DNA from: Yaniella sp.
GTDB lineage: Bacteria > Actinomycetota > Actinomycetes > Actinomycetales > Micrococcaceae
Assembly: GCF_030453185.1 (NCBI RefSeq)
Contig: NZ_JAKDKW010000008.1
Coordinates: 1-51,464, forward strand
Direction of reading: 5' to 3'
Length of the DNA stretch: 51,464 nucleotides
The position numbers and the translations under genes were made by a program. The notes below the pieces were generated by a model that was not told the origin of the DNA, ran no database searches, and saw nothing but the letters and a program-made list of their open reading frames with translations. Positions 1 to 51,464 of the stretch are shown here, in pieces. Within the stretch, counting starts at the first letter, position 1; the number at the start of each line of letters is the position of its first letter.

Positions 1-2
1 TC

Positions 3-1358
3 CTTCCGAACGATTTGAATATGCAGGCCAGGATTGTGGCCGGCATTGTTGTGTTGATGGGTACCTGGTGGATGACCGAGGCGGTCCCCATCCCGGTCAC
101 CGCTCTGCTTCCGCTGGTGTTGTTTCCTGCGTTCGGTATTGCCGGCATCGATGATGTTGCTAATTCCTATGCCAACGACACCCTGTTCTTGTTTCTCGGC
201 GGGTTCATGCTGGCTCTAGGCATGCAACGCTGGAATCTACACCGCCGGATTGCACTGCGAATCGTCTTGCTGGTTGGCACGCGTCCGCCGCGCCTGGTTG
301 CCGGCCTAATGCTTGCAACTGCCCTGCTGGGTATGTGGGTTTCCAACACTGCCACGGCCATGATGATGATCCCGCTGGGAATGTCGGTGGTCGCACTGGT
401 CGAATCTCAAAAGGGTGTTCAAGCAAACTCCCGATTCGGTGTTGGCATCATGCTGGGCATCGCCTACAGTGCGACCCTCAGCGCATTCGGAACCATTGTT
501 GCCAGCCCGGGCAACGTCTTTGTGGTCGCTTACATCGAAGAGAACTTCGGCTATAAGATCACGTTCTTGCAGTGGATGATGTTTGGTCTGCCACTTGCGG
601 CCGTCTTCATGGTCCTGGGGTGGTTTTTCATAACCAAGGTGTTGTGGCGCGCAGAAATCGATGACATTCCGGGCGGTAGAAAACTCATTGCTGACGAACT
701 GCGTTCCTTGGGCAGAATGTCCGCTGGGGAAGCCATGGTTCTGGTGATCTTCCTGCTGACCGCACTGTCCTGGATTTTCATGTCGGTAATCTTCGAAGAT
801 CCGTGGGCCACTGATTCGGTCATTGCCATGATCGCTGGCATTGTGGTCTTCATGCTTCCCGCCCGTCCGAGGGATGGCATCATGTTGATGGACTGGGAAA
901 CCGCCAATAGGACACCGTGGGGCACCATGATTCTGGTTGGCGGCGGACTCGCCCTGTCGGTTCAGATTATGTCCTCTGGCCTATCCGAGTGGATTGGAGA
1001 TTCACTGGCCTTACTCGGTGGACTGCCAGTCTGGCTGCTCATTCCGGCAGTGGTGTTGTTAATGCTGATCCTGACTGAATTTACCTCGTCGATGGCCAGT
1101 ATTACCGCGTTTGTTCCCCTGGTGGCCGGAGTTGCCGTTGCGCTTGGACAGGATCCCGTGGTCATCGCGATTATGGTGACACAGGCGTGCCAGAGTGCAT
1201 TCATGTTGCCGGTCGCGAGCATTCCCAATGCGATTGCCTATGGTACCGGCTCCGTGAATATTCAGCAGATGATCCGCACCGGTCTGGTCTTCAACGGTCT
1301 GGGGCTGGTGCTCGTATCCGCTGGTGGACTGTTCCTGCTACCGAATATTCTGGCGTAG
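3..1358 (+). CDS. SLC13/DASS-family anion:sodium symporter, 5' truncated
   Basis: Inner-membrane transporter of the divalent-anion:Na+ symporter type, whose members carry dicarboxylates, citrate or sulfate; the substrate cannot be read from the sequence. The frame is open from base 3 without a stop, so the true start is probably upstream of the window; TTG at 15 or ATG at 21 would be the first internal starts. About 450 residues are visible, dominated by long hydrophobic segments. Two half-repeats are recognisable: SNTATAMMMIPL near residue 115 and EFTSSMASITAFVPL near residue 355, which correspond to the paired SNT-like substrate/Na+ motifs of this family, plus a GTIVASPGN stretch after the first. 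It is convergent with the aminotransferase, whose stop lies 30 bp away. Family assignment is firm, transported ion open. Confidence 0.85.
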   Translation, partial: LPNDLNMQARIVAGIVVLMGTWWMTEAVPIPVTALLPLVLFPAFGIAGIDDVANSYANDTLFLFLGGFMLALGMQRWNLHRRIALRIVLLVGTRPPRLVAGLMLATALLGMWVSNTATAMMMIPLGMSVVALVESQKGVQANSRFGVGIMLGIAYSATLSAFGTIVASPGNVFVVAYIEENFGYKITFLQWMMFGLPLAAVFMVLGWFFITKVLWRAEIDDIPGGRKLIADELRSLGRMSAGEAMVLVIFLLTALSWIFMSVIFEDPWATDSVIAMIAGIVVFMLPARPRDGIMLMDWETANRTPWGTMILVGGGLALSVQIMSSGLSEWIGDSLALLGGLPVWLLIPAVVLLMLILTEFTSSMASITAFVPLVAGVAVALGQDPVVIAIMVTQACQSAFMLPVASIPNAIAYGTGSVNIQQMIRTGLVFNGLGLVLVSAGGLFLLPNILA

Positions 1359-1387
1359 ACCGATCTCTTGCCCAACGGCGCGTCGAG

Positions 1388-2584
1388 TCAGATGGTCGCG
1401 TTGAACTCTACGAGGCGTTCGATGGCGCGTTCGACGTTGTCGTAGCCTGCGGCGAATGAAACGCGAATGAACTGATCGCCGTCGACCTTATCGAAGTCAA
1501 CGCCGGGGATCAGCGCCACGTGGGCCTGTTCGAGCACGGCGGCGGCGTAGTCCACAGTATTACCGTAGCGTTGCAGGATTTTCTCAGAGGGTTGTGCGTA
1601 GTAGTAGAAGGCACCGTCAGCGGGCGCGGCATTACGCCACCCGAGTCGCTCAGCGTTGTCTAGTACCAGCTGGCGCGTGCGAGCGAACTCTGCGACTTCG
1701 GCGTCGGATGCTGCGTAGGCTTCTTGACTGAATGCTTCGATTGCGGCGTATTGCCCTGCCGCCGGTGGACACAGGGAGATGGAGCCGGCCAGTCCGGAGA
1801 CCGCTGGTTCCAAATCTTCTGGCATGAGCATCCAGCCCAGGCGCCAGCCGGGCATGCCCCAGTATTTCGAGAATGAGGAGACCACGATCGCGTTGCGGTC
1901 GAACTCCCAGGCAGAGACGCCCTTGTCCAGGCCGTAGGTAATGCCGTGGTAGATCTCATCGGAGACCAGGCGCACCCCGTTTTCGCCACACCAGATAGCG
2001 ATGCGTTCCATGTCTTCGCGGGCGACCATGGTGCCGGTCGGGTTATTTGGGGAGGCTAGGACCAGACCGTCCAGTGGTTCTTTGGCGTGGGCTTCGGCGA
2101 GTTTGTCGACGTCGAACCGGAAGTTTGTATCGGTGCCAGCGGGCAGGTCTACGACGTCCACATCAAGGGCACGCAGAATATTGCGGTAGGCCGGGTACCC
2201 GGGACGGGCCAGCCCAACGCGGTCGCCGACGTCGAAGGCTGCGATGAAGCTGGCCACGAAAGCGCCGGACGAGCCGGTGGTGACGGCTACGGATTCATAA
2301 CCGACGTCGAGGCTGTACCAGGTACTGTAGTGCTCGGCGATGGCTTCGCGCAGTGGTTGGGTCCCCAGTGATGGGGTGTAGTTGAAGACCGGGGTTACGG
2401 AATCATGTAGTGCGGCGGCTGCACGGTTGACGCCGGCCGGGGCCCCGCTGCTGGGTTCGCCGGCGCCCAGGGAGATCATATCAATGCCTTGGGCTTTCAT
2501 GGCTTCGACGTCACCGACGATATCCATGACTTGAAAGCGAGAGACTGCGGAGCGACGACTGGGGGAGAATTTTGAGGTTGCCAT
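1388..2584 (-). CDS. PLP-dependent class I/II aminotransferase
   Basis: Cytosolic fold-type I aminotransferase of the aspartate aminotransferase superfamily, about 398 residues, full length for the family. Seen: the N-terminal SRRSAVSRFQVMDI segment, a GSSGAF phosphate-binding turn, SPNNPTG, SDEIYHGITY, and SSFSKYWGMPGWRLGW, in which the Lys after SFS should form the Schiff base with PLP and the Arg after PGW should bind PLP phosphate. Amino-donor specificity is not readable. The start is taken as ATG at 2584 (MATSKF), just behind an AGGAG that is only 1 nt away; a GTG at 2605 would add seven residues with no ribosome-binding site. It follows dnaB on the same strand after about 40 bp, so it may be read through from dnaB. 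Confidence 0.88.
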   Translation of the reverse strand: MATSKFSPSRRSAVSRFQVMDIVGDVEAMKAQGIDMISLGAGEPSSGAPAGVNRAAAALHDSVTPVFNYTPSLGTQPLREAIAEHYSTWYSLDVGYESVAVTTGSSGAFVASFIAAFDVGDRVGLARPGYPAYRNILRALDVDVVDLPAGTDTNFRFDVDKLAEAHAKEPLDGLVLASPNNPTGTMVAREDMERIAIWCGENGVRLVSDEIYHGITYGLDKGVSAWEFDRNAIVVSSFSKYWGMPGWRLGWMLMPEDLEPAVSGLAGSISLCPPAAGQYAAIEAFSQEAYAASDAEVAEFARTRQLVLDNAERLGWRNAAPADGAFYYYAQPSEKILQRYGNTVDYAAAVLEQAHVALIPGVDFDKVDGDQFIRVSFAAGYDNVERAIERLVEFNATI

Positions 2585-2624
2585 GCTCCTAGTATGCCAA
2601 ATCACACGGGGCTGCGGTCAACGG

Positions 2625-3998
2625 CTAGAAGCCGCCGTCTGATGGCGCCATGTTGGCAAATCGTGAGTAGTGCCCCTGGAAGGCCAGTTCAATGGTTTTG
2701 GTGGGGCCGTTACGGTGTTTTGCCACGATCAGGTCGGCTTCACCGGCACGCGGGGATTCCTTGTCGTACATGTCCTCACGGTGCAGCAGAATCACCATGT
2801 CGGCGTCCTGTTCAATGGAACCGGATTCACGCAGGTCTGAGACCTGCGGGCGCTTGTCAGTGCGCTGTTCGGAACCACGGTTCAGCTGTGACAGAGCCAC
2901 GACCGGGACTTCGAGCTCTTTGGCCAGCAGTTTCAGTGACCGAGAGAATTCGGAGACTTCCTGCTGGCGGGATTCCACGCGTTTACCCGAGCTCATCAGC
3001 TGCAGGTAGTCCAGTACGACCATTTTCAGGTTGTGCTGTTGCTTCAGACGACGACATTTGGCGCGGATTTCCATCATCGACATGTTTGGAGAATCATCGA
3101 TGAAGAACGGTGCGTCGTTGAGCTTTTGTAGGGTCAAGGCCATTTTGCGCCACTGTCCCTCATCCAGGGTCCCTTTACGCAGGTCCGTCAGCGAGATGGT
3201 GGCTTCTGAAGACAGCAGGCGCATGGCAATCTCAGTTTTCGACATTTCCAAGGAGAAGAATGCGGTAGTCATGCCGTGGCCCACTGCAGCAGCACGAGCG
3301 AAGTCGAGTCCAAGCGTGGATTTACCAACCGCCGGGCGGGCTGCGATGACGACCATTTGTCCACCGTGCAGGCCCTGCGTGAGTTCGTCGAATTCGTCGA
3401 AACCCGACGGGACACCGGACATACCGTCGCCTGTGGTGGAGGCTGCTTCAATTTCGTCAATGGTTTCGGCCAGGATGTCGCCGAGTGCCACGTAGTCTTC
3501 ACCGGAGCGGTTATCTCCGACTTTGTAAATCTCTGCCTGGGCTTCATTGACGATGGCTTCGACTTCGCCGTCGGCGCTGTAACCCATCTGGGAGATTTTG
3601 GCGCCGACGTTGACGATGCGGCGCAGAATAGCCTTCTCAGAAACGATTTCTGCGTAAAAGGAAGCATTCGCGGCAGTTGGTACCGACTGGACCAGAGTGT
3701 GGATGTGCGCAGCTCCCCCGGTCCTGGTGAGTTCTTTTCGCCGATCCAACATCGAGGTGACGGTAATGGCATCCGCTGGCTCACCGGAAGCAAAGAGGTC
3801 GGTGATCGCTGTGTAGACCAGCTCGTGACCTGGAGAATAGAAGTCTTCGGGGCGAATAATTTCTGACACTTCGGCGATGGCATCGGTCGATAACATCATC
3901 GCACCCAGAACAGACCGTTCCGCGTCAAGGTCTTGTGGGGGTGTTCGAGGGTTTGCTGAGACTCCGTTGGCTGTATCCATTGAGTTAAAGTTTGCCAT
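2625..3998 (-). CDS. dnaB: Replicative DNA helicase DnaB
   Basis: Hexameric ring helicase that unwinds the lagging-strand template at the replication fork. The 457-residue protein has the N-terminal DnaB domain (PQDLDAERSVLGAMMLS, residues about 20-120) and a RecA-like C-terminal motor with Walker A ARPAVGKST near residue 220, a Walker B MVVLDYLQLM and a C-terminal LSQLNRGSEQRTDKRP/DLRESGSIEQDAD segment. No intein is present, although actinobacterial dnaB genes sometimes carry one. Start ATG at 3998. The usual actinobacterial order is rpsF-ssb-rpsR-rplI-dnaB; here dnaB is separated from rplI by about 4.7 kb and has a DnaA-box cluster just upstream (4143-4412), which could make its expression DnaA-responsive (inference). 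Confidence 0.97.
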   Translation of the reverse strand: MANFNSMDTANGVSANPRTPPQDLDAERSVLGAMMLSTDAIAEVSEIIRPEDFYSPGHELVYTAITDLFASGEPADAITVTSMLDRRKELTRTGGAAHIHTLVQSVPTAANASFYAEIVSEKAILRRIVNVGAKISQMGYSADGEVEAIVNEAQAEIYKVGDNRSGEDYVALGDILAETIDEIEAASTTGDGMSGVPSGFDEFDELTQGLHGGQMVVIAARPAVGKSTLGLDFARAAAVGHGMTTAFFSLEMSKTEIAMRLLSSEATISLTDLRKGTLDEGQWRKMALTLQKLNDAPFFIDDSPNMSMMEIRAKCRRLKQQHNLKMVVLDYLQLMSSGKRVESRQQEVSEFSRSLKLLAKELEVPVVALSQLNRGSEQRTDKRPQVSDLRESGSIEQDADMVILLHREDMYDKESPRAGEADLIVAKHRNGPTKTIELAFQGHYSRFANMAPSDGGF

Positions 3999-4142
3999 TG
4001 ATATCTAAAAGATGCCCTCCCCTACCCCGGCAGCAGAATGCCAAAACGCGAGCCCGTAGAACGACCGATGCACGCATCATTTTCGTAATGCCAATATCGG
4101 CCGCTACGAGCAAGTACCCTGCGACGATACCCGGCGAATTCC

Positions 4143-4412
4143 TGTGGATCAACTGTCCAAAACTCTTCAATTGTGGATAACCTGTGGATTAAGTTGTGGA
4201 GACTGTGCACAACTTGTGGACCAGGCGTGGATTACTTATGCACAGTATCCACAAACACGGTCTTGACTAGGTCGTTTGCTACTCACAGGCTGTGCATAAC
4301 CTGCGTTCCGCTCCAATTTTTAGTGATTTGACAACCCCGATTTCACGCTGTTTTAACTCTATTCACACCTTCACCACAAGTTATCCACAAGTTATACACA
4401 TGCTGTGGGTAA
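4143..4412. other. DnaA-box cluster upstream of dnaB
   Basis: Within 270 bp there are five exact matches to TTATNCACA: 4172-4180 (minus), 4236-4244 (plus), 4291-4299 (minus), 4381-4389 and 4392-4400 (plus, tandem). One-mismatch boxes lie at 4143-4151, 4183-4191, 4204-4212, 4245-4253, 4369-4377 and 4404-4412. Both orientations occur. This is denser in perfect boxes than the dnaA-dnaN gap, yet lies about 36 kb from dnaA. It could titrate DnaA, regulate dnaB, or be an additional origin element; the sequence alone does not decide. Confidence 0.75.
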
Positions 4413-4656
4413 ACTACACGCATGTCATTCAAGTATTGTTTGGCGTCTTTTCCGGCATGTCGTCATGGTGGGGATTTACGAGTGCAAAGGTTCGGAAAAT
4501 TTCAAGTCGAGCTGATCCCTCCCCGGGCCGTGATCACAACCGTCATGACGGATCGCTTTAAACCGATTTCGGTGGAGGAGAAACACGCTTGATGAAGTAA
4601 TGAAACCTTTCAAAAAGATTGTTCACCGTTTCAATCTGAACACCCCGATGCGTTAA

Positions 4657-5094
4657 GTGATACCGACCGGAATCGCCGGAACTCGCAAAGGCTCTTTGAT
4701 AGAACGTTGTGTAAGTCCCATTTCAATTCGAGCGTCATGCCCAGAATTGCGGGATGCCTCGATGCACATACCCCTAACTTTCTTGCGGAAAACTCATCTT
4801 TCCACCGCACAAACAACATGTTCGAATAGCCGGTGCACTACACATATTTCCGCGGCCGCGAAGTTCTGCAAAGCTTGTGGAACCCGAGCTCATTACGGAA
4901 ATACTCAGACCGTCACGAATAGCAGCAGCATAGAAAATGACGTCTCCCAGGCGGGACGCGACATCGTCTTTGTCCGACCGCAGGGCAGACAAGAAATGAG
5001 TCGAAGCCCGAATACAGTGTTCTACTCGGTCTACGCAGCGTCGTGGCGGGCTATAAAGGGCTTGAACCGCCGGTCCGAGAACTGTTGGACATAA
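4657..5094 (+). pseudogene. Possible remnant of a zinc-ribbon protein
   Basis: This 145-codon frame would be dismissed as noise but for one segment: TCSNSRCTTHISAAAKFCK followed by ACGT, around residues 50-75, which has the spacing of a bacterial zinc ribbon (C-x4-C ... KFC-x2-CG). It is followed by a VSQAGRDIVFV string like the GRD-repeat segments seen in some small hypothetical proteins. The flanks do not look like coding sequence and no ribosome-binding site supports a start, so I read it as a decayed or partial gene. It could also be chance. Confidence 0.3.
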
Positions 5095-5591
5095 CGGGTG
5101 GAGGCAGCTTGGCTGACCCTCCAGACATACTCTGCGCATGGCCCTACTCGTTCTTTGGTCTCACTGATTTTTTAAATTCTTACGCTTGGGCTACGCAGGT
5201 TGCTGTGAATGCGACACAGCACCTTCGTTCAAGGAGCATCTTGCCTACTTCAACTGGCGGGGGACGGCGCATTGGCTTGGCTCGCTTCAAAGACGCTGCC
5301 AGTGCCATGGAAAACTACTTTTCTATAACAAAACAATTCAATAGCCTGCCGCCGATCCGAAGCCAGGCAAAGGCAAGTCACTGAGCGTGAGCTGGATACG
5401 AAATGCCAGCGGGCCGGCAGGGGCCATGTTGTGGCGCATATCGACGGCTGGCATTCGAGGGCCGCACCACTGACGAAGCAATCACTTTTCACTGCCTCTC
5501 TACCATCCGATACGCGAAATGTTCGTCGTCCGCAATGGTTTTGACCTGGAGGCATACATGCGTGTAAGTAATTCACACTTGTGGAAATTAC

Positions 5592-5600
5592 TGTGGATAA
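5592..5600 (-). other. Isolated DnaA box
   Basis: TGTGGATAA, the reverse complement of TTATCCACA, an exact DnaA-box consensus. It ends 2 bp before the yggS stop codon and is about 1.2 kb from the main dnaB-proximal cluster. Confidence 0.5.
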
Positions 5601-5601
5601 A

Positions 5602-6342
5602 CTAGTTGGAGTAGTCGCGTTCACCGAAGATCGCACTACCAACACGCACCACAGTGGAGCCTTCTTCAATGGCAATCATGTAATCGTTGGACATACCCAT
5701 GGACAGCTCGCCGTCACCAATCAGCTCCGGACGCCGCTCTCTGATGTCATCACGAATATCTCGCAACATTATGAAACTCTCGCGGATGACCGTTTCATCG
5801 TCGGAATGGAACGCCATGGTCATCAGACCTTTGACCTGTAGGTTCTCAAATTCTTGAAGCTGCTCCAAGAAGTCCTCAACCTGCCGTGGCTCTAGACCAG
5901 ATTTCGTCTCTTCACCCGAGGCGTTCACCTGAACGAATACCTCCAAAGTGCGATCGAACTCTTTCAGTTGACCATCGAGGCGGCGGGCAATACGAATGCG
6001 ATCCAACGCCTGGAATTCATGAGCAAATTCGGCAACGTTGCGGGTCTTATTCGACTGCAGCGGACCAATCACCGCCCAGTGCGCTCCAAGATCAGACATG
6101 GCCTCGGCCTTGCCCTCGGCCTCTTGGACCTTATTTTCACCGAATGCTGCCATACCAGCCGCGTGCGCTGCCCGCATACGCTCCTCAGAGACGGTCTTAG
6201 AGACCGGTAACAGGCGAATCTCGCGCGGATCGCGGCCTACGCGCTCGGCGGCGACGGCAATATTTTCGTACACCGCGTCGAGGGCTTTTCGGAACTCAAT
6301 TTCAGTGGTGGCGACGGATGATGCATACTCAGGCGTGGACAT
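5602..6342 (-). CDS. YggS/PLPBP-family pyridoxal-phosphate homeostasis protein
   Basis: Cytosolic single-domain fold-type III PLP carrier with no known enzymatic activity, thought to buffer free PLP. About 246 residues, the normal family length. Seen: RLLPVSKTV near residue 45, whose Lys should bind PLP; FGENKVQEAEGKAEAM; HWAVIGPLQSNKTRNV; VFVQVNASGEETKSG; GLMTMAF; and a C-terminal LSMGMSNDYMIAIEEGSTVVRVGSAIFG. I take the ATG at 6342 (MSTPEY) because it lies 6 nt after a TACATT -10-like hexamer with no Shine-Dalgarno, fitting a leaderless mRNA; TTG at 6348 is the alternative. It diverges from a MocR-type regulator across about 70 bp, and both proteins use PLP. In many actinobacteria yggS sits by ftsZ/sepF, so this location is atypical. 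Confidence 0.93.
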   Translation of the reverse strand: MSTPEYASSVATTEIEFRKALDAVYENIAVAAERVGRDPREIRLLPVSKTVSEERMRAAHAAGMAAFGENKVQEAEGKAEAMSDLGAHWAVIGPLQSNKTRNVAEFAHEFQALDRIRIARRLDGQLKEFDRTLEVFVQVNASGEETKSGLEPRQVEDFLEQLQEFENLQVKGLMTMAFHSDDETVIRESFIMLRDIRDDIRERRPELIGDGELSMGMSNDYMIAIEEGSTVVRVGSAIFGERDYSN

Positions 6343-6348
6343 GACCAA

Positions 6349-6354
6349 AATGTA
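6349..6354 (-). promoter_or_regulatory. -10-like hexamer of yggS, leaderless geometry
   Basis: TACATT on the minus strand, 6 nt before the ATG at 6342, with no Shine-Dalgarno between. Fits transcription starting at or next to the start codon. Confidence 0.45.
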
Positions 6355-6414
6355 ACATAGGAGCAGAGTCTTTCACCTTTAACCCGCCTACTTGGGGGTT
6401 GTTGAGGAGTTTTG

Positions 6415-7749
6415 GTGCCCCAACCTTCCGTTCCGTCCGATCCGCTTGCTTTGATCACCGCACAAACCGCCGCAGAAATTGCCGAGGCTGTTCGCGATCT
6501 GGTGGATACCGGCAAGCTTGCTCCCGGTGCGAGTTTGCCACCGGTGCGGACCCTTGCCGAGCGGTTGGAGGTTAATCGCAATACTGTGGTTGCCGCCTAC
6601 GGGCTGCTCGTCCAGGCCGGTGTCGCAGTGACTCGCGGCCGTGCCGGCACCAAAATCATTGATCTCCAGCCCCTCCCCCAAGAAGGCTTCTCGAATATCA
6701 CCGGGAAGATCGACATTGCCTCGGGGAATCCAGATCCAGACCTGTTGCCACCCGCTTCGAAGGCGCTGGCGCAATTAGCCGCCGATGAACCGGTGCTCTA
6801 CGGGCAGCCGGTGATCGACCCTGACCTAGCCAACTGGGCTCGTGAAGCATTAGCCGCAGACGTCAGTGATGCCGAACTGACGGTCACGGCCGGATCTGCC
6901 GACGCCGTGCAACGCTTACTGGCCGACTCCTTGACTATTGGCGATGCCGTGGGATTCGAACAGCCCTGCTTTTTGACCACCATACAAACCGCCCAGGCCG
7001 CCGGCTATCGACCCGTTGCCATGCCCGTAGACGCTGAGGGCCTCACCGTTGAAGGGCTGCGCGCTGCTCTCGATGAGGGGATCCGTGCACTGGTCGTCAC
7101 CCCGCGGGCGCAAAACCCAACGGGCGCCGTCATTTCTGAAGCTCGCGCCACATCGCTGAGAAACCTGCTGGCCGACTATCCCCATGTTCTCGTGATTGAA
7201 GACGACCACTTCTGGCAACTCTCCGGCCACCCCTACCGTTCCATCATTCCGGAAGGCCATCCACGCTGGGCACTAGTACGTTCAGTCTCAAAATCCTTAG
7301 GCCCGGATCTGCGAGTGGGCATCGTTGGTTCCGATACACTCACCTCTTCTCGCCTCGGCACCCACATTCGCTCCGGCGCCATGTGGGTCTCCCATCTCCT
7401 GCAGCGGCTTACCTACCTGCTGACTACAAACCCCGAGACTCCTGCACAGCTGGAATATGCGGCAGCGGAATATGCTCAAGCCAATGCTCGGCTGGTAGCA
7501 GCACTGGCAGCCCGGAACATTTCGGCAATCTCCGACGACGGCGTGAATGTATGGATCAATCTCGGCACCATTGCCTCACCGATTGTCGAAGCTCTGGGTC
7601 ACCGCGGTTGGCTGGTGCGGGATGGCGCGGAGTTCTCGCTGGATCATACCGACGACGCCGTCGACCACATCCGCGTCACCATTCACCAATTGAGTCCCGT
7701 ACAGCTCGAACAATTCGTGTCCGACCTGGTCGCTACACTGGCGGAATAG
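6415..7749 (+). CDS. MocR-type GntR/aminotransferase fusion transcriptional regulator
   Basis: DNA-binding regulator with an N-terminal GntR winged helix (residues about 15-80, with LPPVRTLAERLEVNRNTVVAA and GRAGTKI) joined to a fold-type I aminotransferase-like domain that senses PLP or a PLP adduct. Seen in the second domain: SGNPDPDLLP, TAGSADAVQR, ARAQNPTGAV-like TPRAQNPTG, VIEDDHFWQL and SVSKSLGPDLRVG, the Lys being the expected PLP ligand. GTG at 6415 is chosen because GAGGAG ends 5 nt upstream; TTG at 6412 is in frame but too close. At 444 residues it is the usual MocR size. No pdxS/pdxT gene is nearby; the divergent partner is yggS, making that the natural candidate target (inference). 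Confidence 0.9.
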   Translation: MPQPSVPSDPLALITAQTAAEIAEAVRDLVDTGKLAPGASLPPVRTLAERLEVNRNTVVAAYGLLVQAGVAVTRGRAGTKIIDLQPLPQEGFSNITGKIDIASGNPDPDLLPPASKALAQLAADEPVLYGQPVIDPDLANWAREALAADVSDAELTVTAGSADAVQRLLADSLTIGDAVGFEQPCFLTTIQTAQAAGYRPVAMPVDAEGLTVEGLRAALDEGIRALVVTPRAQNPTGAVISEARATSLRNLLADYPHVLVIEDDHFWQLSGHPYRSIIPEGHPRWALVRSVSKSLGPDLRVGIVGSDTLTSSRLGTHIRSGAMWVSHLLQRLTYLLTTNPETPAQLEYAAAEYAQANARLVAALAARNISAISDDGVNVWINLGTIASPIVEALGHRGWLVRDGAEFSLDHTDDAVDHIRVTIHQLSPVQLEQFVSDLVATLAE

Positions 7750-8210
7750 TGCACTGGCACGTCACCGTGCAGTGGCATTAGGCATTTCTACACCCCATGG
7801 GGTATAGTGAGAATCGCTGTTGTAAATCCCAGTGATTTCAGAACAGCACTCGCGTATGGTGGGTCCAGCAATTTGTTTGGTTTCTTTTCCTTCGCGGACC
7901 AGAATCCCGAGTACTCGGGATTGTAAGAATTTTGAACGAATTGGTTTTACATCTCCACCATTGCACTACTCGCAACACCGCTGAATCTGCCCGTGTTGCA
8001 CACATCGCCGATCATGAACTTCGCGTGACTTTCCCGCTTCTCATTGATCCACGATCTCTCTTTGTCCCCAGCTCAATTTACTACCGCGACTCTTTGCAAC
8101 CGCAATAGAATCGCAGGGCATATTGTTGCCCCACAAATTCCGCGTCGGCACCGTCGTCCGCGGCTATTCGGATCACAATCGTGATCTCAGACTGATTAGG
8201 AAAAATATTT
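7750..8210. other. Long leader/intergenic region before the cold-shock gene
   Basis: About 460 bp without a gene. An imperfect hairpin (GCACTGGCACG with CGTGCAGTG, 7751-7775) directly follows the MocR stop and may end that transcript. Then comes an ACCCCATGGGGT palindrome overlapping a TATAGT hexamer (7789-7808). The remainder is probably the promoter and long 5' untranslated leader of the cold-shock gene, as is usual for cspA-type mRNAs; I cannot assign structures within it with confidence. Confidence 0.45.
7789..7806. promoter_or_regulatory. GC-rich palindrome overlapping a -10-like hexamer
   Basis: Perfect 12-bp palindrome ACCCCATGGGGT at 7792-7803, extended by TA/TA arms to 18 bp with one mismatched pair. 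A TATAGT hexamer (7803-7808) overlaps its right arm, the position expected for a repressor operator on a plus-strand promoter. The form recalls C-tract/G-tract operators bound by CsoR-type copper sensors, but no metal gene lies nearby. Confidence 0.4.
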
Positions 8211-8414
8211 ATGGCTACAGGTACAGTCAAATGGTTCAACTCCGACAAGGGCTACGGCTTCATCGCTCCAGATGACGGCTCATCGGATGTCTTCGCACAC
8301 TTCTCGGCAATCCAGGGTTCCGGTCACCGCAACCTTGATGAAGACCAGAAGGTTGAATTCGACATCGAGCAGGGCCAGAAGGGCCCACAGGCTACCAACA
8401 TCCGTGGCCTCTAA
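8211..8414 (+). CDS. Cold-shock protein, CspA family
   Basis: Single-domain OB-fold RNA/ssDNA-binding protein of 67 residues, the standard Csp length. RNP1 (DKGYGFI, residues 12-18) and RNP2 (DVFAHFSAI, residues 26-34) are intact, as is the [10 protein letters not shown] start. Csp proteins melt mRNA structure at low temperature and during growth transitions. It stands alone between a long leader upstream and a strong hairpin terminator downstream (8464-8510), so it is probably monocistronic. It intrudes, with the MocR gene and yggS, between rplI and dnaB, which are neighbours in many actinobacteria. Confidence 0.96.
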
Positions 8415-8463
8415 GCTCCCCTGGTGATGATGCTACCGGTCTAACCGGCAGCCGAATCGCTTC

Positions 8464-8510
8464 AAGTGGGCGGTCATGCAGTGCAAACTGTATGACCGCC
8501 CACTTTTTTA
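8464..8510 (+). terminator. Rho-independent terminator of the cold-shock gene
   Basis: Perfect 14-bp inverted repeat (AAGTGGGCGGTCAT at 8464-8477, complement at 8492-8505) with a 14-nt loop, ending in a run of seven T. Confidence 0.9.
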
Positions 8511-8645
8511 TGCCCAAAAACGTTATCGGTGAGCGCAGTTGTCCTCATGCGCATCCGGCGCGGTCGTATAGATCACCGATGCGAATCGCATATTCCTGCT
8601 GACAGTATGCGGGCGTGCTACATGATTGCACTGGGTGTTTGATGT

Positions 8646-8689
8646 CTTAAAAGACTTTGGGCGGACTCCCCATCAGGGAGTCCGCCCAA
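8646..8689 (-). terminator. Terminator of the rpsF-ssb-rpsR-rplI operon
   Basis: Perfect 14-bp inverted repeat (TTGGGCGGACTCCC at 8657-8670, complement at 8676-8689) with a 5-nt loop, 18 bp beyond the rplI stop. On the minus strand it is followed by a short T-containing tract. With the cold-shock terminator it separates two convergent transcripts. Confidence 0.82.
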
Positions 8690-8707
8690 GACTTGGGTTG
8701 AAGAAGC

Positions 8708-9172
8708 TTACTTCTTCGGTGCCGGGATAACCGACACTTTTGCTTCAGCCAGTACGTCTTCGTGCAGACGGATCTGGATTGGGTAGGTACCCAACGCACG
8801 GATGTCGTTGGCTCCGATAACCGAACGACGATCAACGTCGCCCTTGCCCGCCTCTGCAATCGCGTCAACGATCGCATTGGTGGTAACGGAACCGAACAGA
8901 CGACCGGTGTCTCCGGCCTGCATCTGGACCTGAATTGGTGCTTCTGCCAGTTGTGCAGCCTGTGCCTGTGCGGCTTCAAGACTGCGTTCCTGACGAGCTT
9001 CACGGTTTGCGCGCAGCTGTTCTACCTGCTGCTGCGCACCCTGAGTCCAACGGACTGCCTCGCCACGTGGGATCAAGTAGTTCCGTGCGTGACCGTTGCG
9101 TACATCAACAACGTCGCCGGCCGAGCCGAGGCCCGGGATCTCCTGGGTCAAAATGACTTTCTGATTCGCCAT
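8708..9172 (-). CDS. rplI: 50S ribosomal protein bL9
   Basis: Large-subunit protein that binds 23S rRNA through its N-terminal domain and reaches between neighbouring ribosomes with a long helix. The 154-residue protein shows the N-terminal bL9 signature (VILTQEIPGLGSAGDVVDVRNGHARNYLIPRGEA, residues 5-40), a charged connecting helix (about 45-75) and a C-terminal domain beginning around QVQMQAGDTGRLFGSVT. AGGGAGA lies 8 nt before the ATG. Last gene of the rpsF-ssb-rpsR-rplI operon. Confidence 0.97.
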   Translation of the reverse strand: MANQKVILTQEIPGLGSAGDVVDVRNGHARNYLIPRGEAVRWTQGAQQQVEQLRANREARQERSLEAAQAQAAQLAEAPIQVQMQAGDTGRLFGSVTTNAIVDAIAEAGKGDVDRRSVIGANDIRALGTYPIQIRLHEDVLAEAKVSVIPAPKK

Positions 9173-9195
9173 GATTTCTCTCCCTTGATCAGCGT

Positions 9196-9435
9196 TTAGC
9201 GGCCGGAACCGGAGTACGGCAGCAGAGCCATTTCACGGGCATTTTTAATTGCCTGCGCGATTTTGCGCTGCTGTTGGACGGTGACACCGGTTACGCGACG
9301 TGCACGAATCTTGCCGCGGTCGGAGATGAACTTGCGTAGCAAAGCAACATCTTTGTAGTCGATGTAATCGATCTCCGCTGTTTTCAGCGGATTCGGTTTT
9401 GGTTTCGTCGGCTTGCGAACTTCAGCTTTAGCCAT
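9196..9435 (-). CDS. rpsR: 30S ribosomal protein bS18
   Basis: Small-subunit protein that pairs with bS6 on the platform of the 30S subunit. The 79-residue sequence has the family core [22 protein letters not shown], then [29 protein letters not shown]. It contains no cysteine, so it is the zinc-independent (C-) form; actinobacteria often carry a second paralogue elsewhere. AAAGGAG precedes the ATG. Lies 23 bp upstream of rplI. Confidence 0.97.
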
Positions 9436-9464
9436 CGTGGTGCTCCTTTATTTTTTACCTGGAG

Positions 9465-9480
9465 CCCGCCGGTCGGCGGG
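9465..9480 (-). other. Intercistronic hairpin between ssb and rpsR
   Basis: CCCGCC, 4-nt loop, GGCGGG, in the ssb-rpsR gap. No T-run follows on the minus strand, so it is not a simple terminator; it could adjust the ratio of SSB to bS18 by partial termination or by protecting an RNA end (inference). Confidence 0.45.
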
Positions 9481-9507
9481 ATGGTATTTGAGTAATATTT
9501 GGTGTTT

Positions 9508-10050
9508 TTAGAACGGTGGAGGTGAGTCGTTGCCCTGATCCCAAGATCCGGCAGATCCTCCGCCACCCCACGGGTCATTATTCGGTGCGGGTTGACCCCA
9601 ACCACCGCCGCCGCCAGCCGGTGCGCCACCCCAGTTTCCACCGGGTGCACCCTGGCCGCCACCGCCAAATCCGCCACCACCGGAACGTGGTGTGCGATTG
9701 ACCTGTGCGGTAGCCCAGCGAAGAGAAGGGCCAATCTCGTCAACATCGAGTTCCCAGTTGGTCCGTTGTTGACCTTCTTTGGTCTCGAATGACCGAGCTT
9801 TGAGCCGACCGTGTGCGACAACGCGCATACCCTTGGTCAGCGACTCTGCCACGTTTTCGGCAACATCACGCCATACGGAGGCCCGGACCCACAACGTTTC
9901 GTCATCAACCCATTCACCGGATTGTTGGTTTCGCGTTCTTGGGGTTTGAGCAATCGTGAAGTTCGCAACCGCGTGACCCGATGCGGTAAACCGCAGTTCT
10001 GGGTCACCCGCCAGGTTGCCAACCACAGTGATATATGGTTCTCCGGCCAT
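9508..10050 (-). CDS. ssb: Single-stranded DNA-binding protein
   Basis: OB-fold tetrameric SSB that coats single-stranded DNA at forks and recruits partner proteins. The 180-residue protein has the N-terminal fold ([28 protein letters not shown], residues 7-34; [25 protein letters not shown]), a long Gly/Pro/Trp-rich linker (residues about 115-165), and the acidic DSPPPF tip that binds replication and repair partners. Good ribosome-binding site (TAGGAGC) before the ATG. It lies between rpsF and rpsR as in most bacteria. Confidence 0.97.
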
Positions 10051-10088
10051 GACACGCTCCTATGCGTAGCAGCTTGTGGTACTAAAAC

Positions 10089-10391
10089 TTAGAGGGTAAT
10101 TTTTTGATCTTCCGGACGGATGATCTTGGTGCGCATAACGGTTTCGTTCAAGCCGAGCTGACGATCCAGTTCCTGAGACTGCTCAGGAGTAGCGGTGAAG
10201 CCAACGATGGCATAGACAGCCTCGTTTTTCTTCTGGATTTCGTAGGCAAGGCGACGACGACCCCATACTTCGAGTTCGTCAACGGTCGCGCCATCTGTGA
10301 TGATTGCATCAAGATATTTACGCAGAGTTGGTTCAACTGTTCGCTCATCGATCTCTGGATCGATGAGCACCATCAGTTCATATGCACGCAT
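10089..10391 (-). CDS. rpsF: 30S ribosomal protein bS6
   Basis: Small-subunit platform protein, 100 residues, full length. Seen: [22 protein letters not shown] start, [23 protein letters not shown] and the C-terminal [15 protein letters not shown]. In many bacteria bS6 and bS18 together repress their own operon by binding a leader structure; here the leader contains a matching candidate (10394-10445) in which the strong GGAGGT ribosome-binding site can be masked. First gene of the operon. Confidence 0.97.
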
Positions 10392-10393
10392 GT

Positions 10394-10445
10394 GAACCCA
10401 CCTCCTTTGGTCTGGTGGTCACGGTATTTCCGTAACAGGAGGTTC
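10394..10445 (-). promoter_or_regulatory. Candidate bS6:bS18 autoregulatory leader
   Basis: In the rpsF leader an ACCTCC (10443-10438) is complementary to the rpsF Shine-Dalgarno GGAGGT (10405-10400), and an inner stem ACGG/CCGT (10433-10421) lies between them with a CCG by the loop, a feature of the described bS6:bS18-binding leader. Sequestration of the ribosome-binding site is therefore possible. Confidence 0.5.
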
Positions 10446-10490
10446 TAATGCAGGCGTCTGACCCATTTGGGGACAGACAGCAACCTCGCC

Positions 10491-10496
10491 ATTATA
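10491..10496 (-). promoter_or_regulatory. -10 element of the rpsF operon promoter
   Basis: Consensus TATAAT on the minus strand, about 100 bp upstream of the rpsF start, leaving room for the structured leader. No clear -35 was identified. Confidence 0.5.
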
Positions 10497-10576
10497 GCCG
10501 AGAATAGCTCAAAACTGAACTCGGCCTTGTCGTGGTCTTGAGCACTTTTGAGGCGAGTTTCACAGCCCCTGGGACC

Positions 10577-11938
10577 TCAGTGTTCTTCGAGCAGTTCCGT
10601 GACAAGGGCAGCGATGCGGCTGCGTTCCGACCGCGCCAGCGTCACATGCCCAAACAGCGTATTACCTTTCAGGATTTCCACGACTGCACCAACTCCGTCG
10701 TGTCGACCGACCCGCAAATTGTCGCGCTGTGCGACGTCGTGGGTGAGCACAATTTTGGAGTTGTTCCCCATCCGGGACATGACCGTCAGTAGTACGTTCT
10801 TTTCTAGTGACTGGGCTTCGTCAACGATCACCCAGGCGTCGTGCAGGCTGCGTCCGCGGATATGGGTCAGCGGCAGGACCTCGATGAGTCCACGTTCCAT
10901 GATTTCTTCGAGTGCATTTTCGCTGACGAGCGCTCCCAGTGTGTCATATACGGCCTGCGCCCAGGGGTTCATCTTTTCTTCTTCGCTGCCGGGCAGGTAA
11001 CCCAGTTCTTGACCGCCAACGGCGTAGAGCGGGCGGAACACGATGATTTTCTTGTGTTCGCGGCGTTCCAAGACAGCTTCCAGCCCGGCACACAGGGCAA
11101 GCGCGGATTTGCCGGTGCCGGCACGGCCACCAAGGGAGACGATGCCAATCTCGCGGTCTTGCAGCATGTCGATTGCCAGGCGTTGCTCAGCCGACCGGCC
11201 GTGAAGTCCGAAAACGGGTCGGTCTCCGCGGATGACTTCGACGTATTTCTGAGACGTCGCATCCATTTTGACTCGGCCCAGCGCCGAGCCGTTGCCCGTC
11301 GAGATGACGAGCCCGGTGTTGGTGGGCAGTGCGTTGGCGTCGGCATGCTCAATGCGTTGGCCATCATAGAGTGCGGAGAGTTGTTCGTCGGTGGCTTCAA
11401 TTTCCTCGAGGCCCGTCCAGCCGGAGTCGGTGACCCATTCATTGCGGTATTCATCGGCATCCAGCCCCATAGCCGAGGCTTTGACGCGCATGGGGAGATC
11501 TTTGGAAACCACGGTGACGGCCCGACCTTCATCAGCGAAGCTCTTGGCCACCGCAAGAATGCGCGAATCGTTATCGCCCTGGCGGAATCCGGCGGGCAAT
11601 ACAGTTTCGGTGATGTGGTTGAGCTCGACCAGCAGGTGTCCGCCGTCATCGTTCAAGGGGATCGGCCGATTCAGTGATCCGTGTTGGAGCCTGAGCCTAT
11701 CGAGGAGTCGCAGCGCTGAGCGGGCATAGTAGCCCAGCTCCGAGTCGTGGCGTTTCTTTTCTAATTCGGAGATCACCACGATCGGAATGATGACTTCGTG
11801 TTCTGCAAACCGCAGCAGGGCTTTGGGATCCGACAGCAGCACGGACGTGTCGAGCACGTAAGACTTTTGTGCCACCGCGGATGCCACCGCAGCGTCGAGG
11901 TCTTCAGGAAGAGCAGTAGGGGTATTGAGCGTGGCCAC
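10577..11938 (-). CDS. PhoH2-type PIN-domain/PhoH ATPase fusion
   Basis: Cytosolic protein of 453 residues joining a PIN-type ribonuclease domain ([18 protein letters not shown] near residue 25, then [26 protein letters not shown] and [14 protein letters not shown]) to a PhoH ATPase/RNA-helicase domain. The ATPase has Walker [15 protein letters not shown] near residue 270 and Walker [15 protein letters not shown] near 365. Mycobacterial PhoH2 of this build is a sequence-specific RNA helicase/RNase. The acidic PIN residues Asp (VLDTS), Glu (ISELEKK) and Asp (NDSR) are visible, so catalysis looks intact. GTG at 11938 follows GGAG by 5 nt. Mycobacterial phoH2 has a small overlapping upstream antitoxin-like gene, phoAT; I could not confirm one here. 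Confidence 0.9.
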
Positions 11939-12320
11939 GGTGACTCCAAACCAGGGACGCTGGCGGATCGATCAAACCGTCCCGCCAGGCCTCACATCGA
12001 TTCGCGGATGGGGTGGTCGGTCGGCCCGAGCCTTGCGTGCGGCCAGGAACCGTACCGGCCCCTGGGGTCTCACGTGGCATAGACGTTTGGGCCTTCCGGT
12101 CAAATGTTCTGACAATTCTCAATCTAGGCGTGCACAGGCGCTGAGAGGAGCTTTGACACTCAACGGGAGGGTTACATTTGGATAAACAGTTAATAACCCG
12201 GGGACCAATTGACGCTGGAGTCTCCCGGGCAGCGAAAGGTGTGCATGGAATCCTTAGGCGACGTCGTTCTGGTCCACAATCCTGCGTAGTCGTTCGGCTT
12301 CAGGCGCTACTTCATGACTT
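11939..12320. other. Intergenic stretch, nothing recognised
   Basis: About 380 bp between the membrane-protein gene and the PhoH2-type gene. No RNA gene, terminator or convincing small CDS is seen. A minus-strand frame overlapping the phoH start (to 12122) has no family resemblance that I can identify. Confidence 0.4.
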
Positions 12321-12860
12321 TCACCGTCGGGGCGGCGGGTGGTAGCCCAGGTTCGGGTAGTAGGCAGGGTGTGGTTGCAGTTTCTTTCGCTGGTTATGCG
12401 CTATGACGGCTACGACGATGCTGCCGACAACCGCGAAGCCACCGCCCAAGAAGATGGCATAGATGGTGAACAGAACGGTCATCGCCAAAAACATCTCCCC
12501 GGAAAAACTGAACATGATCAAAGTCGAGATCAGTGCCATGAGCGGCAGACCCCCGATACCGGCCACGAGCACGATCGGGATGGTGGGATGCAACGGCAGC
12601 CCGCGACGTTTACGCCGGAGCACCAGCACCACCAACACGATGACGGCAATGAGCAGCAGGCTGCCCGAGGGCAAGGTCATGTAGAACAACATCAACAGGT
12701 CCGGCTCAAACAGGGAAAAGACCGCCATGCCGAACACCACGCTTGCGGTAGCAATCACGGCACCGATCGCGAACCCCATCGCCGGGCTTGGCGGCTGGAG
12801 CTGAAACGGTTGAGGCAATGGTGGTGGGGGCGGTGGTTGCTGCGGGTACGGCTGTGACAC
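12321..12860 (-). CDS. Small proline-rich membrane protein of unknown function
   Basis: I do not recognise a family. The 179-residue protein starts with a Pro/Gln-rich stretch (residues 1-30, run of six prolines), then has four predicted membrane segments: GFAIGAVIATASVVFGMAVFS, then SLLLIAVIVLVVLVL, then PIVLVAGIGGLPLMALIS, then an IYAIFLGGGFAVVGSIVVAV segment, and a short basic, Pro/Tyr-rich tail. The frame is open far upstream inside the aminopeptidase gene, but GTG at 12860 follows GAGGA by 7 nt and gives a sensible protein. It begins 35 bp after the aminopeptidase stop, probably co-transcribed. The layout resembles Pro-rich DUF4190-like actinobacterial membrane proteins, but I cannot confirm that. 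Confidence 0.75.
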   Translation of the reverse strand: MSQPYPQQPPPPPPLPQPFQLQPPSPAMGFAIGAVIATASVVFGMAVFSLFEPDLLMLFYMTLPSGSLLLIAVIVLVVLVLRRKRRGLPLHPTIPIVLVAGIGGLPLMALISTLIMFSFSGEMFLAMTVLFTIYAIFLGGGFAVVGSIVVAVIAHNQRKKLQPHPAYYPNLGYHPPPRR

Positions 12861-12894
12861 GACTGGTTCCTCAAAGCGTTTTCGGTATGGCCTG

Positions 12895-14148
12895 TTAGAG
12901 CTGATCTGCGTAGAACGCTGTAGCCAGTTTGGACAGGTGTGCTGGGTCTTGGGCGCCACACATTTCGCGGGCCGAGTGCATGGAGAGCAGACCGATGCCT
13001 GCGTCGATAGTTTCGATTCCCAGTCGGGTGGCGGAGATCGGCCCGATGGTGGAACCAGATGGCTGATTGTTATTGGACACGAACACCTGGTGTGGGACGC
13101 CTGCGCGCTCGGCCCAGCGGGTGAATTTGGCGGCACCGCGTCCATCGGAGAGGTAACGCTGGGTCGCGTTGACCTTCAGAATTGGGCCGGCGTTGGGCTG
13201 TGGGCGGTGGTCGGCGTCGTGGCGTTCGGTGTAGTTGGGGTGCACCAGGTGGCCGCCATCGGCGGACAGCAAAATGGAGTGCGCGATGATGCTGCGGTGC
13301 AGGTGGGCCGGAATGTTCTGGGCTGTCAGGATGCGAGTCAGCATCTCTTCCAGCAGTGGCCCACCGGCGCCGGTACGGGTTTCGGAGCCGACTTCCTCGT
13401 GGTCGAAGGCGGCCAGCATGGTGATCTTGTCTGATTCGGCTTCGAGGATGGCGCGCAATCCTGCGTGCACGGAGACCAGGTTGTCCAGGCGCGGGGCGGC
13501 AAAGAAGTCATCGTTGATGCCCAGGGTCGCTGGGGGCTGTGTGTCGGTGAGTAGCAGGTCGAAGCCGGTGATCTCAGCCGGATCGACGCCGGTGTGCTTG
13601 GCAATTTCGTCGATGATGTTGGCTTCTCCCCCAGCTCCTACGATCGGGACGAGGTGGTGCTGGCGATCGAGTTTCAAGCCATCGTTCACGCCGCGGTCCA
13701 GGTGGATGGCCAGCTGCGGGATGCGCGCCATGGCTGGGGTGTGCACGAGGTGTTCGCCGTGTGCAGTGACTAGTCGGCCCGCGAAGCCCAGATCGCGGTC
13801 CAGCCAGGAGTTGGCGAGCACTCCGCCATACACTTCCACACCCACGCGGTTGTAGCCGGCCGAGGTGTTGTCGGGCAGGGGTTTGACGCGGAAGGTTGGC
13901 GAATCGGTGTGGGCGCCGACGATCCGGAAACTCGGGTGCTCGGGCAGGCTTTCGGGTACGTGCCAGACGATGACGGCGCCGTCGCGAACCAGCACGTAAC
14001 CGCCGGAGGCAGCCGGCAGCTCACCCGGGGCGTCGTCTACCACGGTGAAACCGGCGTCGGTTGCGCGGGCGGCAACCTGTGCGGCCACGTGATACGGGGT
14101 CGGTGAGGTGTGAATGAACTCGGCTAAATCATCAAGAAAGTGCGTCAT
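12895..14148 (-). CDS. M18-family aspartyl aminopeptidase
   Basis: Cytosolic dinuclear-metal aminopeptidase that releases N-terminal residues, by family preference acidic ones. 417 residues. Metal and catalytic motifs are all visible: GAHTDSPTF near residue 95 (His and Asp), INDDFFAAPRLDNL near 240 (Asp), FDHEEVGSETRTGA near 275 (Glu-Glu), and SMHSAREMCGAQD near 400 (His). The N-terminus (FIHTSPTPYHVA) is typical of the family. Its start overlaps the end of the upstream glycosyltransferase-like gene by 17 bp. There is no Shine-Dalgarno; TAGACT lies 6 nt before the ATG, so a leaderless transcript starting inside the upstream gene is possible in addition to read-through. Confidence 0.94.
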   Translation of the reverse strand: MTHFLDDLAEFIHTSPTPYHVAAQVAARATDAGFTVVDDAPGELPAASGGYVLVRDGAVIVWHVPESLPEHPSFRIVGAHTDSPTFRVKPLPDNTSAGYNRVGVEVYGGVLANSWLDRDLGFAGRLVTAHGEHLVHTPAMARIPQLAIHLDRGVNDGLKLDRQHHLVPIVGAGGEANIIDEIAKHTGVDPAEITGFDLLLTDTQPPATLGINDDFFAAPRLDNLVSVHAGLRAILEAESDKITMLAAFDHEEVGSETRTGAGGPLLEEMLTRILTAQNIPAHLHRSIIAHSILLSADGGHLVHPNYTERHDADHRPQPNAGPILKVNATQRYLSDGRGAAKFTRWAERAGVPHQVFVSNNNQPSGSTIGPISATRLGIETIDAGIGLLSMHSAREMCGAQDPAHLSKLATAFYADQL

Positions 14149-15589
14149 GCTTCGAGTCTAACCGCGGCCGCAGTACGAAGGCATCGTCGGCGTCGTCGAA
14201 TTCTGCCCCGAGCGGGTCATCAACTGGCAGCAGCGGGTGGTTGGCTTCTGCTAGCGCAATGCGCACCGGATCATTGATCGGATCGTACATATCCACCAGC
14301 ACGCGGATCATCAGGTAGACCAGTACGATCACGTGCAGCCCCACGGCCGCCACGTAAATGGTGTCATCCATGAGGTGCTGGGAGTCGAAGCCGGAGGTTT
14401 GGCCCGACAGGTAGCCCCAGATCGCCCAGAAGTGTAAAAGTTCGGCGGCCGAGAAGATCAAAAAGTCCCGCCAGCCGGGCAGGGCGAGCACGATCAGCGG
14501 GATGAGCCAGAGCACGAACTGCGGCGAGTACACCTTATTGACCAGGATGAATGCGGCCACGATCAGGAACATGAGTTGCGCCAGGCGTGGTCGGCGGCGG
14601 GTCGTGAGTCCGACGACGGCGATGACCGCGCATGCGGCAACGAAGGACCAGAATGCCCACCCGGATAGTTGATCGCCGCTGATATCGGCGCCGGTTGCTG
14701 TGGTGTAAGCGTGCCAAATGGAAGACCATCCGGGTTCACGGGTAGACGAGTATTCGTAGAACACCGCCCAAGCATCCGGGTTGAACACCATGAGCGGCAG
14801 GTTGACGGTCAACCAGGCGATTACGGCCCCGGCGGCGGTGATGACCAGCGGGTAGTAGCGCCCGGATCGGATGGCCAGCACAATAATGGCACCGAGCAGG
14901 AACAGCGGGAAGAGTTTGACGGCGGCCCCGAGCCCGATGAGCACCCCGGCGAGTACGTAGCGGTGTTTGGCAAAGGCCCACATCGCCGTCACCATGAACG
15001 CGACCGCCCACATGTCCCAGTTGATAAACCCGGCAAAAATAATGCCAGGGGCCACGGCAACCATCGCCGCGTCCCAGTAGCGAATGCTGGCCAGCTTGGC
15101 GACCACCACGGTAACGAGCATCCACAACGCCACAACGGCCAGGAAGTTCAGATCATAGAACACCACGTTCGCGCCGACGTCGATGCCCAGACTTTCAGCT
15201 CCAGCGGAAATGGCATGAGCCAGCCAAGCCAGGATCGAGGCGACCACCGCGATGAGAATCGGGTACTCAAACCCGCTGTCGAATCGAAACGGGGCCCATG
15301 GGTCATCGGCGAAACCCCGCGACGTCCACAACCCCGTCCAATCGGCGTAGCAGCCGGCGAAGTACACTTCGGGCGCACCCCAGCCACCTGCACGGCAAGG
15401 GGTTTTTAGAATCGCGGCAACCACCGCGGCGATCGTCACCAGCAGAATCAGCATGCGGGCCGGATTGAAGAACGTTCGAATGCGTCCGGCAACCGTGTAT
15501 TTCCCGCGCGGTGCCAACCGATGGTGGCCAGAATTGGCGTGCGTTCCCCTAGGGTCTTTCGCCGTCACTAGGTTCTGTTCACTCGCCAT
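14132..15589 (-). CDS. GT87/DUF2029-like polytopic membrane glycosyltransferase
   Basis: Integral membrane protein of about 485 residues with roughly ten or more hydrophobic segments, of the polyprenyl-phosphomannose-dependent mannosyltransferase type used in actinobacterial glycolipid synthesis. Seen: an extracytoplasmic loop containing CYADWTGLW and FEYPILIAVVAS early on; FAGFINWDMWAVAFM and YVLAGVLIGLGAAVKLFPLFLL in the middle, whose AxxKxxP pattern is common in this family; and NKVYSPQFVLWLIPL later. The cytoplasmic C-terminus is acidic. Start taken as ATG at 15589, 7 nt behind a TAGACT hexamer and without a Shine-Dalgarno; TTG at 15595 is the alternative. It is divergent from inositol-phosphate synthase, a partner that recurs in actinobacteria and supplies inositol for phosphatidylinositol mannosides. 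Confidence 0.82.
   Translation of the reverse strand: MASEQNLVTAKDPRGTHANSGHHRLAPRGKYTVAGRIRTFFNPARMLILLVTIAAVVAAILKTPCRAGGWGAPEVYFAGCYADWTGLWTSRGFADDPWAPFRFDSGFEYPILIAVVASILAWLAHAISAGAESLGIDVGANVVFYDLNFLAVVALWMLVTVVVAKLASIRYWDAAMVAVAPGIIFAGFINWDMWAVAFMVTAMWAFAKHRYVLAGVLIGLGAAVKLFPLFLLGAIIVLAIRSGRYYPLVITAAGAVIAWLTVNLPLMVFNPDAWAVFYEYSSTREPGWSSIWHAYTTATGADISGDQLSGWAFWSFVAACAVIAVVGLTTRRRPRLAQLMFLIVAAFILVNKVYSPQFVLWLIPLIVLALPGWRDFLIFSAAELLHFWAIWGYLSGQTSGFDSQHLMDDTIYVAAVGLHVIVLVYLMIRVLVDMYDPINDPVRIALAEANHPLLPVDDPLGAEFDDADDAFVLRPRLDSKHDALS
14155..14160 (-). promoter_or_regulatory. -10-like hexamer of the aminopeptidase gene
   Basis: TAGACT 6 nt before the ATG at 14148, located inside the last codons of the upstream gene; leaderless geometry. 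Confidence 0.35.
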
Positions 15590-15596
15590 GAGCAAA

Positions 15597-15602
15597 AGTC
15601 TA
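15597..15602 (-). promoter_or_regulatory. -10-like hexamer of the glycosyltransferase gene
   Basis: TAGACT 7 nt before the ATG at 15589; no ribosome-binding site between, leaderless geometry. Confidence 0.4.
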
Positions 15603-15708
15603 CCGATATTGGCGGTTACACCGCATCACGTGCGCGGAGCGTTGGATGAACTGTCGTACAATACGAGGGGTCCATAGCCTTAAACCCATATCTCGTTCAA
15701 GGAGTTTC

Positions 15709-16797
15709 GTGCTGTCCAACCAAAAAATTCGCGTTGCAATCGCCGGTCTGGGCAACTGCGCTACCTCGCTGATCGAAGGCGTTGAATATTATCAGAATGC
15801 CTCGAATGACGACTCCGTTCCGGGCCTAATGCACGTACAATTCGGCGATTATCATGTCTCCGACCTCGAATTCGTGACCGCCTTTGAGGTCGACGCCAAA
15901 AAGGTTGGCCTCGACATCTCGGAAGCCATGCGCGCCTCGGAAAACAACACCATCAAACTCACCGACGTTCCCGAAACCGGTGTGCAGGTGCTGCGCGGGC
16001 CAACCCTGGACGGCCTGGGCAAGTATTACCGCGAAACCATCGAGGAATCTGACGCCGAGCCAGTCGACGTCGCCCAACAACTCAAAGACGACCGCGTCGA
16101 TGTCCTGGTCTGCTACCTGCCGGTCGGCTCCGAAGCCGCCGCCAAGCACTACGCACAGGCTGCCATTGACGCCGGTGTTGCTTTCGTCAACGCGCTACCG
16201 GTGTTCATCGCCTCGGACGAGACCTGGGCAAAGAAATTTACCGACGCCGGTGTGCCCATTGTTGGCGACGACATCAAATCCCAAATTGGTGCCACCATTA
16301 CCCACCGCGCCCTGGCCGCACTATTCGAGTCCCGCGGCGTGACCGTTGACCGCACTTACCAACTCAACGTGGGTGGCAACATGGACTTCAAGAACATGTT
16401 GGAACGCGAACGCCTGGAGTCCAAGAAGATCTCCAAAACCCAGGCCGTGACCTCCAACCTCAAAGCCGAACTGCACGCCGATGACGTCCACATTGGACCA
16501 TCCGATTACGTTGCCTGGTTGGATGACCGCAAGTGGGCCTTCGTCCGTTTGGAAGGTCGCAACTTCGGTGATGCTCCCGTGTCCCTGGAGTACAAGCTGG
16601 AGGTTTGGGATGCCCCGAACTCCGCCGGTGTGATCATCGATGCAATTCGTGCCGCCAAGATTGCCCTGGACCGCAAGGTTGGTGGGCCAATCCTGTCGGC
16701 GTCGAGCTACTTCATGAAATCCCCACCGGTTCAGCACCACGATGATATGGCCCACGACCTCGTCGAAGCCTTCATCGCAGGCGACATCGAACGCTAA
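15709..16797 (+). CDS. Inositol-3-phosphate synthase
   Basis: Cytosolic NAD-dependent cyclase converting glucose 6-phosphate to myo-inositol 3-phosphate, the entry to phosphatidylinositol, its mannosides and mycothiol in actinobacteria. The 362-residue protein opens with a Rossmann motif [17 protein letters not shown] (residues 7-23) and has the family segments [37 protein letters not shown] and [14 protein letters not shown], then [10 protein letters not shown] near the end. GTG at 15709 is chosen because AAGGAG ends 4 nt before it; the frame is open further upstream. A TACAAT hexamer about 50 bp upstream could be its -10. It has its own terminator at 16835-16858. Confidence 0.94.
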
Positions 16798-16834
16798 GCC
16801 TCACCTGACTCACCGCTAGTCAACTCAACATTTG

Positions 16835-16858
16835 GACCCCGCTTCGGCGGGGTCTTTT
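16835..16858 (+). terminator. Rho-independent terminator of inositol-phosphate synthase
   Basis: GACCCCGC (16835-16842), TTCG loop, GCGGGGTC (16847-16854), then TTTT. A perfect 8-bp GC-rich stem with a stable UUCG-type tetraloop. Confidence 0.92.
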
Positions 16859-16996
16859 GTGTTTCATAAACACTCAAAACGCTTTATTGAGCTTTACAAC
16901 GCATAGATTTCGCAACGCTTGACATTCTCATCTATCTCTAGTTGGATAACCAGTGATCTAAACCACACAGTCTTCTTCACCGCTAGGAGTGTCATC

Positions 16997-18358
16997 ATGA
17001 GCGTTTCCCTAACTACGCCTGCCTCTGACACAGCCATTCACGAACTCACGCCCGCGCAGAAGAAAAAGGAATCGCGCCGGGTCATTCTCTCGAGCTATCT
17101 GGGCTCGTCCATCGAGTTCTACGACTTCCTGCTCTACGCATCGGCGTCAGCATTAGTTTTCCCCACCGTCTTCTTCAGCGATCTCGATCCGCTGGCCGGA
17201 ACCATTGCCTCCTACGGCACGTTCGCGGCCGGTTATCTTGCCCGCCCACTCGGCGGCGCGATCTTCGGCCACTTCGGTGACAAGCTGGGCCGCAAGAAAA
17301 TGCTCGTCCTGTCCATGTTCATCATGGGTATCGCCTCCACACTGATTGGCCTGGTGCCCAGTGCCGAAATGATCGGTTCATGGGGTGCCGTCATCTTGGT
17401 CATGCTGCGCATGTTCCAGGGCATCGCCGTCGGCGGTGAATGGGGTGGTGCCGCACTGATGGCACTGGAACACTCCGAAAAGGGGCGACGCGGTTTCGCT
17501 GCGTCCTTCACCAACGCCGGCGCACCAACCGGTGCGGCGCTGGGTACGTTCGTGCTCGGCACCTTCGCGGCCGTCCTGCCACAGGAGGAATTCCTGTCCT
17601 GGGGTTGGCGCGTACCATTCCTGCTGTCCTTCGTGCTGCTGGTCATCGGCATGATCGTGCGCTCCAAGATCACCGAATCACCGATCTTCCTTGCCGCACT
17701 GGAGAAGGAAAAGAACGAACCGGTCAAGGCCAAGAAGAAATTGCCAATTGTTGAAGTCCTGCGCCGCCCAAAGGCCCTGATCTTGACCATGCTGGCCGGC
17801 GCCTCCGGTTTCGCCCTGCAGGTCCTGCTGTCCACCTTCTCGGTTAGTTATGCCACCGAATTCGGCGCCGAACGTTCCTCGGTCCTCTACGCCTTCGCGT
17901 TCGCCTCGGTGGCCTCGATCTTCTTCGTCATCTACTTCGCCCACATTTCCGACCGCTTTGGACGCCGTCCGGTCATGCTCGTCGGGCTCGCCCTGTTCGT
18001 GGCATTCCTGCAGCCGTTCTTTGCCATGATGCGTTCCAACAACTGGGCGCTCATCCTACTGGCCTTCACCATCGCCCTGGCCTTGCACGCGGTCATCTTC
18101 GGTCCGTTGGCCGCATTCATTTCCGAACAGTTCGGCACCGGATCTCGCTACACGGGCGCTTCAATGGGTTACCAGCTGGCCACCCTGCTCGGCGCGGGCT
18201 TCACCCCGACCATCTTGGCCTCGCTCTACGCAGCATCCGGTGGCACTTCAGTGACCACAGTGATCTGGTACCTCGTGGGTCTGGCCATCGTCTCGGCAAC
18301 TGCGATCATCCTGACTCGTGAATCAAAGAACCTGGACCTCGAAACCCACGAACACTAG
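16997..18358 (+). CDS. MFS transporter, metabolite:H+ symporter (MHS) type
   Basis: Twelve-segment inner-membrane proton symporter of 453 residues, in the branch that includes ProP, ShiA and KgtP. Seen: a basic N-terminus, SSYLGSSIEFYDFLLYASASALVF as the first membrane segment, the MFS loop motif GHFGDKLGRKKML after TM2, RMFQGIAVGGEWGGAALMALEHS in TM4, and a second loop motif SDRFGRRPVM between TM8 and TM9. The substrate (an organic acid, betaine or similar) cannot be named. ATG at 16997 follows AGGAG by 6 nt; the open frame upstream is not used. It stands alone, convergent with the DUF1801 gene 11 bp away. Confidence 0.9.
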   Translation: MSVSLTTPASDTAIHELTPAQKKKESRRVILSSYLGSSIEFYDFLLYASASALVFPTVFFSDLDPLAGTIASYGTFAAGYLARPLGGAIFGHFGDKLGRKKMLVLSMFIMGIASTLIGLVPSAEMIGSWGAVILVMLRMFQGIAVGGEWGGAALMALEHSEKGRRGFAASFTNAGAPTGAALGTFVLGTFAAVLPQEEFLSWGWRVPFLLSFVLLVIGMIVRSKITESPIFLAALEKEKNEPVKAKKKLPIVEVLRRPKALILTMLAGASGFALQVLLSTFSVSYATEFGAERSSVLYAFAFASVASIFFVIYFAHISDRFGRRPVMLVGLALFVAFLQPFFAMMRSNNWALILLAFTIALALHAVIFGPLAAFISEQFGTGSRYTGASMGYQLATLLGAGFTPTILASLYAASGGTSVTTVIWYLVGLAIVSATAIILTRESKNLDLETHEH

Positions 18359-18369
18359 AACGCGCAGGC

Positions 18370-18798
18370 TTAGCTCGGGAACTCGTCCTTGATGAAGTCG
18401 TAGGAGTCCTCGATCAGAAACCGGAGCACCGCTTCGTCGACGTCGTCAAGCTTCTTGAGATACAAGCACGCCTTACTGGACTTATGCGGACCAAGCTTAG
18501 CTAACTGCTCGGTATAACGCTCCTCGAGACCGCCCAACAAATACACCACCAGATGCGCCTTTCGCGGGCTAAACCCCGCGGCGGGCGCATCGCCTTGCCG
18601 ACCCGAAGCGTACACATAGTGGTAACTGCCGAACCCGATAATGCTCGGCCCCCACATGACCGGTTGTTCGCCCGTCACCTCACCCATGATGGTCAGCATC
18701 CGTTCGGCGTCAGCTCGTCGGACGGCGTGGTCCACGGTTGCGATGAACTCTTTGGGGTCGACGTCGGTTGGTTGCGTCTTATTCTCGGATTTGGCCAC
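18370..18798 (-). CDS. DUF1801 domain protein
   Basis: A 142-residue cytosolic protein matching the DUF1801/YdhG-like pattern: helical start (EFIATVDHAVRRADAERMLTIMGEVTG), then VMWGPSIIGFGSYHYVYASGR, GFSPRKAHLVVYLLGGLE, KLGPHKSSKACLYLKKLDDVD and a closing helix. Function is unknown. GTG at 18798 follows GAGGAG by 4 nt. It overlaps the end of the upstream ATP-grasp gene by 20 bp, so the two are probably translated from one mRNA. Confidence 0.82.
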   Translation of the reverse strand: MAKSENKTQPTDVDPKEFIATVDHAVRRADAERMLTIMGEVTGEQPVMWGPSIIGFGSYHYVYASGRQGDAPAAGFSPRKAHLVVYLLGGLEERYTEQLAKLGPHKSSKACLYLKKLDDVDEAVLRFLIEDSYDFIKDEFPS

Positions 18799-20083
18799 GT
18801 TGCTCCTCAAGGTCATCCTCTATTGTGAACACCAACGCGCTGCAACACACGTCGTAGATCGATTGCAGTTCGCGTTCACTCTCACCAGCGACGACGATTT
18901 CAGCCAACATAAAGCTATAACTATCCTGAGCTTCCATATCCGACAATCGCTGGTGCTCTTTTGCAGCGATCGTAATACGTACGGCGGGAAATTGCTGCTC
19001 GACGACCTTAACTTCCGCGGCACTAGGTACCCGAAGGACTAGCCCGTCGGCAAAGCGCCGGAGCATCCACTTGGCCGCTATCGCATATTCGCCCTTACCC
19101 TGCGGCATGTGGGGACGGCGTCCCAGAGCAAGGTCCATCATGGCTAAGTGATTCGGCATACCATCAACCCAGCGAAATACCTGTGCGTGCGATTGGGAAT
19201 GTCTGCTGTTGATCTCGAGCAGCGCGAGCCGTTGGGTGGGCTCGTCCCAAAAGTATTCAATATTGAACGTGCTGTTTCGCAGGCCTATGGCACCGATCAC
19301 TCGGCGGGTGGTCTCTGCCATTTTTTGTAACGCACGTTCGGGCAAGTTCGATGGGTACTGATACCGCAAGAAACTCGAAGACTGTTCATAGCAAATTGAG
19401 TCCACCACACCGATGATCTCAACCTGGTCACCCCAGCTATACCCTTCGAGCGTGCACTGCTGCCCTCCAACTGCCTCTTCCACCATGTAGGCATGCCCAG
19501 ATATATCCGACACCTCCTCGGGTAAATCCAGCAGCTTGAGCACCTCGTCAAAGGCATCCCCGGTACTATGCAGTTGTTGCCGTTCCGTCTCAAGAGCCGC
19601 TCGCAAGCCAGCTTGGTCCGGCGCATAATGCGCTCCTTGGGAAGAAAACGATTGAATCGGTTTCACCCAGACCGGATATGACATGTGCGTTGGCAGCGTA
19701 GCCATCGGGTCCTCGACATCGATCAGGCCAAATGCCGGATATTCATCGATCACCTTTTGTTGTTCGAACCGAGACCAGTACTTGTGTTCACACTTCACAA
19801 CCGCTTCGAGGTCTTTAGAGCGTAGTCCGTATCGCTGCGACAGGATCGGTACCAGCATGTTGACGGGAAAATCCCAGTAGCCGACGATGGCGTCTATGGG
19901 CTCCTCGAACTGCTCAAGCCGGTCTTGAGCTTTTTTCAAGATCTTTGAAAAGGAAACGCGGCTCTCTTGCATCTCCTCGATAGTCAACAAACTATGGAAT
20001 ACATATTGCTCAGCATCTGGCAGCGCGTCGAGTTCTGCCTGATTTCGATCGTCGAGGCCTAGAACAAATATATTGTGCGGCAT
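18779..20083 (-). CDS. ATP-grasp domain protein of unknown substrate
   Basis: A 434-residue predicted carboxylate-amine/thiol ligase. The N-terminal part resembles a pre-ATP-grasp domain (NIFVLGLDDRNQAELDAL; IDAIVGYWDFPVNMLVPILSQRYGL). The ATP-grasp core has VWVKPIQSFSSQGAHYA near residue 140, MVEEAVGGQQCTLEGYSW near 200, and metal-binding FNIEYFWDEPTQRLALLEINSRHSQSH near 275-305, with Glu and Asn of LEINSR the expected Mg ligands. Family members make peptides, siderophores, osmolytes or modified amino acids; no acceptor can be inferred. AGGAG lies 7 nt before the ATG. Divergent from an unrecognised gene and overlapping DUF1801. Confidence 0.8.
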   Translation of the reverse strand: MPHNIFVLGLDDRNQAELDALPDAEQYVFHSLLTIEEMQESRVSFSKILKKAQDRLEQFEEPIDAIVGYWDFPVNMLVPILSQRYGLRSKDLEAVVKCEHKYWSRFEQQKVIDEYPAFGLIDVEDPMATLPTHMSYPVWVKPIQSFSSQGAHYAPDQAGLRAALETERQQLHSTGDAFDEVLKLLDLPEEVSDISGHAYMVEEAVGGQQCTLEGYSWGDQVEIIGVVDSICYEQSSSFLRYQYPSNLPERALQKMAETTRRVIGAIGLRNSTFNIEYFWDEPTQRLALLEINSRHSQSHAQVFRWVDGMPNHLAMMDLALGRRPHMPQGKGEYAIAAKWMLRRFADGLVLRVPSAAEVKVVEQQFPAVRITIAAKEHQRLSDMEAQDSYSFMLAEIVVAGESERELQSIYDVCCSALVFTIEDDLEEQRGQIRE

Positions 20084-20243
20084 GAGTTTCTCCTGCCCGG
20101 AGTAAGTAGCGCGTCACATTAACAGATGTCATGTCAAAATGTCTACACCCGCTCGAGCACAATATTACGCATGTCACACTTAGGGCGCGTGGGAGTTCGG
20201 CTGTAGGGAGAACAAACAACCCCTCTATGCGAACGACGCGTTG

Positions 20244-20249
20244 TACGAT
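20244..20249 (+). promoter_or_regulatory. -10-like hexamer before the unknown gene at 20257
   Basis: TACGAT 7 nt before the GTG at 20257, with no Shine-Dalgarno between; leaderless geometry. Confidence 0.35.
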
Positions 20250-20256
20250 GGGCGCC

Positions 20257-21408
20257 GTGACCGATTACGAAATTGATACCGATAACTTACTGACCCGCCA
20301 CCGGCAACTAAGTGGTCTGAAAGCGCTGGCGACATCAGCTCAAAAGCTCACCGACCGTAGCTTCGAGCTGTACGGCCCAACGAGTATTGCGGATTTCGCC
20401 AGATGGTTGGGACGCGCTGGCAATCTGGCGGCTAAGCCCCAGTTTGTGCAGGTGGTCCAGGCAAACCAGCAGAACATCATGGCACACGGTGTCTATGGAT
20501 GGTTGCAAATCTTGTTAACCGGCGCGGTCCATCAGTATCGACACGATCTTAATACCCGTGGTCGTGGCGACGATGCCACCTATTTGTCCCGCCAACACGT
20601 CGATGACATTTGCCGTCTCGGTACTCACATAGTGCTGAATTATGGTGCACCTACCGGGCAGAACCGTCGGCTGCTGGGGCATTTCATGTCTGGCAACTAC
20701 GCTCGTCTTGTGGATCTTATACTGCCCAAAGTTGGGGAAGCGCTCGATCAGGAGCTGTCGTCAGACGCTCTTGAACAGGGTGCGAATCCAGTCTTCCGCC
20801 TTCCCCAGCAGGCGTTGCAGATGTCCGTTGTGCATGAACTCGACTTGCGACCGATGGATGCGGACGAACCCTTTGACGACGAGGGTTTTGCCTATTGGCC
20901 CGATGAGATCAAGCAGAACGATGTCTCGACGCTGGATGGCGCCGCGCAGCAAATGATTTACGAGCTGACGATGATCACTCGTGCGATACAAGAAGGCTCC
21001 GCCCCGGCACCCTGGGACAACCCAGCCGTGGTCCGGTCAAGGTTGGAAGCGACCATGGGTATTGCATGGGCGTCACAGTGCTTGGACCCGCACCCTGAGA
21101 TTGCTTCGGATGATCACACAGAAATGTATATCGCTGAACTCGTATCCCGGGTCGAACAGCTGCAGGATCGGGGCATTATCGGAGTGATTTCCTCCGATAT
21201 TTTCCAAACTCGTGAGCTTGTTGAGGAAACCGCCAACGACGACCCGGCTACGGTCATGCTCTACGAACGAGCCCTGCGCCAATCGGTCGACAACGCTGCT
21301 TGGGTAATATTTAACTGGGTGCCAGACTTACAAACCGCAGGATTCCTGGCTCAACTTCTCTTGGACTACCAATTCAATGCGTTCTTCGCTGAGATTGAGA
21401 AGCTCTAA
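20257..21408 (+). CDS. Unrecognised soluble protein, divergent from the ATP-grasp gene
   Basis: I do not recognise a family. With the GTG start at 20257 the protein has 383 residues (VTDYEIDTDNLL...), largely helical and acidic, with no signal peptide or membrane segment. Noticeable strings are YGPTSIADFARWLGRAGNLAAKPQF, written here only in part, GVYGWLQILLTGAVHQY, NRRLLGHFMSGNY and a Trp/Phe-rich C-terminus (WVIFNWVPDLQTAGFLAQLL). ATG at 20227 or 20248 are in-frame alternatives; the open frame also continues upstream to 20131. GTG is preferred because of the TACGAT hexamer 7 nt before it. It is divergent from the ATP-grasp/DUF1801 pair across about 170 bp, which hints at joint regulation. 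Confidence 0.7.
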   Translation: MTDYEIDTDNLLTRHRQLSGLKALATSAQKLTDRSFELYGPTSIADFARWLGRAGNLAAKPQFVQVVQANQQNIMAHGVYGWLQILLTGAVHQYRHDLNTRGRGDDATYLSRQHVDDICRLGTHIVLNYGAPTGQNRRLLGHFMSGNYARLVDLILPKVGEALDQELSSDALEQGANPVFRLPQQALQMSVVHELDLRPMDADEPFDDEGFAYWPDEIKQNDVSTLDGAAQQMIYELTMITRAIQEGSAPAPWDNPAVVRSRLEATMGIAWASQCLDPHPEIASDDHTEMYIAELVSRVEQLQDRGIIGVISSDIFQTRELVEETANDDPATVMLYERALRQSVDNAAWVIFNWVPDLQTAGFLAQLLLDYQFNAFFAEIEKL

Positions 21409-21497
21409 TATGGGCCGGGTATTATCACGCAGCAAATCAGGATGAGCGTGCCGCTAGGGTCTTCGATATTGCAAAACACCTGTTGGCGCACGTCTAA

Positions 21498-22886
21498 TTA
21501 GGCGGCGAGGCGGAGGGTCATGGTCCATTGCGTGCTCTTGGCAAAGCAGTCTGTCGTGGCCCTGACCACGGGTCGGGGTTCTTCCTCGGGTGGTTCCTGC
21601 TTATCGGGCGGCTCCCGTTTATCGGGTGGGATGCCGTCAAGAACTGGACCGGTGTCTTTGGAGTATCTGTGCCCGGTGGGTGTAGTCACCGAAAGGTGTT
21701 CTGGTGTTGCTTGGTGTGTCCACCCGGTGTTTTCTTTGATCTGATTACACCCAGCACACAGCCCGGAAGCATTCTGCCAGCTGGTTGGTCCACCATTCCG
21801 ATACGGGGTGGCATGATCAATATCTTGGATCCGCCCATCACAGTACGGGGTCCGACACGTATCATCTCGTAGCACCACCATGCGTCGTAAACTCGCCGGG
21901 AAGGCCCGCCTGCGGGATTCCATGCCCACCAGTTGGTGATCACCCGGCCGAGCAAAGACCCTTCGCAGGAAAACCTCTGTCTCTGGCATCGCCAACCATC
22001 GTTTGGCCAGCCGGGCTGGGATCGGGCCGTGGCCAGTGACCCAGGCCGGGGTGTCCCCGTCAGCAAACAACGCTTCATCAGTCATCACGACCTGGACTTC
22101 AGCCGGCACCGCTGCTGGGGCATGCCCGTTGACCCGTTGGACAAAAAGATCAGCCATGATCTGACCATGAGAACGCGCCTGGCCGGTGGGATCGGTCGGA
22201 TCAGCCGTCTCGCCAGAGTTGACCACACTATTGGCATCCCTGGTCAGAGTCGCCAGGATCCCTACGGCTTGTTGGGTGGAGACTAACGCTGTCACCCACG
22301 CCATCCCGTACGCCGCGGGACGCACTGTGACCCGGCGCTCTGAATAGGCGATCTCATTGCGCTCAACGGCACCGTGTTGGTCTAACCGTTCAGCATGTGC
22401 CCGAACCTTACCAGCCAGTTTCCGTGGCCCCAGCCCCTCAAACTGACCGGCAATCAGCTCATCCACTGCAGTCCGGTGCTCGGGTGCCAGCCAGGAGACT
22501 TCCTTGACCACAGCCTGGACACGTTCTTCATCAAGTTGGCCAAGAGCCAGGGAATTGAACGTTTTGGGCATGTCCTGGGACAACACTGTGGCCACCTGGA
22601 GGCACCGTGCACCCCGTGCTGGGGACTGACCACGAGCTAATCCGATCTCCGCGGCGAGCCCGTGACCACGCCGGGACCCGGGGACACCGCGGGCGGCTTC
22701 TTCCTCGTGGCGGTGTTGTTCTAGGTCTGCGATTTCCTCGACCTCTAACGCAGCGATCCGAGCCTTTAGCCGTGCCAACGTTTGGAGTCGATCAATGCAT
22801 TGCGCAGAGGAGTCCGAAGGATCCAACATGTCCAGCATGGCACGAGTCTGCGCCATCCGTGCTGCACCTGTCATGGAATTCGTCAT
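21498..22886 (-). CDS. DUF222/HNH endonuclease-domain protein
   Basis: A 462-residue protein of the DUF222-HNH family (the 13E12-repeat type), multicopy in many actinobacteria and often inside mobile regions. The helical DUF222 part covers residues about 40-330 (LARLKARIAALEVEEIADLEQHR; GLARGQSPARGARCLQVA; LAGKVRAHAERLD). The HNH nuclease follows near residue 365: RDDTCRTPYC, DIDHATPYRNGGPTSWQNAS and LCAGCNQIKENTGW, with all four Cys and the HNH His/Asn positions present, so it may be active. A consensus TATAAT stands 6 nt before the ATG, with no Shine-Dalgarno: leaderless geometry. No inverted repeats or integrase accompany it. Confidence 0.88.
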   Translation of the reverse strand: MTNSMTGAARMAQTRAMLDMLDPSDSSAQCIDRLQTLARLKARIAALEVEEIADLEQHRHEEEAARGVPGSRRGHGLAAEIGLARGQSPARGARCLQVATVLSQDMPKTFNSLALGQLDEERVQAVVKEVSWLAPEHRTAVDELIAGQFEGLGPRKLAGKVRAHAERLDQHGAVERNEIAYSERRVTVRPAAYGMAWVTALVSTQQAVGILATLTRDANSVVNSGETADPTDPTGQARSHGQIMADLFVQRVNGHAPAAVPAEVQVVMTDEALFADGDTPAWVTGHGPIPARLAKRWLAMPETEVFLRRVFARPGDHQLVGMESRRRAFPASLRRMVVLRDDTCRTPYCDGRIQDIDHATPYRNGGPTSWQNASGLCAGCNQIKENTGWTHQATPEHLSVTTPTGHRYSKDTGPVLDGIPPDKREPPDKQEPPEEEPRPVVRATTDCFAKSTQWTMTLRLAA

Positions 22887-22892
22887 ACATTT

Positions 22893-22898
22893 ATTATA
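22893..22898 (-). promoter_or_regulatory. -10 element of the DUF222/HNH gene
   Basis: Consensus TATAAT 6 nt before the ATG at 22886; leaderless geometry. The clearest hexamer of the set in this window. Confidence 0.55.
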
Positions 22899-23080
22899 CC
22901 GGTTTCGACACGGAAAAAGAACCCATAACGCCCAGTATTTGATGATATTTCACACTATAATACTTGAACACTTGAGTAAAAAAGGTTATGGAAAGCGCAC
23001 AGGAAACCATGCATTAAACACTGCAGCGGGCGCAGACCCCGAAGATCCACACCCGCTGCTATGCAACGTGCGAAAAGGGT

Positions 23081-24769
23081 TTAGAACAGGCCGAGAATCT
23101 CGCCCTGCTCGTTGACGTCCATGTTGTCGGAGGCTGGTTCGTTTGGAAGACCAGGCATGGTCATCATGGCACCGGTCAGTGCGACGACGAATCCGGCGCC
23201 GGCTCGTACATTGAGCTCGCGAACGGTCACGCGGAAATCATCTGGGGCACCGAGGGTTTTCGGGTCGTCAGTAAACGAGTACTGAGTTTTCGCCATACAT
23301 ACCGGGACTTTGTCTTCGCCGGCGTCTTCGAGCTGCTTGAGCTGTTTTTCAGCCGCCGAGGAGAAGTCCACGCCTTCGCCGCCATAGATATTGGTAACGA
23401 TATGCTCGATGCGCTCACGAATGCCGGTATCGGCAGCGAACATGGGCTGAACGGGGTCGTTGCCCTCGTCGAGTATTCCGCGAAGTTTCGTAGCAAACGC
23501 TTTGGCACCTTCGCCGCCGTTGGCCCAGACGCTGACCACTTCGGCTTGAACACCGCGAGCTTCACAGAAGTCTTTGACCCACTGCAGTTCTTCTTCGGTG
23601 TCTTGTGGGAACTGGTTGACCGCTACGATGACGGGCGCACCAAAGGACTTGACGTTCTCGAGGTGACGAGCCAGGTTCTCGGAGCCTTTTTCCATGGCCT
23701 CGATGTGGCCGGTACGGTCATCGCCTGGCTTATTGACCTCGTCCAAGGACAGGCCACCGTTGTATTTCACGGAACGTACCGTGGCGACAACGGTCACCGC
23801 GTCGGCGGCAAACCCGCCAGCGGGGCCGGTGATATTCACAAATTTTTCGGCACCCAGATCCGCACCGAAGCCGGCTTCGGTGACGACGGTATCGGCAAGA
23901 TCAAGTGCGGTATTGGTGGCAATCACCGAATTGGCGCCGTGGGCGATATTGGCGAATGGTCCACCGTGAATCAGCGCCGGAGTACCGGCCAGAGTCTGCA
24001 CGAGGTTTGGACGAATAGCATCGCGCAATAGAATGGCCATGCCGCCCTGAGCACCATTGGGGCCAAGCTCGGCGGCGGTCACCGGTTTGCGGTCATAAGT
24101 TTCGGCGACCACGATCCTCGAGAGACGTTCTTTGAGGTCGTCCAGGTCGCGCGCCAGGCAGAAGACAGCCATCGTTTCGGAAGCCACGGTAATTTCGAAG
24201 TGGTCTTCGCGGGGTGTTCCGGAGGCGCGGCCTCCCAGGCCAATAGTCACGTTGCGCAGGTTGCGATCGTTCATGTCCAACACGCGCTTGATGCGCACGG
24301 TGCGGGGGTCGATCCCAAGTTCGTTGCCGTGGAAAATGTGGTTATCCACCAGGTTGCACAGCAGATTGTGTGCCGAGGTAATGGCGTGGAAGTCACCCGT
24401 GAAGTGTAGGTTGATATTTTCCATGGGTACCACCTGGGCGTATCCGCCGCCGGTGGCACCGCCCTTCATACCAAATACGGGGCCCAGCGATGGTTCACGC
24501 AGGGCCACCATGGTCTTGGAACCCACCAGGTTCAGAGCATCGGCGATCCCAACGGACACGGTGGATTTTCCTTCACCCGCGGGTGTCGGCGAGACCGCTG
24601 TGACCAGCACGAGTTTGCCTCGTTTACCGGAGGTCGGAATCTTTTGCGTGTCAACTTTTGCCATGTGGTGGCCGTAGGGGATCAGCGCGTCCTCAGAGAT
24701 ATTCACGGAAGCGGCAATGTCGGAGATCGGTTCCAGTGTGGCAGCCAGTGATATTTCAGCATCATTCAT
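23081..24769 (-). CDS. fhs: Formate--tetrahydrofolate ligase
   Basis: Cytosolic enzyme making 10-formyl-tetrahydrofolate from formate, tetrahydrofolate and ATP for one-carbon metabolism. At 562 residues it is full length. The P-loop SPTPAGEGKSTVSVGI is near residue 60, followed by LREPSLGPVFGMKGGATGGGYAQV, split here by family convention into the LREPSLGP and KGGATGGG motifs, and later GGPFANIAHGANSV and VTEAGFGADLGAEKF. ATG at 24769 has TAACCT 7 nt upstream and no Shine-Dalgarno, fitting a leaderless mRNA. Single gene, downstream of a VTT-domain protein on the same strand. Confidence 0.97.
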   Translation of the reverse strand: MNDAEISLAATLEPISDIAASVNISEDALIPYGHHMAKVDTQKIPTSGKRGKLVLVTAVSPTPAGEGKSTVSVGIADALNLVGSKTMVALREPSLGPVFGMKGGATGGGYAQVVPMENINLHFTGDFHAITSAHNLLCNLVDNHIFHGNELGIDPRTVRIKRVLDMNDRNLRNVTIGLGGRASGTPREDHFEITVASETMAVFCLARDLDDLKERLSRIVVAETYDRKPVTAAELGPNGAQGGMAILLRDAIRPNLVQTLAGTPALIHGGPFANIAHGANSVIATNTALDLADTVVTEAGFGADLGAEKFVNITGPAGGFAADAVTVVATVRSVKYNGGLSLDEVNKPGDDRTGHIEAMEKGSENLARHLENVKSFGAPVIVAVNQFPQDTEEELQWVKDFCEARGVQAEVVSVWANGGEGAKAFATKLRGILDEGNDPVQPMFAADTGIRERIEHIVTNIYGGEGVDFSSAAEKQLKQLEDAGEDKVPVCMAKTQYSFTDDPKTLGAPDDFRVTVRELNVRAGAGFVVALTGAMMTMPGLPNEPASDNMDVNEQGEILGLF

Positions 24770-24776
24770 AGGTGCA

Positions 24777-24782
24777 AGGTTA
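24777..24782 (-). promoter_or_regulatory. -10-like hexamer of fhs
   Basis: TAACCT 7 nt before the ATG at 24769; no ribosome-binding site between, leaderless geometry. Confidence 0.4.
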
Positions 24783-24817
24783 GCTACGTCACTCTTGTTA
24801 AGGAAGAGTCCGCCACA

Positions 24818-25333
24818 TTAACTTTGGATTTTTTCTGATGCGTTCTGATCGGTACTGGTCAGACGCCAAATAATCCACGCAGCCAGTGCCACGGCGAGCA
24901 CAACTGAGACCGCGATGGTCGCCACCGGCCACCGGGTATACGCGATACCGATGGCTGCAACGGACACCGAACCGATGGTCGTATAGATGGTTGCCCAGAT
25001 CGCCCCGCCAATAATCAGGGCCGGCACATATCGGTACCAACGCATCCGAACGACGCCGGCGGCGAGGTTTATGGCGGTTTGAAATCCGATGGTCAGAAAG
25101 GAAACGGCGACGGCAGGCGGACCCCACCGGTCTAGGGCTCGTTCGGCGCGCTGATACACGGCTGAGGCCATGATCCGTTGGACGGCGTTGATCCGTGACA
25201 TTCCCGCCCTGGCGGCACGGCCAATGAGATAGGTACCTCCGGCGCGGAGGAAGACGATGGCGAACAGCGCGATCCACACCCAGACCCAGGGGCCATCCCA
25301 GGTCATGGGGTTGTACCAGACGCCGTTACCCAC
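24818..25333 (-). CDS. VTT/DedA-like small membrane protein
   Basis: A 171-residue inner-membrane protein with the VTT (SNARE-associated/DedA-like) pattern. Seen: a membrane segment WVWIALFAIVFLRAGGTYLIG, a cytoplasmic helix (ARAGMSRINAVQRIMASAVYQRAERALDRW), re-entrant-type hydrophobic stretch AVAVSFLTIGFQTAINLAAGVVRM, then the conserved-type RYVPALIIGGAIWATIY and a last membrane helix. Family members move lipids such as undecaprenyl phosphate across the membrane, though this branch is not assigned. GTG at 25333 follows GAGGAG. Between fhs and the CCA-adding enzyme on the same strand. Confidence 0.78.
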   Translation of the reverse strand: MGNGVWYNPMTWDGPWVWVWIALFAIVFLRAGGTYLIGRAARAGMSRINAVQRIMASAVYQRAERALDRWGPPAVAVSFLTIGFQTAINLAAGVVRMRWYRYVPALIIGGAIWATIYTTIGSVSVAAIGIAYTRWPVATIAVSVVLAVALAAWIIWRLTSTDQNASEKIQS

Positions 25334-25378
25334 GTTGTCTCCTCGCTGCTGCGATATCGCTACGTTTTCTACCCTAGA

Positions 25379-26863
25379 TTATGCGTCAGGTGCGACGTCG
25401 TCGTCAGGGGTTTGGGCTTCAGGCTGATCCGCCCACCAGTCCAGGAGAGCGGCCTTTGAGGCCTCGAAATCTGCGGGACCTTCATCCAGTCGAAGGTTCA
25501 GCAGGTGGTTATAGGCGCGTCCTACCAGGGGGCTGGGTTTGATACCCAGGATCTCCATGATCTGTTTACCATCCAGGTCAGGACGAATCGAGGCGAGCTC
25601 TTCTTCCTCAGCCAGCTGCTCGATGCGGGTTTCCAGATCGTCGTAGGCGGTGGCCAGTCGGCGAGCCTTACGCTTGTTCTGGGTGGTCACATCCGAGCGG
25701 GTCAGCGCGTGAAGGTGGTCCAGCAGGTCACCGGCGTCGGTCACGTAGCGGCGCACCGCAGAATCGGACCATTCGCCTTCGCCGTAACCATAAAACCGCA
25801 TGTGCAGTTCCACGAGTCGGGCCACGGCTTTGGTTGAGTCTTTATCGAAGCGCAGGGCTCGCATGCGTTTGGCCGCTAGTTTTGCTCCGACGACGTCGTG
25901 ATGGCGGAACGTGACCTTGCCGTTTTTCTCGAACCGGCGGGTCTTGGGCTTACCGATATCGTGCATCAGGGCCGCGAACCGGAGCACAAAATTCGGTGCC
26001 TCCACGTACTTGGCTTCGTGTTCGATGGCGTTTTCCATGACTTGCAGCGAATGCTCGTAAACGTCTTTGTGTCGATGGGTGGCGTCCGAAGCTTCGCGCA
26101 TGGCCGGCAGTTCGGGCAGCACAAATCCTGCGATCCCCGAGACCACAAGGAGATCGAGTCCACGGCGGGGCTTGGCTGCGATCACGAGTTTCACGAGTTC
26201 TTCGCGAACGCGTTCGGCTGAGATGATCTCAATGCGCTGGGCCATCTCACCCATGGCCACCGCAACGCGATCGGAGACGGTAACGCCGAGTTGAGCGGCA
26301 AACCTTGCGGCGCGCATCATGCGCAACGGGTCGTCGGAAAAGGAGTCTTCGGGAGCGCCGGGGGTATCGAGCACGCCGGCTACCAGGGCTTTGATGCCGC
26401 CGAACGGGTCGACGAGTTCAAAATCAGGCAGGCGCAGTGCCATTGCATTGACGGTGAAATCCCGGCGACGCAAATCCTCAACCAGTTCGGTGCCGAACAC
26501 GACCTGAGGTTTACGCGAGTCAGGGTCGTATTGCTCGTCCCGGTACGTGGTGATCTCCACGATCCAGTCTCCGTAGCGGGCGCCGATCGTGCCAAACGCA
26601 GCACCGATGTCCCACTGTGCATGGGCCCAGCCGGTCAGAATCTGTTGGATCTGTTCGGGTTTGGCATCGGTGGTGAAGTCGAGATCCGTGACCGTGGCAC
26701 CCAAGAACATATCGCGCACCGGGCCTCCAACCAGGGCCAGCTCGAAGCCGGCGTCAGCAAACCGTGCCCCAAGGTCCACAACGAATTTTGGCAGGGTGAC
26801 GTCGGCCGGGAAACCGGCTGGCAAGTCCACGGTGGCTTGGGTGAAGTGGCTGGTATTCGACAT
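25379..26863 (-). CDS. CCA-adding tRNA nucleotidyltransferase
   Basis: Class II enzyme adding or repairing the 3'-CCA end of tRNAs from CTP and ATP without a template. The 494-residue protein begins with the nucleotidyltransferase domain: ALVGGPVRDMFLGATVTDLDFTTDA near residue 40-65 (two Asp of DLD bind Mg), RRRDFTVNAMAL, and FSDDPLRMMRAARFAAQLG. It carries an additional HD domain (HRHKDVYEHSLQVMENA; AALMHDIGKPKTRRF; HHDVVGAKLA), common in actinobacterial versions. This matters because the tRNA-Ile gene in this window does not encode its CCA. It is divergent from the NUDIX-murJ genes. No clear ribosome-binding site. Confidence 0.95.
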   Translation of the reverse strand: MSNTSHFTQATVDLPAGFPADVTLPKFVVDLGARFADAGFELALVGGPVRDMFLGATVTDLDFTTDAKPEQIQQILTGWAHAQWDIGAAFGTIGARYGDWIVEITTYRDEQYDPDSRKPQVVFGTELVEDLRRRDFTVNAMALRLPDFELVDPFGGIKALVAGVLDTPGAPEDSFSDDPLRMMRAARFAAQLGVTVSDRVAVAMGEMAQRIEIISAERVREELVKLVIAAKPRRGLDLLVVSGIAGFVLPELPAMREASDATHRHKDVYEHSLQVMENAIEHEAKYVEAPNFVLRFAALMHDIGKPKTRRFEKNGKVTFRHHDVVGAKLAAKRMRALRFDKDSTKAVARLVELHMRFYGYGEGEWSDSAVRRYVTDAGDLLDHLHALTRSDVTTQNKRKARRLATAYDDLETRIEQLAEEEELASIRPDLDGKQIMEILGIKPSPLVGRAYNHLLNLRLDEGPADFEASKAALLDWWADQPEAQTPDDDVAPDA

Positions 26864-26962
26864 GAGGTAAGTACGTATTCGATCCGATAGGTTCAGTTGA
26901 AATTTTTGCTAGTGGTGTCCCCGTATTGCGCGCCAGACAATGCTGGGCTGGAGGCAACGGGC

Positions 26963-26968
26963 TAGAGT
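26963..26968 (+). promoter_or_regulatory. -10-like hexamer of the NUDIX gene
   Basis: TAGAGT 7 nt before the ATG at 26976; leaderless geometry. Confidence 0.42.
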
Positions 26969-26975
26969 GGATTAT

Positions 26976-27863
26976 ATGTCCCACCGTGCCCGTGGTGCTT
27001 CCGATCGCACCCCACCCAATGTTTGGGGCACCAGTGCGTCTACGATCCGGCGGGTTCGCCGCGATGCGCAGACCGCCAGGGTACGCACCGAGTCTGCTAC
27101 AGGCTCGGGTCAGATACCAACTGTAAGCGAAATTTCCGCCGGCGGCATGGTGGTCCGAGAGCACCGGGGAGCACACCAGGTAGCCATTATCGCACGGTAT
27201 AACCGCGGTGGACGACTCGAATGGGTCCTCCCCAAGGGACACCCCGAGGGCGAAGAGGATCACCACGAAGCCGCCATGCGCGAAGTCGCCGAGGAAACCG
27301 GCATCTCAGGCGATGTGCTGACGGCACTGGGCCACATCGACTACACCTTCACCGTGCCGGGTCGACGTATCCACAAAACCGTGCACCACTTCTTATTACG
27401 CGCCACCGGTGGGGAACTGACCATCGAAAACGATCCGGACCAAGAAGCCGTCGACGTCGCCTGGGTTGATGTCGATCGCCTTACCGGTCGGCTGACGTTC
27501 CTCAATGAGCGCCGCATCGTGGAAATGGCCCGCGATCTGATGGCCGAGTTCTTCGATATCGGCCCACCACCAGCCGTCGTCCGTCCGCGTCGAATTATCC
27601 CGATGATGCGTCGACTACCGTCGGGATTGATTCCCCCGCAGTTCCGCGACGACGGCGCGGAAACTGAGAAAAAGCCACCTACACCCTATGAACTGGCTCA
27701 AAAGCTTGCCAGGGCCAAGCAACCCGACCAGCAGCCTGGTAGCCTACCCAAAGATTCCCCCGAGCATGAGCCCGAGGAGTCAGCTTCCCCCGAACCAGAG
27801 CAGCCGAAGATTCCCAAACCTTCGGCGGCACTATTTGAGAAACATCGTAAACGAAACACATGA
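26976..27863 (+). CDS. NUDIX hydrolase with long charged tail
   Basis: A 295-residue hydrolase of nucleoside-diphosphate-type substrates. After a basic, probably disordered N-terminus (residues 1-55), the NUDIX domain spans about 55-185, with the complete box GHPEGEEDHHEAAMREVAEE then TGI (G-x5-E-x7-REVxEExGI) near residue 90. The C-terminal third (about 205-295) is Pro/Glu/Lys-rich and low in complexity. ATG at 26976 is preferred over the earlier start of the frame because TAGAGT lies 7 nt before it. Its stop overlaps the murJ start as ATGA. The NUDIX-murJ pairing next to the CCA-adding enzyme is common in actinobacteria; the substrate is not known. Confidence 0.9.
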   Translation: MSHRARGASDRTPPNVWGTSASTIRRVRRDAQTARVRTESATGSGQIPTVSEISAGGMVVREHRGAHQVAIIARYNRGGRLEWVLPKGHPEGEEDHHEAAMREVAEETGISGDVLTALGHIDYTFTVPGRRIHKTVHHFLLRATGGELTIENDPDQEAVDVAWVDVDRLTGRLTFLNERRIVEMARDLMAEFFDIGPPPAVVRPRRIIPMMRRLPSGLIPPQFRDDGAETEKKPPTPYELAQKLARAKQPDQQPGSLPKDSPEHEPEESASPEPEQPKIPKPSAALFEKHRKRNT

Positions 27864-29596
27864 CCGAAACCCCCCAGGCCGAACAGGCTAACCCAGATCC
27901 CAAGGACGCCTCGCGGTCCCGTTCCCTTGCCGCAAAAGCCTCGGCGCTCATGGCGGCCGGGACCATCGTCTCGCGAGTGCTGGGCTTTGTACGCACCTCA
28001 CTACTGGCCGTTGCGATCGGTTCCACGGCGTTGGTCGCCGATGTGTTCGAAACCGCCAACACGATCCCCAACGTCATCTACATGTTGTTGGCCGGCGGTG
28101 TGTTCAATGTGGTGTTGGTCCCGCAGATTATCAAGCAGGCCAAAAAAGCCGACCGGGGCGCGGACTACACCTCGCGGCTGATCACCCTGGCCGCACTGCT
28201 TATCGGTGCATTCACCATCGCGATAACACTGCTGGCAGCCCCGATTATTGACGGGCTCACGCTGAACTGGGCAGGACCCAAACTCGCCCTGGGCACCGCG
28301 TTTGCGCTGTGGACACTACCGCAAATCTTCTTCTACGGCATGTATGCGGTCATCGGCCAAGTGCTCAACGCCCACGGTCGATTCGGTGCATATATGTGGG
28401 CACCGGTGGCGAATAACATCATTGCCATCGGGTTCATCCTGTTCTATATCGTCATGTTCGGTCCCTACGTCGTCATGCCCGACACACAACAGTTTTCCGA
28501 ATGGACGACGACGCACACCATCGTGCTGGCCGGCGGGCACACGCTGGGCATTCTCGTGCAGGCCGTCGTGCTGCTGTGGCCACTCAAACGCCTCGGCCTC
28601 GGCCTGAAACCCAAATTTGGGTGGAAGGGCATGGGCCTGCGCCACACCGGGCGCCTCGCCGGATTCACCATCGTCACCATGATGGTCGGCAACATCTCAA
28701 ACCTCATGATCAACCGGCTGGTCACCGGCGCGACCGAGGCCCGCAGTCAGTTGGACGACCCGTTTGAACAGGCCGCTATTCCTGGGCTACAGGCACTCAA
28801 TATCGGTCAGCTCATCACCGTCCTACCCCACTCCGTGTTTGTCCTCTCGATCGCCACGGTACTGTTCAACCACTTGGCCCGCTCGATGCAAGACGAGGAC
28901 CTGGAAACCGCACGACGCACCACAGGCTCTGGACTGCGCACTTTTGCGGTGCCGATGATGATTTCCGTGGTCGGCATCATCGTGCTCGCTCCAACGGTCG
29001 CACGACTGTTCGCCAGTACCGCCGATACCGCGATCGTCTCAGCACACGCGATCGCGCAAATTCTGTTGATCCTCGCGCTGGGTATGCCGCTGCGCTCGGC
29101 CCACTTCTACCTGCTGCGGGTGTTCTACGCGGCCGAAAACGCGATGATCCCCATGATCGTCCAGGTCGGTGCCGCAGCCCTCTCGCTCTCCCTGGCCTAC
29201 GGCATCGCCCCGCTGGTGCCGCCGGAGACCCTGGCCCATCTGATCGCCCTGGTCTTTACCGTCGTCCACGTCTTCCAACTGGCGCTGACCCACATGCTGG
29301 TCAAACGCGTCTATGGCGACTACGGGGTCAAGGCCGTCATTTCAACCTACGTTCGGACCGGGTGGGCAGCCATTGCCGCCGGAATTTTCGGTGCCGCGCT
29401 GCTCTACCCACTGGGCGGGTACACGGGCGGCTGGGCCATGAGTTCGATCCCCAACGCCGTGATCGCGTGCGGACTGGTCGGAACAGTCATGGTCGCCGTT
29501 TACCTGGTGGCCTGCCGGATCTTCGATGTCACCGAACTTCAGCAGTTCCTCAACCCCATCACCAGCCGGCTGAAACGCAAGACCAACACCGAATAA
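27860..29596 (+). CDS. murJ: Lipid II flippase MurJ
   Basis: Polytopic membrane protein (578 residues, about fourteen membrane segments) that flips lipid II to the outer face for peptidoglycan synthesis. The N-terminus after a short charged leader matches the MurJ pattern: ALMAAGTIVSRVLGFVRTSLLA, VADVFETANTIPNVIYMLLAGG and VFNVVLVPQI. Later features include HTGRLAGFTIVTMMVGNISN and MLVKRVYGDYG. In mycobacteria the homologue is fused to a pseudokinase and an extracellular domain; here that part is a separate gene starting 100 bp downstream. ATGA overlap with the NUDIX gene indicates translational coupling. Confidence 0.95.
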   Translation: MTETPQAEQANPDPKDASRSRSLAAKASALMAAGTIVSRVLGFVRTSLLAVAIGSTALVADVFETANTIPNVIYMLLAGGVFNVVLVPQIIKQAKKADRGADYTSRLITLAALLIGAFTIAITLLAAPIIDGLTLNWAGPKLALGTAFALWTLPQIFFYGMYAVIGQVLNAHGRFGAYMWAPVANNIIAIGFILFYIVMFGPYVVMPDTQQFSEWTTTHTIVLAGGHTLGILVQAVVLLWPLKRLGLGLKPKFGWKGMGLRHTGRLAGFTIVTMMVGNISNLMINRLVTGATEARSQLDDPFEQAAIPGLQALNIGQLITVLPHSVFVLSIATVLFNHLARSMQDEDLETARRTTGSGLRTFAVPMMISVVGIIVLAPTVARLFASTADTAIVSAHAIAQILLILALGMPLRSAHFYLLRVFYAAENAMIPMIVQVGAAALSLSLAYGIAPLVPPETLAHLIALVFTVVHVFQLALTHMLVKRVYGDYGVKAVISTYVRTGWAAIAAGIFGAALLYPLGGYTGGWAMSSIPNAVIACGLVGTVMVAVYLVACRIFDVTELQQFLNPITSRLKRKTNTE

Positions 29597-29696
29597 CAAC
29601 AGTGTGACGGTAACGGTGTCAGATCCCAACAGATCACAACGAATACCATAAACTAGACACAGTGCTTCAACATACATCGGTAACAGGGAGGTCTTG

Positions 29697-31415
29697 GTGG
29701 CCAACTTAGACGAAGGCGCGGTACTTGGTGGCCGCTACCAGATCACCGGACGCGTCATGGCATCCTCGCAACAGGACCAGGTACTTAACGGGCTCGATCA
29801 GGTACTCAACCGCGAGGTGCTGATCCTCGTCGCTTCGCGGGAAAATGCATCCCAGGCTGCCCAATCCGCCCGCCAGCTGGCCACCGGTGAACGCGCTAGC
29901 TCCATCCAAATTCTGGATCTGGGCCTGTCCAATGACCGCACCTATTTGGTGGCCCCCGGCAACTCTGACGTCGAGGCCCTCTTGGCCCTGTTGACCAACG
30001 AGGATGTCTACGTTGAACCCTTCTTCACCGAGGCCCTGGGTACCGAATTGTTTGGTGAATCCAGGTCGCACACCCCTCAAACCTTTGACGACGACGCCGA
30101 GTACTACGCCGAACTCCATGATGAGTTGGAAGAAGAACAGGACGAGACCACAAAACGTCCCGAGTTTTTGAATAAACTCTCTGATCGCATCGATAACTGG
30201 CTGCAGGAAGATACCAACGAGACTCCCGTGGCCCCCGGTCGGCCCGATGACACCTCCGGTAAAGCCGGTGCCGGTACCGCCACCGGAATTGGTGCTGCAG
30301 CGGGTGCAGGTGCAGCCGCCGCTAGCGCTTCCAAGCATCGCGACGATGCCGATGAGACTGACGAGTCCACCGACTCCAAGATGGAGCAGACCGAACAGCC
30401 GGAACCAACTCGTTCCAAACTGCCCATTCTAGATGATGAGCCTGACGACGCCGAAGTCGACGAGCCAGTACAGCCTGCGCAACCTCAACAGCCAACGCCT
30501 CCTCAAGTCCCAGTCGAACCTGAACCAGAGGAAGAGACACCTGAGGAGCGCACTCAGATTGTTCCACCGATCACCCAGGAACCAATCACCGAAGGCCAGC
30601 CACGGGTTACCGCTGCCGCTGCACAACAGCCATCCCCAGATCAACCAGCCAACCAGCGCTCCAAGCAACGTGCGGCCCCACTGATTCCACCACCGGCACC
30701 AGACGAGCCCACCGCCGAAGAAGGCTATGCCATCCAGTACACGGATGAGCCCCAGCGCTCAACCCTGGGCCGTTGGCTCGCCGGGCTGTTGCTGATCGCG
30801 GTACTGGTCGGCGCCGTCGTCATTGGTTTCCAATTCTTGGGCTCGCCCGAGGAAGAAGAACAGCCGCCGGTTGCTGAGGAACCATCCGAAGAACCACCGG
30901 CCGAGGAAGAAGAGTCTGAAGAACCCGAAGAGGAGACTGAGGACCTGCCCGCTCCTGTACCGGCATCGGTTGAACGCGTTGTACCGGATGCCCCAGAGCT
31001 GTCCAATGAGTACGAGTCTGACCTGCCGGCGATTGTCGATGGCAACCAAGCCACCGCTTGGCACACCCTCACGTTCACCAGCCCACAATTTGGTGGGTTC
31101 GCCTCTAACCTCGCCCTGGTGGTGGAACTGGAAGAAAAGGCTCCCATTTCTGAAATCTCGATCGCTCAGAACCAGGGCAGCGGAGGCGCATTCACGGTCG
31201 CAGTCTCCAATGAACCGGATCCAACCGGCGGCGTCACGCTCACCGATGGGTCCTTCACCGGCCCCGAGTATACCGTTGACGCACATAATGAGGACGGCGA
31301 GCCCATTGAGGCCCGCTATGTCATCATCAACTTTACCGAGCTACCAACCCTGTCGAACACCAATTCGCCTGACCGACCATACGGCCTACGCATCTCGGAA
31401 ATCGACGTCAATTAG
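29697..31415 (+). CDS. Membrane protein with degenerate kinase-like head and discoidin-like tail
   Basis: A 572-residue bitopic protein. N-terminal residues 1-120 resemble a kinase N-lobe: VLGGRYQITGRVM, LNREVLILVAS, ARQLATGERASSIQILDLGLSNDRTYLVA; but no catalytic loop, DFG or C-lobe follows. Instead comes a long acidic, Pro/Glu/Gln-rich cytoplasmic linker (about 130-350) with an Ala/Gly-rich patch. A membrane helix (WLAGLLLIAVLVGAVVIGFQF, near 365) precedes another acidic Glu/Pro stretch and an extracellular domain (about 420-572: NQATAWHTLTF, PISEISIAQNQGSGGAFTVAV) like the F5/8-type fold of the mycobacterial MviN C-terminus. Position after murJ supports a role in regulating cell-wall synthesis. 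GTG at 29697 follows AGGGAGG by 5 nt. Confidence 0.8.
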   Translation: MANLDEGAVLGGRYQITGRVMASSQQDQVLNGLDQVLNREVLILVASRENASQAAQSARQLATGERASSIQILDLGLSNDRTYLVAPGNSDVEALLALLTNEDVYVEPFFTEALGTELFGESRSHTPQTFDDDAEYYAELHDELEEEQDETTKRPEFLNKLSDRIDNWLQEDTNETPVAPGRPDDTSGKAGAGTATGIGAAAGAGAAAASASKHRDDADETDESTDSKMEQTEQPEPTRSKLPILDDEPDDAEVDEPVQPAQPQQPTPPQVPVEPEPEEETPEERTQIVPPITQEPITEGQPRVTAAAAQQPSPDQPANQRSKQRAAPLIPPPAPDEPTAEEGYAIQYTDEPQRSTLGRWLAGLLLIAVLVGAVVIGFQFLGSPEEEEQPPVAEEPSEEPPAEEEESEEPEEETEDLPAPVPASVERVVPDAPELSNEYESDLPAIVDGNQATAWHTLTFTSPQFGGFASNLALVVELEEKAPISEISIAQNQGSGGAFTVAVSNEPDPTGGVTLTDGSFTGPEYTVDAHNEDGEPIEARYVIINFTELPTLSNTNSPDRPYGLRISEIDVN

Positions 31416-31425
31416 TCCAGTACAT

Positions 31426-31466
31426 GAAGGCGCCATGAGGAATGGAATATTCTTTATGGTGCCTTC
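31426..31466 (+). terminator. Possible terminator after the kinase-like gene
   Basis: 11-bp stem (GAAGGCGCCAT at 31426-31436 with ATGGTGCCTTC at 31456-31466, one G-U pair) and a 19-nt loop, just beyond the stop. No real T-run follows, so termination may be weak. Confidence 0.45.
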
Positions 31467-31542
31467 GTTGTCACTGACGGAACCAAAACACTAGGGCCCT
31501 GCTTTTCGTGCCCTACGCCGCATTAGAGCAAAGGAAATACTC

Positions 31543-32484
31543 TTGGCAGAGAACCTCACCGCCGACGTACATGACGTTGTGATTATCGGATCTGGCCCAG
31601 CCGGCTATACCGCCGCTGTCTACGCATCTCGTGCGAACCTGAAGCCAGTCCTGTTCACCAGTTCTGTCGAAGCAGGCGGCGAACTCATGAACACCACCGA
31701 CGTCGAAAACTACCCCGGCTTCCCCGAGGGCATCATGGGTCCAGAACTCATGGGCCACTTTGAAGCTCAAGCGCGTCGCTTCGGTACTGATGTCCAGTAC
31801 GAAGACGTCACCGAATTAGACCTCAACGTTCAGCCAAAACGCATCACCCTGGCCGATGGCACCATCCACCAGGCACGCGCCGTAATTTTGGCAACCGGTT
31901 CCAAATACCGCGAGCTGGGGTTGCCTGGCGAAAGCGCCCTAGTAGGTAAGGGCGTCTCATGGTGTGCAACATGTGACGGTTTCTTCTTCCGCGACCAGCC
32001 ATTGGCCGTCGTCGGCGGCGGCGACTCCGCGATGGAAGAGGCCCTCTTCCTCACGAAGTTCGCGTCCAAGGTTTACGTCATTCACCGTCGTGATGAGCTA
32101 CGCGCATCACAGATTATGGCTGACCGTGCACTGGCCAACGAGAAAATTGAGTTCATCTGGAACTCCGCTGTCACCGCCATCAACGGGGAAACTAAAGTGG
32201 AATCTGTTGACATTGAGGATCTCGTCGCGGGTACCGTGAACACGCTCGATGTGAACGGTGTCTTCATTGCAATTGGTTCCGATCCTCGCACCGACTTAAT
32301 CAAAGATCAGCTCGACATCGACGAATCCGACGGCACGATCGTGGTTCAAGAACCATCAACCGCTACAAAGATCCCGGGCGTCTTCGCTGCAGGTGACGTC
32401 GTGGATGGCAAGTACCGTCAGGCGATTACCGCAGCCGGCATGGGTGCCAAGGCCGCCATCGACGTAGAAGATTACCTCGGCTAA
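31543..32484 (+). CDS. trxB: Thioredoxin-disulfide reductase
   Basis: Cytosolic FAD/NADPH enzyme that reduces thioredoxin. The 313-residue protein has the FAD-binding VVIIGSGPAGYTAAVYASR (residues 10-28), the redox-active CATC within SWCATCDGFFF near residue 140, the NADPH-binding VVGGGDSAMEEALFL near 160, and the second FAD motif GVFAAGDVVDGKYRQAITAAG near 285. TTG at 31543 is preceded by AAAGGA. It runs together with trxA, 48 bp downstream, as a thioredoxin operon; a trxB-trxA pair beside parB and the origin is common in actinobacteria. Confidence 0.97.
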   Translation: MAENLTADVHDVVIIGSGPAGYTAAVYASRANLKPVLFTSSVEAGGELMNTTDVENYPGFPEGIMGPELMGHFEAQARRFGTDVQYEDVTELDLNVQPKRITLADGTIHQARAVILATGSKYRELGLPGESALVGKGVSWCATCDGFFFRDQPLAVVGGGDSAMEEALFLTKFASKVYVIHRRDELRASQIMADRALANEKIEFIWNSAVTAINGETKVESVDIEDLVAGTVNTLDVNGVFIAIGSDPRTDLIKDQLDIDESDGTIVVQEPSTATKIPGVFAAGDVVDGKYRQAITAAGMGAKAAIDVEDYLG

Positions 32485-32532
32485 GACTCACGACGCTTAT
32501 TCGGCGTCTTCAACTCAATCGGAAGGAATATT

Positions 32533-32856
32533 ATGGCGACTATCGCAGTAACAGATCAGGACTTTCAGGAAAAAGTCATCGATGCAGACAAACCAGTCAT
32601 TGTCGATTTTTGGGCAGAATGGTGCGGCCCTTGCCGTCAGCTATCTCCAGTTTTGGAAGAAATTAGCGACAAATACGCTGACAAGGTAACCGTTGCGACA
32701 GTGGATGTTGACGACAACCCTGGTATCGCCGCTAAATACGGGATCACCAGCATCCCTACCGTCTATGTATTCAAAGATGGCGAAAAGGTACACGATTCAG
32801 TTGGAGCAAAACCACTCCACGCACTGGAAAAAGAATTTGCGGACTACCTGAACTAA
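32533..32856 (+). CDS. trxA: Thioredoxin
   Basis: A 107-residue classical thioredoxin that donates electrons to ribonucleotide reductase, peroxiredoxins and others. Seen: VIVDFWAEWCGPCRQLSPVL with the catalytic Cys31 and Cys34, KVTVATVDVDDNPGIAAKYGI, and the cis-proline loop TSIPTVYVFKDGEKV. GGAAGGA lies before the ATG. Partner of trxB; ends in a strong shared terminator. Confidence 0.97.
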   Translation: MATIAVTDQDFQEKVIDADKPVIVDFWAEWCGPCRQLSPVLEEISDKYADKVTVATVDVDDNPGIAAKYGITSIPTVYVFKDGEKVHDSVGAKPLHALEKEFADYLN

Positions 32857-32877
32857 GGTAGTCCAAGCACGACAAAC

Positions 32878-32917
32878 AAAAGGGGCGATGGTCAAGTTCT
32901 TGACCATCGCCCCTTTT
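32878..32917. terminator. Bidirectional terminator between trxA and parB
   Basis: A perfect 19-bp inverted repeat (32878-32896 and 32899-32917) with four A at one end and four T at the other, placed between convergent trxA and parB stops. It can terminate both transcripts. Confidence 0.93.
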
Positions 32918-32943
32918 GTATCCAAACCCCAGAGTCGAGCTAC

Positions 32944-34221
32944 CTACTCTGCATCTGAGGACTCACTATTGATAACAGCCATGATCCTGTTCAGGTCATC
33001 GACAGATGCGAAATCGATAGCAATACGGCCTTTCTTAGCGCCCAGGGTAATCTTCACTGAGGTGTCTAGAAGGTCGGTGAGCGACGAAGCCAATTCATCG
33101 AACTGTTGGGTGTTGCGGCGAGTACGGGGTGCAAGCTGACCTGCGTTGTGCATATTACGCAGCATGAGGCTGGCGAGTTCCTCTGTGGCACGTACAGACA
33201 AGCCCTCATTGATTACACGCTGTGCCAATTGCGTCATGAGTGTCTCATCGTTGACCCCAAGGATTGCACGAGCGTGACCCGCTGACAGGACACCAGCAGC
33301 AACCTGACGTTGCACAGCAGGTGGCAGGTTCATGAGTCGAAGCGTATTTGAGATGTGAGGCCGTGAACGCCCTACACGTTTTGACAGGATTTCCTGAGAC
33401 CAACCAAAGTCATTCATCAATTGTTGATAGGCAGCAGCCTCTTCAAGCGCATTGAGTTCACTTCGGTGAATATTCTCGAGAAGTGCGTCACGAAGTAGGT
33501 CCTGGTCGGCGGTGTCGCGAATGATTGCCGGGATGGTGTCGAGACCAGCACGCTTACTGGCTCTCCAGCGGCGTTCACCCATAATGAGCTCATATTTGCC
33601 CTGGCTATCGGTAGGTCGAATGACAATAGGCTGCAGTACACCTACCTCAGCAACTGACGCGACGAGCTCAACCATGGCTTCCTCGTCAAACTCCTCACGA
33701 GGCTGCCGGGGGTTGGGAACGATTGCATCTACTTGGATCTCGTTCAGCAGACTGCCACTGTCAGCAGTAGGGGTGTCCTGTGCCGAGTCATTTACAGCAG
33801 TCTCATCGACTACAGGTTCGTCAGCTACCTGTTCGCCCGACACTTTACGGGGCCGTTCTAATATCGGATTAGGCATCGAGGCACGGCTAACCTTAGAGCG
33901 CGCTGCTGTCGATGCGCTGACAGTATCGTCCCCAAAAAACAAATCAGATGGACGACGGCGCGACTGCGTCGGCTTCACGCCATCGAGATAACGAGATTCC
34001 ACTGCTTTTGCCGGTTCTGATAAATCAACTCGTGGAGCTTCATCTACTATTACTGTATCATCGTTCGCTTTTTCTTCAATCGGAGGAAGTTCGTTTGCTC
34101 CCGTATCCGGGGTTTCATCTGGGCTCTCCTCGAGGGGAGGCTCTTCGTCAGATGTGTTCTGAATTAGAGCTCCAAGGCCTCGTCCCAAGCCACGACGAGA
34201 TTTTTTGGGTTGCTGCGCCAT
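32944..34221 (-). CDS. parB: Chromosome-partitioning CTPase/DNA-binding protein ParB
   Basis: Binds parS, loads as a CTP-dependent sliding clamp and recruits condensin and ParA for origin segregation. About 425 residues, longer than most ParB because of an acidic, low-complexity region between residues 20 and 155. Core motifs follow: IVPNPRQPREEFDEEAMVEL, then IVIRPTDSQGKYELIMGERRWRASK (the GERRxRA CTP-binding motif), ENIHRSELNALEEA, a helix-turn-helix (ILSKRVGRSRPHISNTLRLM) and a C-terminal dimerisation domain with KITLGAKKGRIAIDFAS. GGAGGT is 4 nt before the ATG at 34221. It is the minus-strand gene downstream of a parS array and not directly behind parA. Confidence 0.96.
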   Translation of the reverse strand: MAQQPKKSRRGLGRGLGALIQNTSDEEPPLEESPDETPDTGANELPPIEEKANDDTVIVDEAPRVDLSEPAKAVESRYLDGVKPTQSRRRPSDLFFGDDTVSASTAARSKVSRASMPNPILERPRKVSGEQVADEPVVDETAVNDSAQDTPTADSGSLLNEIQVDAIVPNPRQPREEFDEEAMVELVASVAEVGVLQPIVIRPTDSQGKYELIMGERRWRASKRAGLDTIPAIIRDTADQDLLRDALLENIHRSELNALEEAAAYQQLMNDFGWSQEILSKRVGRSRPHISNTLRLMNLPPAVQRQVAAGVLSAGHARAILGVNDETLMTQLAQRVINEGLSVRATEELASLMLRNMHNAGQLAPRTRRNTQQFDELASSLTDLLDTSVKITLGAKKGRIAIDFASVDDLNRIMAVINSESSDAE

Positions 34222-34289
34222 CAATACCTCCGTTATATTCTTCAAACTCCGACTACGTCCAGCATATCTGTTATTGACGGGATTTGCTG

Positions 34290-34305
34290 TGTTTCACGTG
34301 AAACA
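34290..34305. other. parS site 1 (perfect)
   Basis: TGTTTCACGTGAAACA, 16 of 16 matches to the consensus and fully palindromic. About 70 bp upstream of the parB start, so ParB bound here could repress parB. Confidence 0.95.
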
Positions 34306-34458
34306 CGCGCCGAGTTCTGCCAAGGGCAAGGACTGAATTTCTACCCCGAAACAACTCGTATATCGACATTTGAACACAAACGCGCAGTACCGGTGGCCTA
34401 CATACTGTTCCTTCACAACTGTATGCTTAGATTTGCGAATCTGGGGCGCATACCACGT

Positions 34459-34474
34459 GGTTTCACGTGAAATC
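34459..34474. other. parS site 2
   Basis: GGTTTCACGTGAAATC, 13 of 16 matches; the inner 12 bp are intact. Confidence 0.75.
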
Positions 34475-34694
34475 TGGGGTTCGGGACGATTTTTCGACTT
34501 TTCTATACGTCGTTTCAGGTAAAACGGATAGCTAGCCTGGACTAACCGCGGCAATCATTGCAAGAACGTGGTCGTGCCAAACAGAATCAACAGAATCATT
34601 CAATGTTCTCCGCGATATCAGTCTGGAATCACTAGAACAATCTCATAGATTTGGGGCTCTATCTCGAGTTGTCCTAGGTTAACCATGTCCGGCT

Positions 34695-34710
34695 CGTTTC
34701 ACGTGAAGCC
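34695..34710. other. parS site 3
   Basis: CGTTTCACGTGAAGCC, 13 of 16 matches; the core TTTCACGTGAA is intact. Confidence 0.72.
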
Positions 34711-34822
34711 CTGTGTCGTATCAGTATAGAACCGCATTTAAAAAATACGGTGATCTACCCTCGTTCAGGAAAACCTTGACCGAAATGTATAAAGAACAGC
34801 TGCATTGAGAATGCGACATGCG

Positions 34823-34838
34823 CGTTTCACGTGAAAAT
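34823..34838. other. parS site 4
   Basis: CGTTTCACGTGAAAAT, 13 of 16 matches; the inner 12 bp are intact. Confidence 0.75.
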
Positions 34839-35130
34839 CACGCTGCTTAGCCCTCGGACTTGGGGTTTTGACAACCATCGAGGGTCAAGTTCAGTACAGG
34901 AAGGTCAGAAAATGCCACAATGAGATGCTTTCTCCTCATTTACTCAAAAGCATTATCTACTTCATAGCTATGCGTTCATTTAAGAGGGGGCATTCCGTGA
35001 AGGCTACACGTGAAACCAATACATGTAAACCCGACATGCCAAATACCCAGGCGGTAAATGGTGTCGTATCTAATTTTTCCGAAGTCGCTATTTGCGTCGC
35101 CGATATTTGCATGTAACCAGTGGAGGAGCA

Positions 35131-35146
35131 CGTTTCACGTGAAACG
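35131..35146. other. parS site 5
   Basis: CGTTTCACGTGAAACG, 14 of 16 matches, a perfect 16-bp palindrome. Confidence 0.9.
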
Positions 35147-35281
35147 TGACAACTCTTCAGTGAGCGTTTTCACGGTCACAAATGAGTATTCTACTTTTCA
35201 AGTGAACCGCCCAACACTAAACGAATTTTTCTGGCAATAGGTTTATGAAGCTCACGACCCTCAGGCAAAATATGGGACCAG

Positions 35282-35297
35282 TGTTTCACGTGAAACG
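35282..35297. other. parS site 6
   Basis: TGTTTCACGTGAAACG, 15 of 16 matches. Confidence 0.92.
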
Positions 35298-35466
35298 TCG
35301 TTTTACCGGGCTTAGGTAGTATTCGGCCCTTTCTGTCCAGACACAAAAGCAAGGGTCAGTTATATCAAAGACGATGCGCAGCGCTGCACTTAGTGGACTA
35401 CTGTGGGTACTGTGACCGACTCTAAAACATGAAGTCTCTACTTCGGTGTAGAGTGCTCTAGGCTAC

Positions 35467-35482
35467 CGTTTCACGTGAAACA
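35467..35482. other. parS site 7
   Basis: CGTTTCACGTGAAACA, 15 of 16 matches. Confidence 0.92.
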
Positions 35483-35665
35483 TCGCGCGGTGTCCACGTA
35501 GAAGCGTTCGATGGCCAATATATAGTGTCCACCTTAAAGGTGAAGCACGAGTGGTTGGAGAGAAATCCACGGATCCTAGCCTGCATTGTATGGCTATGCT
35601 GCTCTATTTTTGCCTTTTCAACTCTCATAGCCTCTGAGTTGTGCAAGTAGTGCAACTCGAGAAGA

Positions 35666-35681
35666 CGTTTCACGTGAAACG
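35666..35681. other. parS site 8
   Basis: CGTTTCACGTGAAACG, 14 of 16 matches, a perfect 16-bp palindrome. Confidence 0.9.
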
Positions 35682-35818
35682 ACGGATCAAATCGCTTCCC
35701 AGTCTTGGCAGTGCCTTCGATATTGATAACTCTTGGGCTGAATGCTGAGAACTGTAGTCAATGGCCAAGGCTACCTGAGTCTTCGGATTCCTTTGACAAT
35801 GGCCTCAAAGCCTCGAGT

Positions 35819-35834
35819 GGTTTCACGTGAAACC
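35819..35834. other. parS site 9
   Basis: GGTTTCACGTGAAACC, 14 of 16 matches, a perfect 16-bp palindrome; last strong site, about 230 bp beyond the parA stop. Confidence 0.9.
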
Positions 35835-36065
35835 AGACACGGAACGTTGCCGGAATCGGTCGACAGCTCCGTTACAACATACGCATAGGTTACCCAGCGC
35901 CGCCGTATCTAAGAACGATAGTACGAGGCGAAAGTTACCGCTAATGGATCGAGCAGGTGCCACATAAGACAGCGACCGAGCGAGGGAGTTGGGTAGTCCT
36001 AGCGCATGGCCAAGTCGAGACCTAAAGACACGGTCGGGCTCTAGCGGGACCAACTTCGCTGCTGG

Positions 36066-37013
36066 CTATTGTGTCGTGCCTCGCGAAGCAATCTCCATCG
36101 CAGCTTCACGGTAGCTCAGCGCACCCGTCGAACTTGGGTCATAAGTTAGGACACTCTGCTGATATGAGGGCGCTTCAGAAATCCGAACGTTCCTCGGGAT
36201 GACAGCCTGTAATACTTGCTGCGGAAAGTAATCACGAACCTCTTCCGCGACTTGAACAGCCAAATTGGTTCGCGAGTCATACATCGTGAGAAGGATAGTT
36301 GAAATATGCAAGGCAGGATTCAGGTGCTCCTGGATCATCTCAATATTCTTCACGAGTTGAGATAGCCCCTCAAGAGCATAATATTCAGTCTGGATCGGAA
36401 TAAGAACTTCATTCGCTGCAACGAAAGCGTTAACGGTTAATAAACCTAAACTCGGTGGGCAATCGATGAACACATAATCAATGCGAGGAAGACCAATTTC
36501 TTCGCGGTATTCAAAGTACCGTTCCAGGGCACGGGATAGGCGCTGCTCGCGTGCGACCAATGAAACCAGCTCAATCTCGGCACCCGCCAGATCGATCGTT
36601 GACGGAGCCACCAGGAGGCCATCCGTATCCGGATTTTCGTAGAGTACGTCTTTCAGGTCGTAGTCCTCGATGAGAACGTTGTAGATCGAGGGGACCCCTT
36701 GATGGTGGTCTATGTTCAAGGCTGTTGACGCGTTGCCCTGAGGGTCTGTATCAATTACCAGAACGTTCATGCCGGCTCGAGCCATTGCAGTAGAGACGTT
36801 GACTGTCGTCGTAGTTTTCCCGACGCCACCCTTTTGGTTAGAAATTGTGATGATGCGGGTGTGCTCAGGTTTCGGCATGCGCTTAGTTTTTAGCTTCTCG
36901 CGTCGACGTTTTTCGGACTCCAACTGTCGGGCAAGCGGTGTCGAAGCAGCGCTATTCGTAGTCTGCGCAGTTTCACCTGAAACATTGTCCTTGTCGACCA
37001 AGCCAGCCTCCAT
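36066..37013 (-). CDS. parA: Chromosome-partitioning ATPase ParA (Soj-like)
   Basis: Deviant Walker ATPase that binds DNA non-specifically and pulls ParB-parS complexes apart. The 315-residue protein has a charged N-terminal extension (about 50 residues), Walker A ITISNQKGGVGKTTTTVNVS near residue 55-75, the A' motif VLVIDTDPQGNAST, and YVFIDCPPSLGLLTVNAF. ATG at 37013 has no good Shine-Dalgarno. A near-parS sequence (36969-36984) lies within its N-terminal codons. It follows rsmG by 34 bp, so it probably belongs to the rnpA-yidD-yidC-jag-rsmG-parA transcript, whereas parB is 1.8 kb further on. Confidence 0.96.
   Translation of the reverse strand: MEAGLVDKDNVSGETAQTTNSAASTPLARQLESEKRRREKLKTKRMPKPEHTRIITISNQKGGVGKTTTTVNVSTAMARAGMNVLVIDTDPQGNASTALNIDHHQGVPSIYNVLIEDYDLKDVLYENPDTDGLLVAPSTIDLAGAEIELVSLVAREQRLSRALERYFEYREEIGLPRIDYVFIDCPPSLGLLTVNAFVAANEVLIPIQTEYYALEGLSQLVKNIEMIQEHLNPALHISTILLTMYDSRTNLAVQVAEEVRDYFPQQVLQAVIPRNVRISEAPSYQQSVLTYDPSSTGALSYREAAMEIASRGTTQ
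36969..36984. other. Near-parS site inside parA
   Basis: AGTTTCACCTGAAACA: 14 of 16 matches to parS, but one mismatch breaks the central CACGTG. It lies in the parA N-terminal extension. Confidence 0.5.
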
Positions 37014-37047
37014 TACTTTAAAATTGAAGTAATTATTTTCCTACAAT

Positions 37048-37728
37048 TTAGGAACCATACGTAAGTCTTACAACAGTAGTGGCAACTGCCAAGAGTTCGT
37101 CACCGACCGTTAGAACTTCCGAGTTCTTCGTTTTGAATTTACGTAAAACTTTATCTGCCTTTTCAATTTCATTGGCAGCGCTTTTGCCTTTAATAGCCAG
37201 CAATTCACCTGTACCGTGCAACAACGGGACAGTCATCGGCACCAGGGATTTCATCGCGGACACAGCACGCGCGGTCACTATGTCCACGTCTACTGTCTCA
37301 AAGACCTGCTCGGAACGGGCGCGTACAACATCCACGTTTTCAAGCTCGAGATCTGCGATCACCATTTCTAACCAATCAACGCGTCGTTCCAGTGGCTCAA
37401 TCAGAACGAACTGGACGTCGGGCCGTGCGATGGCCAAAGCGATACCTGGTAAGCCCGCACCTGATCCAACGTCGGCGACAAGGGCACCCTTTGGCAACAG
37501 CTCTTGGACCACCGCACAGTTGAGAACGTGGCGATCCCACATCTTCGGAATTTCGCGTGGCCCAAGCAGGCCCCATTCGATGCCCGTGGTTACAAGGTGA
37601 TGTACGAACCGTTCGGCGACGTCTGTACGGTCTCCGTACAGCACCTCAACGGCGTCAACGACCCAGGATTCTTGACGAGCAAGTTCGGCGTCTGATGGGT
37701 CTGCCTCAGGGATAGGATTGTCAGTCAA
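37048..37728 (-). CDS. rsmG: 16S rRNA (guanine-N7)-methyltransferase RsmG
   Basis: SAM-dependent enzyme methylating G527 of 16S rRNA (E. coli numbering); its loss gives low-level streptomycin resistance. 226 residues. The SAM motif VADVGSGAGLPGIALAIARPD is near residue 90, preceded by the family segment MWDRHVLNCAVVQELL and followed by FVLIEPLERRVDWLEMV and DIVTARAVSAMKSLV. TTG at 37728 follows a GGAG that overlaps the jag stop region. Standard position between jag and parA. Confidence 0.95.
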   Translation of the reverse strand: MTDNPIPEADPSDAELARQESWVVDAVEVLYGDRTDVAERFVHHLVTTGIEWGLLGPREIPKMWDRHVLNCAVVQELLPKGALVADVGSGAGLPGIALAIARPDVQFVLIEPLERRVDWLEMVIADLELENVDVVRARSEQVFETVDVDIVTARAVSAMKSLVPMTVPLLHGTGELLAIKGKSAANEIEKADKVLRKFKTKNSEVLTVGDELLAVATTVVRLTYGS

Positions 37729-37730
37729 GG

Positions 37731-38255
37731 CTATTCTCCGGAGCTAATGACTACGTGACGGCGTGGGCCTTCACCTTCCGATTCGGAGTGCAGACCGGCT
37801 TCAGCGACAACGTCGTGGACGATTTTACGTTCGTATGGGCTCATCGGCTTCATGTGCTCAACGTCGCCGGAGGCCTGGACCTTGGCAATAGCTTCACGTG
37901 CTTCATCACGCAGAGCATCAGCACGCTCTACGCGGTGACCAGCTACGTCCAAGATCAATCGTGAGCGTTCTCCGGTTGAGGACAGCACAGCCAGACGAGT
38001 GAGCTCCTGCAGAGCATCTAAAGTCTTGCCGTCCTGACCGACGAGACCAGCGATGTCTTCGTCATCTTCGGCCGCAAGAACAGAGAGGTAAGTCCTGTTG
38101 TTTCGGACTTCAATATCAATATCACCATCGAGATCGGCGATGTCGAGGAGTTCCTCAATGTAGTCGGCAGCGTGGTCGCCTTCGGCTTCGATATTAGAGG
38201 ATTCGAGGGACTCTTCGGTGACGTCTTCTGACGCGTTAGCTTGTTCTGCGTTCAT
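37731..38255 (-). CDS. KH/R3H RNA-binding protein Jag/KhpB
   Basis: A 174-residue RNA-binding protein. An acidic N-terminus (residues 1-30) precedes the KH domain (DIEVRNNRTYLSVLAAEDDED; IAGLVGQDGKTLDALQELTRLAV) and an R3H domain with the typical KPMSPYERKIVHDVVAE segment near residue 140. The Jag_N domain of firmicute proteins is absent, as usual in actinobacteria. Its ATG overlaps the yidC stop (ATGA), indicating translational coupling. Confidence 0.92.
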   Translation of the reverse strand: MNAEQANASEDVTEESLESSNIEAEGDHAADYIEELLDIADLDGDIDIEVRNNRTYLSVLAAEDDEDIAGLVGQDGKTLDALQELTRLAVLSSTGERSRLILDVAGHRVERADALRDEAREAIAKVQASGDVEHMKPMSPYERKIVHDVVAEAGLHSESEGEGPRRHVVISSGE

Positions 38256-39214
38256 CGTTTCTTCCTAGTTTTTTTCACAGGTTGGTGGCGCTGACCTTTA
38301 GGCTTCTGTGCTTCAGTTTGAGCCTTCTCTTCGGCTTCTTGAGCTGCTTTGCCGACTGGGGGCAAGCCTTTGACAGCGCGACGTTCGTTGAGTTCGCGCT
38401 CGGCAATGGAGCCTGGCGTTGGGTTCCGGCGGATAATGAAAAGCTGCTGTCCAACGGCCCAGAAGTTGGTTGCGGTCCAGTAGATGAGCACACCGACTGG
38501 GAAGTTGAAACCACCGATAGCAAAGACCGCTGGCAGCGCGTAGAGCATGATCTTCTGGGTCTGCGCGAACTGTCCGGTCTGAGCGGCCTCGGACATGTTC
38601 TTACCCATCAGGGTCTTCTGCATGTAGAACATGGCAGTGACCATCAGAATAATCAGAATGACGGCGACGATAACAACATTCAGGTCGAAGTTTTCGCCAA
38701 TGTTGTCTTTCAACACGTCCGACATTTGTGCGCCAGCGAAAGATGAATTCGCAAATGAGTGCACTTCTTCTGCTGAGAGGGCACCGATCGTTTCATTATT
38801 GTCGGCGGCTTGTGATGCGCTGACTAATACGCGGTACAGCGCAAAGAAGAAGGGCATCTGCACCAGCATGGGCAGACATGCAGCAAACGGACTGGTGCCA
38901 CGGTCCTTAAATAACTGTTGTTGCTCCATCGCCATAGCTTGGCGGGAGAGCTGATCTTTTTTGTTCTTATATTTTGCTTGCAGTTTTTTGATCTCAGGCT
39001 GCAATTCCTGCATGGCGCGCTGGGATTTAATCTGCTTGACGAATACCGGGATCAGCAATGTACGAATCAGAATCACGAGCAGCACAAGTGCCAGGGTCCA
39101 GGTCCAACCCGATGCCGAGTCCATTCCCAGGAAGCCCAGCACGGTGTGAAACATACTCAGCACCCATGAGACCGCCCATGTGAAGGGGAGAAGAATTGTG
39201 TCAAAAAATCCCAT
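38252..39214 (-). CDS. yidC: Membrane protein insertase YidC
   Basis: Inserts and folds membrane proteins, alone or with SecYEG. The 320-residue protein has membrane segments at WAVSWVLSMFHTVLGFLGM, at WTLALVLLVILIRTLLIPVFVKQ, around SPFAACLPMLVQMPFFFALYRVL, then NVVIVAVILIILMVTAMFYMQ, and IMLYALPAVFAIGGFNFPVGVLIYWTATN. The Arg of ILIRTLL is the expected hydrophilic-groove residue. The cytoplasmic tail is basic, ending KGQRHQPVKKTRKKR, fitting ribosome contact. It starts 4 bp after the yidD stop and overlaps jag. Confidence 0.95.
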   Translation of the reverse strand: MGFFDTILLPFTWAVSWVLSMFHTVLGFLGMDSASGWTWTLALVLLVILIRTLLIPVFVKQIKSQRAMQELQPEIKKLQAKYKNKKDQLSRQAMAMEQQQLFKDRGTSPFAACLPMLVQMPFFFALYRVLVSASQAADNNETIGALSAEEVHSFANSSFAGAQMSDVLKDNIGENFDLNVVIVAVILIILMVTAMFYMQKTLMGKNMSEAAQTGQFAQTQKIMLYALPAVFAIGGFNFPVGVLIYWTATNFWAVGQQLFIIRRNPTPGSIAERELNERRAVKGLPPVGKAAQEAEEKAQTEAQKPKGQRHQPVKKTRKKR

Positions 39215-39217
39215 AGT

Positions 39218-39628
39218 TTATTTATCCTCTTCGGTGGCCTCGGTATCCGGCGGTATTACCGGGTGGTTCAGTTCAATAATGAAGGGTTGTTTGCCATCCG
39301 GCCAAATCCTATTCCCTGGAGGGACCGGATTAATGCCACCGTGTTGCCATGGATGACAACGCAAAATACGCCATCCTGCCATAAGGCTACCCTTAATGGC
39401 CCCGTGCGTATAAACCGCTTCTAGGCCATAGGCTGAACACGTCGGAAAGAATTTACACACGTCTCCATAGGTTGGAGAGATGATTCTGCGATACGCTCGC
39501 AACAGCCAACCAATCAAGGTTGATGGTAGAACACGAATAAAGCCCCACTGGGTTGCGCCTTCCTTCACAATAAATGGCGAAGGCTGGGCATCGGCAGAGA
39601 TATCCTGGTGCTCATTGCTGTTCTGCAC
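39218..39628 (-). CDS. yidD: Membrane protein insertion efficiency factor YidD
   Basis: Small membrane-associated protein that assists YidC-dependent insertion. The YidD core is WLLRAYRRIISPTYGDVCKF, then FPTCSAYGLEAVYTHGAIKG and WRILRCHPWQHGGINPVPP, with the usual Cys residues. GTG at 39628 gives about 136 residues and overlaps the rnpA end by 17 bp; the frame continues upstream to 39700 inside rnpA, but a start there would imply an 89-bp overlap. The acidic C-terminal tail (NHPVIPPDTEATEEDK) is longer than in short YidD proteins. The exact start remains uncertain. Confidence 0.9.
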   Translation of the reverse strand: MQNSNEHQDISADAQPSPFIVKEGATQWGFIRVLPSTLIGWLLRAYRRIISPTYGDVCKFFPTCSAYGLEAVYTHGAIKGSLMAGWRILRCHPWQHGGINPVPPGNRIWPDGKQPFIIELNHPVIPPDTEATEEDK

Positions 39629-39995
39629 GCCGCATATACTTTCTGAGTGCCCCTCGAACTGCATGAGTTGCCGCTTCTCTGAGCTCATCAAAGCTGGCAC
39701 TGGCAGAGGCCGGTAGTGCTCGGACTACTAAGTCAATTGAGCCATCAGCTACTTCGATGCCAAAATCACGGTCAAAGAGTTCGGTGACGATAGCACGCAG
39801 TCGACGTTTTACAACGTTCCGGGTGACGGCATTCCCCACAGCTTTAGAAACAATAAATCCTGCTCGTGGGTCGTCCCCGATTACTGGTCGGATATTTGCA
39901 GATACAACAACGTTCCGATTACCGAAACGGGAACCGGAACGTTGTGTATCAGAAAATTGTGCTGTAGTGCGTATCCGTTGGTGTTTCGGTAGCAC
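39612..39995 (-). CDS. rnpA: Ribonuclease P protein component
   Basis: Basic protein cofactor of the RNase P ribozyme for tRNA 5' maturation. 127 residues. Seen: MLPKHQRIRTTAQFSDTQRSG, GFIVSKAVGNAVTRNVVKRRLRAIV (the RNR signature, about residues 47-70) and DLVVRALPASASASFDELR. GTG at 39995 is the start. Sits in the invariant rpmH-rnpA-yidD-yidC order. Confidence 0.96.
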   Translation of the reverse strand: MLPKHQRIRTTAQFSDTQRSGSRFGNRNVVVSANIRPVIGDDPRAGFIVSKAVGNAVTRNVVKRRLRAIVTELFDRDFGIEVADGSIDLVVRALPASASASFDELREAATHAVRGALRKYMRRAEQQ

Positions 39996-40037
39996 TAAAT
40001 CAGTGTTCCTGTGGCCACCGGCACCGACACTTTAAAG

Positions 40038-40175
40038 TTAGGCGCTCACACGTGCGCGGCCCTTGCCACGACGTGCTGACAACACTGCACGGCCGGCGCG
40101 AGTACGCATACGGGATCGGAAACCATGCTTACGGGCACGGCGGCGGTTATTCGGCTGAAAGGTCCGCTTAGTCAC
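40038..40175 (-). CDS. rpmH: 50S ribosomal protein bL34
   Basis: A 45-residue, highly basic large-subunit protein: [18 protein letters not shown] then [19 protein letters not shown] and KGRARVSA, a complete bL34. GTG at 40175 is preceded by GGAGAAATAACA; the frame is open further upstream but the sequence there is not bL34. First gene of the left-hand operon, divergent from dnaA. Confidence 0.97.
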
Positions 40176-40597
40176 TGTTATTTCTCCACACTCAGTCAGA
40201 CGCAGAAGCATACTTTGGGAAGTGCGTCTCAAACTGCGTTAGCCCAAAAAACTTCGGCGATATTAGTTCATTATCTGTTCATGCTTTCCCGGTGTGTGCG
40301 AAAAAATGGCACGCCTCATCCCGGGCAAGACTCAACAAGTCTATGAACAGCAGTCGCTTTGGTCAAATTGAGGTGAAGTTTTCAGTTATTCTAAACACCG
40401 GTCTGTGTATAAGCTGTGCATAACCCTCTCAGCCCTGTGGAGATTAAGGCTAAGGTTGGGGAGGCCGGACTGTAGAACGTTGAAAACTCAACGTAACTGG
40501 ACCGGGGCTTGTGGATAATGCGTGCGTAAAGATATTGCCGACCTGCTGCGTAGAACGCATCAGCAGTACGGGAATCGTGAAGTGGGGTTTTGAGCGG
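40176..40597. promoter_or_regulatory. rpmH-dnaA divergent promoter region with DnaA boxes
   Basis: About 420 bp. It has three exact DnaA boxes in minus orientation: TGTGTATAA at 40404-40412, TGTGCATAA at 40415-40423 (2 bp apart) and TGTGGATAA at 40510-40518. These lie upstream of dnaA and fit autoregulation by DnaA. Individual -35/-10 elements are not assigned. Confidence 0.8.
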
Positions 40598-42118
40598 ATG
40601 AGTGTTAGCGAATCGATCATCAATTCGTGGGAACGAGTTGTTGAGAAAGTGCGCGCCTCTGGTGACGTAGGCCTTAGTCAGATGGGCTTTTTGGACCTCG
40701 CGCACCCGCAGGGGCTCATTGCTAATACTCTGTTGTTGGCAGTCCCAAATGAGTTGACCCGCGACATCTTGGAAAACCGTTTACACGAGTATTTAGCTGA
40801 TGCGCTGACCGAAGTTTTTGGCACTGATATCAATTGTGCTTATTCGATCGATACCAACCTCCATGCCACGACCCCGGAAATTCCGACCTCACCCAAACGA
40901 TCCACACCGGAAACACGCTTTGTGGATAATGTTGTGGATATTTCAGAGGCATCCCAGGCACCAGCGGAAGAATCAGGAACTGATGAACCGCTCATGGATG
41001 ATCTCTTTAGCTCCCAAACCAACCCGGCTGCCGCGCCCTATGGTGGCCCCCAGCTAACGGTTTCACCACATTCAGGTGAACGCTCGCGACTCAATGAGCA
41101 TTATCACTTCGATAATTTCATCACTGGTTCATCAAACCGTTTTGCTCATGCTGCCGCTTATGCTGTTTCTGAACAACCTGCGAAGTCATACAACCCGCTC
41201 TTTATCTACGGGGAATCAGGACTGGGCAAAACCCACCTGTTACATGCCATTGGTCACTATGCGCAAGAACTCTTTCCAGGTCTACGCGTTCGGTATGTCA
41301 ATTCAGAAGAATTCACCAATGACTTCATTAACTCAATCCGTCATGATGAGGGTGCCTCTTTCAAGCAGATCTACCGCAACGTGGATATCTTGCTCATTGA
41401 CGACATCCAGTTCATGGCGAATAAAGAAGCGACCGTTGAAGAGTTCTTCCACACCTTCAATGCACTATATAACAACCATAAGCAAGTTGTTATCACCTCG
41501 GACCTTCCGCCAAAACAGCTTTCTGGCTTCGAGGAACGTCTGCGCTCCCGTTTCGAATGGGGGCTCACCACGGATATTCAGCCACCAGATCTTGAAACAC
41601 GCATCGCTATTCTGGCCAAGAAGGCTGATGCAGAACGCATTACGGTGCCTAAAGACGCCCTGGAATACATTGCGTCACGGATCGATACCAATATTCGTGA
41701 ACTTGAAGGTGCGCTGACTCGCGTCACAGCATATGCGTCGTTGAATAATGAGCCGATCAATCTTGACCAGGCTCAGTACATTCTCAAGGATCTGATTACT
41801 GACGACGATGCGCAAGAGATCACCTCGGATCTGATCATGGACGAAACCGCGAACTACTTTGGTTTCACCCTTGCTGATCTGCAGTCGAAGTCTCGTACCC
41901 GGACGCTTGTCACGGCCCGACAGATTGCTATGTACCTGTTGCGTGAACTCACCGAGATGTCTTTGCCACGAATCGGCGCCGAATTTGGCGGACGTGACCA
42001 CACCACCGTGATGCATGCTGATCGTAAAATCCGAGATTTGATGAGCCAACGGCATGCGATTTACAACCAAGTCACGGAGCTCACGAACAAAATTAAGCAA
42101 CGGGCACGCAACGTCTAA
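40598..42118 (+). CDS. dnaA: Chromosomal replication initiator DnaA
   Basis: AAA+ initiator that binds DnaA boxes and melts oriC. 506 residues with ATG at 40598 (MSVSESIINSW); the frame stays open upstream but lacks support. Domain I is residues 1-90, followed by an acidic, Pro-rich domain II linker (about 90-165). Domain III begins at HYHFDNFITGSSNRFAHAAA, with Walker A GESGLGKTHLLHAIGHY near 205, Walker B ILLIDDIQFM near 265 and a sensor region (ITSDLPPKQL; RLRSRFEWGL). Domain IV ends with the DnaA signature FGGRDHTTVMHADRKI near residue 463. Three DnaA boxes upstream suggest autoregulation. Confidence 0.98.
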   Translation: MSVSESIINSWERVVEKVRASGDVGLSQMGFLDLAHPQGLIANTLLLAVPNELTRDILENRLHEYLADALTEVFGTDINCAYSIDTNLHATTPEIPTSPKRSTPETRFVDNVVDISEASQAPAEESGTDEPLMDDLFSSQTNPAAAPYGGPQLTVSPHSGERSRLNEHYHFDNFITGSSNRFAHAAAYAVSEQPAKSYNPLFIYGESGLGKTHLLHAIGHYAQELFPGLRVRYVNSEEFTNDFINSIRHDEGASFKQIYRNVDILLIDDIQFMANKEATVEEFFHTFNALYNNHKQVVITSDLPPKQLSGFEERLRSRFEWGLTTDIQPPDLETRIAILAKKADAERITVPKDALEYIASRIDTNIRELEGALTRVTAYASLNNEPINLDQAQYILKDLITDDDAQEITSDLIMDETANYFGFTLADLQSKSRTRTLVTARQIAMYLLRELTEMSLPRIGAEFGGRDHTTVMHADRKIRDLMSQRHAIYNQVTELTNKIKQRARNV

Positions 42119-42770
42119 GAATTTTTGTGTGATCCCAGACTCCGCAAAAATGTCATTTATCTGCGTGTTTCGGGGAGGTACCTTCAGGTTAAGGTTGAAC
42201 CGCTCTCCACACACCCCTATTAACCCTATTTCGGCCTGGGTGTCGAGCGCCCCTCGAATTCTTAAAACCTGCGTCCACCGTAATCCACAATGATCCACAG
42301 GGTTTTCCACAATAGGGTTGAAGCTTGTGAAGATGCCTGTGCATAAACCTGTGGATAGTTAAGGGATAACTCAGCTGCGGCTGCGGATAACTCTATTAAA
42401 CGGTGGAATTACAACGATGTAAGCAGTTGGAGTCCCCACAACTTACCCACAGGCAAAGCGAGCACTCTGCACTTAATGATCCACAGGCAAATGCTTATGG
42501 GGGTGCCGATGCACAGGCTTTTCCACAGTATCCACAGCCCCTACTAATACCCCCATTCCTTTAAATACCTCTAAATAACAATGAGGCAGACCTCTGACTG
42601 CTGCGGATTTTAAAAAACCAAATCGAGCTACACCGCTTTTTCAAGCTGCTTGTCGACGGGGAAGTTCAAATCACGCTAAGCTGTCTAAGCACCCCTAATA
42701 ATTTCGGGTGTCCAATTTTTGTCATTGGGCAATTGCGTATTGCCAATTTCTGAGGGAAGGCAGACTCTTC
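42119..42770. other. oriC: Replication origin oriC (dnaA-dnaN gap)
   Basis: About 650 bp rich in DnaA-box sequences: an exact TGTGCATAA at 42338-42346, and one-mismatch boxes at 42281-42289, 42291-42299, 42303-42311, 42350-42358, 42382-42390, 42443-42451, 42519-42527 and 42528-42536, in both orientations. The boxes are followed by an AT-rich tract (about 42541-42630, with TTTAAATA and TTTTAAAAAA), a plausible unwinding element before dnaN. The position between dnaA and dnaN is the usual actinobacterial oriC. Confidence 0.88.
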
Positions 42771-43901
42771 GTGAAGTTCACAATCGGACGGGATGTTCTT
42801 ACTGACGCTGTCACTTGGACCGCACGTTCTCTGTCACCTCGACCACCCGCTCCGGTTTTACGTGGTTTGCTCATCACTGCCGAAGACAACTTGGTCTCAA
42901 TCGCCAGCTTCGATTATGAAACGTCAGCTCAGCTCGACATTGAGGCACATATTGAAACTGAAGGCCAGATTTTGGTTGAAGGCCGCATGCTCAGTGACAT
43001 CGTCAAGTCGCTTCCGAACGCTCCGGTCACCATCGAGCTGACAGAATCTCGAGTCGTCGTCACCTGCCAGAATTCCACCTTCACGTTGGCGACCATGCCG
43101 GTCGGCGAATATCCAGCACTGCCGGCCATGCCTGAAGTTGCCGGCACCATTGACGGCTCGGTATTTGCCGAAGCCATCGCTCAGGTTACTGCTGCAGCAT
43201 CCAAAGATGACACACTGCCGATCTTGACCGCCGTCAAAATTGAAATCGAAGGTGACAAAATCACCTTCTTGGCTACCGACCGGTACCGACTGTCGATGAA
43301 AGAAATCACCTGGACACCGCATGATCCACAGATTTCCACTTCCGTGTTGGTCAAGTCTCGTACCCTGACCGAAGTCGCCCGTTCACTAGGTGGCGGCGGA
43401 GAAATCGAATTCCGTTTTGCAACTGAAGCAGATGATGCCGAGCTCGTTGGCTTTTCCTCAGGCGGTCGTCGGACCACCAGCCTGTTGGTTGATGGTGAAT
43501 ACCCAAAGATTCGTTCATTGTTCCCAGAAGAATCCAATATTTACGCCACTGTCGATACCGGTCAGCTGATTGAAGCAGTCAAGCGCGTTGCTTTGGTAGC
43601 AGAGCGCAACACCTCGCTGTTGATGGTGTTCAGCAACGGTGAAGTCTCCCTTTCTGCTGGTCAAGGTGACGATGCATCGGCCACCGAATCCGTTCCAGTG
43701 CAGATGGAGGGCGAAGACATTACCGTCGCCTTCAACCCGTCGTATCTTTCCGAAGGCCTCAACGTAATGGGTGGCGCCTACACCCGTTTCGCGTTTACCA
43801 GTGCACCAAAACCGGCCCTGCTGACGGGCAAAAAAGAACTTGAAGGCCCGCAGAATGAGGACTACCGGTATTTGGTCATGCCGATCCGCATTCCGAACTA
43901 G
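42771..43901 (+). CDS. dnaN: DNA polymerase III sliding clamp (beta)
   Basis: Ring-shaped processivity clamp of the replicase, 376 residues, three repeated domains. Seen: [21 protein letters not shown] start, [93 protein letters not shown] and the C-terminal [15 protein letters not shown] at 42771 is chosen although the frame is open earlier, because the protein begins there in the family and GAGGGAAGG precedes it. Followed by recF after 2 bp. Confidence 0.97.
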
Positions 43902-43903
43902 CC

Positions 43904-45133
43904 GTGTACCTTTCACACCTTTCGCTCACGAACTATCGTTCGTATGAACAGGCCGAGATTGAACTCAAACCCGGCCCGAACATCCTGATTGGTGCAAACG
44001 GTGTTGGTAAAACCAATGTTGCCGAAGCCATCAATTATTTGGCCGTTCAACACTCCCACCGCGTTTCCAATGATCACCCGCTGGTGCGTATTGGCGAGAC
44101 CCAAGCATTAGCTCGGGGACGGGTCCACCGCGGCGAACAAGCCGTCTCGATCGAATACGAAATCAATCCCGGCAAATCGAATCGGGTGGCCATCAACCGT
44201 GGGGCGCCGCAAGCAGCACGGCAGGCCTACGGTATTTTCAAAGCCGTGCTCTTTGCCCCCGAAGACATTGAGCTCATTAGTGGTCAACCAGATATCCGCC
44301 GTCGGTTTATGGATGACCTCATCGTGCAAATGCGCCCGGCCCTGGGTGATGCTCGCCGCGACTACGACCGGGTTTTGCGGCAACGCAATGCGCTGTTGAA
44401 ATCTGGCCGGAAACCAGGCTCGTGGACCGACGAACACGAATCCACGCTGGCGGTGTGGAATGAACACCTTGCCCGGGCGGCAGCACGGCTTATTAACGGC
44501 CGACTCCATGCGCTGCGTCTACTGGCTGCACCAACATCCGAAGCGTATGCCGAGCTCTCCAATGGCAATAAGCCCGCCGGTTTCGCTTATCAATCCACGG
44601 TCCCGATGGCCAGCGGTCAGCACGCCGAAGTCCCCGACGAGGCTGCACTGTATACCGCCATCGTTGAAGCACTTGAAGAAGCGTATCGATCCGAGCGGGA
44701 TCGGGGCATCACGCTGATTGGCCCGCATCGCGATGATCTGGTGGTCACGTTGGGACCGGCACCGGCGAAAGGGTTTGCCTCGCACGGGGAAACCTGGTCG
44801 TTGGCGCTTGCCCTACGGTTGGCGTCATACCGTGTGTTGGCCAAAGACGATCCAAATCCCGATGCCCGGCCGGTGCTGATCCTCGATGATGTCTTCGCCG
44901 AACTCGATGCGGCCCGCCGAGCTCGCTTAGCCGAAATGACTCGCGATGCAGAACAGCTGATCATTACCGCTGCGGTGAGTGCTGACATTCCGTCGGAACT
45001 GACCGGAACGCATATTCCCATTCAGATGCGTGAGGGGATCTCTACCTCGGGCGAGCACCTGGAGTCGCTAGACTCGCTGAACCTGACCGAGGCCAATTAC
45101 TTTGAAGACGCCGAGGGGTCTTCCGATGAGTAA
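43904..45133 (+). CDS. recF: DNA replication/repair protein RecF
   Basis: SMC-like ATPase that helps load RecA at gapped DNA. 409 residues with N-terminal [21 protein letters not shown], Walker [17 protein letters not shown] near residue 30, [23 protein letters not shown] near 115, an [11 protein letters not shown] segment, signature THGxT-like [17 protein letters not shown] near 295, and Walker [18 protein letters not shown] near 325. GTG start 2 bp after dnaN indicates coupling; the 3' end overlaps the DUF721 gene by 8 bp. Confidence 0.96.
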
Positions 45134-45629
45134 AGACGACGACGCCGTAGAAGAAGACACCATTGATGCTGCCGCTGCCGCACTGCAACGCGTGCGCCTG
45201 GCAGCGGCAGAGGCCGGGTATCAGCCGGGCATGGCCGGGCAGTTCGAGCGCAAGAAAAAACGACCACGCACCCCCAAGGTCGATAAACCGGTGCGTTCGG
45301 CCGGACCGCAACCACTGGGTGACATTTTCTCGAAGTTTATCGCCCAGCGCGGTTGGAAAGAGCCGGTGGCCGTGGGCTCGGTGCTGGCGGATTGGTCATC
45401 GATCGTTGGTCCACAGATCGCTGAGAACGCCAAAGTCGAGTCCTTTGAAAACGCCACGTTGATCCTGCGGGCGTCGTCGACAGCATGGGCCACCCAGCTC
45501 CGGCTACTCACCCCGCAATTGATGCACAAATTCAACGAAGTGCTGGGCACCGGCGTCATCACGAAGTTAGAAATTAAAGGTCCGGCCGGCGGAAATTATG
45601 GCCGTCGGAACCGTCGTGGGTGGCGATGA
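45126..45629 (+). CDS. DUF721 (DciA-like) protein
   Basis: A 167-residue protein with a DUF721 domain (residues about 65-160: [60 protein letters not shown]). The domain is related to DciA, which loads the replicative helicase in bacteria without DnaC; its place after recF suggests a similar job with DnaB. An acidic N-terminus and a basic linker precede it. ATG at 45126 overlaps the recF end by 8 bp, with GAGGGG upstream. Confidence 0.92.
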
Positions 45630-45860
45630 ATGGTGGAAGCGTTACAACCGCCTGTAAATCGATTTGTGGATCCGAAGGTGGATCCCGCCTCATTATCGAC
45701 CCGGTGATGCAGTCACAGAGGCCATTTTGGGCGTTCTGGAAGAGATTTTAGCTCACGGCACGCTCACATTTTGGGTGAAATGGTGTTCCATGTCGTAGAA
45801 TAGGCGTGTTATAGACTTTCTGTTTTTGATCTGCAGTGCTGTTAAGGAGCAAAACGGCCC

Positions 45861-47984
45861 GTGTCTGAGAACCTAACTGACAATGGTGTAGCAATGGCTG
45901 CACAAGCACAATCCGAAATGCAACGCGTAGAACACTCCTATGAAGCAGGCGACATCACCGTCTTGGAGGGTCTCGAAGCAGTTCGGAAACGTCCGGGCAT
46001 GTATATCGGCTCCACTTCGGAACGCGGCCTGCATCACCTCGTCTATGAGGTGGTGGATAACTCGGTGGATGAGGCCCTAGCCGGCCACGCTGACACCATC
46101 CACGTGACCCTCCAAAAAGATGGCGGCGTGCGCGTTGAAGACAACGGTCGCGGTATTCCCGTGGCCATGCACCCCACCGAAAATAAACCCACCGTTGAAG
46201 TGGTTATGACCGTACTGCACGCCGGAGGTAAGTTCGGCGGCGGCGGTTACGCGGTCTCCGGTGGCCTCCACGGTGTCGGTATTTCCGTGGTCAACGCACT
46301 GTCTGAACGCGTGCACGTGGGCATCTGCCGTGACGGCTACCTCTGGGATATCTCGTTCAAAAACGGTGGCATGCTCGACGATGCACTGCAACAGGGTGAA
46401 CCCACCAATAAAAACGGCACTACGCTGACGTTCTACCCGGACCCTGAAATCTTTGATACTACTGTCTTTGATTTCGAAACTCTCCGCGCTCGTTTCCAGC
46501 AGATGGCGTTTTTGAATAAAGGCCTGCGCATCACGCTCACCGATGAGCGCGAAGATGTCATAGAGACCGTCACCACCGATGAAATCGCCGGTGAAACCGA
46601 GAACGAAACCCTGGCCGATGCCGAAGCTGAACTGCAGTCCGAAGGTGACGACGGCGAAGCAGCCCCGGCCGAGAGTACCGTTCGTCGTGTGGACTACATG
46701 TACGAAAACGGCCTGCTGGACTACGTGACCCACCTGAACACGTCCAAGCGCGCCGAACTCATCCACGAAGATGTCATCGCATTTGATAAAGAAAACACCG
46801 ACCTGGGCATGTCCATCGAAGTGGCCATGCAGTGGACCACCGCGTACTCCGAATCGGTGCACACCTACGCGAACACCATTAACACGCACGAGGGTGGTAC
46901 CCACGAAGAAGGCTTCCGTGGTTCGCTGACCTCGCTGATCAACCGGTACGCCCGCGAAAAGCAGATCCTGCGTGAGAAAGACGAAAACCTCACCGGTGAT
47001 GACATCCGTGAGGGCCTCACCGCCGTCATCTCTGTGAAACTGGCCGAACCACAGTTTGAAGGTCAGACCAAAACCAAACTCGGCAACTCCGAGGCCCGCG
47101 GCTACGTCTACTCGGCCATGACTGAGCAACTCGGTGACTGGTTGGAGAGTCACCCGGCCCCGGCGCGAGATATTATTCGCAAATCCCAGCTGGCAGCACA
47201 AGCTCGCATGGCCGCGCGCAAAGCTCGCGAACAAGCCCGCCGTAAGTCGCCGCTGGAATCCTTTGGGATGCCCGGTAAACTGTCGGACTGCTCGTCGAAA
47301 GACCCAGAAGAATCCGAAATTTACATCGTGGAGGGTGACTCGGCCGGTGGTTCCGCCAAACAGGGCCGCGACCCACGCACCCAGGCGATCCTGCCGCTAC
47401 GAGGCAAAATCCTGAACGTCGAGCGCGCCCGCATTGACCGCGCGCTGGGCAATGCTGAAGTCCAGGCCATGATCACCGCATTCGGTAGCGGAATCGGTGA
47501 AGAATTCGACATCACCAAGTCTCGCTACCACAAGATCGTGCTCATGGCCGACGCCGATGTGGACGGCCAGCACATCACCACGCTGCTGCTGACCCTGCTG
47601 TTCCGCTACATGCGCCCGCTCATCGAACACGGCTACGTGTACCTGGCCCAGCCACCGCTGTACAAAATCAAATGGTCCAATCAGGCAGACGAGCACGTCT
47701 TCACTGACGACCAGCGCGACGAAGCGCTAGCCCGCGGTGAAGAAAAAGGCTGGCGCCTGCCAAAAGACAATGCTATCCAGCGCTATAAGGGCCTGGGCGA
47801 AATGGACTACCAGGAACTGTGGGAAACCACCATGGATCCAGAGCAGCGCACCCTGCTACAAGTCACCATGGACGACGCCGCAGCAGCCGACCAGGTCTTT
47901 TCCATGCTGATGGGCGAAGACGTCGAGTCCCGCCGGAACTTCATCCAGGAAAACGCCAAAGACGTGCGCTTCCTCGACATCTAA
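45861..47984 (+). CDS. gyrB: DNA gyrase subunit B
   Basis: ATPase subunit of type II topoisomerase. 707 residues. GHKL ATPase motifs lie in the N-terminal part: [28 protein letters not shown] and [26 protein letters not shown]. The transducer region carries an acidic insert (about 235-275, with [18 protein letters not shown]). The TOPRIM domain has [16 protein letters not shown] near 490 and [12 protein letters not shown] near 562, then the C-terminal [23 protein letters not shown] at 45861 is taken; a TAGAAT -10-like hexamer lies about 65 bp upstream. Followed by gyrA. Confidence 0.97.
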
Positions 47985-48039
47985 GTCCCACCACATAGCC
48001 TTTCAGTAACTTTTCGACGAACTCGGAGATGACAAACCC

Positions 48040-50631
48040 GTGAGTGACGAGCAAACCCCCACCGAAAACGAAGTAACGCGAACCGGCGTAGACCAAATCG
48101 ACCTCCAGACCGAAATGAAACGGTCTTACCTCGACTACGCCATGGCCGTCATCGTGGGACGCGCACTGCCCGACGTCCGGGACGGTCTGAAACCCGTCCA
48201 CCGCCGCGTCATCTACGCCATGTTCGACGGCGGCTACCGCCCAGAACGCTCCTTCAACAAATCCGCCCGCGTCGTCGGTGAAGTGATGGGTAACTACCAC
48301 CCGCACGGTGACTCCGCCATTTACGACACCTTGGTGCGTCTCGTCCAAAGCTGGGTCATGCGCTACCCGCTGGCCCTAGGCCAAGGAAACTTTGGCTCTC
48401 CCGGTAACGATGGCGCAGCAGCCCAGCGTTATACCGAAACCAAAATGGCCCCGCTCGCCATGCAAATGGTCCGCGACATCGACGAAGACACCGTCGATTT
48501 CCAGGACAACTACGACGGCAAACAGCAAGAGCCCACCGTCCTACCAGCCCGCTACCCCAACCTGTTAGTCAACGGGTCAACCGGTATTGCCGTAGGTATG
48601 GCCACACAGATTCCACCGCATAACTTGCGCGAAGTCGCCGAAGGCGTGCAGTGGTACCTGGATAACCCAGAAGCCACGCGTGAAGAACTGCTCGAAGCCG
48701 CCATCCAGCGAATCAAAGGGCCAGACTTCCCATCCGGTGCACAGATCCTCGGCCACGCGGGTATCGAACAGGCCTACCGGACCGGCCGCGGCTCGATTAC
48801 TATGCGCGCCGTCGTCAACGTCGAAGAAGTGCAAAACCGCACCGCACTGGTCGTCACGGAACTGCCGTACATGACCAACCCGGACAACCTGGCGCGTCGC
48901 ATCGCCGAACTGATCAACGAGGGCAAACTCTCCGGCATCGCCGATGTGCGTGACGAAACCTCCGGCCGCACCGGCCAGCGCCTGATTATCGTGCTCAAGC
49001 GCGACGCCGTGCCCAAGGTTGTGCTGAACAACCTGTATAAGCACACCGCACTACAAGAAAACTTCTCGGCCAACATGCTGGCCCTGGTCGACGGTGTGCC
49101 ACGCACGCTGTCCCTGGATGGTTTCATTCACTACTGGGTCAAACACCAGGTCGAAGTCATTGTGCGCCGTACCGCCTACCGCAAACGCAAGGCCGAAGAA
49201 CGTGCGCACATCCTCCAGGGCCTACTCAAAGCCCTGGACATGCTCGACGAAGTCATCTCGACCATTCGTGCCTCCGCATCCGCCGATGTGGCCCGCGAAG
49301 AACTCAAGACCTTGCTCAGCATCGATGACGACCAAGCACGCGCGATCCTGCTTATGCAGCTGCGCCAGCTGGCCGCCCTGGAACGCCAGAACATCCAGGA
49401 CGAATACGATGAACTCCAGGCCAAAATCGCCGAATACATTGCGATCCTGGAATCGCCAACCCGCCAGCGCGAAGTCATCTCCGAAGAACTCGCCGGCATT
49501 ATCGAAAAACACGGGGACGAACGCCGCACCGAAATCCTCTACGGTTACGACGGCGACATGTCCATCGAAGATCTCATCCCAGAAGAAGAAGTCGTCGTCA
49601 CCATTACCCGCTCCGGGTACGTTAAGCGCACCAAGGTCGACAATTACCGCGCCCAAAACCGCGGCGGTAAAGGTGTCCGTGGCGCGGCCCTGAAGGATGA
49701 AGATGTCGTTGAACACTTCTTCACCACCTCAACCCACAACTGGTTGTTGTTCTTCACCAACTTCGGCCGCGTCTACCGGGTCAAAGGCTACGACCTCCAA
49801 GAAGCCGGCCGTGACGCTAGGGGCCAACACGTCGCCAACGTGCTGGCCTTCCAACCCGATGAACACATCGCCCAGGTACTCACGCTGGACACCTACGAGG
49901 ATGCCCCCTACCTGGTACTGGCCACCAAATCGGGCATGGTCAAAAAGACCCGTCTGGCCGACTACGACAGCCCACGCCAAGCGGGACTGATCGCCGTGAA
50001 CCTCAACGAGGGCGACGAAGTCGTGGCAGCCAAGCTGATTGATAACACCGAGGATCTCATCCTGATCTCCCGCAAGGGCCAATCGCTGCGCTTCACCGCC
50101 ACCGATGAAGCCCTGCGTCCGATGGGTCGTGCAACCGCCGGCGTCAAGGGAATGAAGTTCCGTACCGAAGATGAGCTACTCACCATGTCGGTTATCGAAG
50201 ACGACGCCTACGTGTTCACCATTACCGACGGCGGCTTTGCCAAACGCACCACGGTCGACGAATACCGCACCCAGAACCGCGGTGGCTTCGGCATCAAGGT
50301 AGCCAACCTGCCAGAGGCACGTGGCGAACTGGTCGGCGCCGAAATTGTTGTGGCAGATTCTGAAGTCCTAGTTGTCATGGAATCAGGCAACGTCGTACGC
50401 TCTGCTGTAGAGCAAGTCCCCATCCGTGGCCGTGACACCATGGGCGTCATTTTTGCCTCACCCGGCAAGAAAGATCGCATCGTAGGTGCTACGCTCAACT
50501 ACGAAATCGAAGAACTCGAGGACGACGCCGAAGAAGGCGACGAAATCGAGGAAACCGACACAACAGATGAATCCACCGTCCAAGATCAGGTATCCTCGGA
50601 TACTGACCTCAACGACGAAGGAGAACAGTGA
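48040..50631 (+). CDS. gyrA: DNA gyrase subunit A
   Basis: Cleavage/rejoining subunit of gyrase, 863 residues. N-terminal [36 protein letters not shown]; the quinolone-determining region is [16 protein letters not shown] with Ser92 and Asp96 at the usual sensitive positions; catalytic Tyr131 sits in [14 protein letters not shown]. The C-terminal beta-pinwheel has repeats such as [20 protein letters not shown], written only to 20 residues, [12 protein letters not shown] and [20 protein letters not shown]. It ends with an acidic tail (about 830-863). GTG at 48040; overlaps the DUF3566 start by 4 bp. Confidence 0.97.
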
Positions 50632-51092
50632 GTAAGACTCAAGCAGCCAAACCCACCAAGGGTGGCAGCCGTCCCACGGGAAAATCTAACGGTCCCAAGG
50701 GCCTCGTTCGTCCTGCGCCAAAGGCCAAGGCACGCCGGGCCAAGCTCGTCGTAGCCAAGATTGATGCCTGGTCGGTCTTCAAAGTCTCCTTCCTGCTGTC
50801 AGTAGGCTTGGGTATCGTCACCGTCGTCGCCGGCATCTTCCTGTGGACCACCATGGACCTCACAGGCATCTTCGATGACATCAACGCCCTGCTCGGCACC
50901 ATCCTCGGTACTGAAGGCGGTGGCACTCAGATTCAGGAGCTTGTGACACTGGGGCAGGTCGCCTCGTTCTCCACCATCATCGCTGTACTCAACGTTGTAT
51001 TAATCACCGTCGCAGCAGCACTCGCGGCGCTGTTATACAACGTTTGTGCGTCTCTGGTTGGTGGAGTTGGACTGACAATGACAGACGACTAA
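50628..51092 (+). CDS. DUF3566 membrane protein
   Basis: A 154-residue protein recurrent downstream of gyrA in actinobacteria, function unknown. The N-terminus (residues 1-42) is Lys/Pro/Arg-rich and cytoplasmic; then [19 protein letters not shown] leads into the first membrane helix (about 50-75), followed by an extracytoplasmic region and a second membrane helix ([20 protein letters not shown]). The start GTG overlaps the gyrA stop by 4 bp, so the gene is coupled to gyrA. Followed by tRNA-Ile. Confidence 0.9.
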
Positions 51093-51177
51093 GAAACAGA
51101 CCCCACCGATTTTGCTTTTTAGAAAATCGAGTGTAAGGTTATATTTCGGTTCAGGTCGCAAGGCAGAACCGAAATGA

Positions 51178-51251
51178 GGGCGTATAGCTCAGGCGGTTAG
51201 AGCGCATCGCTGATAACGATGAGGTCCCAAGTTCAAGTCTTGGTACGCCCA
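51178..51251 (+). tRNA. tRNA-Ile (anticodon GAT)
   Basis: 74-nt cloverleaf: acceptor arm GGGCGTA/TACGCCC with discriminator A at 51251, D arm AGCTC...GAGC, anticodon loop CTGATAA with GAT, and T arm GTTCAAGTC. CCA is not encoded; the CCA-adding enzyme in this window would add it. Its position after gyrA-DUF3566 is typical in actinobacteria. Confidence 0.95.
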
Positions 51252-51273
51252 CTACACCAGCAAAGGAGTAGAC

Positions 51274-51393
51274 ATGAAGAAAGTTCTTTTAGGACTTGCC
51301 ATGATTGCTGCGGCAGGTGTAACTTATAAGATTGTTACAGATCGTCAAGAAGCCCAAGATATTTGGGATTCGGCAACTGATACAATCAAATAA
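51274..51393 (+). CDS. DLW-39 family peptide
   Basis: A 39-residue peptide: MKKVLLGLAMIAAAGVTYK, then IVTDRQEAQDIWDSATDTIK. It has the length, N-terminal hydrophobic stretch and central position of the DLW-39 family, with DIW where the family name expects DLW. AAAGGAG lies 7 nt before the ATG. It lies between tRNA-Ile and tRNA-Ala, as in Micrococcales. Function unknown; it looks like a small membrane-associated peptide. Confidence 0.85.
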   Translation: MKKVLLGLAMIAAAGVTYKIVTDRQEAQDIWDSATDTIK

Positions 51394-51398
51394 CCTTC

Positions 51399-51464
51399 GG
51401 GGGCATGGCGCAATTGGTAGCGCATCTGCTTTGCAAGCAGAGGGTTAGGGGTTCGAGTCCCCTT
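51399..51464 (+). tRNA. tRNA-Ala (anticodon TGC), cut by the window end
   Basis: Acceptor 5' strand GGGGGCA at 51399-51405, D arm GCGC...GCGC, anticodon loop TTTGCAA with TGC, and the T arm GGGGTTCGAGTCCCC. The 3' acceptor strand lies beyond the window. Confidence 0.93.

Follow-up and report, generated by a model that had tools for sequence, protein, structure and literature searches.

A compact, non-coding array of parS sites lies between parB and parA in Yaniella sp. and recurs across its genus

Nine parS sites lie within 1.5 kb of non-coding DNA between parB and parA in a contig of Yaniella sp. The field is probably the chromosomal centromere, the parS cluster of a ParABS system set in a gene-free stretch between the two genes. 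Sites and layout are conserved in related genomes, and the DNA between the sites can hardly be aligned among species. An earlier note on this DNA had read the field as a compact centromere, which is kept here as the best reading on the strength of sites, layout and conservation, all known from sequence.

The window is the whole stretch of DNA analysed, 51,464 nucleotides, and is a single contig of a draft genome (G000; 156 contigs, 97% complete). Its gene order is trxB, parB, the array, parA, rsmG, jag, yidC, rnpA, dnaA, dnaN, recF, gyrB and gyrA, with jag called at a score under the curated cut-off. The position of dnaA is presumed to mark the oriC region. An open reading frame of 573 aa at 29694–31415, beside murJ, has no Pfam match and a weak NCBIfam match below cut-off. 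parS sites were scored against the 14-mer GTTTCACGTGAAAC, and matches with at most one mismatch were counted as sites. The features are as follows.

32944..34221, minus strand: parB, 425 aa, ATG at 34221
34222..36065: non-coding field with the parS array, separating parB from parA
34227..34231, minus strand: GGAGG, likely parB ribosome binding site
34261..34266, minus strand: TATGCT, possible −10 element of a parB promoter, identical in G000, G001 and G002
34291..34304: parS 1, perfect 14-mer, 70 bp upstream of parB
34460..34473: parS 2, one mismatch
34512..34525: parS-like, two mismatches, probably not functional
34696..34709: parS 3, one mismatch
34824..34837: parS 4, one mismatch
35003..35016: weak parS-like site, two mismatches of 14 (12 of 16 as 35002–35017)
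35132..35145: parS 5, perfect
35283..35296: parS 6, perfect
35468..35481: parS 7, perfect
35667..35680: parS 8, perfect
35820..35833: parS 9, perfect
36066..37013, minus strand: parA, 315 aa, ParA-family ATPase
36970..36983: extra parS-like site in the 5′ end of parA, one mismatch
40511..42118, plus strand: dnaA, 4.7 kb past the last array parS

Nine sites with an intact TTTCACGTGAA core were found between 34291 and 35833, where shuffled sequences average 0.01 matches; six of them match the full 14-mer, and the other three deviate from it at one position. These and the 12-of-16 site at 35002–35017 are the sites that the earlier note had listed, and all are present. The whole draft genome holds ten matches with at most one mismatch, nine of them in the one field of 1.54 kb near dnaA, and a reversed control pattern gives one match at the same threshold. 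The only site outside the gap lies in the 5′ end of parA; it is found with at most one mismatch in five of seven genus loci and is perfect in G003 and G008.

ParB has an N-terminal GLGRGLGALI motif, a long linker, and ParB_N, HTH_ParB and ParB_C domains with a GERR motif, and aligned with solved Spo0J (6sdk) and ParB (6t1f) chains over the GERR and HTH regions. From these domains and motifs it would be a CTP-dependent clamp, with CTP use predicted from its family. ParA matches NCBIfam ParA-family models (best E 7e-30, under that model's curated equivalog cut-off). The locus thus has the parts of a chromosomal ParABS system: a ParA-family Walker ATPase, a ParB with ParB_N, HTH and C-terminal dimerisation domains, and parS near the presumed oriC. 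Adjacency of parA and parB, which is usual for such systems and not strictly defining, is replaced by the 1,844-bp gap, and translational coupling of parB to parA is unlikely in this genus.

SMC scored over the family cut-off in five of nine genus genomes and had no such match in G000 (the window's assembly), G001, G008 or the 71%-complete G007; ScpA is present in G000. The smc stretch of G002 (L266), which is flanked by a UDP-GlcNAc 2-epimerase and an MFS gene, had no match in G000, G001 or G008 when used as a DNA query in a search run without a positive control. The missing SMC match reflects either an assembly gap or a real loss.

The gap has a GC content of 0.48 and is non-coding, as the earlier note had held for its 1.84 kb. 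Its period-3 signal is 0.8 (null 1), compared with 6.9 in parA and 7.3 in parB. A gene or pseudogene was rejected on this absence of coding periodicity and of any frame of at least 100 codons; the genus relatives also have short frames only. Five arrays of g1, the window's genus, and g2 gave a GC period-3 power of 0.5–1.6 (null 1). In a survey of up to four loci in each of 17 genera, the power of parS fields was below 3 in 54 of 59 values, against 4.7–45 in parA. The fields above 3 are those of G095, which carries an IS481-type transposase, G067, G020, G078 and G120, and they may hold genes. An Rfam scan of the gap at the gathering score gave no match. Apart from parS copies, no direct repeats of at least 16 nt were found, and the only tandem arrays are two of 19 bp each with 9-bp units. 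The spacers are thus not copies of one unit, as they would be in a tandem-repeat plasmid centromere. Capture of the spacer DNA from elsewhere was rejected, as the genome holds no second copy beyond pieces of at most 28 bp. A second conserved spacer motif was sought by k-mer counts across genus genomes, which equalled the null except for one 8-mer, found in six of seven genomes with 0.07 expected.

The layout was followed through the genus, family and order. The window's genus (code g1) is Yaniella/Enteractinococcus in the Micrococcaceae, and the group sampled spans Yaniella halotolerans, two Candidatus Yaniella MAGs, a Micrococcaceae MAG and two Enteractinococcus species. ParB was matched in eight of nine genomes, the ninth being the 71%-complete G007. 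parA and parB share a contig in seven genomes, all of which retain both split and array, with gaps of 1,684–3,403 bp and 6–10 sites; in G004 a contig ends between the genes and six sites lie on the parB side. Because the layout recurs in seven of seven genomes, including the single-contig G005, the assembly error that the earlier note had allowed for is unlikely.

The family survey covered 136 loci, of which 133 have both genes (not G004, G070 and G072), and was made without G007, G132, four g28 genomes and the later G164–G168. The parA–parB gap exceeds 800 bp in 40 of the 133 loci, measures 400–800 bp in three and is below 400 bp in 90. At least three parS occupy 38 of the 40 long gaps, in 11 genera, in some of which only part of the members have the split. 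In many loci with a gap below 400 bp, a gene-poor field of parS instead follows parB, with up to 13 sites in one locus. Such gene-poor fields, of about 0.9–5 kb, are kept in many genera, and the stretch fetched for each family locus holds a median of seven parS (range 3–15). In genera with parS after parB (g16, g20, g22, g23 and g52 among others), the nearest site is often about 40–60 bp past the matched ParB end; in g22 it is 47–54 bp past it in all seven loci.

Outside the family but within the order, the loci of 21 out of 22 sampled genomes were examined, and all 21 have a gap of −10 to 410 bp. In three of these loci (L086, L088 and L100, in G038, G047 and G048), 5–7 parS are spread over 1.3–2.6 kb between parA and rsmG, in DNA that has little coding periodicity. 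Where the array sits relative to parAB seems to vary from family to family. The earlier note had called both the split and the concentrated array unusual. Within the order the split is, as no other-family gap exceeds 410 bp; loci of the family, by contrast, as a rule have their parS clustered near parAB. On a tree of 81 of the 133 loci (at most three per genus except g1), the between-genes state needs six changes, at least four of them forced by well-supported branches; the tree is unrooted, so gain and loss are not distinguishable. The split is no recent accident, since it occurs in 11 genera and changed state at least four times.

Spacings between the nine sites are 169, 236, 128, 308, 151, 185, 199 and 153 bp, more even than random placement (P = 0.0013 by CV, P = 0.0005 by minimum spacing). 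The 308-bp spacing splits into 179 and 129 bp only when the weak site is counted, and with this site, chosen after the fact, evenness reaches P = 4e-5 (CV). Across seven g1 genomes the Fisher P is about 1e-6, driven by the five with P < 0.05. G005 and G006, with gaps of 2.9 and 3.4 kb, show no even spacing (P = 0.67 and 0.72), and spacings reach 1.2–1.36 kb in these two longest-gap species. The even spacing claimed earlier thus holds for five of seven genus members, the window among them, but not for the two longest-gap members, nor for the 308-bp interval without the weak site. Helical phasing was not convincing (top Rayleigh z 3.5 over 16 periods and five groupings). G095 (L132) carries an insertion of about 1.1 kb between two parS, at about 3340–4430, with an IS481-type transposase gene (Pfam rve, LZ_Tnp_IS481); its near relative G166 shares the four sites but not the insertion. 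Spacing is not strict, because evenness fails in the two longest-gap species and the G095 array carries this insertion.

The letters between the sites change fast, a feature that the earlier note had no means of seeing. Between the window species and its two nearest relatives, ParA is 96–97% identical and global spacer identity is 0.41–0.43, compared with 0.41–0.42 for shuffled sequence. Only the parB leader of about 70 bp aligns among these three species, at about 72%, and fourfold sites of six neighbouring genes differ by 0.39–0.44. Of 80 within-genus pairs from eight genera, 75 have a spacer identity that differs by no more than 0.05 from that of one shuffle; the exceptions are G019/G093 (0.60), G028/G117 (0.51), G114/G131, G011/G126 and, barely, G126/G142. 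In g15, over about 1.5 kb beside parA, 44 of 45 pairs have an identity of 0.425–0.478.

Other DNA nearby is better kept. All 36 control intergenic stretches (identity 0.59–1.00) lie above the array of the same pair (0.42–0.60); they measure 150–2500 bp, come from the 10 of the 80 pairs with the dnaA side fetched, and are in some cases not purely intergenic, possibly including gene ends past the matched part. The rnpA–dnaA stretch presumably contains rpmH, judging by gene order. Against G002, one of 12 other window intervals (21406–21593, bounded by a poorly matched frame) is at the shuffled level. Some long intervals compared with G005, G006 and G008 are too, and contain window frames with unmatched orthologs.

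Fast change goes with parS in either position. The alignable share is 0–0.06 in 17 of 18 close pairs of gap arrays (0.19 in the other, G019/G093) and in 12 of 13 close pairs of downstream fields from g7, g8, g16, g20, g23 and g53 (0.26 in the other), in a measure that falls to about zero at 45% divergence in simulation and so is alone no proof of saturation. In G076/G116, with a parA fourfold difference of 0.15, 26% of the downstream field still aligned. parA is covered at 0.96–1.00 among the 37 closest pairs, which include these. Short parS-free parA–parB gaps align in full in five of seven pairs with a value (four in g22, one in g23); two in g16 do not, against the trend. Unalignable DNA goes with parS, whether in the gap or downstream of parB.

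The strongest alternative is that the field is ordinary intergenic DNA with parS, in which the spacers are neutral and merely long, and their fast change reflects constraint on the other intergenic DNA and on fourfold sites. No further motif is convincingly conserved in the spacers, and the intergenic controls, near oriC and with promoters and some gene ends, are constrained. In the nearest pair, G095/G166 (identity 0.79, depressed by the IS481-type insertion), the spacers differ at 87 of 1977 positions, compared with 6 of 409 fourfold sites in jag, rsmG and parA (P = 0.003), a 3-fold ratio that might stem from codon-use constraint; third-position GC of parA is 0.94–0.97 in two other members of that genus. 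However, simulated spacers (three replicates per rate) kept more identity than was observed. For G022/G115, whose fourfold difference is 0.24 for parA and rises to 0.38 when parB is included, simulation at 0.24 gave 66–76% identity with 50–99% of the length alignable, and at 0.35 gave 56–65% with 4–84%, compared with 45% and 0 observed. Bacteria tend to lose useless DNA, and the retention of gene-poor parS fields in many genera speaks against spacers that are merely long.

The lengths kept by G028/G117 also oppose this alternative. The pair has six orthologous sites with positions that differ by at most 20 bp, and spacer lengths of 106/102, 339/325, 548/571, 135/149 and 422/408 bp, within about 10%. 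These spacers are 44–53% identical compared with shuffled means of 43–45%, nearly saturated; in three of the five the identity slightly exceeds the top value of five shuffles, which leaves some trace of similarity. Length conservation at saturated sequence is known mainly from this one pair. Retention of sites with turnover of spacers suggests that what matters for the working of the stretch is its sites and its length, not the remaining letters. Plain neutrality might account for the turnover, and ordinary intergenic DNA remains a serious if somewhat doubtful account of the field.

Another explanation is local hypermutation or a recombination hotspot, in which loading of ParB and SMC would make the field and its flanks mutate faster. 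In comparisons with three relatives, few or no window genes diverge more at fourfold sites than parA and parB, and this divergence falls via rsmG and jag to yidC. parB, parA and rsmG (32944–37728) are among the highest of 31 window genes against G002. In G095/G166, parB core fourfold sites differ at 9 of 169 positions, compared with the 6 of 409 in jag, rsmG and parA (P = 0.017). However, the parA/rsmG ratio is 0.92–1.13 across 24 genera, most of them near saturation, irrespective of whether the array separates the genes or follows them. In 21 of the 24, jag has a lower value than rsmG, and gene-specific constraint explains the order equally well. A mutation gradient centred on the array was thus suggestive in one genus and unsupported across genera, most of which are near saturation; a hotspot is unlikely.

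The sites could instead be mainly operators that control expression of parB, and perhaps parA. The conserved parB leader includes the GGAGG, and the first parS is 69–77 bp from parB in all eight genus genomes with parB. This distance is genus-specific elsewhere too (45–49 bp in seven of seven g4 loci, 109–112 bp in five of six g13 loci), and the first parS is close to −10-like elements seen by eye. In Pseudomonas aeruginosa, ParB is reported to repress at the intergenic parS3/4 (PMC7022226). But such control would explain one site and not nine, and the distance is loose in g15 (98–244 bp) and g21 (113–255 bp). A consensus scan found no parB promoter and did not report TATGCT at 34261..34266; the region has one promoter-like match, fewer than the 2.4 in shuffles. 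Operators as the main role are very improbable. As a part of the centromere, the leader parS beside a possible −10 element, about 70 bp upstream of parB, suggests that ParB probably tunes its own promoter. That a lost gene or mobile element split parA from parB and left remains in which parS accumulated is scarcely credible: the genes are close in other families and one array (G095) has an IS481-type element, but the gap shows neither coding periodicity nor a second copy in the genome, the spacers do not align among species, and the split with at least three parS recurs in 11 genera with repeated state changes.

In the centromere reading, each parS would be an entry point at which ParB dimers bind and load with CTP; they would then shut into clamps and slide off along the spacers. 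With nine such entry points in 1.5 kb, ParB would form a dense patch that ParA would move and that would condense the origin. The spacers would be a track for sliding clamps, with sites, rough spacing and length kept and other letters hardly mattering; only spacer length would count, because clamps would diffuse on any DNA. A gene-free field would also limit collisions of clamps with RNA polymerase. In vitro, ParB is described as condensing DNA with 7, 13 or 26 parS and not with 1, 2 or 4, and more parS are expected to load more clamps (PMC8299390). These data make it plausible that the array loads many ParB clamps at once, and nine sites within 1.5 kb would be a strong loading zone. A need for nine sites is unproven, because a single parS is reported to be enough for segregation in Corynebacterium glutamicum (PMC7083940).

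A broader and more tentative proposal, possible but not favoured, is that the Micrococcaceae field may be a bacterial counterpart of the fast-changing eukaryotic centromere, relocatable and gene-free. Selection would act only on parS letters, approximate positions and total length, the spacers would outpace fourfold sites and all compared neighbouring intergenic stretches, and the DNA would serve as a sliding track by length alone. If spacer length and not sequence is selected, these loci would be a natural test of the ParB sliding-clamp model, with letters randomised and sites kept. The many natural arrays with differing spacings could be used to measure the effect of site number and free DNA on ParB loading and origin condensation. 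They would also show, in bacteria, a centromere that keeps its function while its DNA is not conserved.

Multi-site arrays beside par genes are known from the F plasmid, where sopC has many ParB sites in a short tandem repeat of near-identical units; the units of the window share only parS. The downstream parS fields of other Micrococcaceae are alike in being mostly non-coding, about 1–5 kb long, with up to 13 sites and sequence that is not kept, and differ in lying after parB with parA and parB close together. In general, par operons and most parS are described as lying in the ori domain (PMC7022226). C. glutamicum is reported to have ten parS (parS1-10), Bacillus-like sites with a 16-bp consensus, in one cluster, nine of them intergenic; the cluster is 35 kb wide and 73 kb from oriC, and SMC enrichment there depends on ParB and parS (PMC7083940). 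As in the window, this is an actinobacterial ParABS system with clustered consensus sites near oriC, but its sites spread over 35 kb, whereas those of the window occupy 1.5 kb in the parA–parB gap, 4.7 kb from dnaA. In Myxococcus xanthus, a cluster of 22 parS is described close to parAB; it covers about 3 kb and lies about 4 kb upstream of parA (PMC3899335). The window, with nine sites in 1.54 kb, is likewise a compact cluster of many parS in a few kilobases near parAB; the M. xanthus cluster is upstream of parA, whereas the window array is between parA and parB. A literature search in which subscription papers were thinly covered returned no description of a parA–array–parB layout in the Micrococcaceae or of hypervariable parS spacers. 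Compact parS clusters are thus already known from Myxococcus and Corynebacterium, and the parA–array–parB layout with sequence-free spacers looks new.
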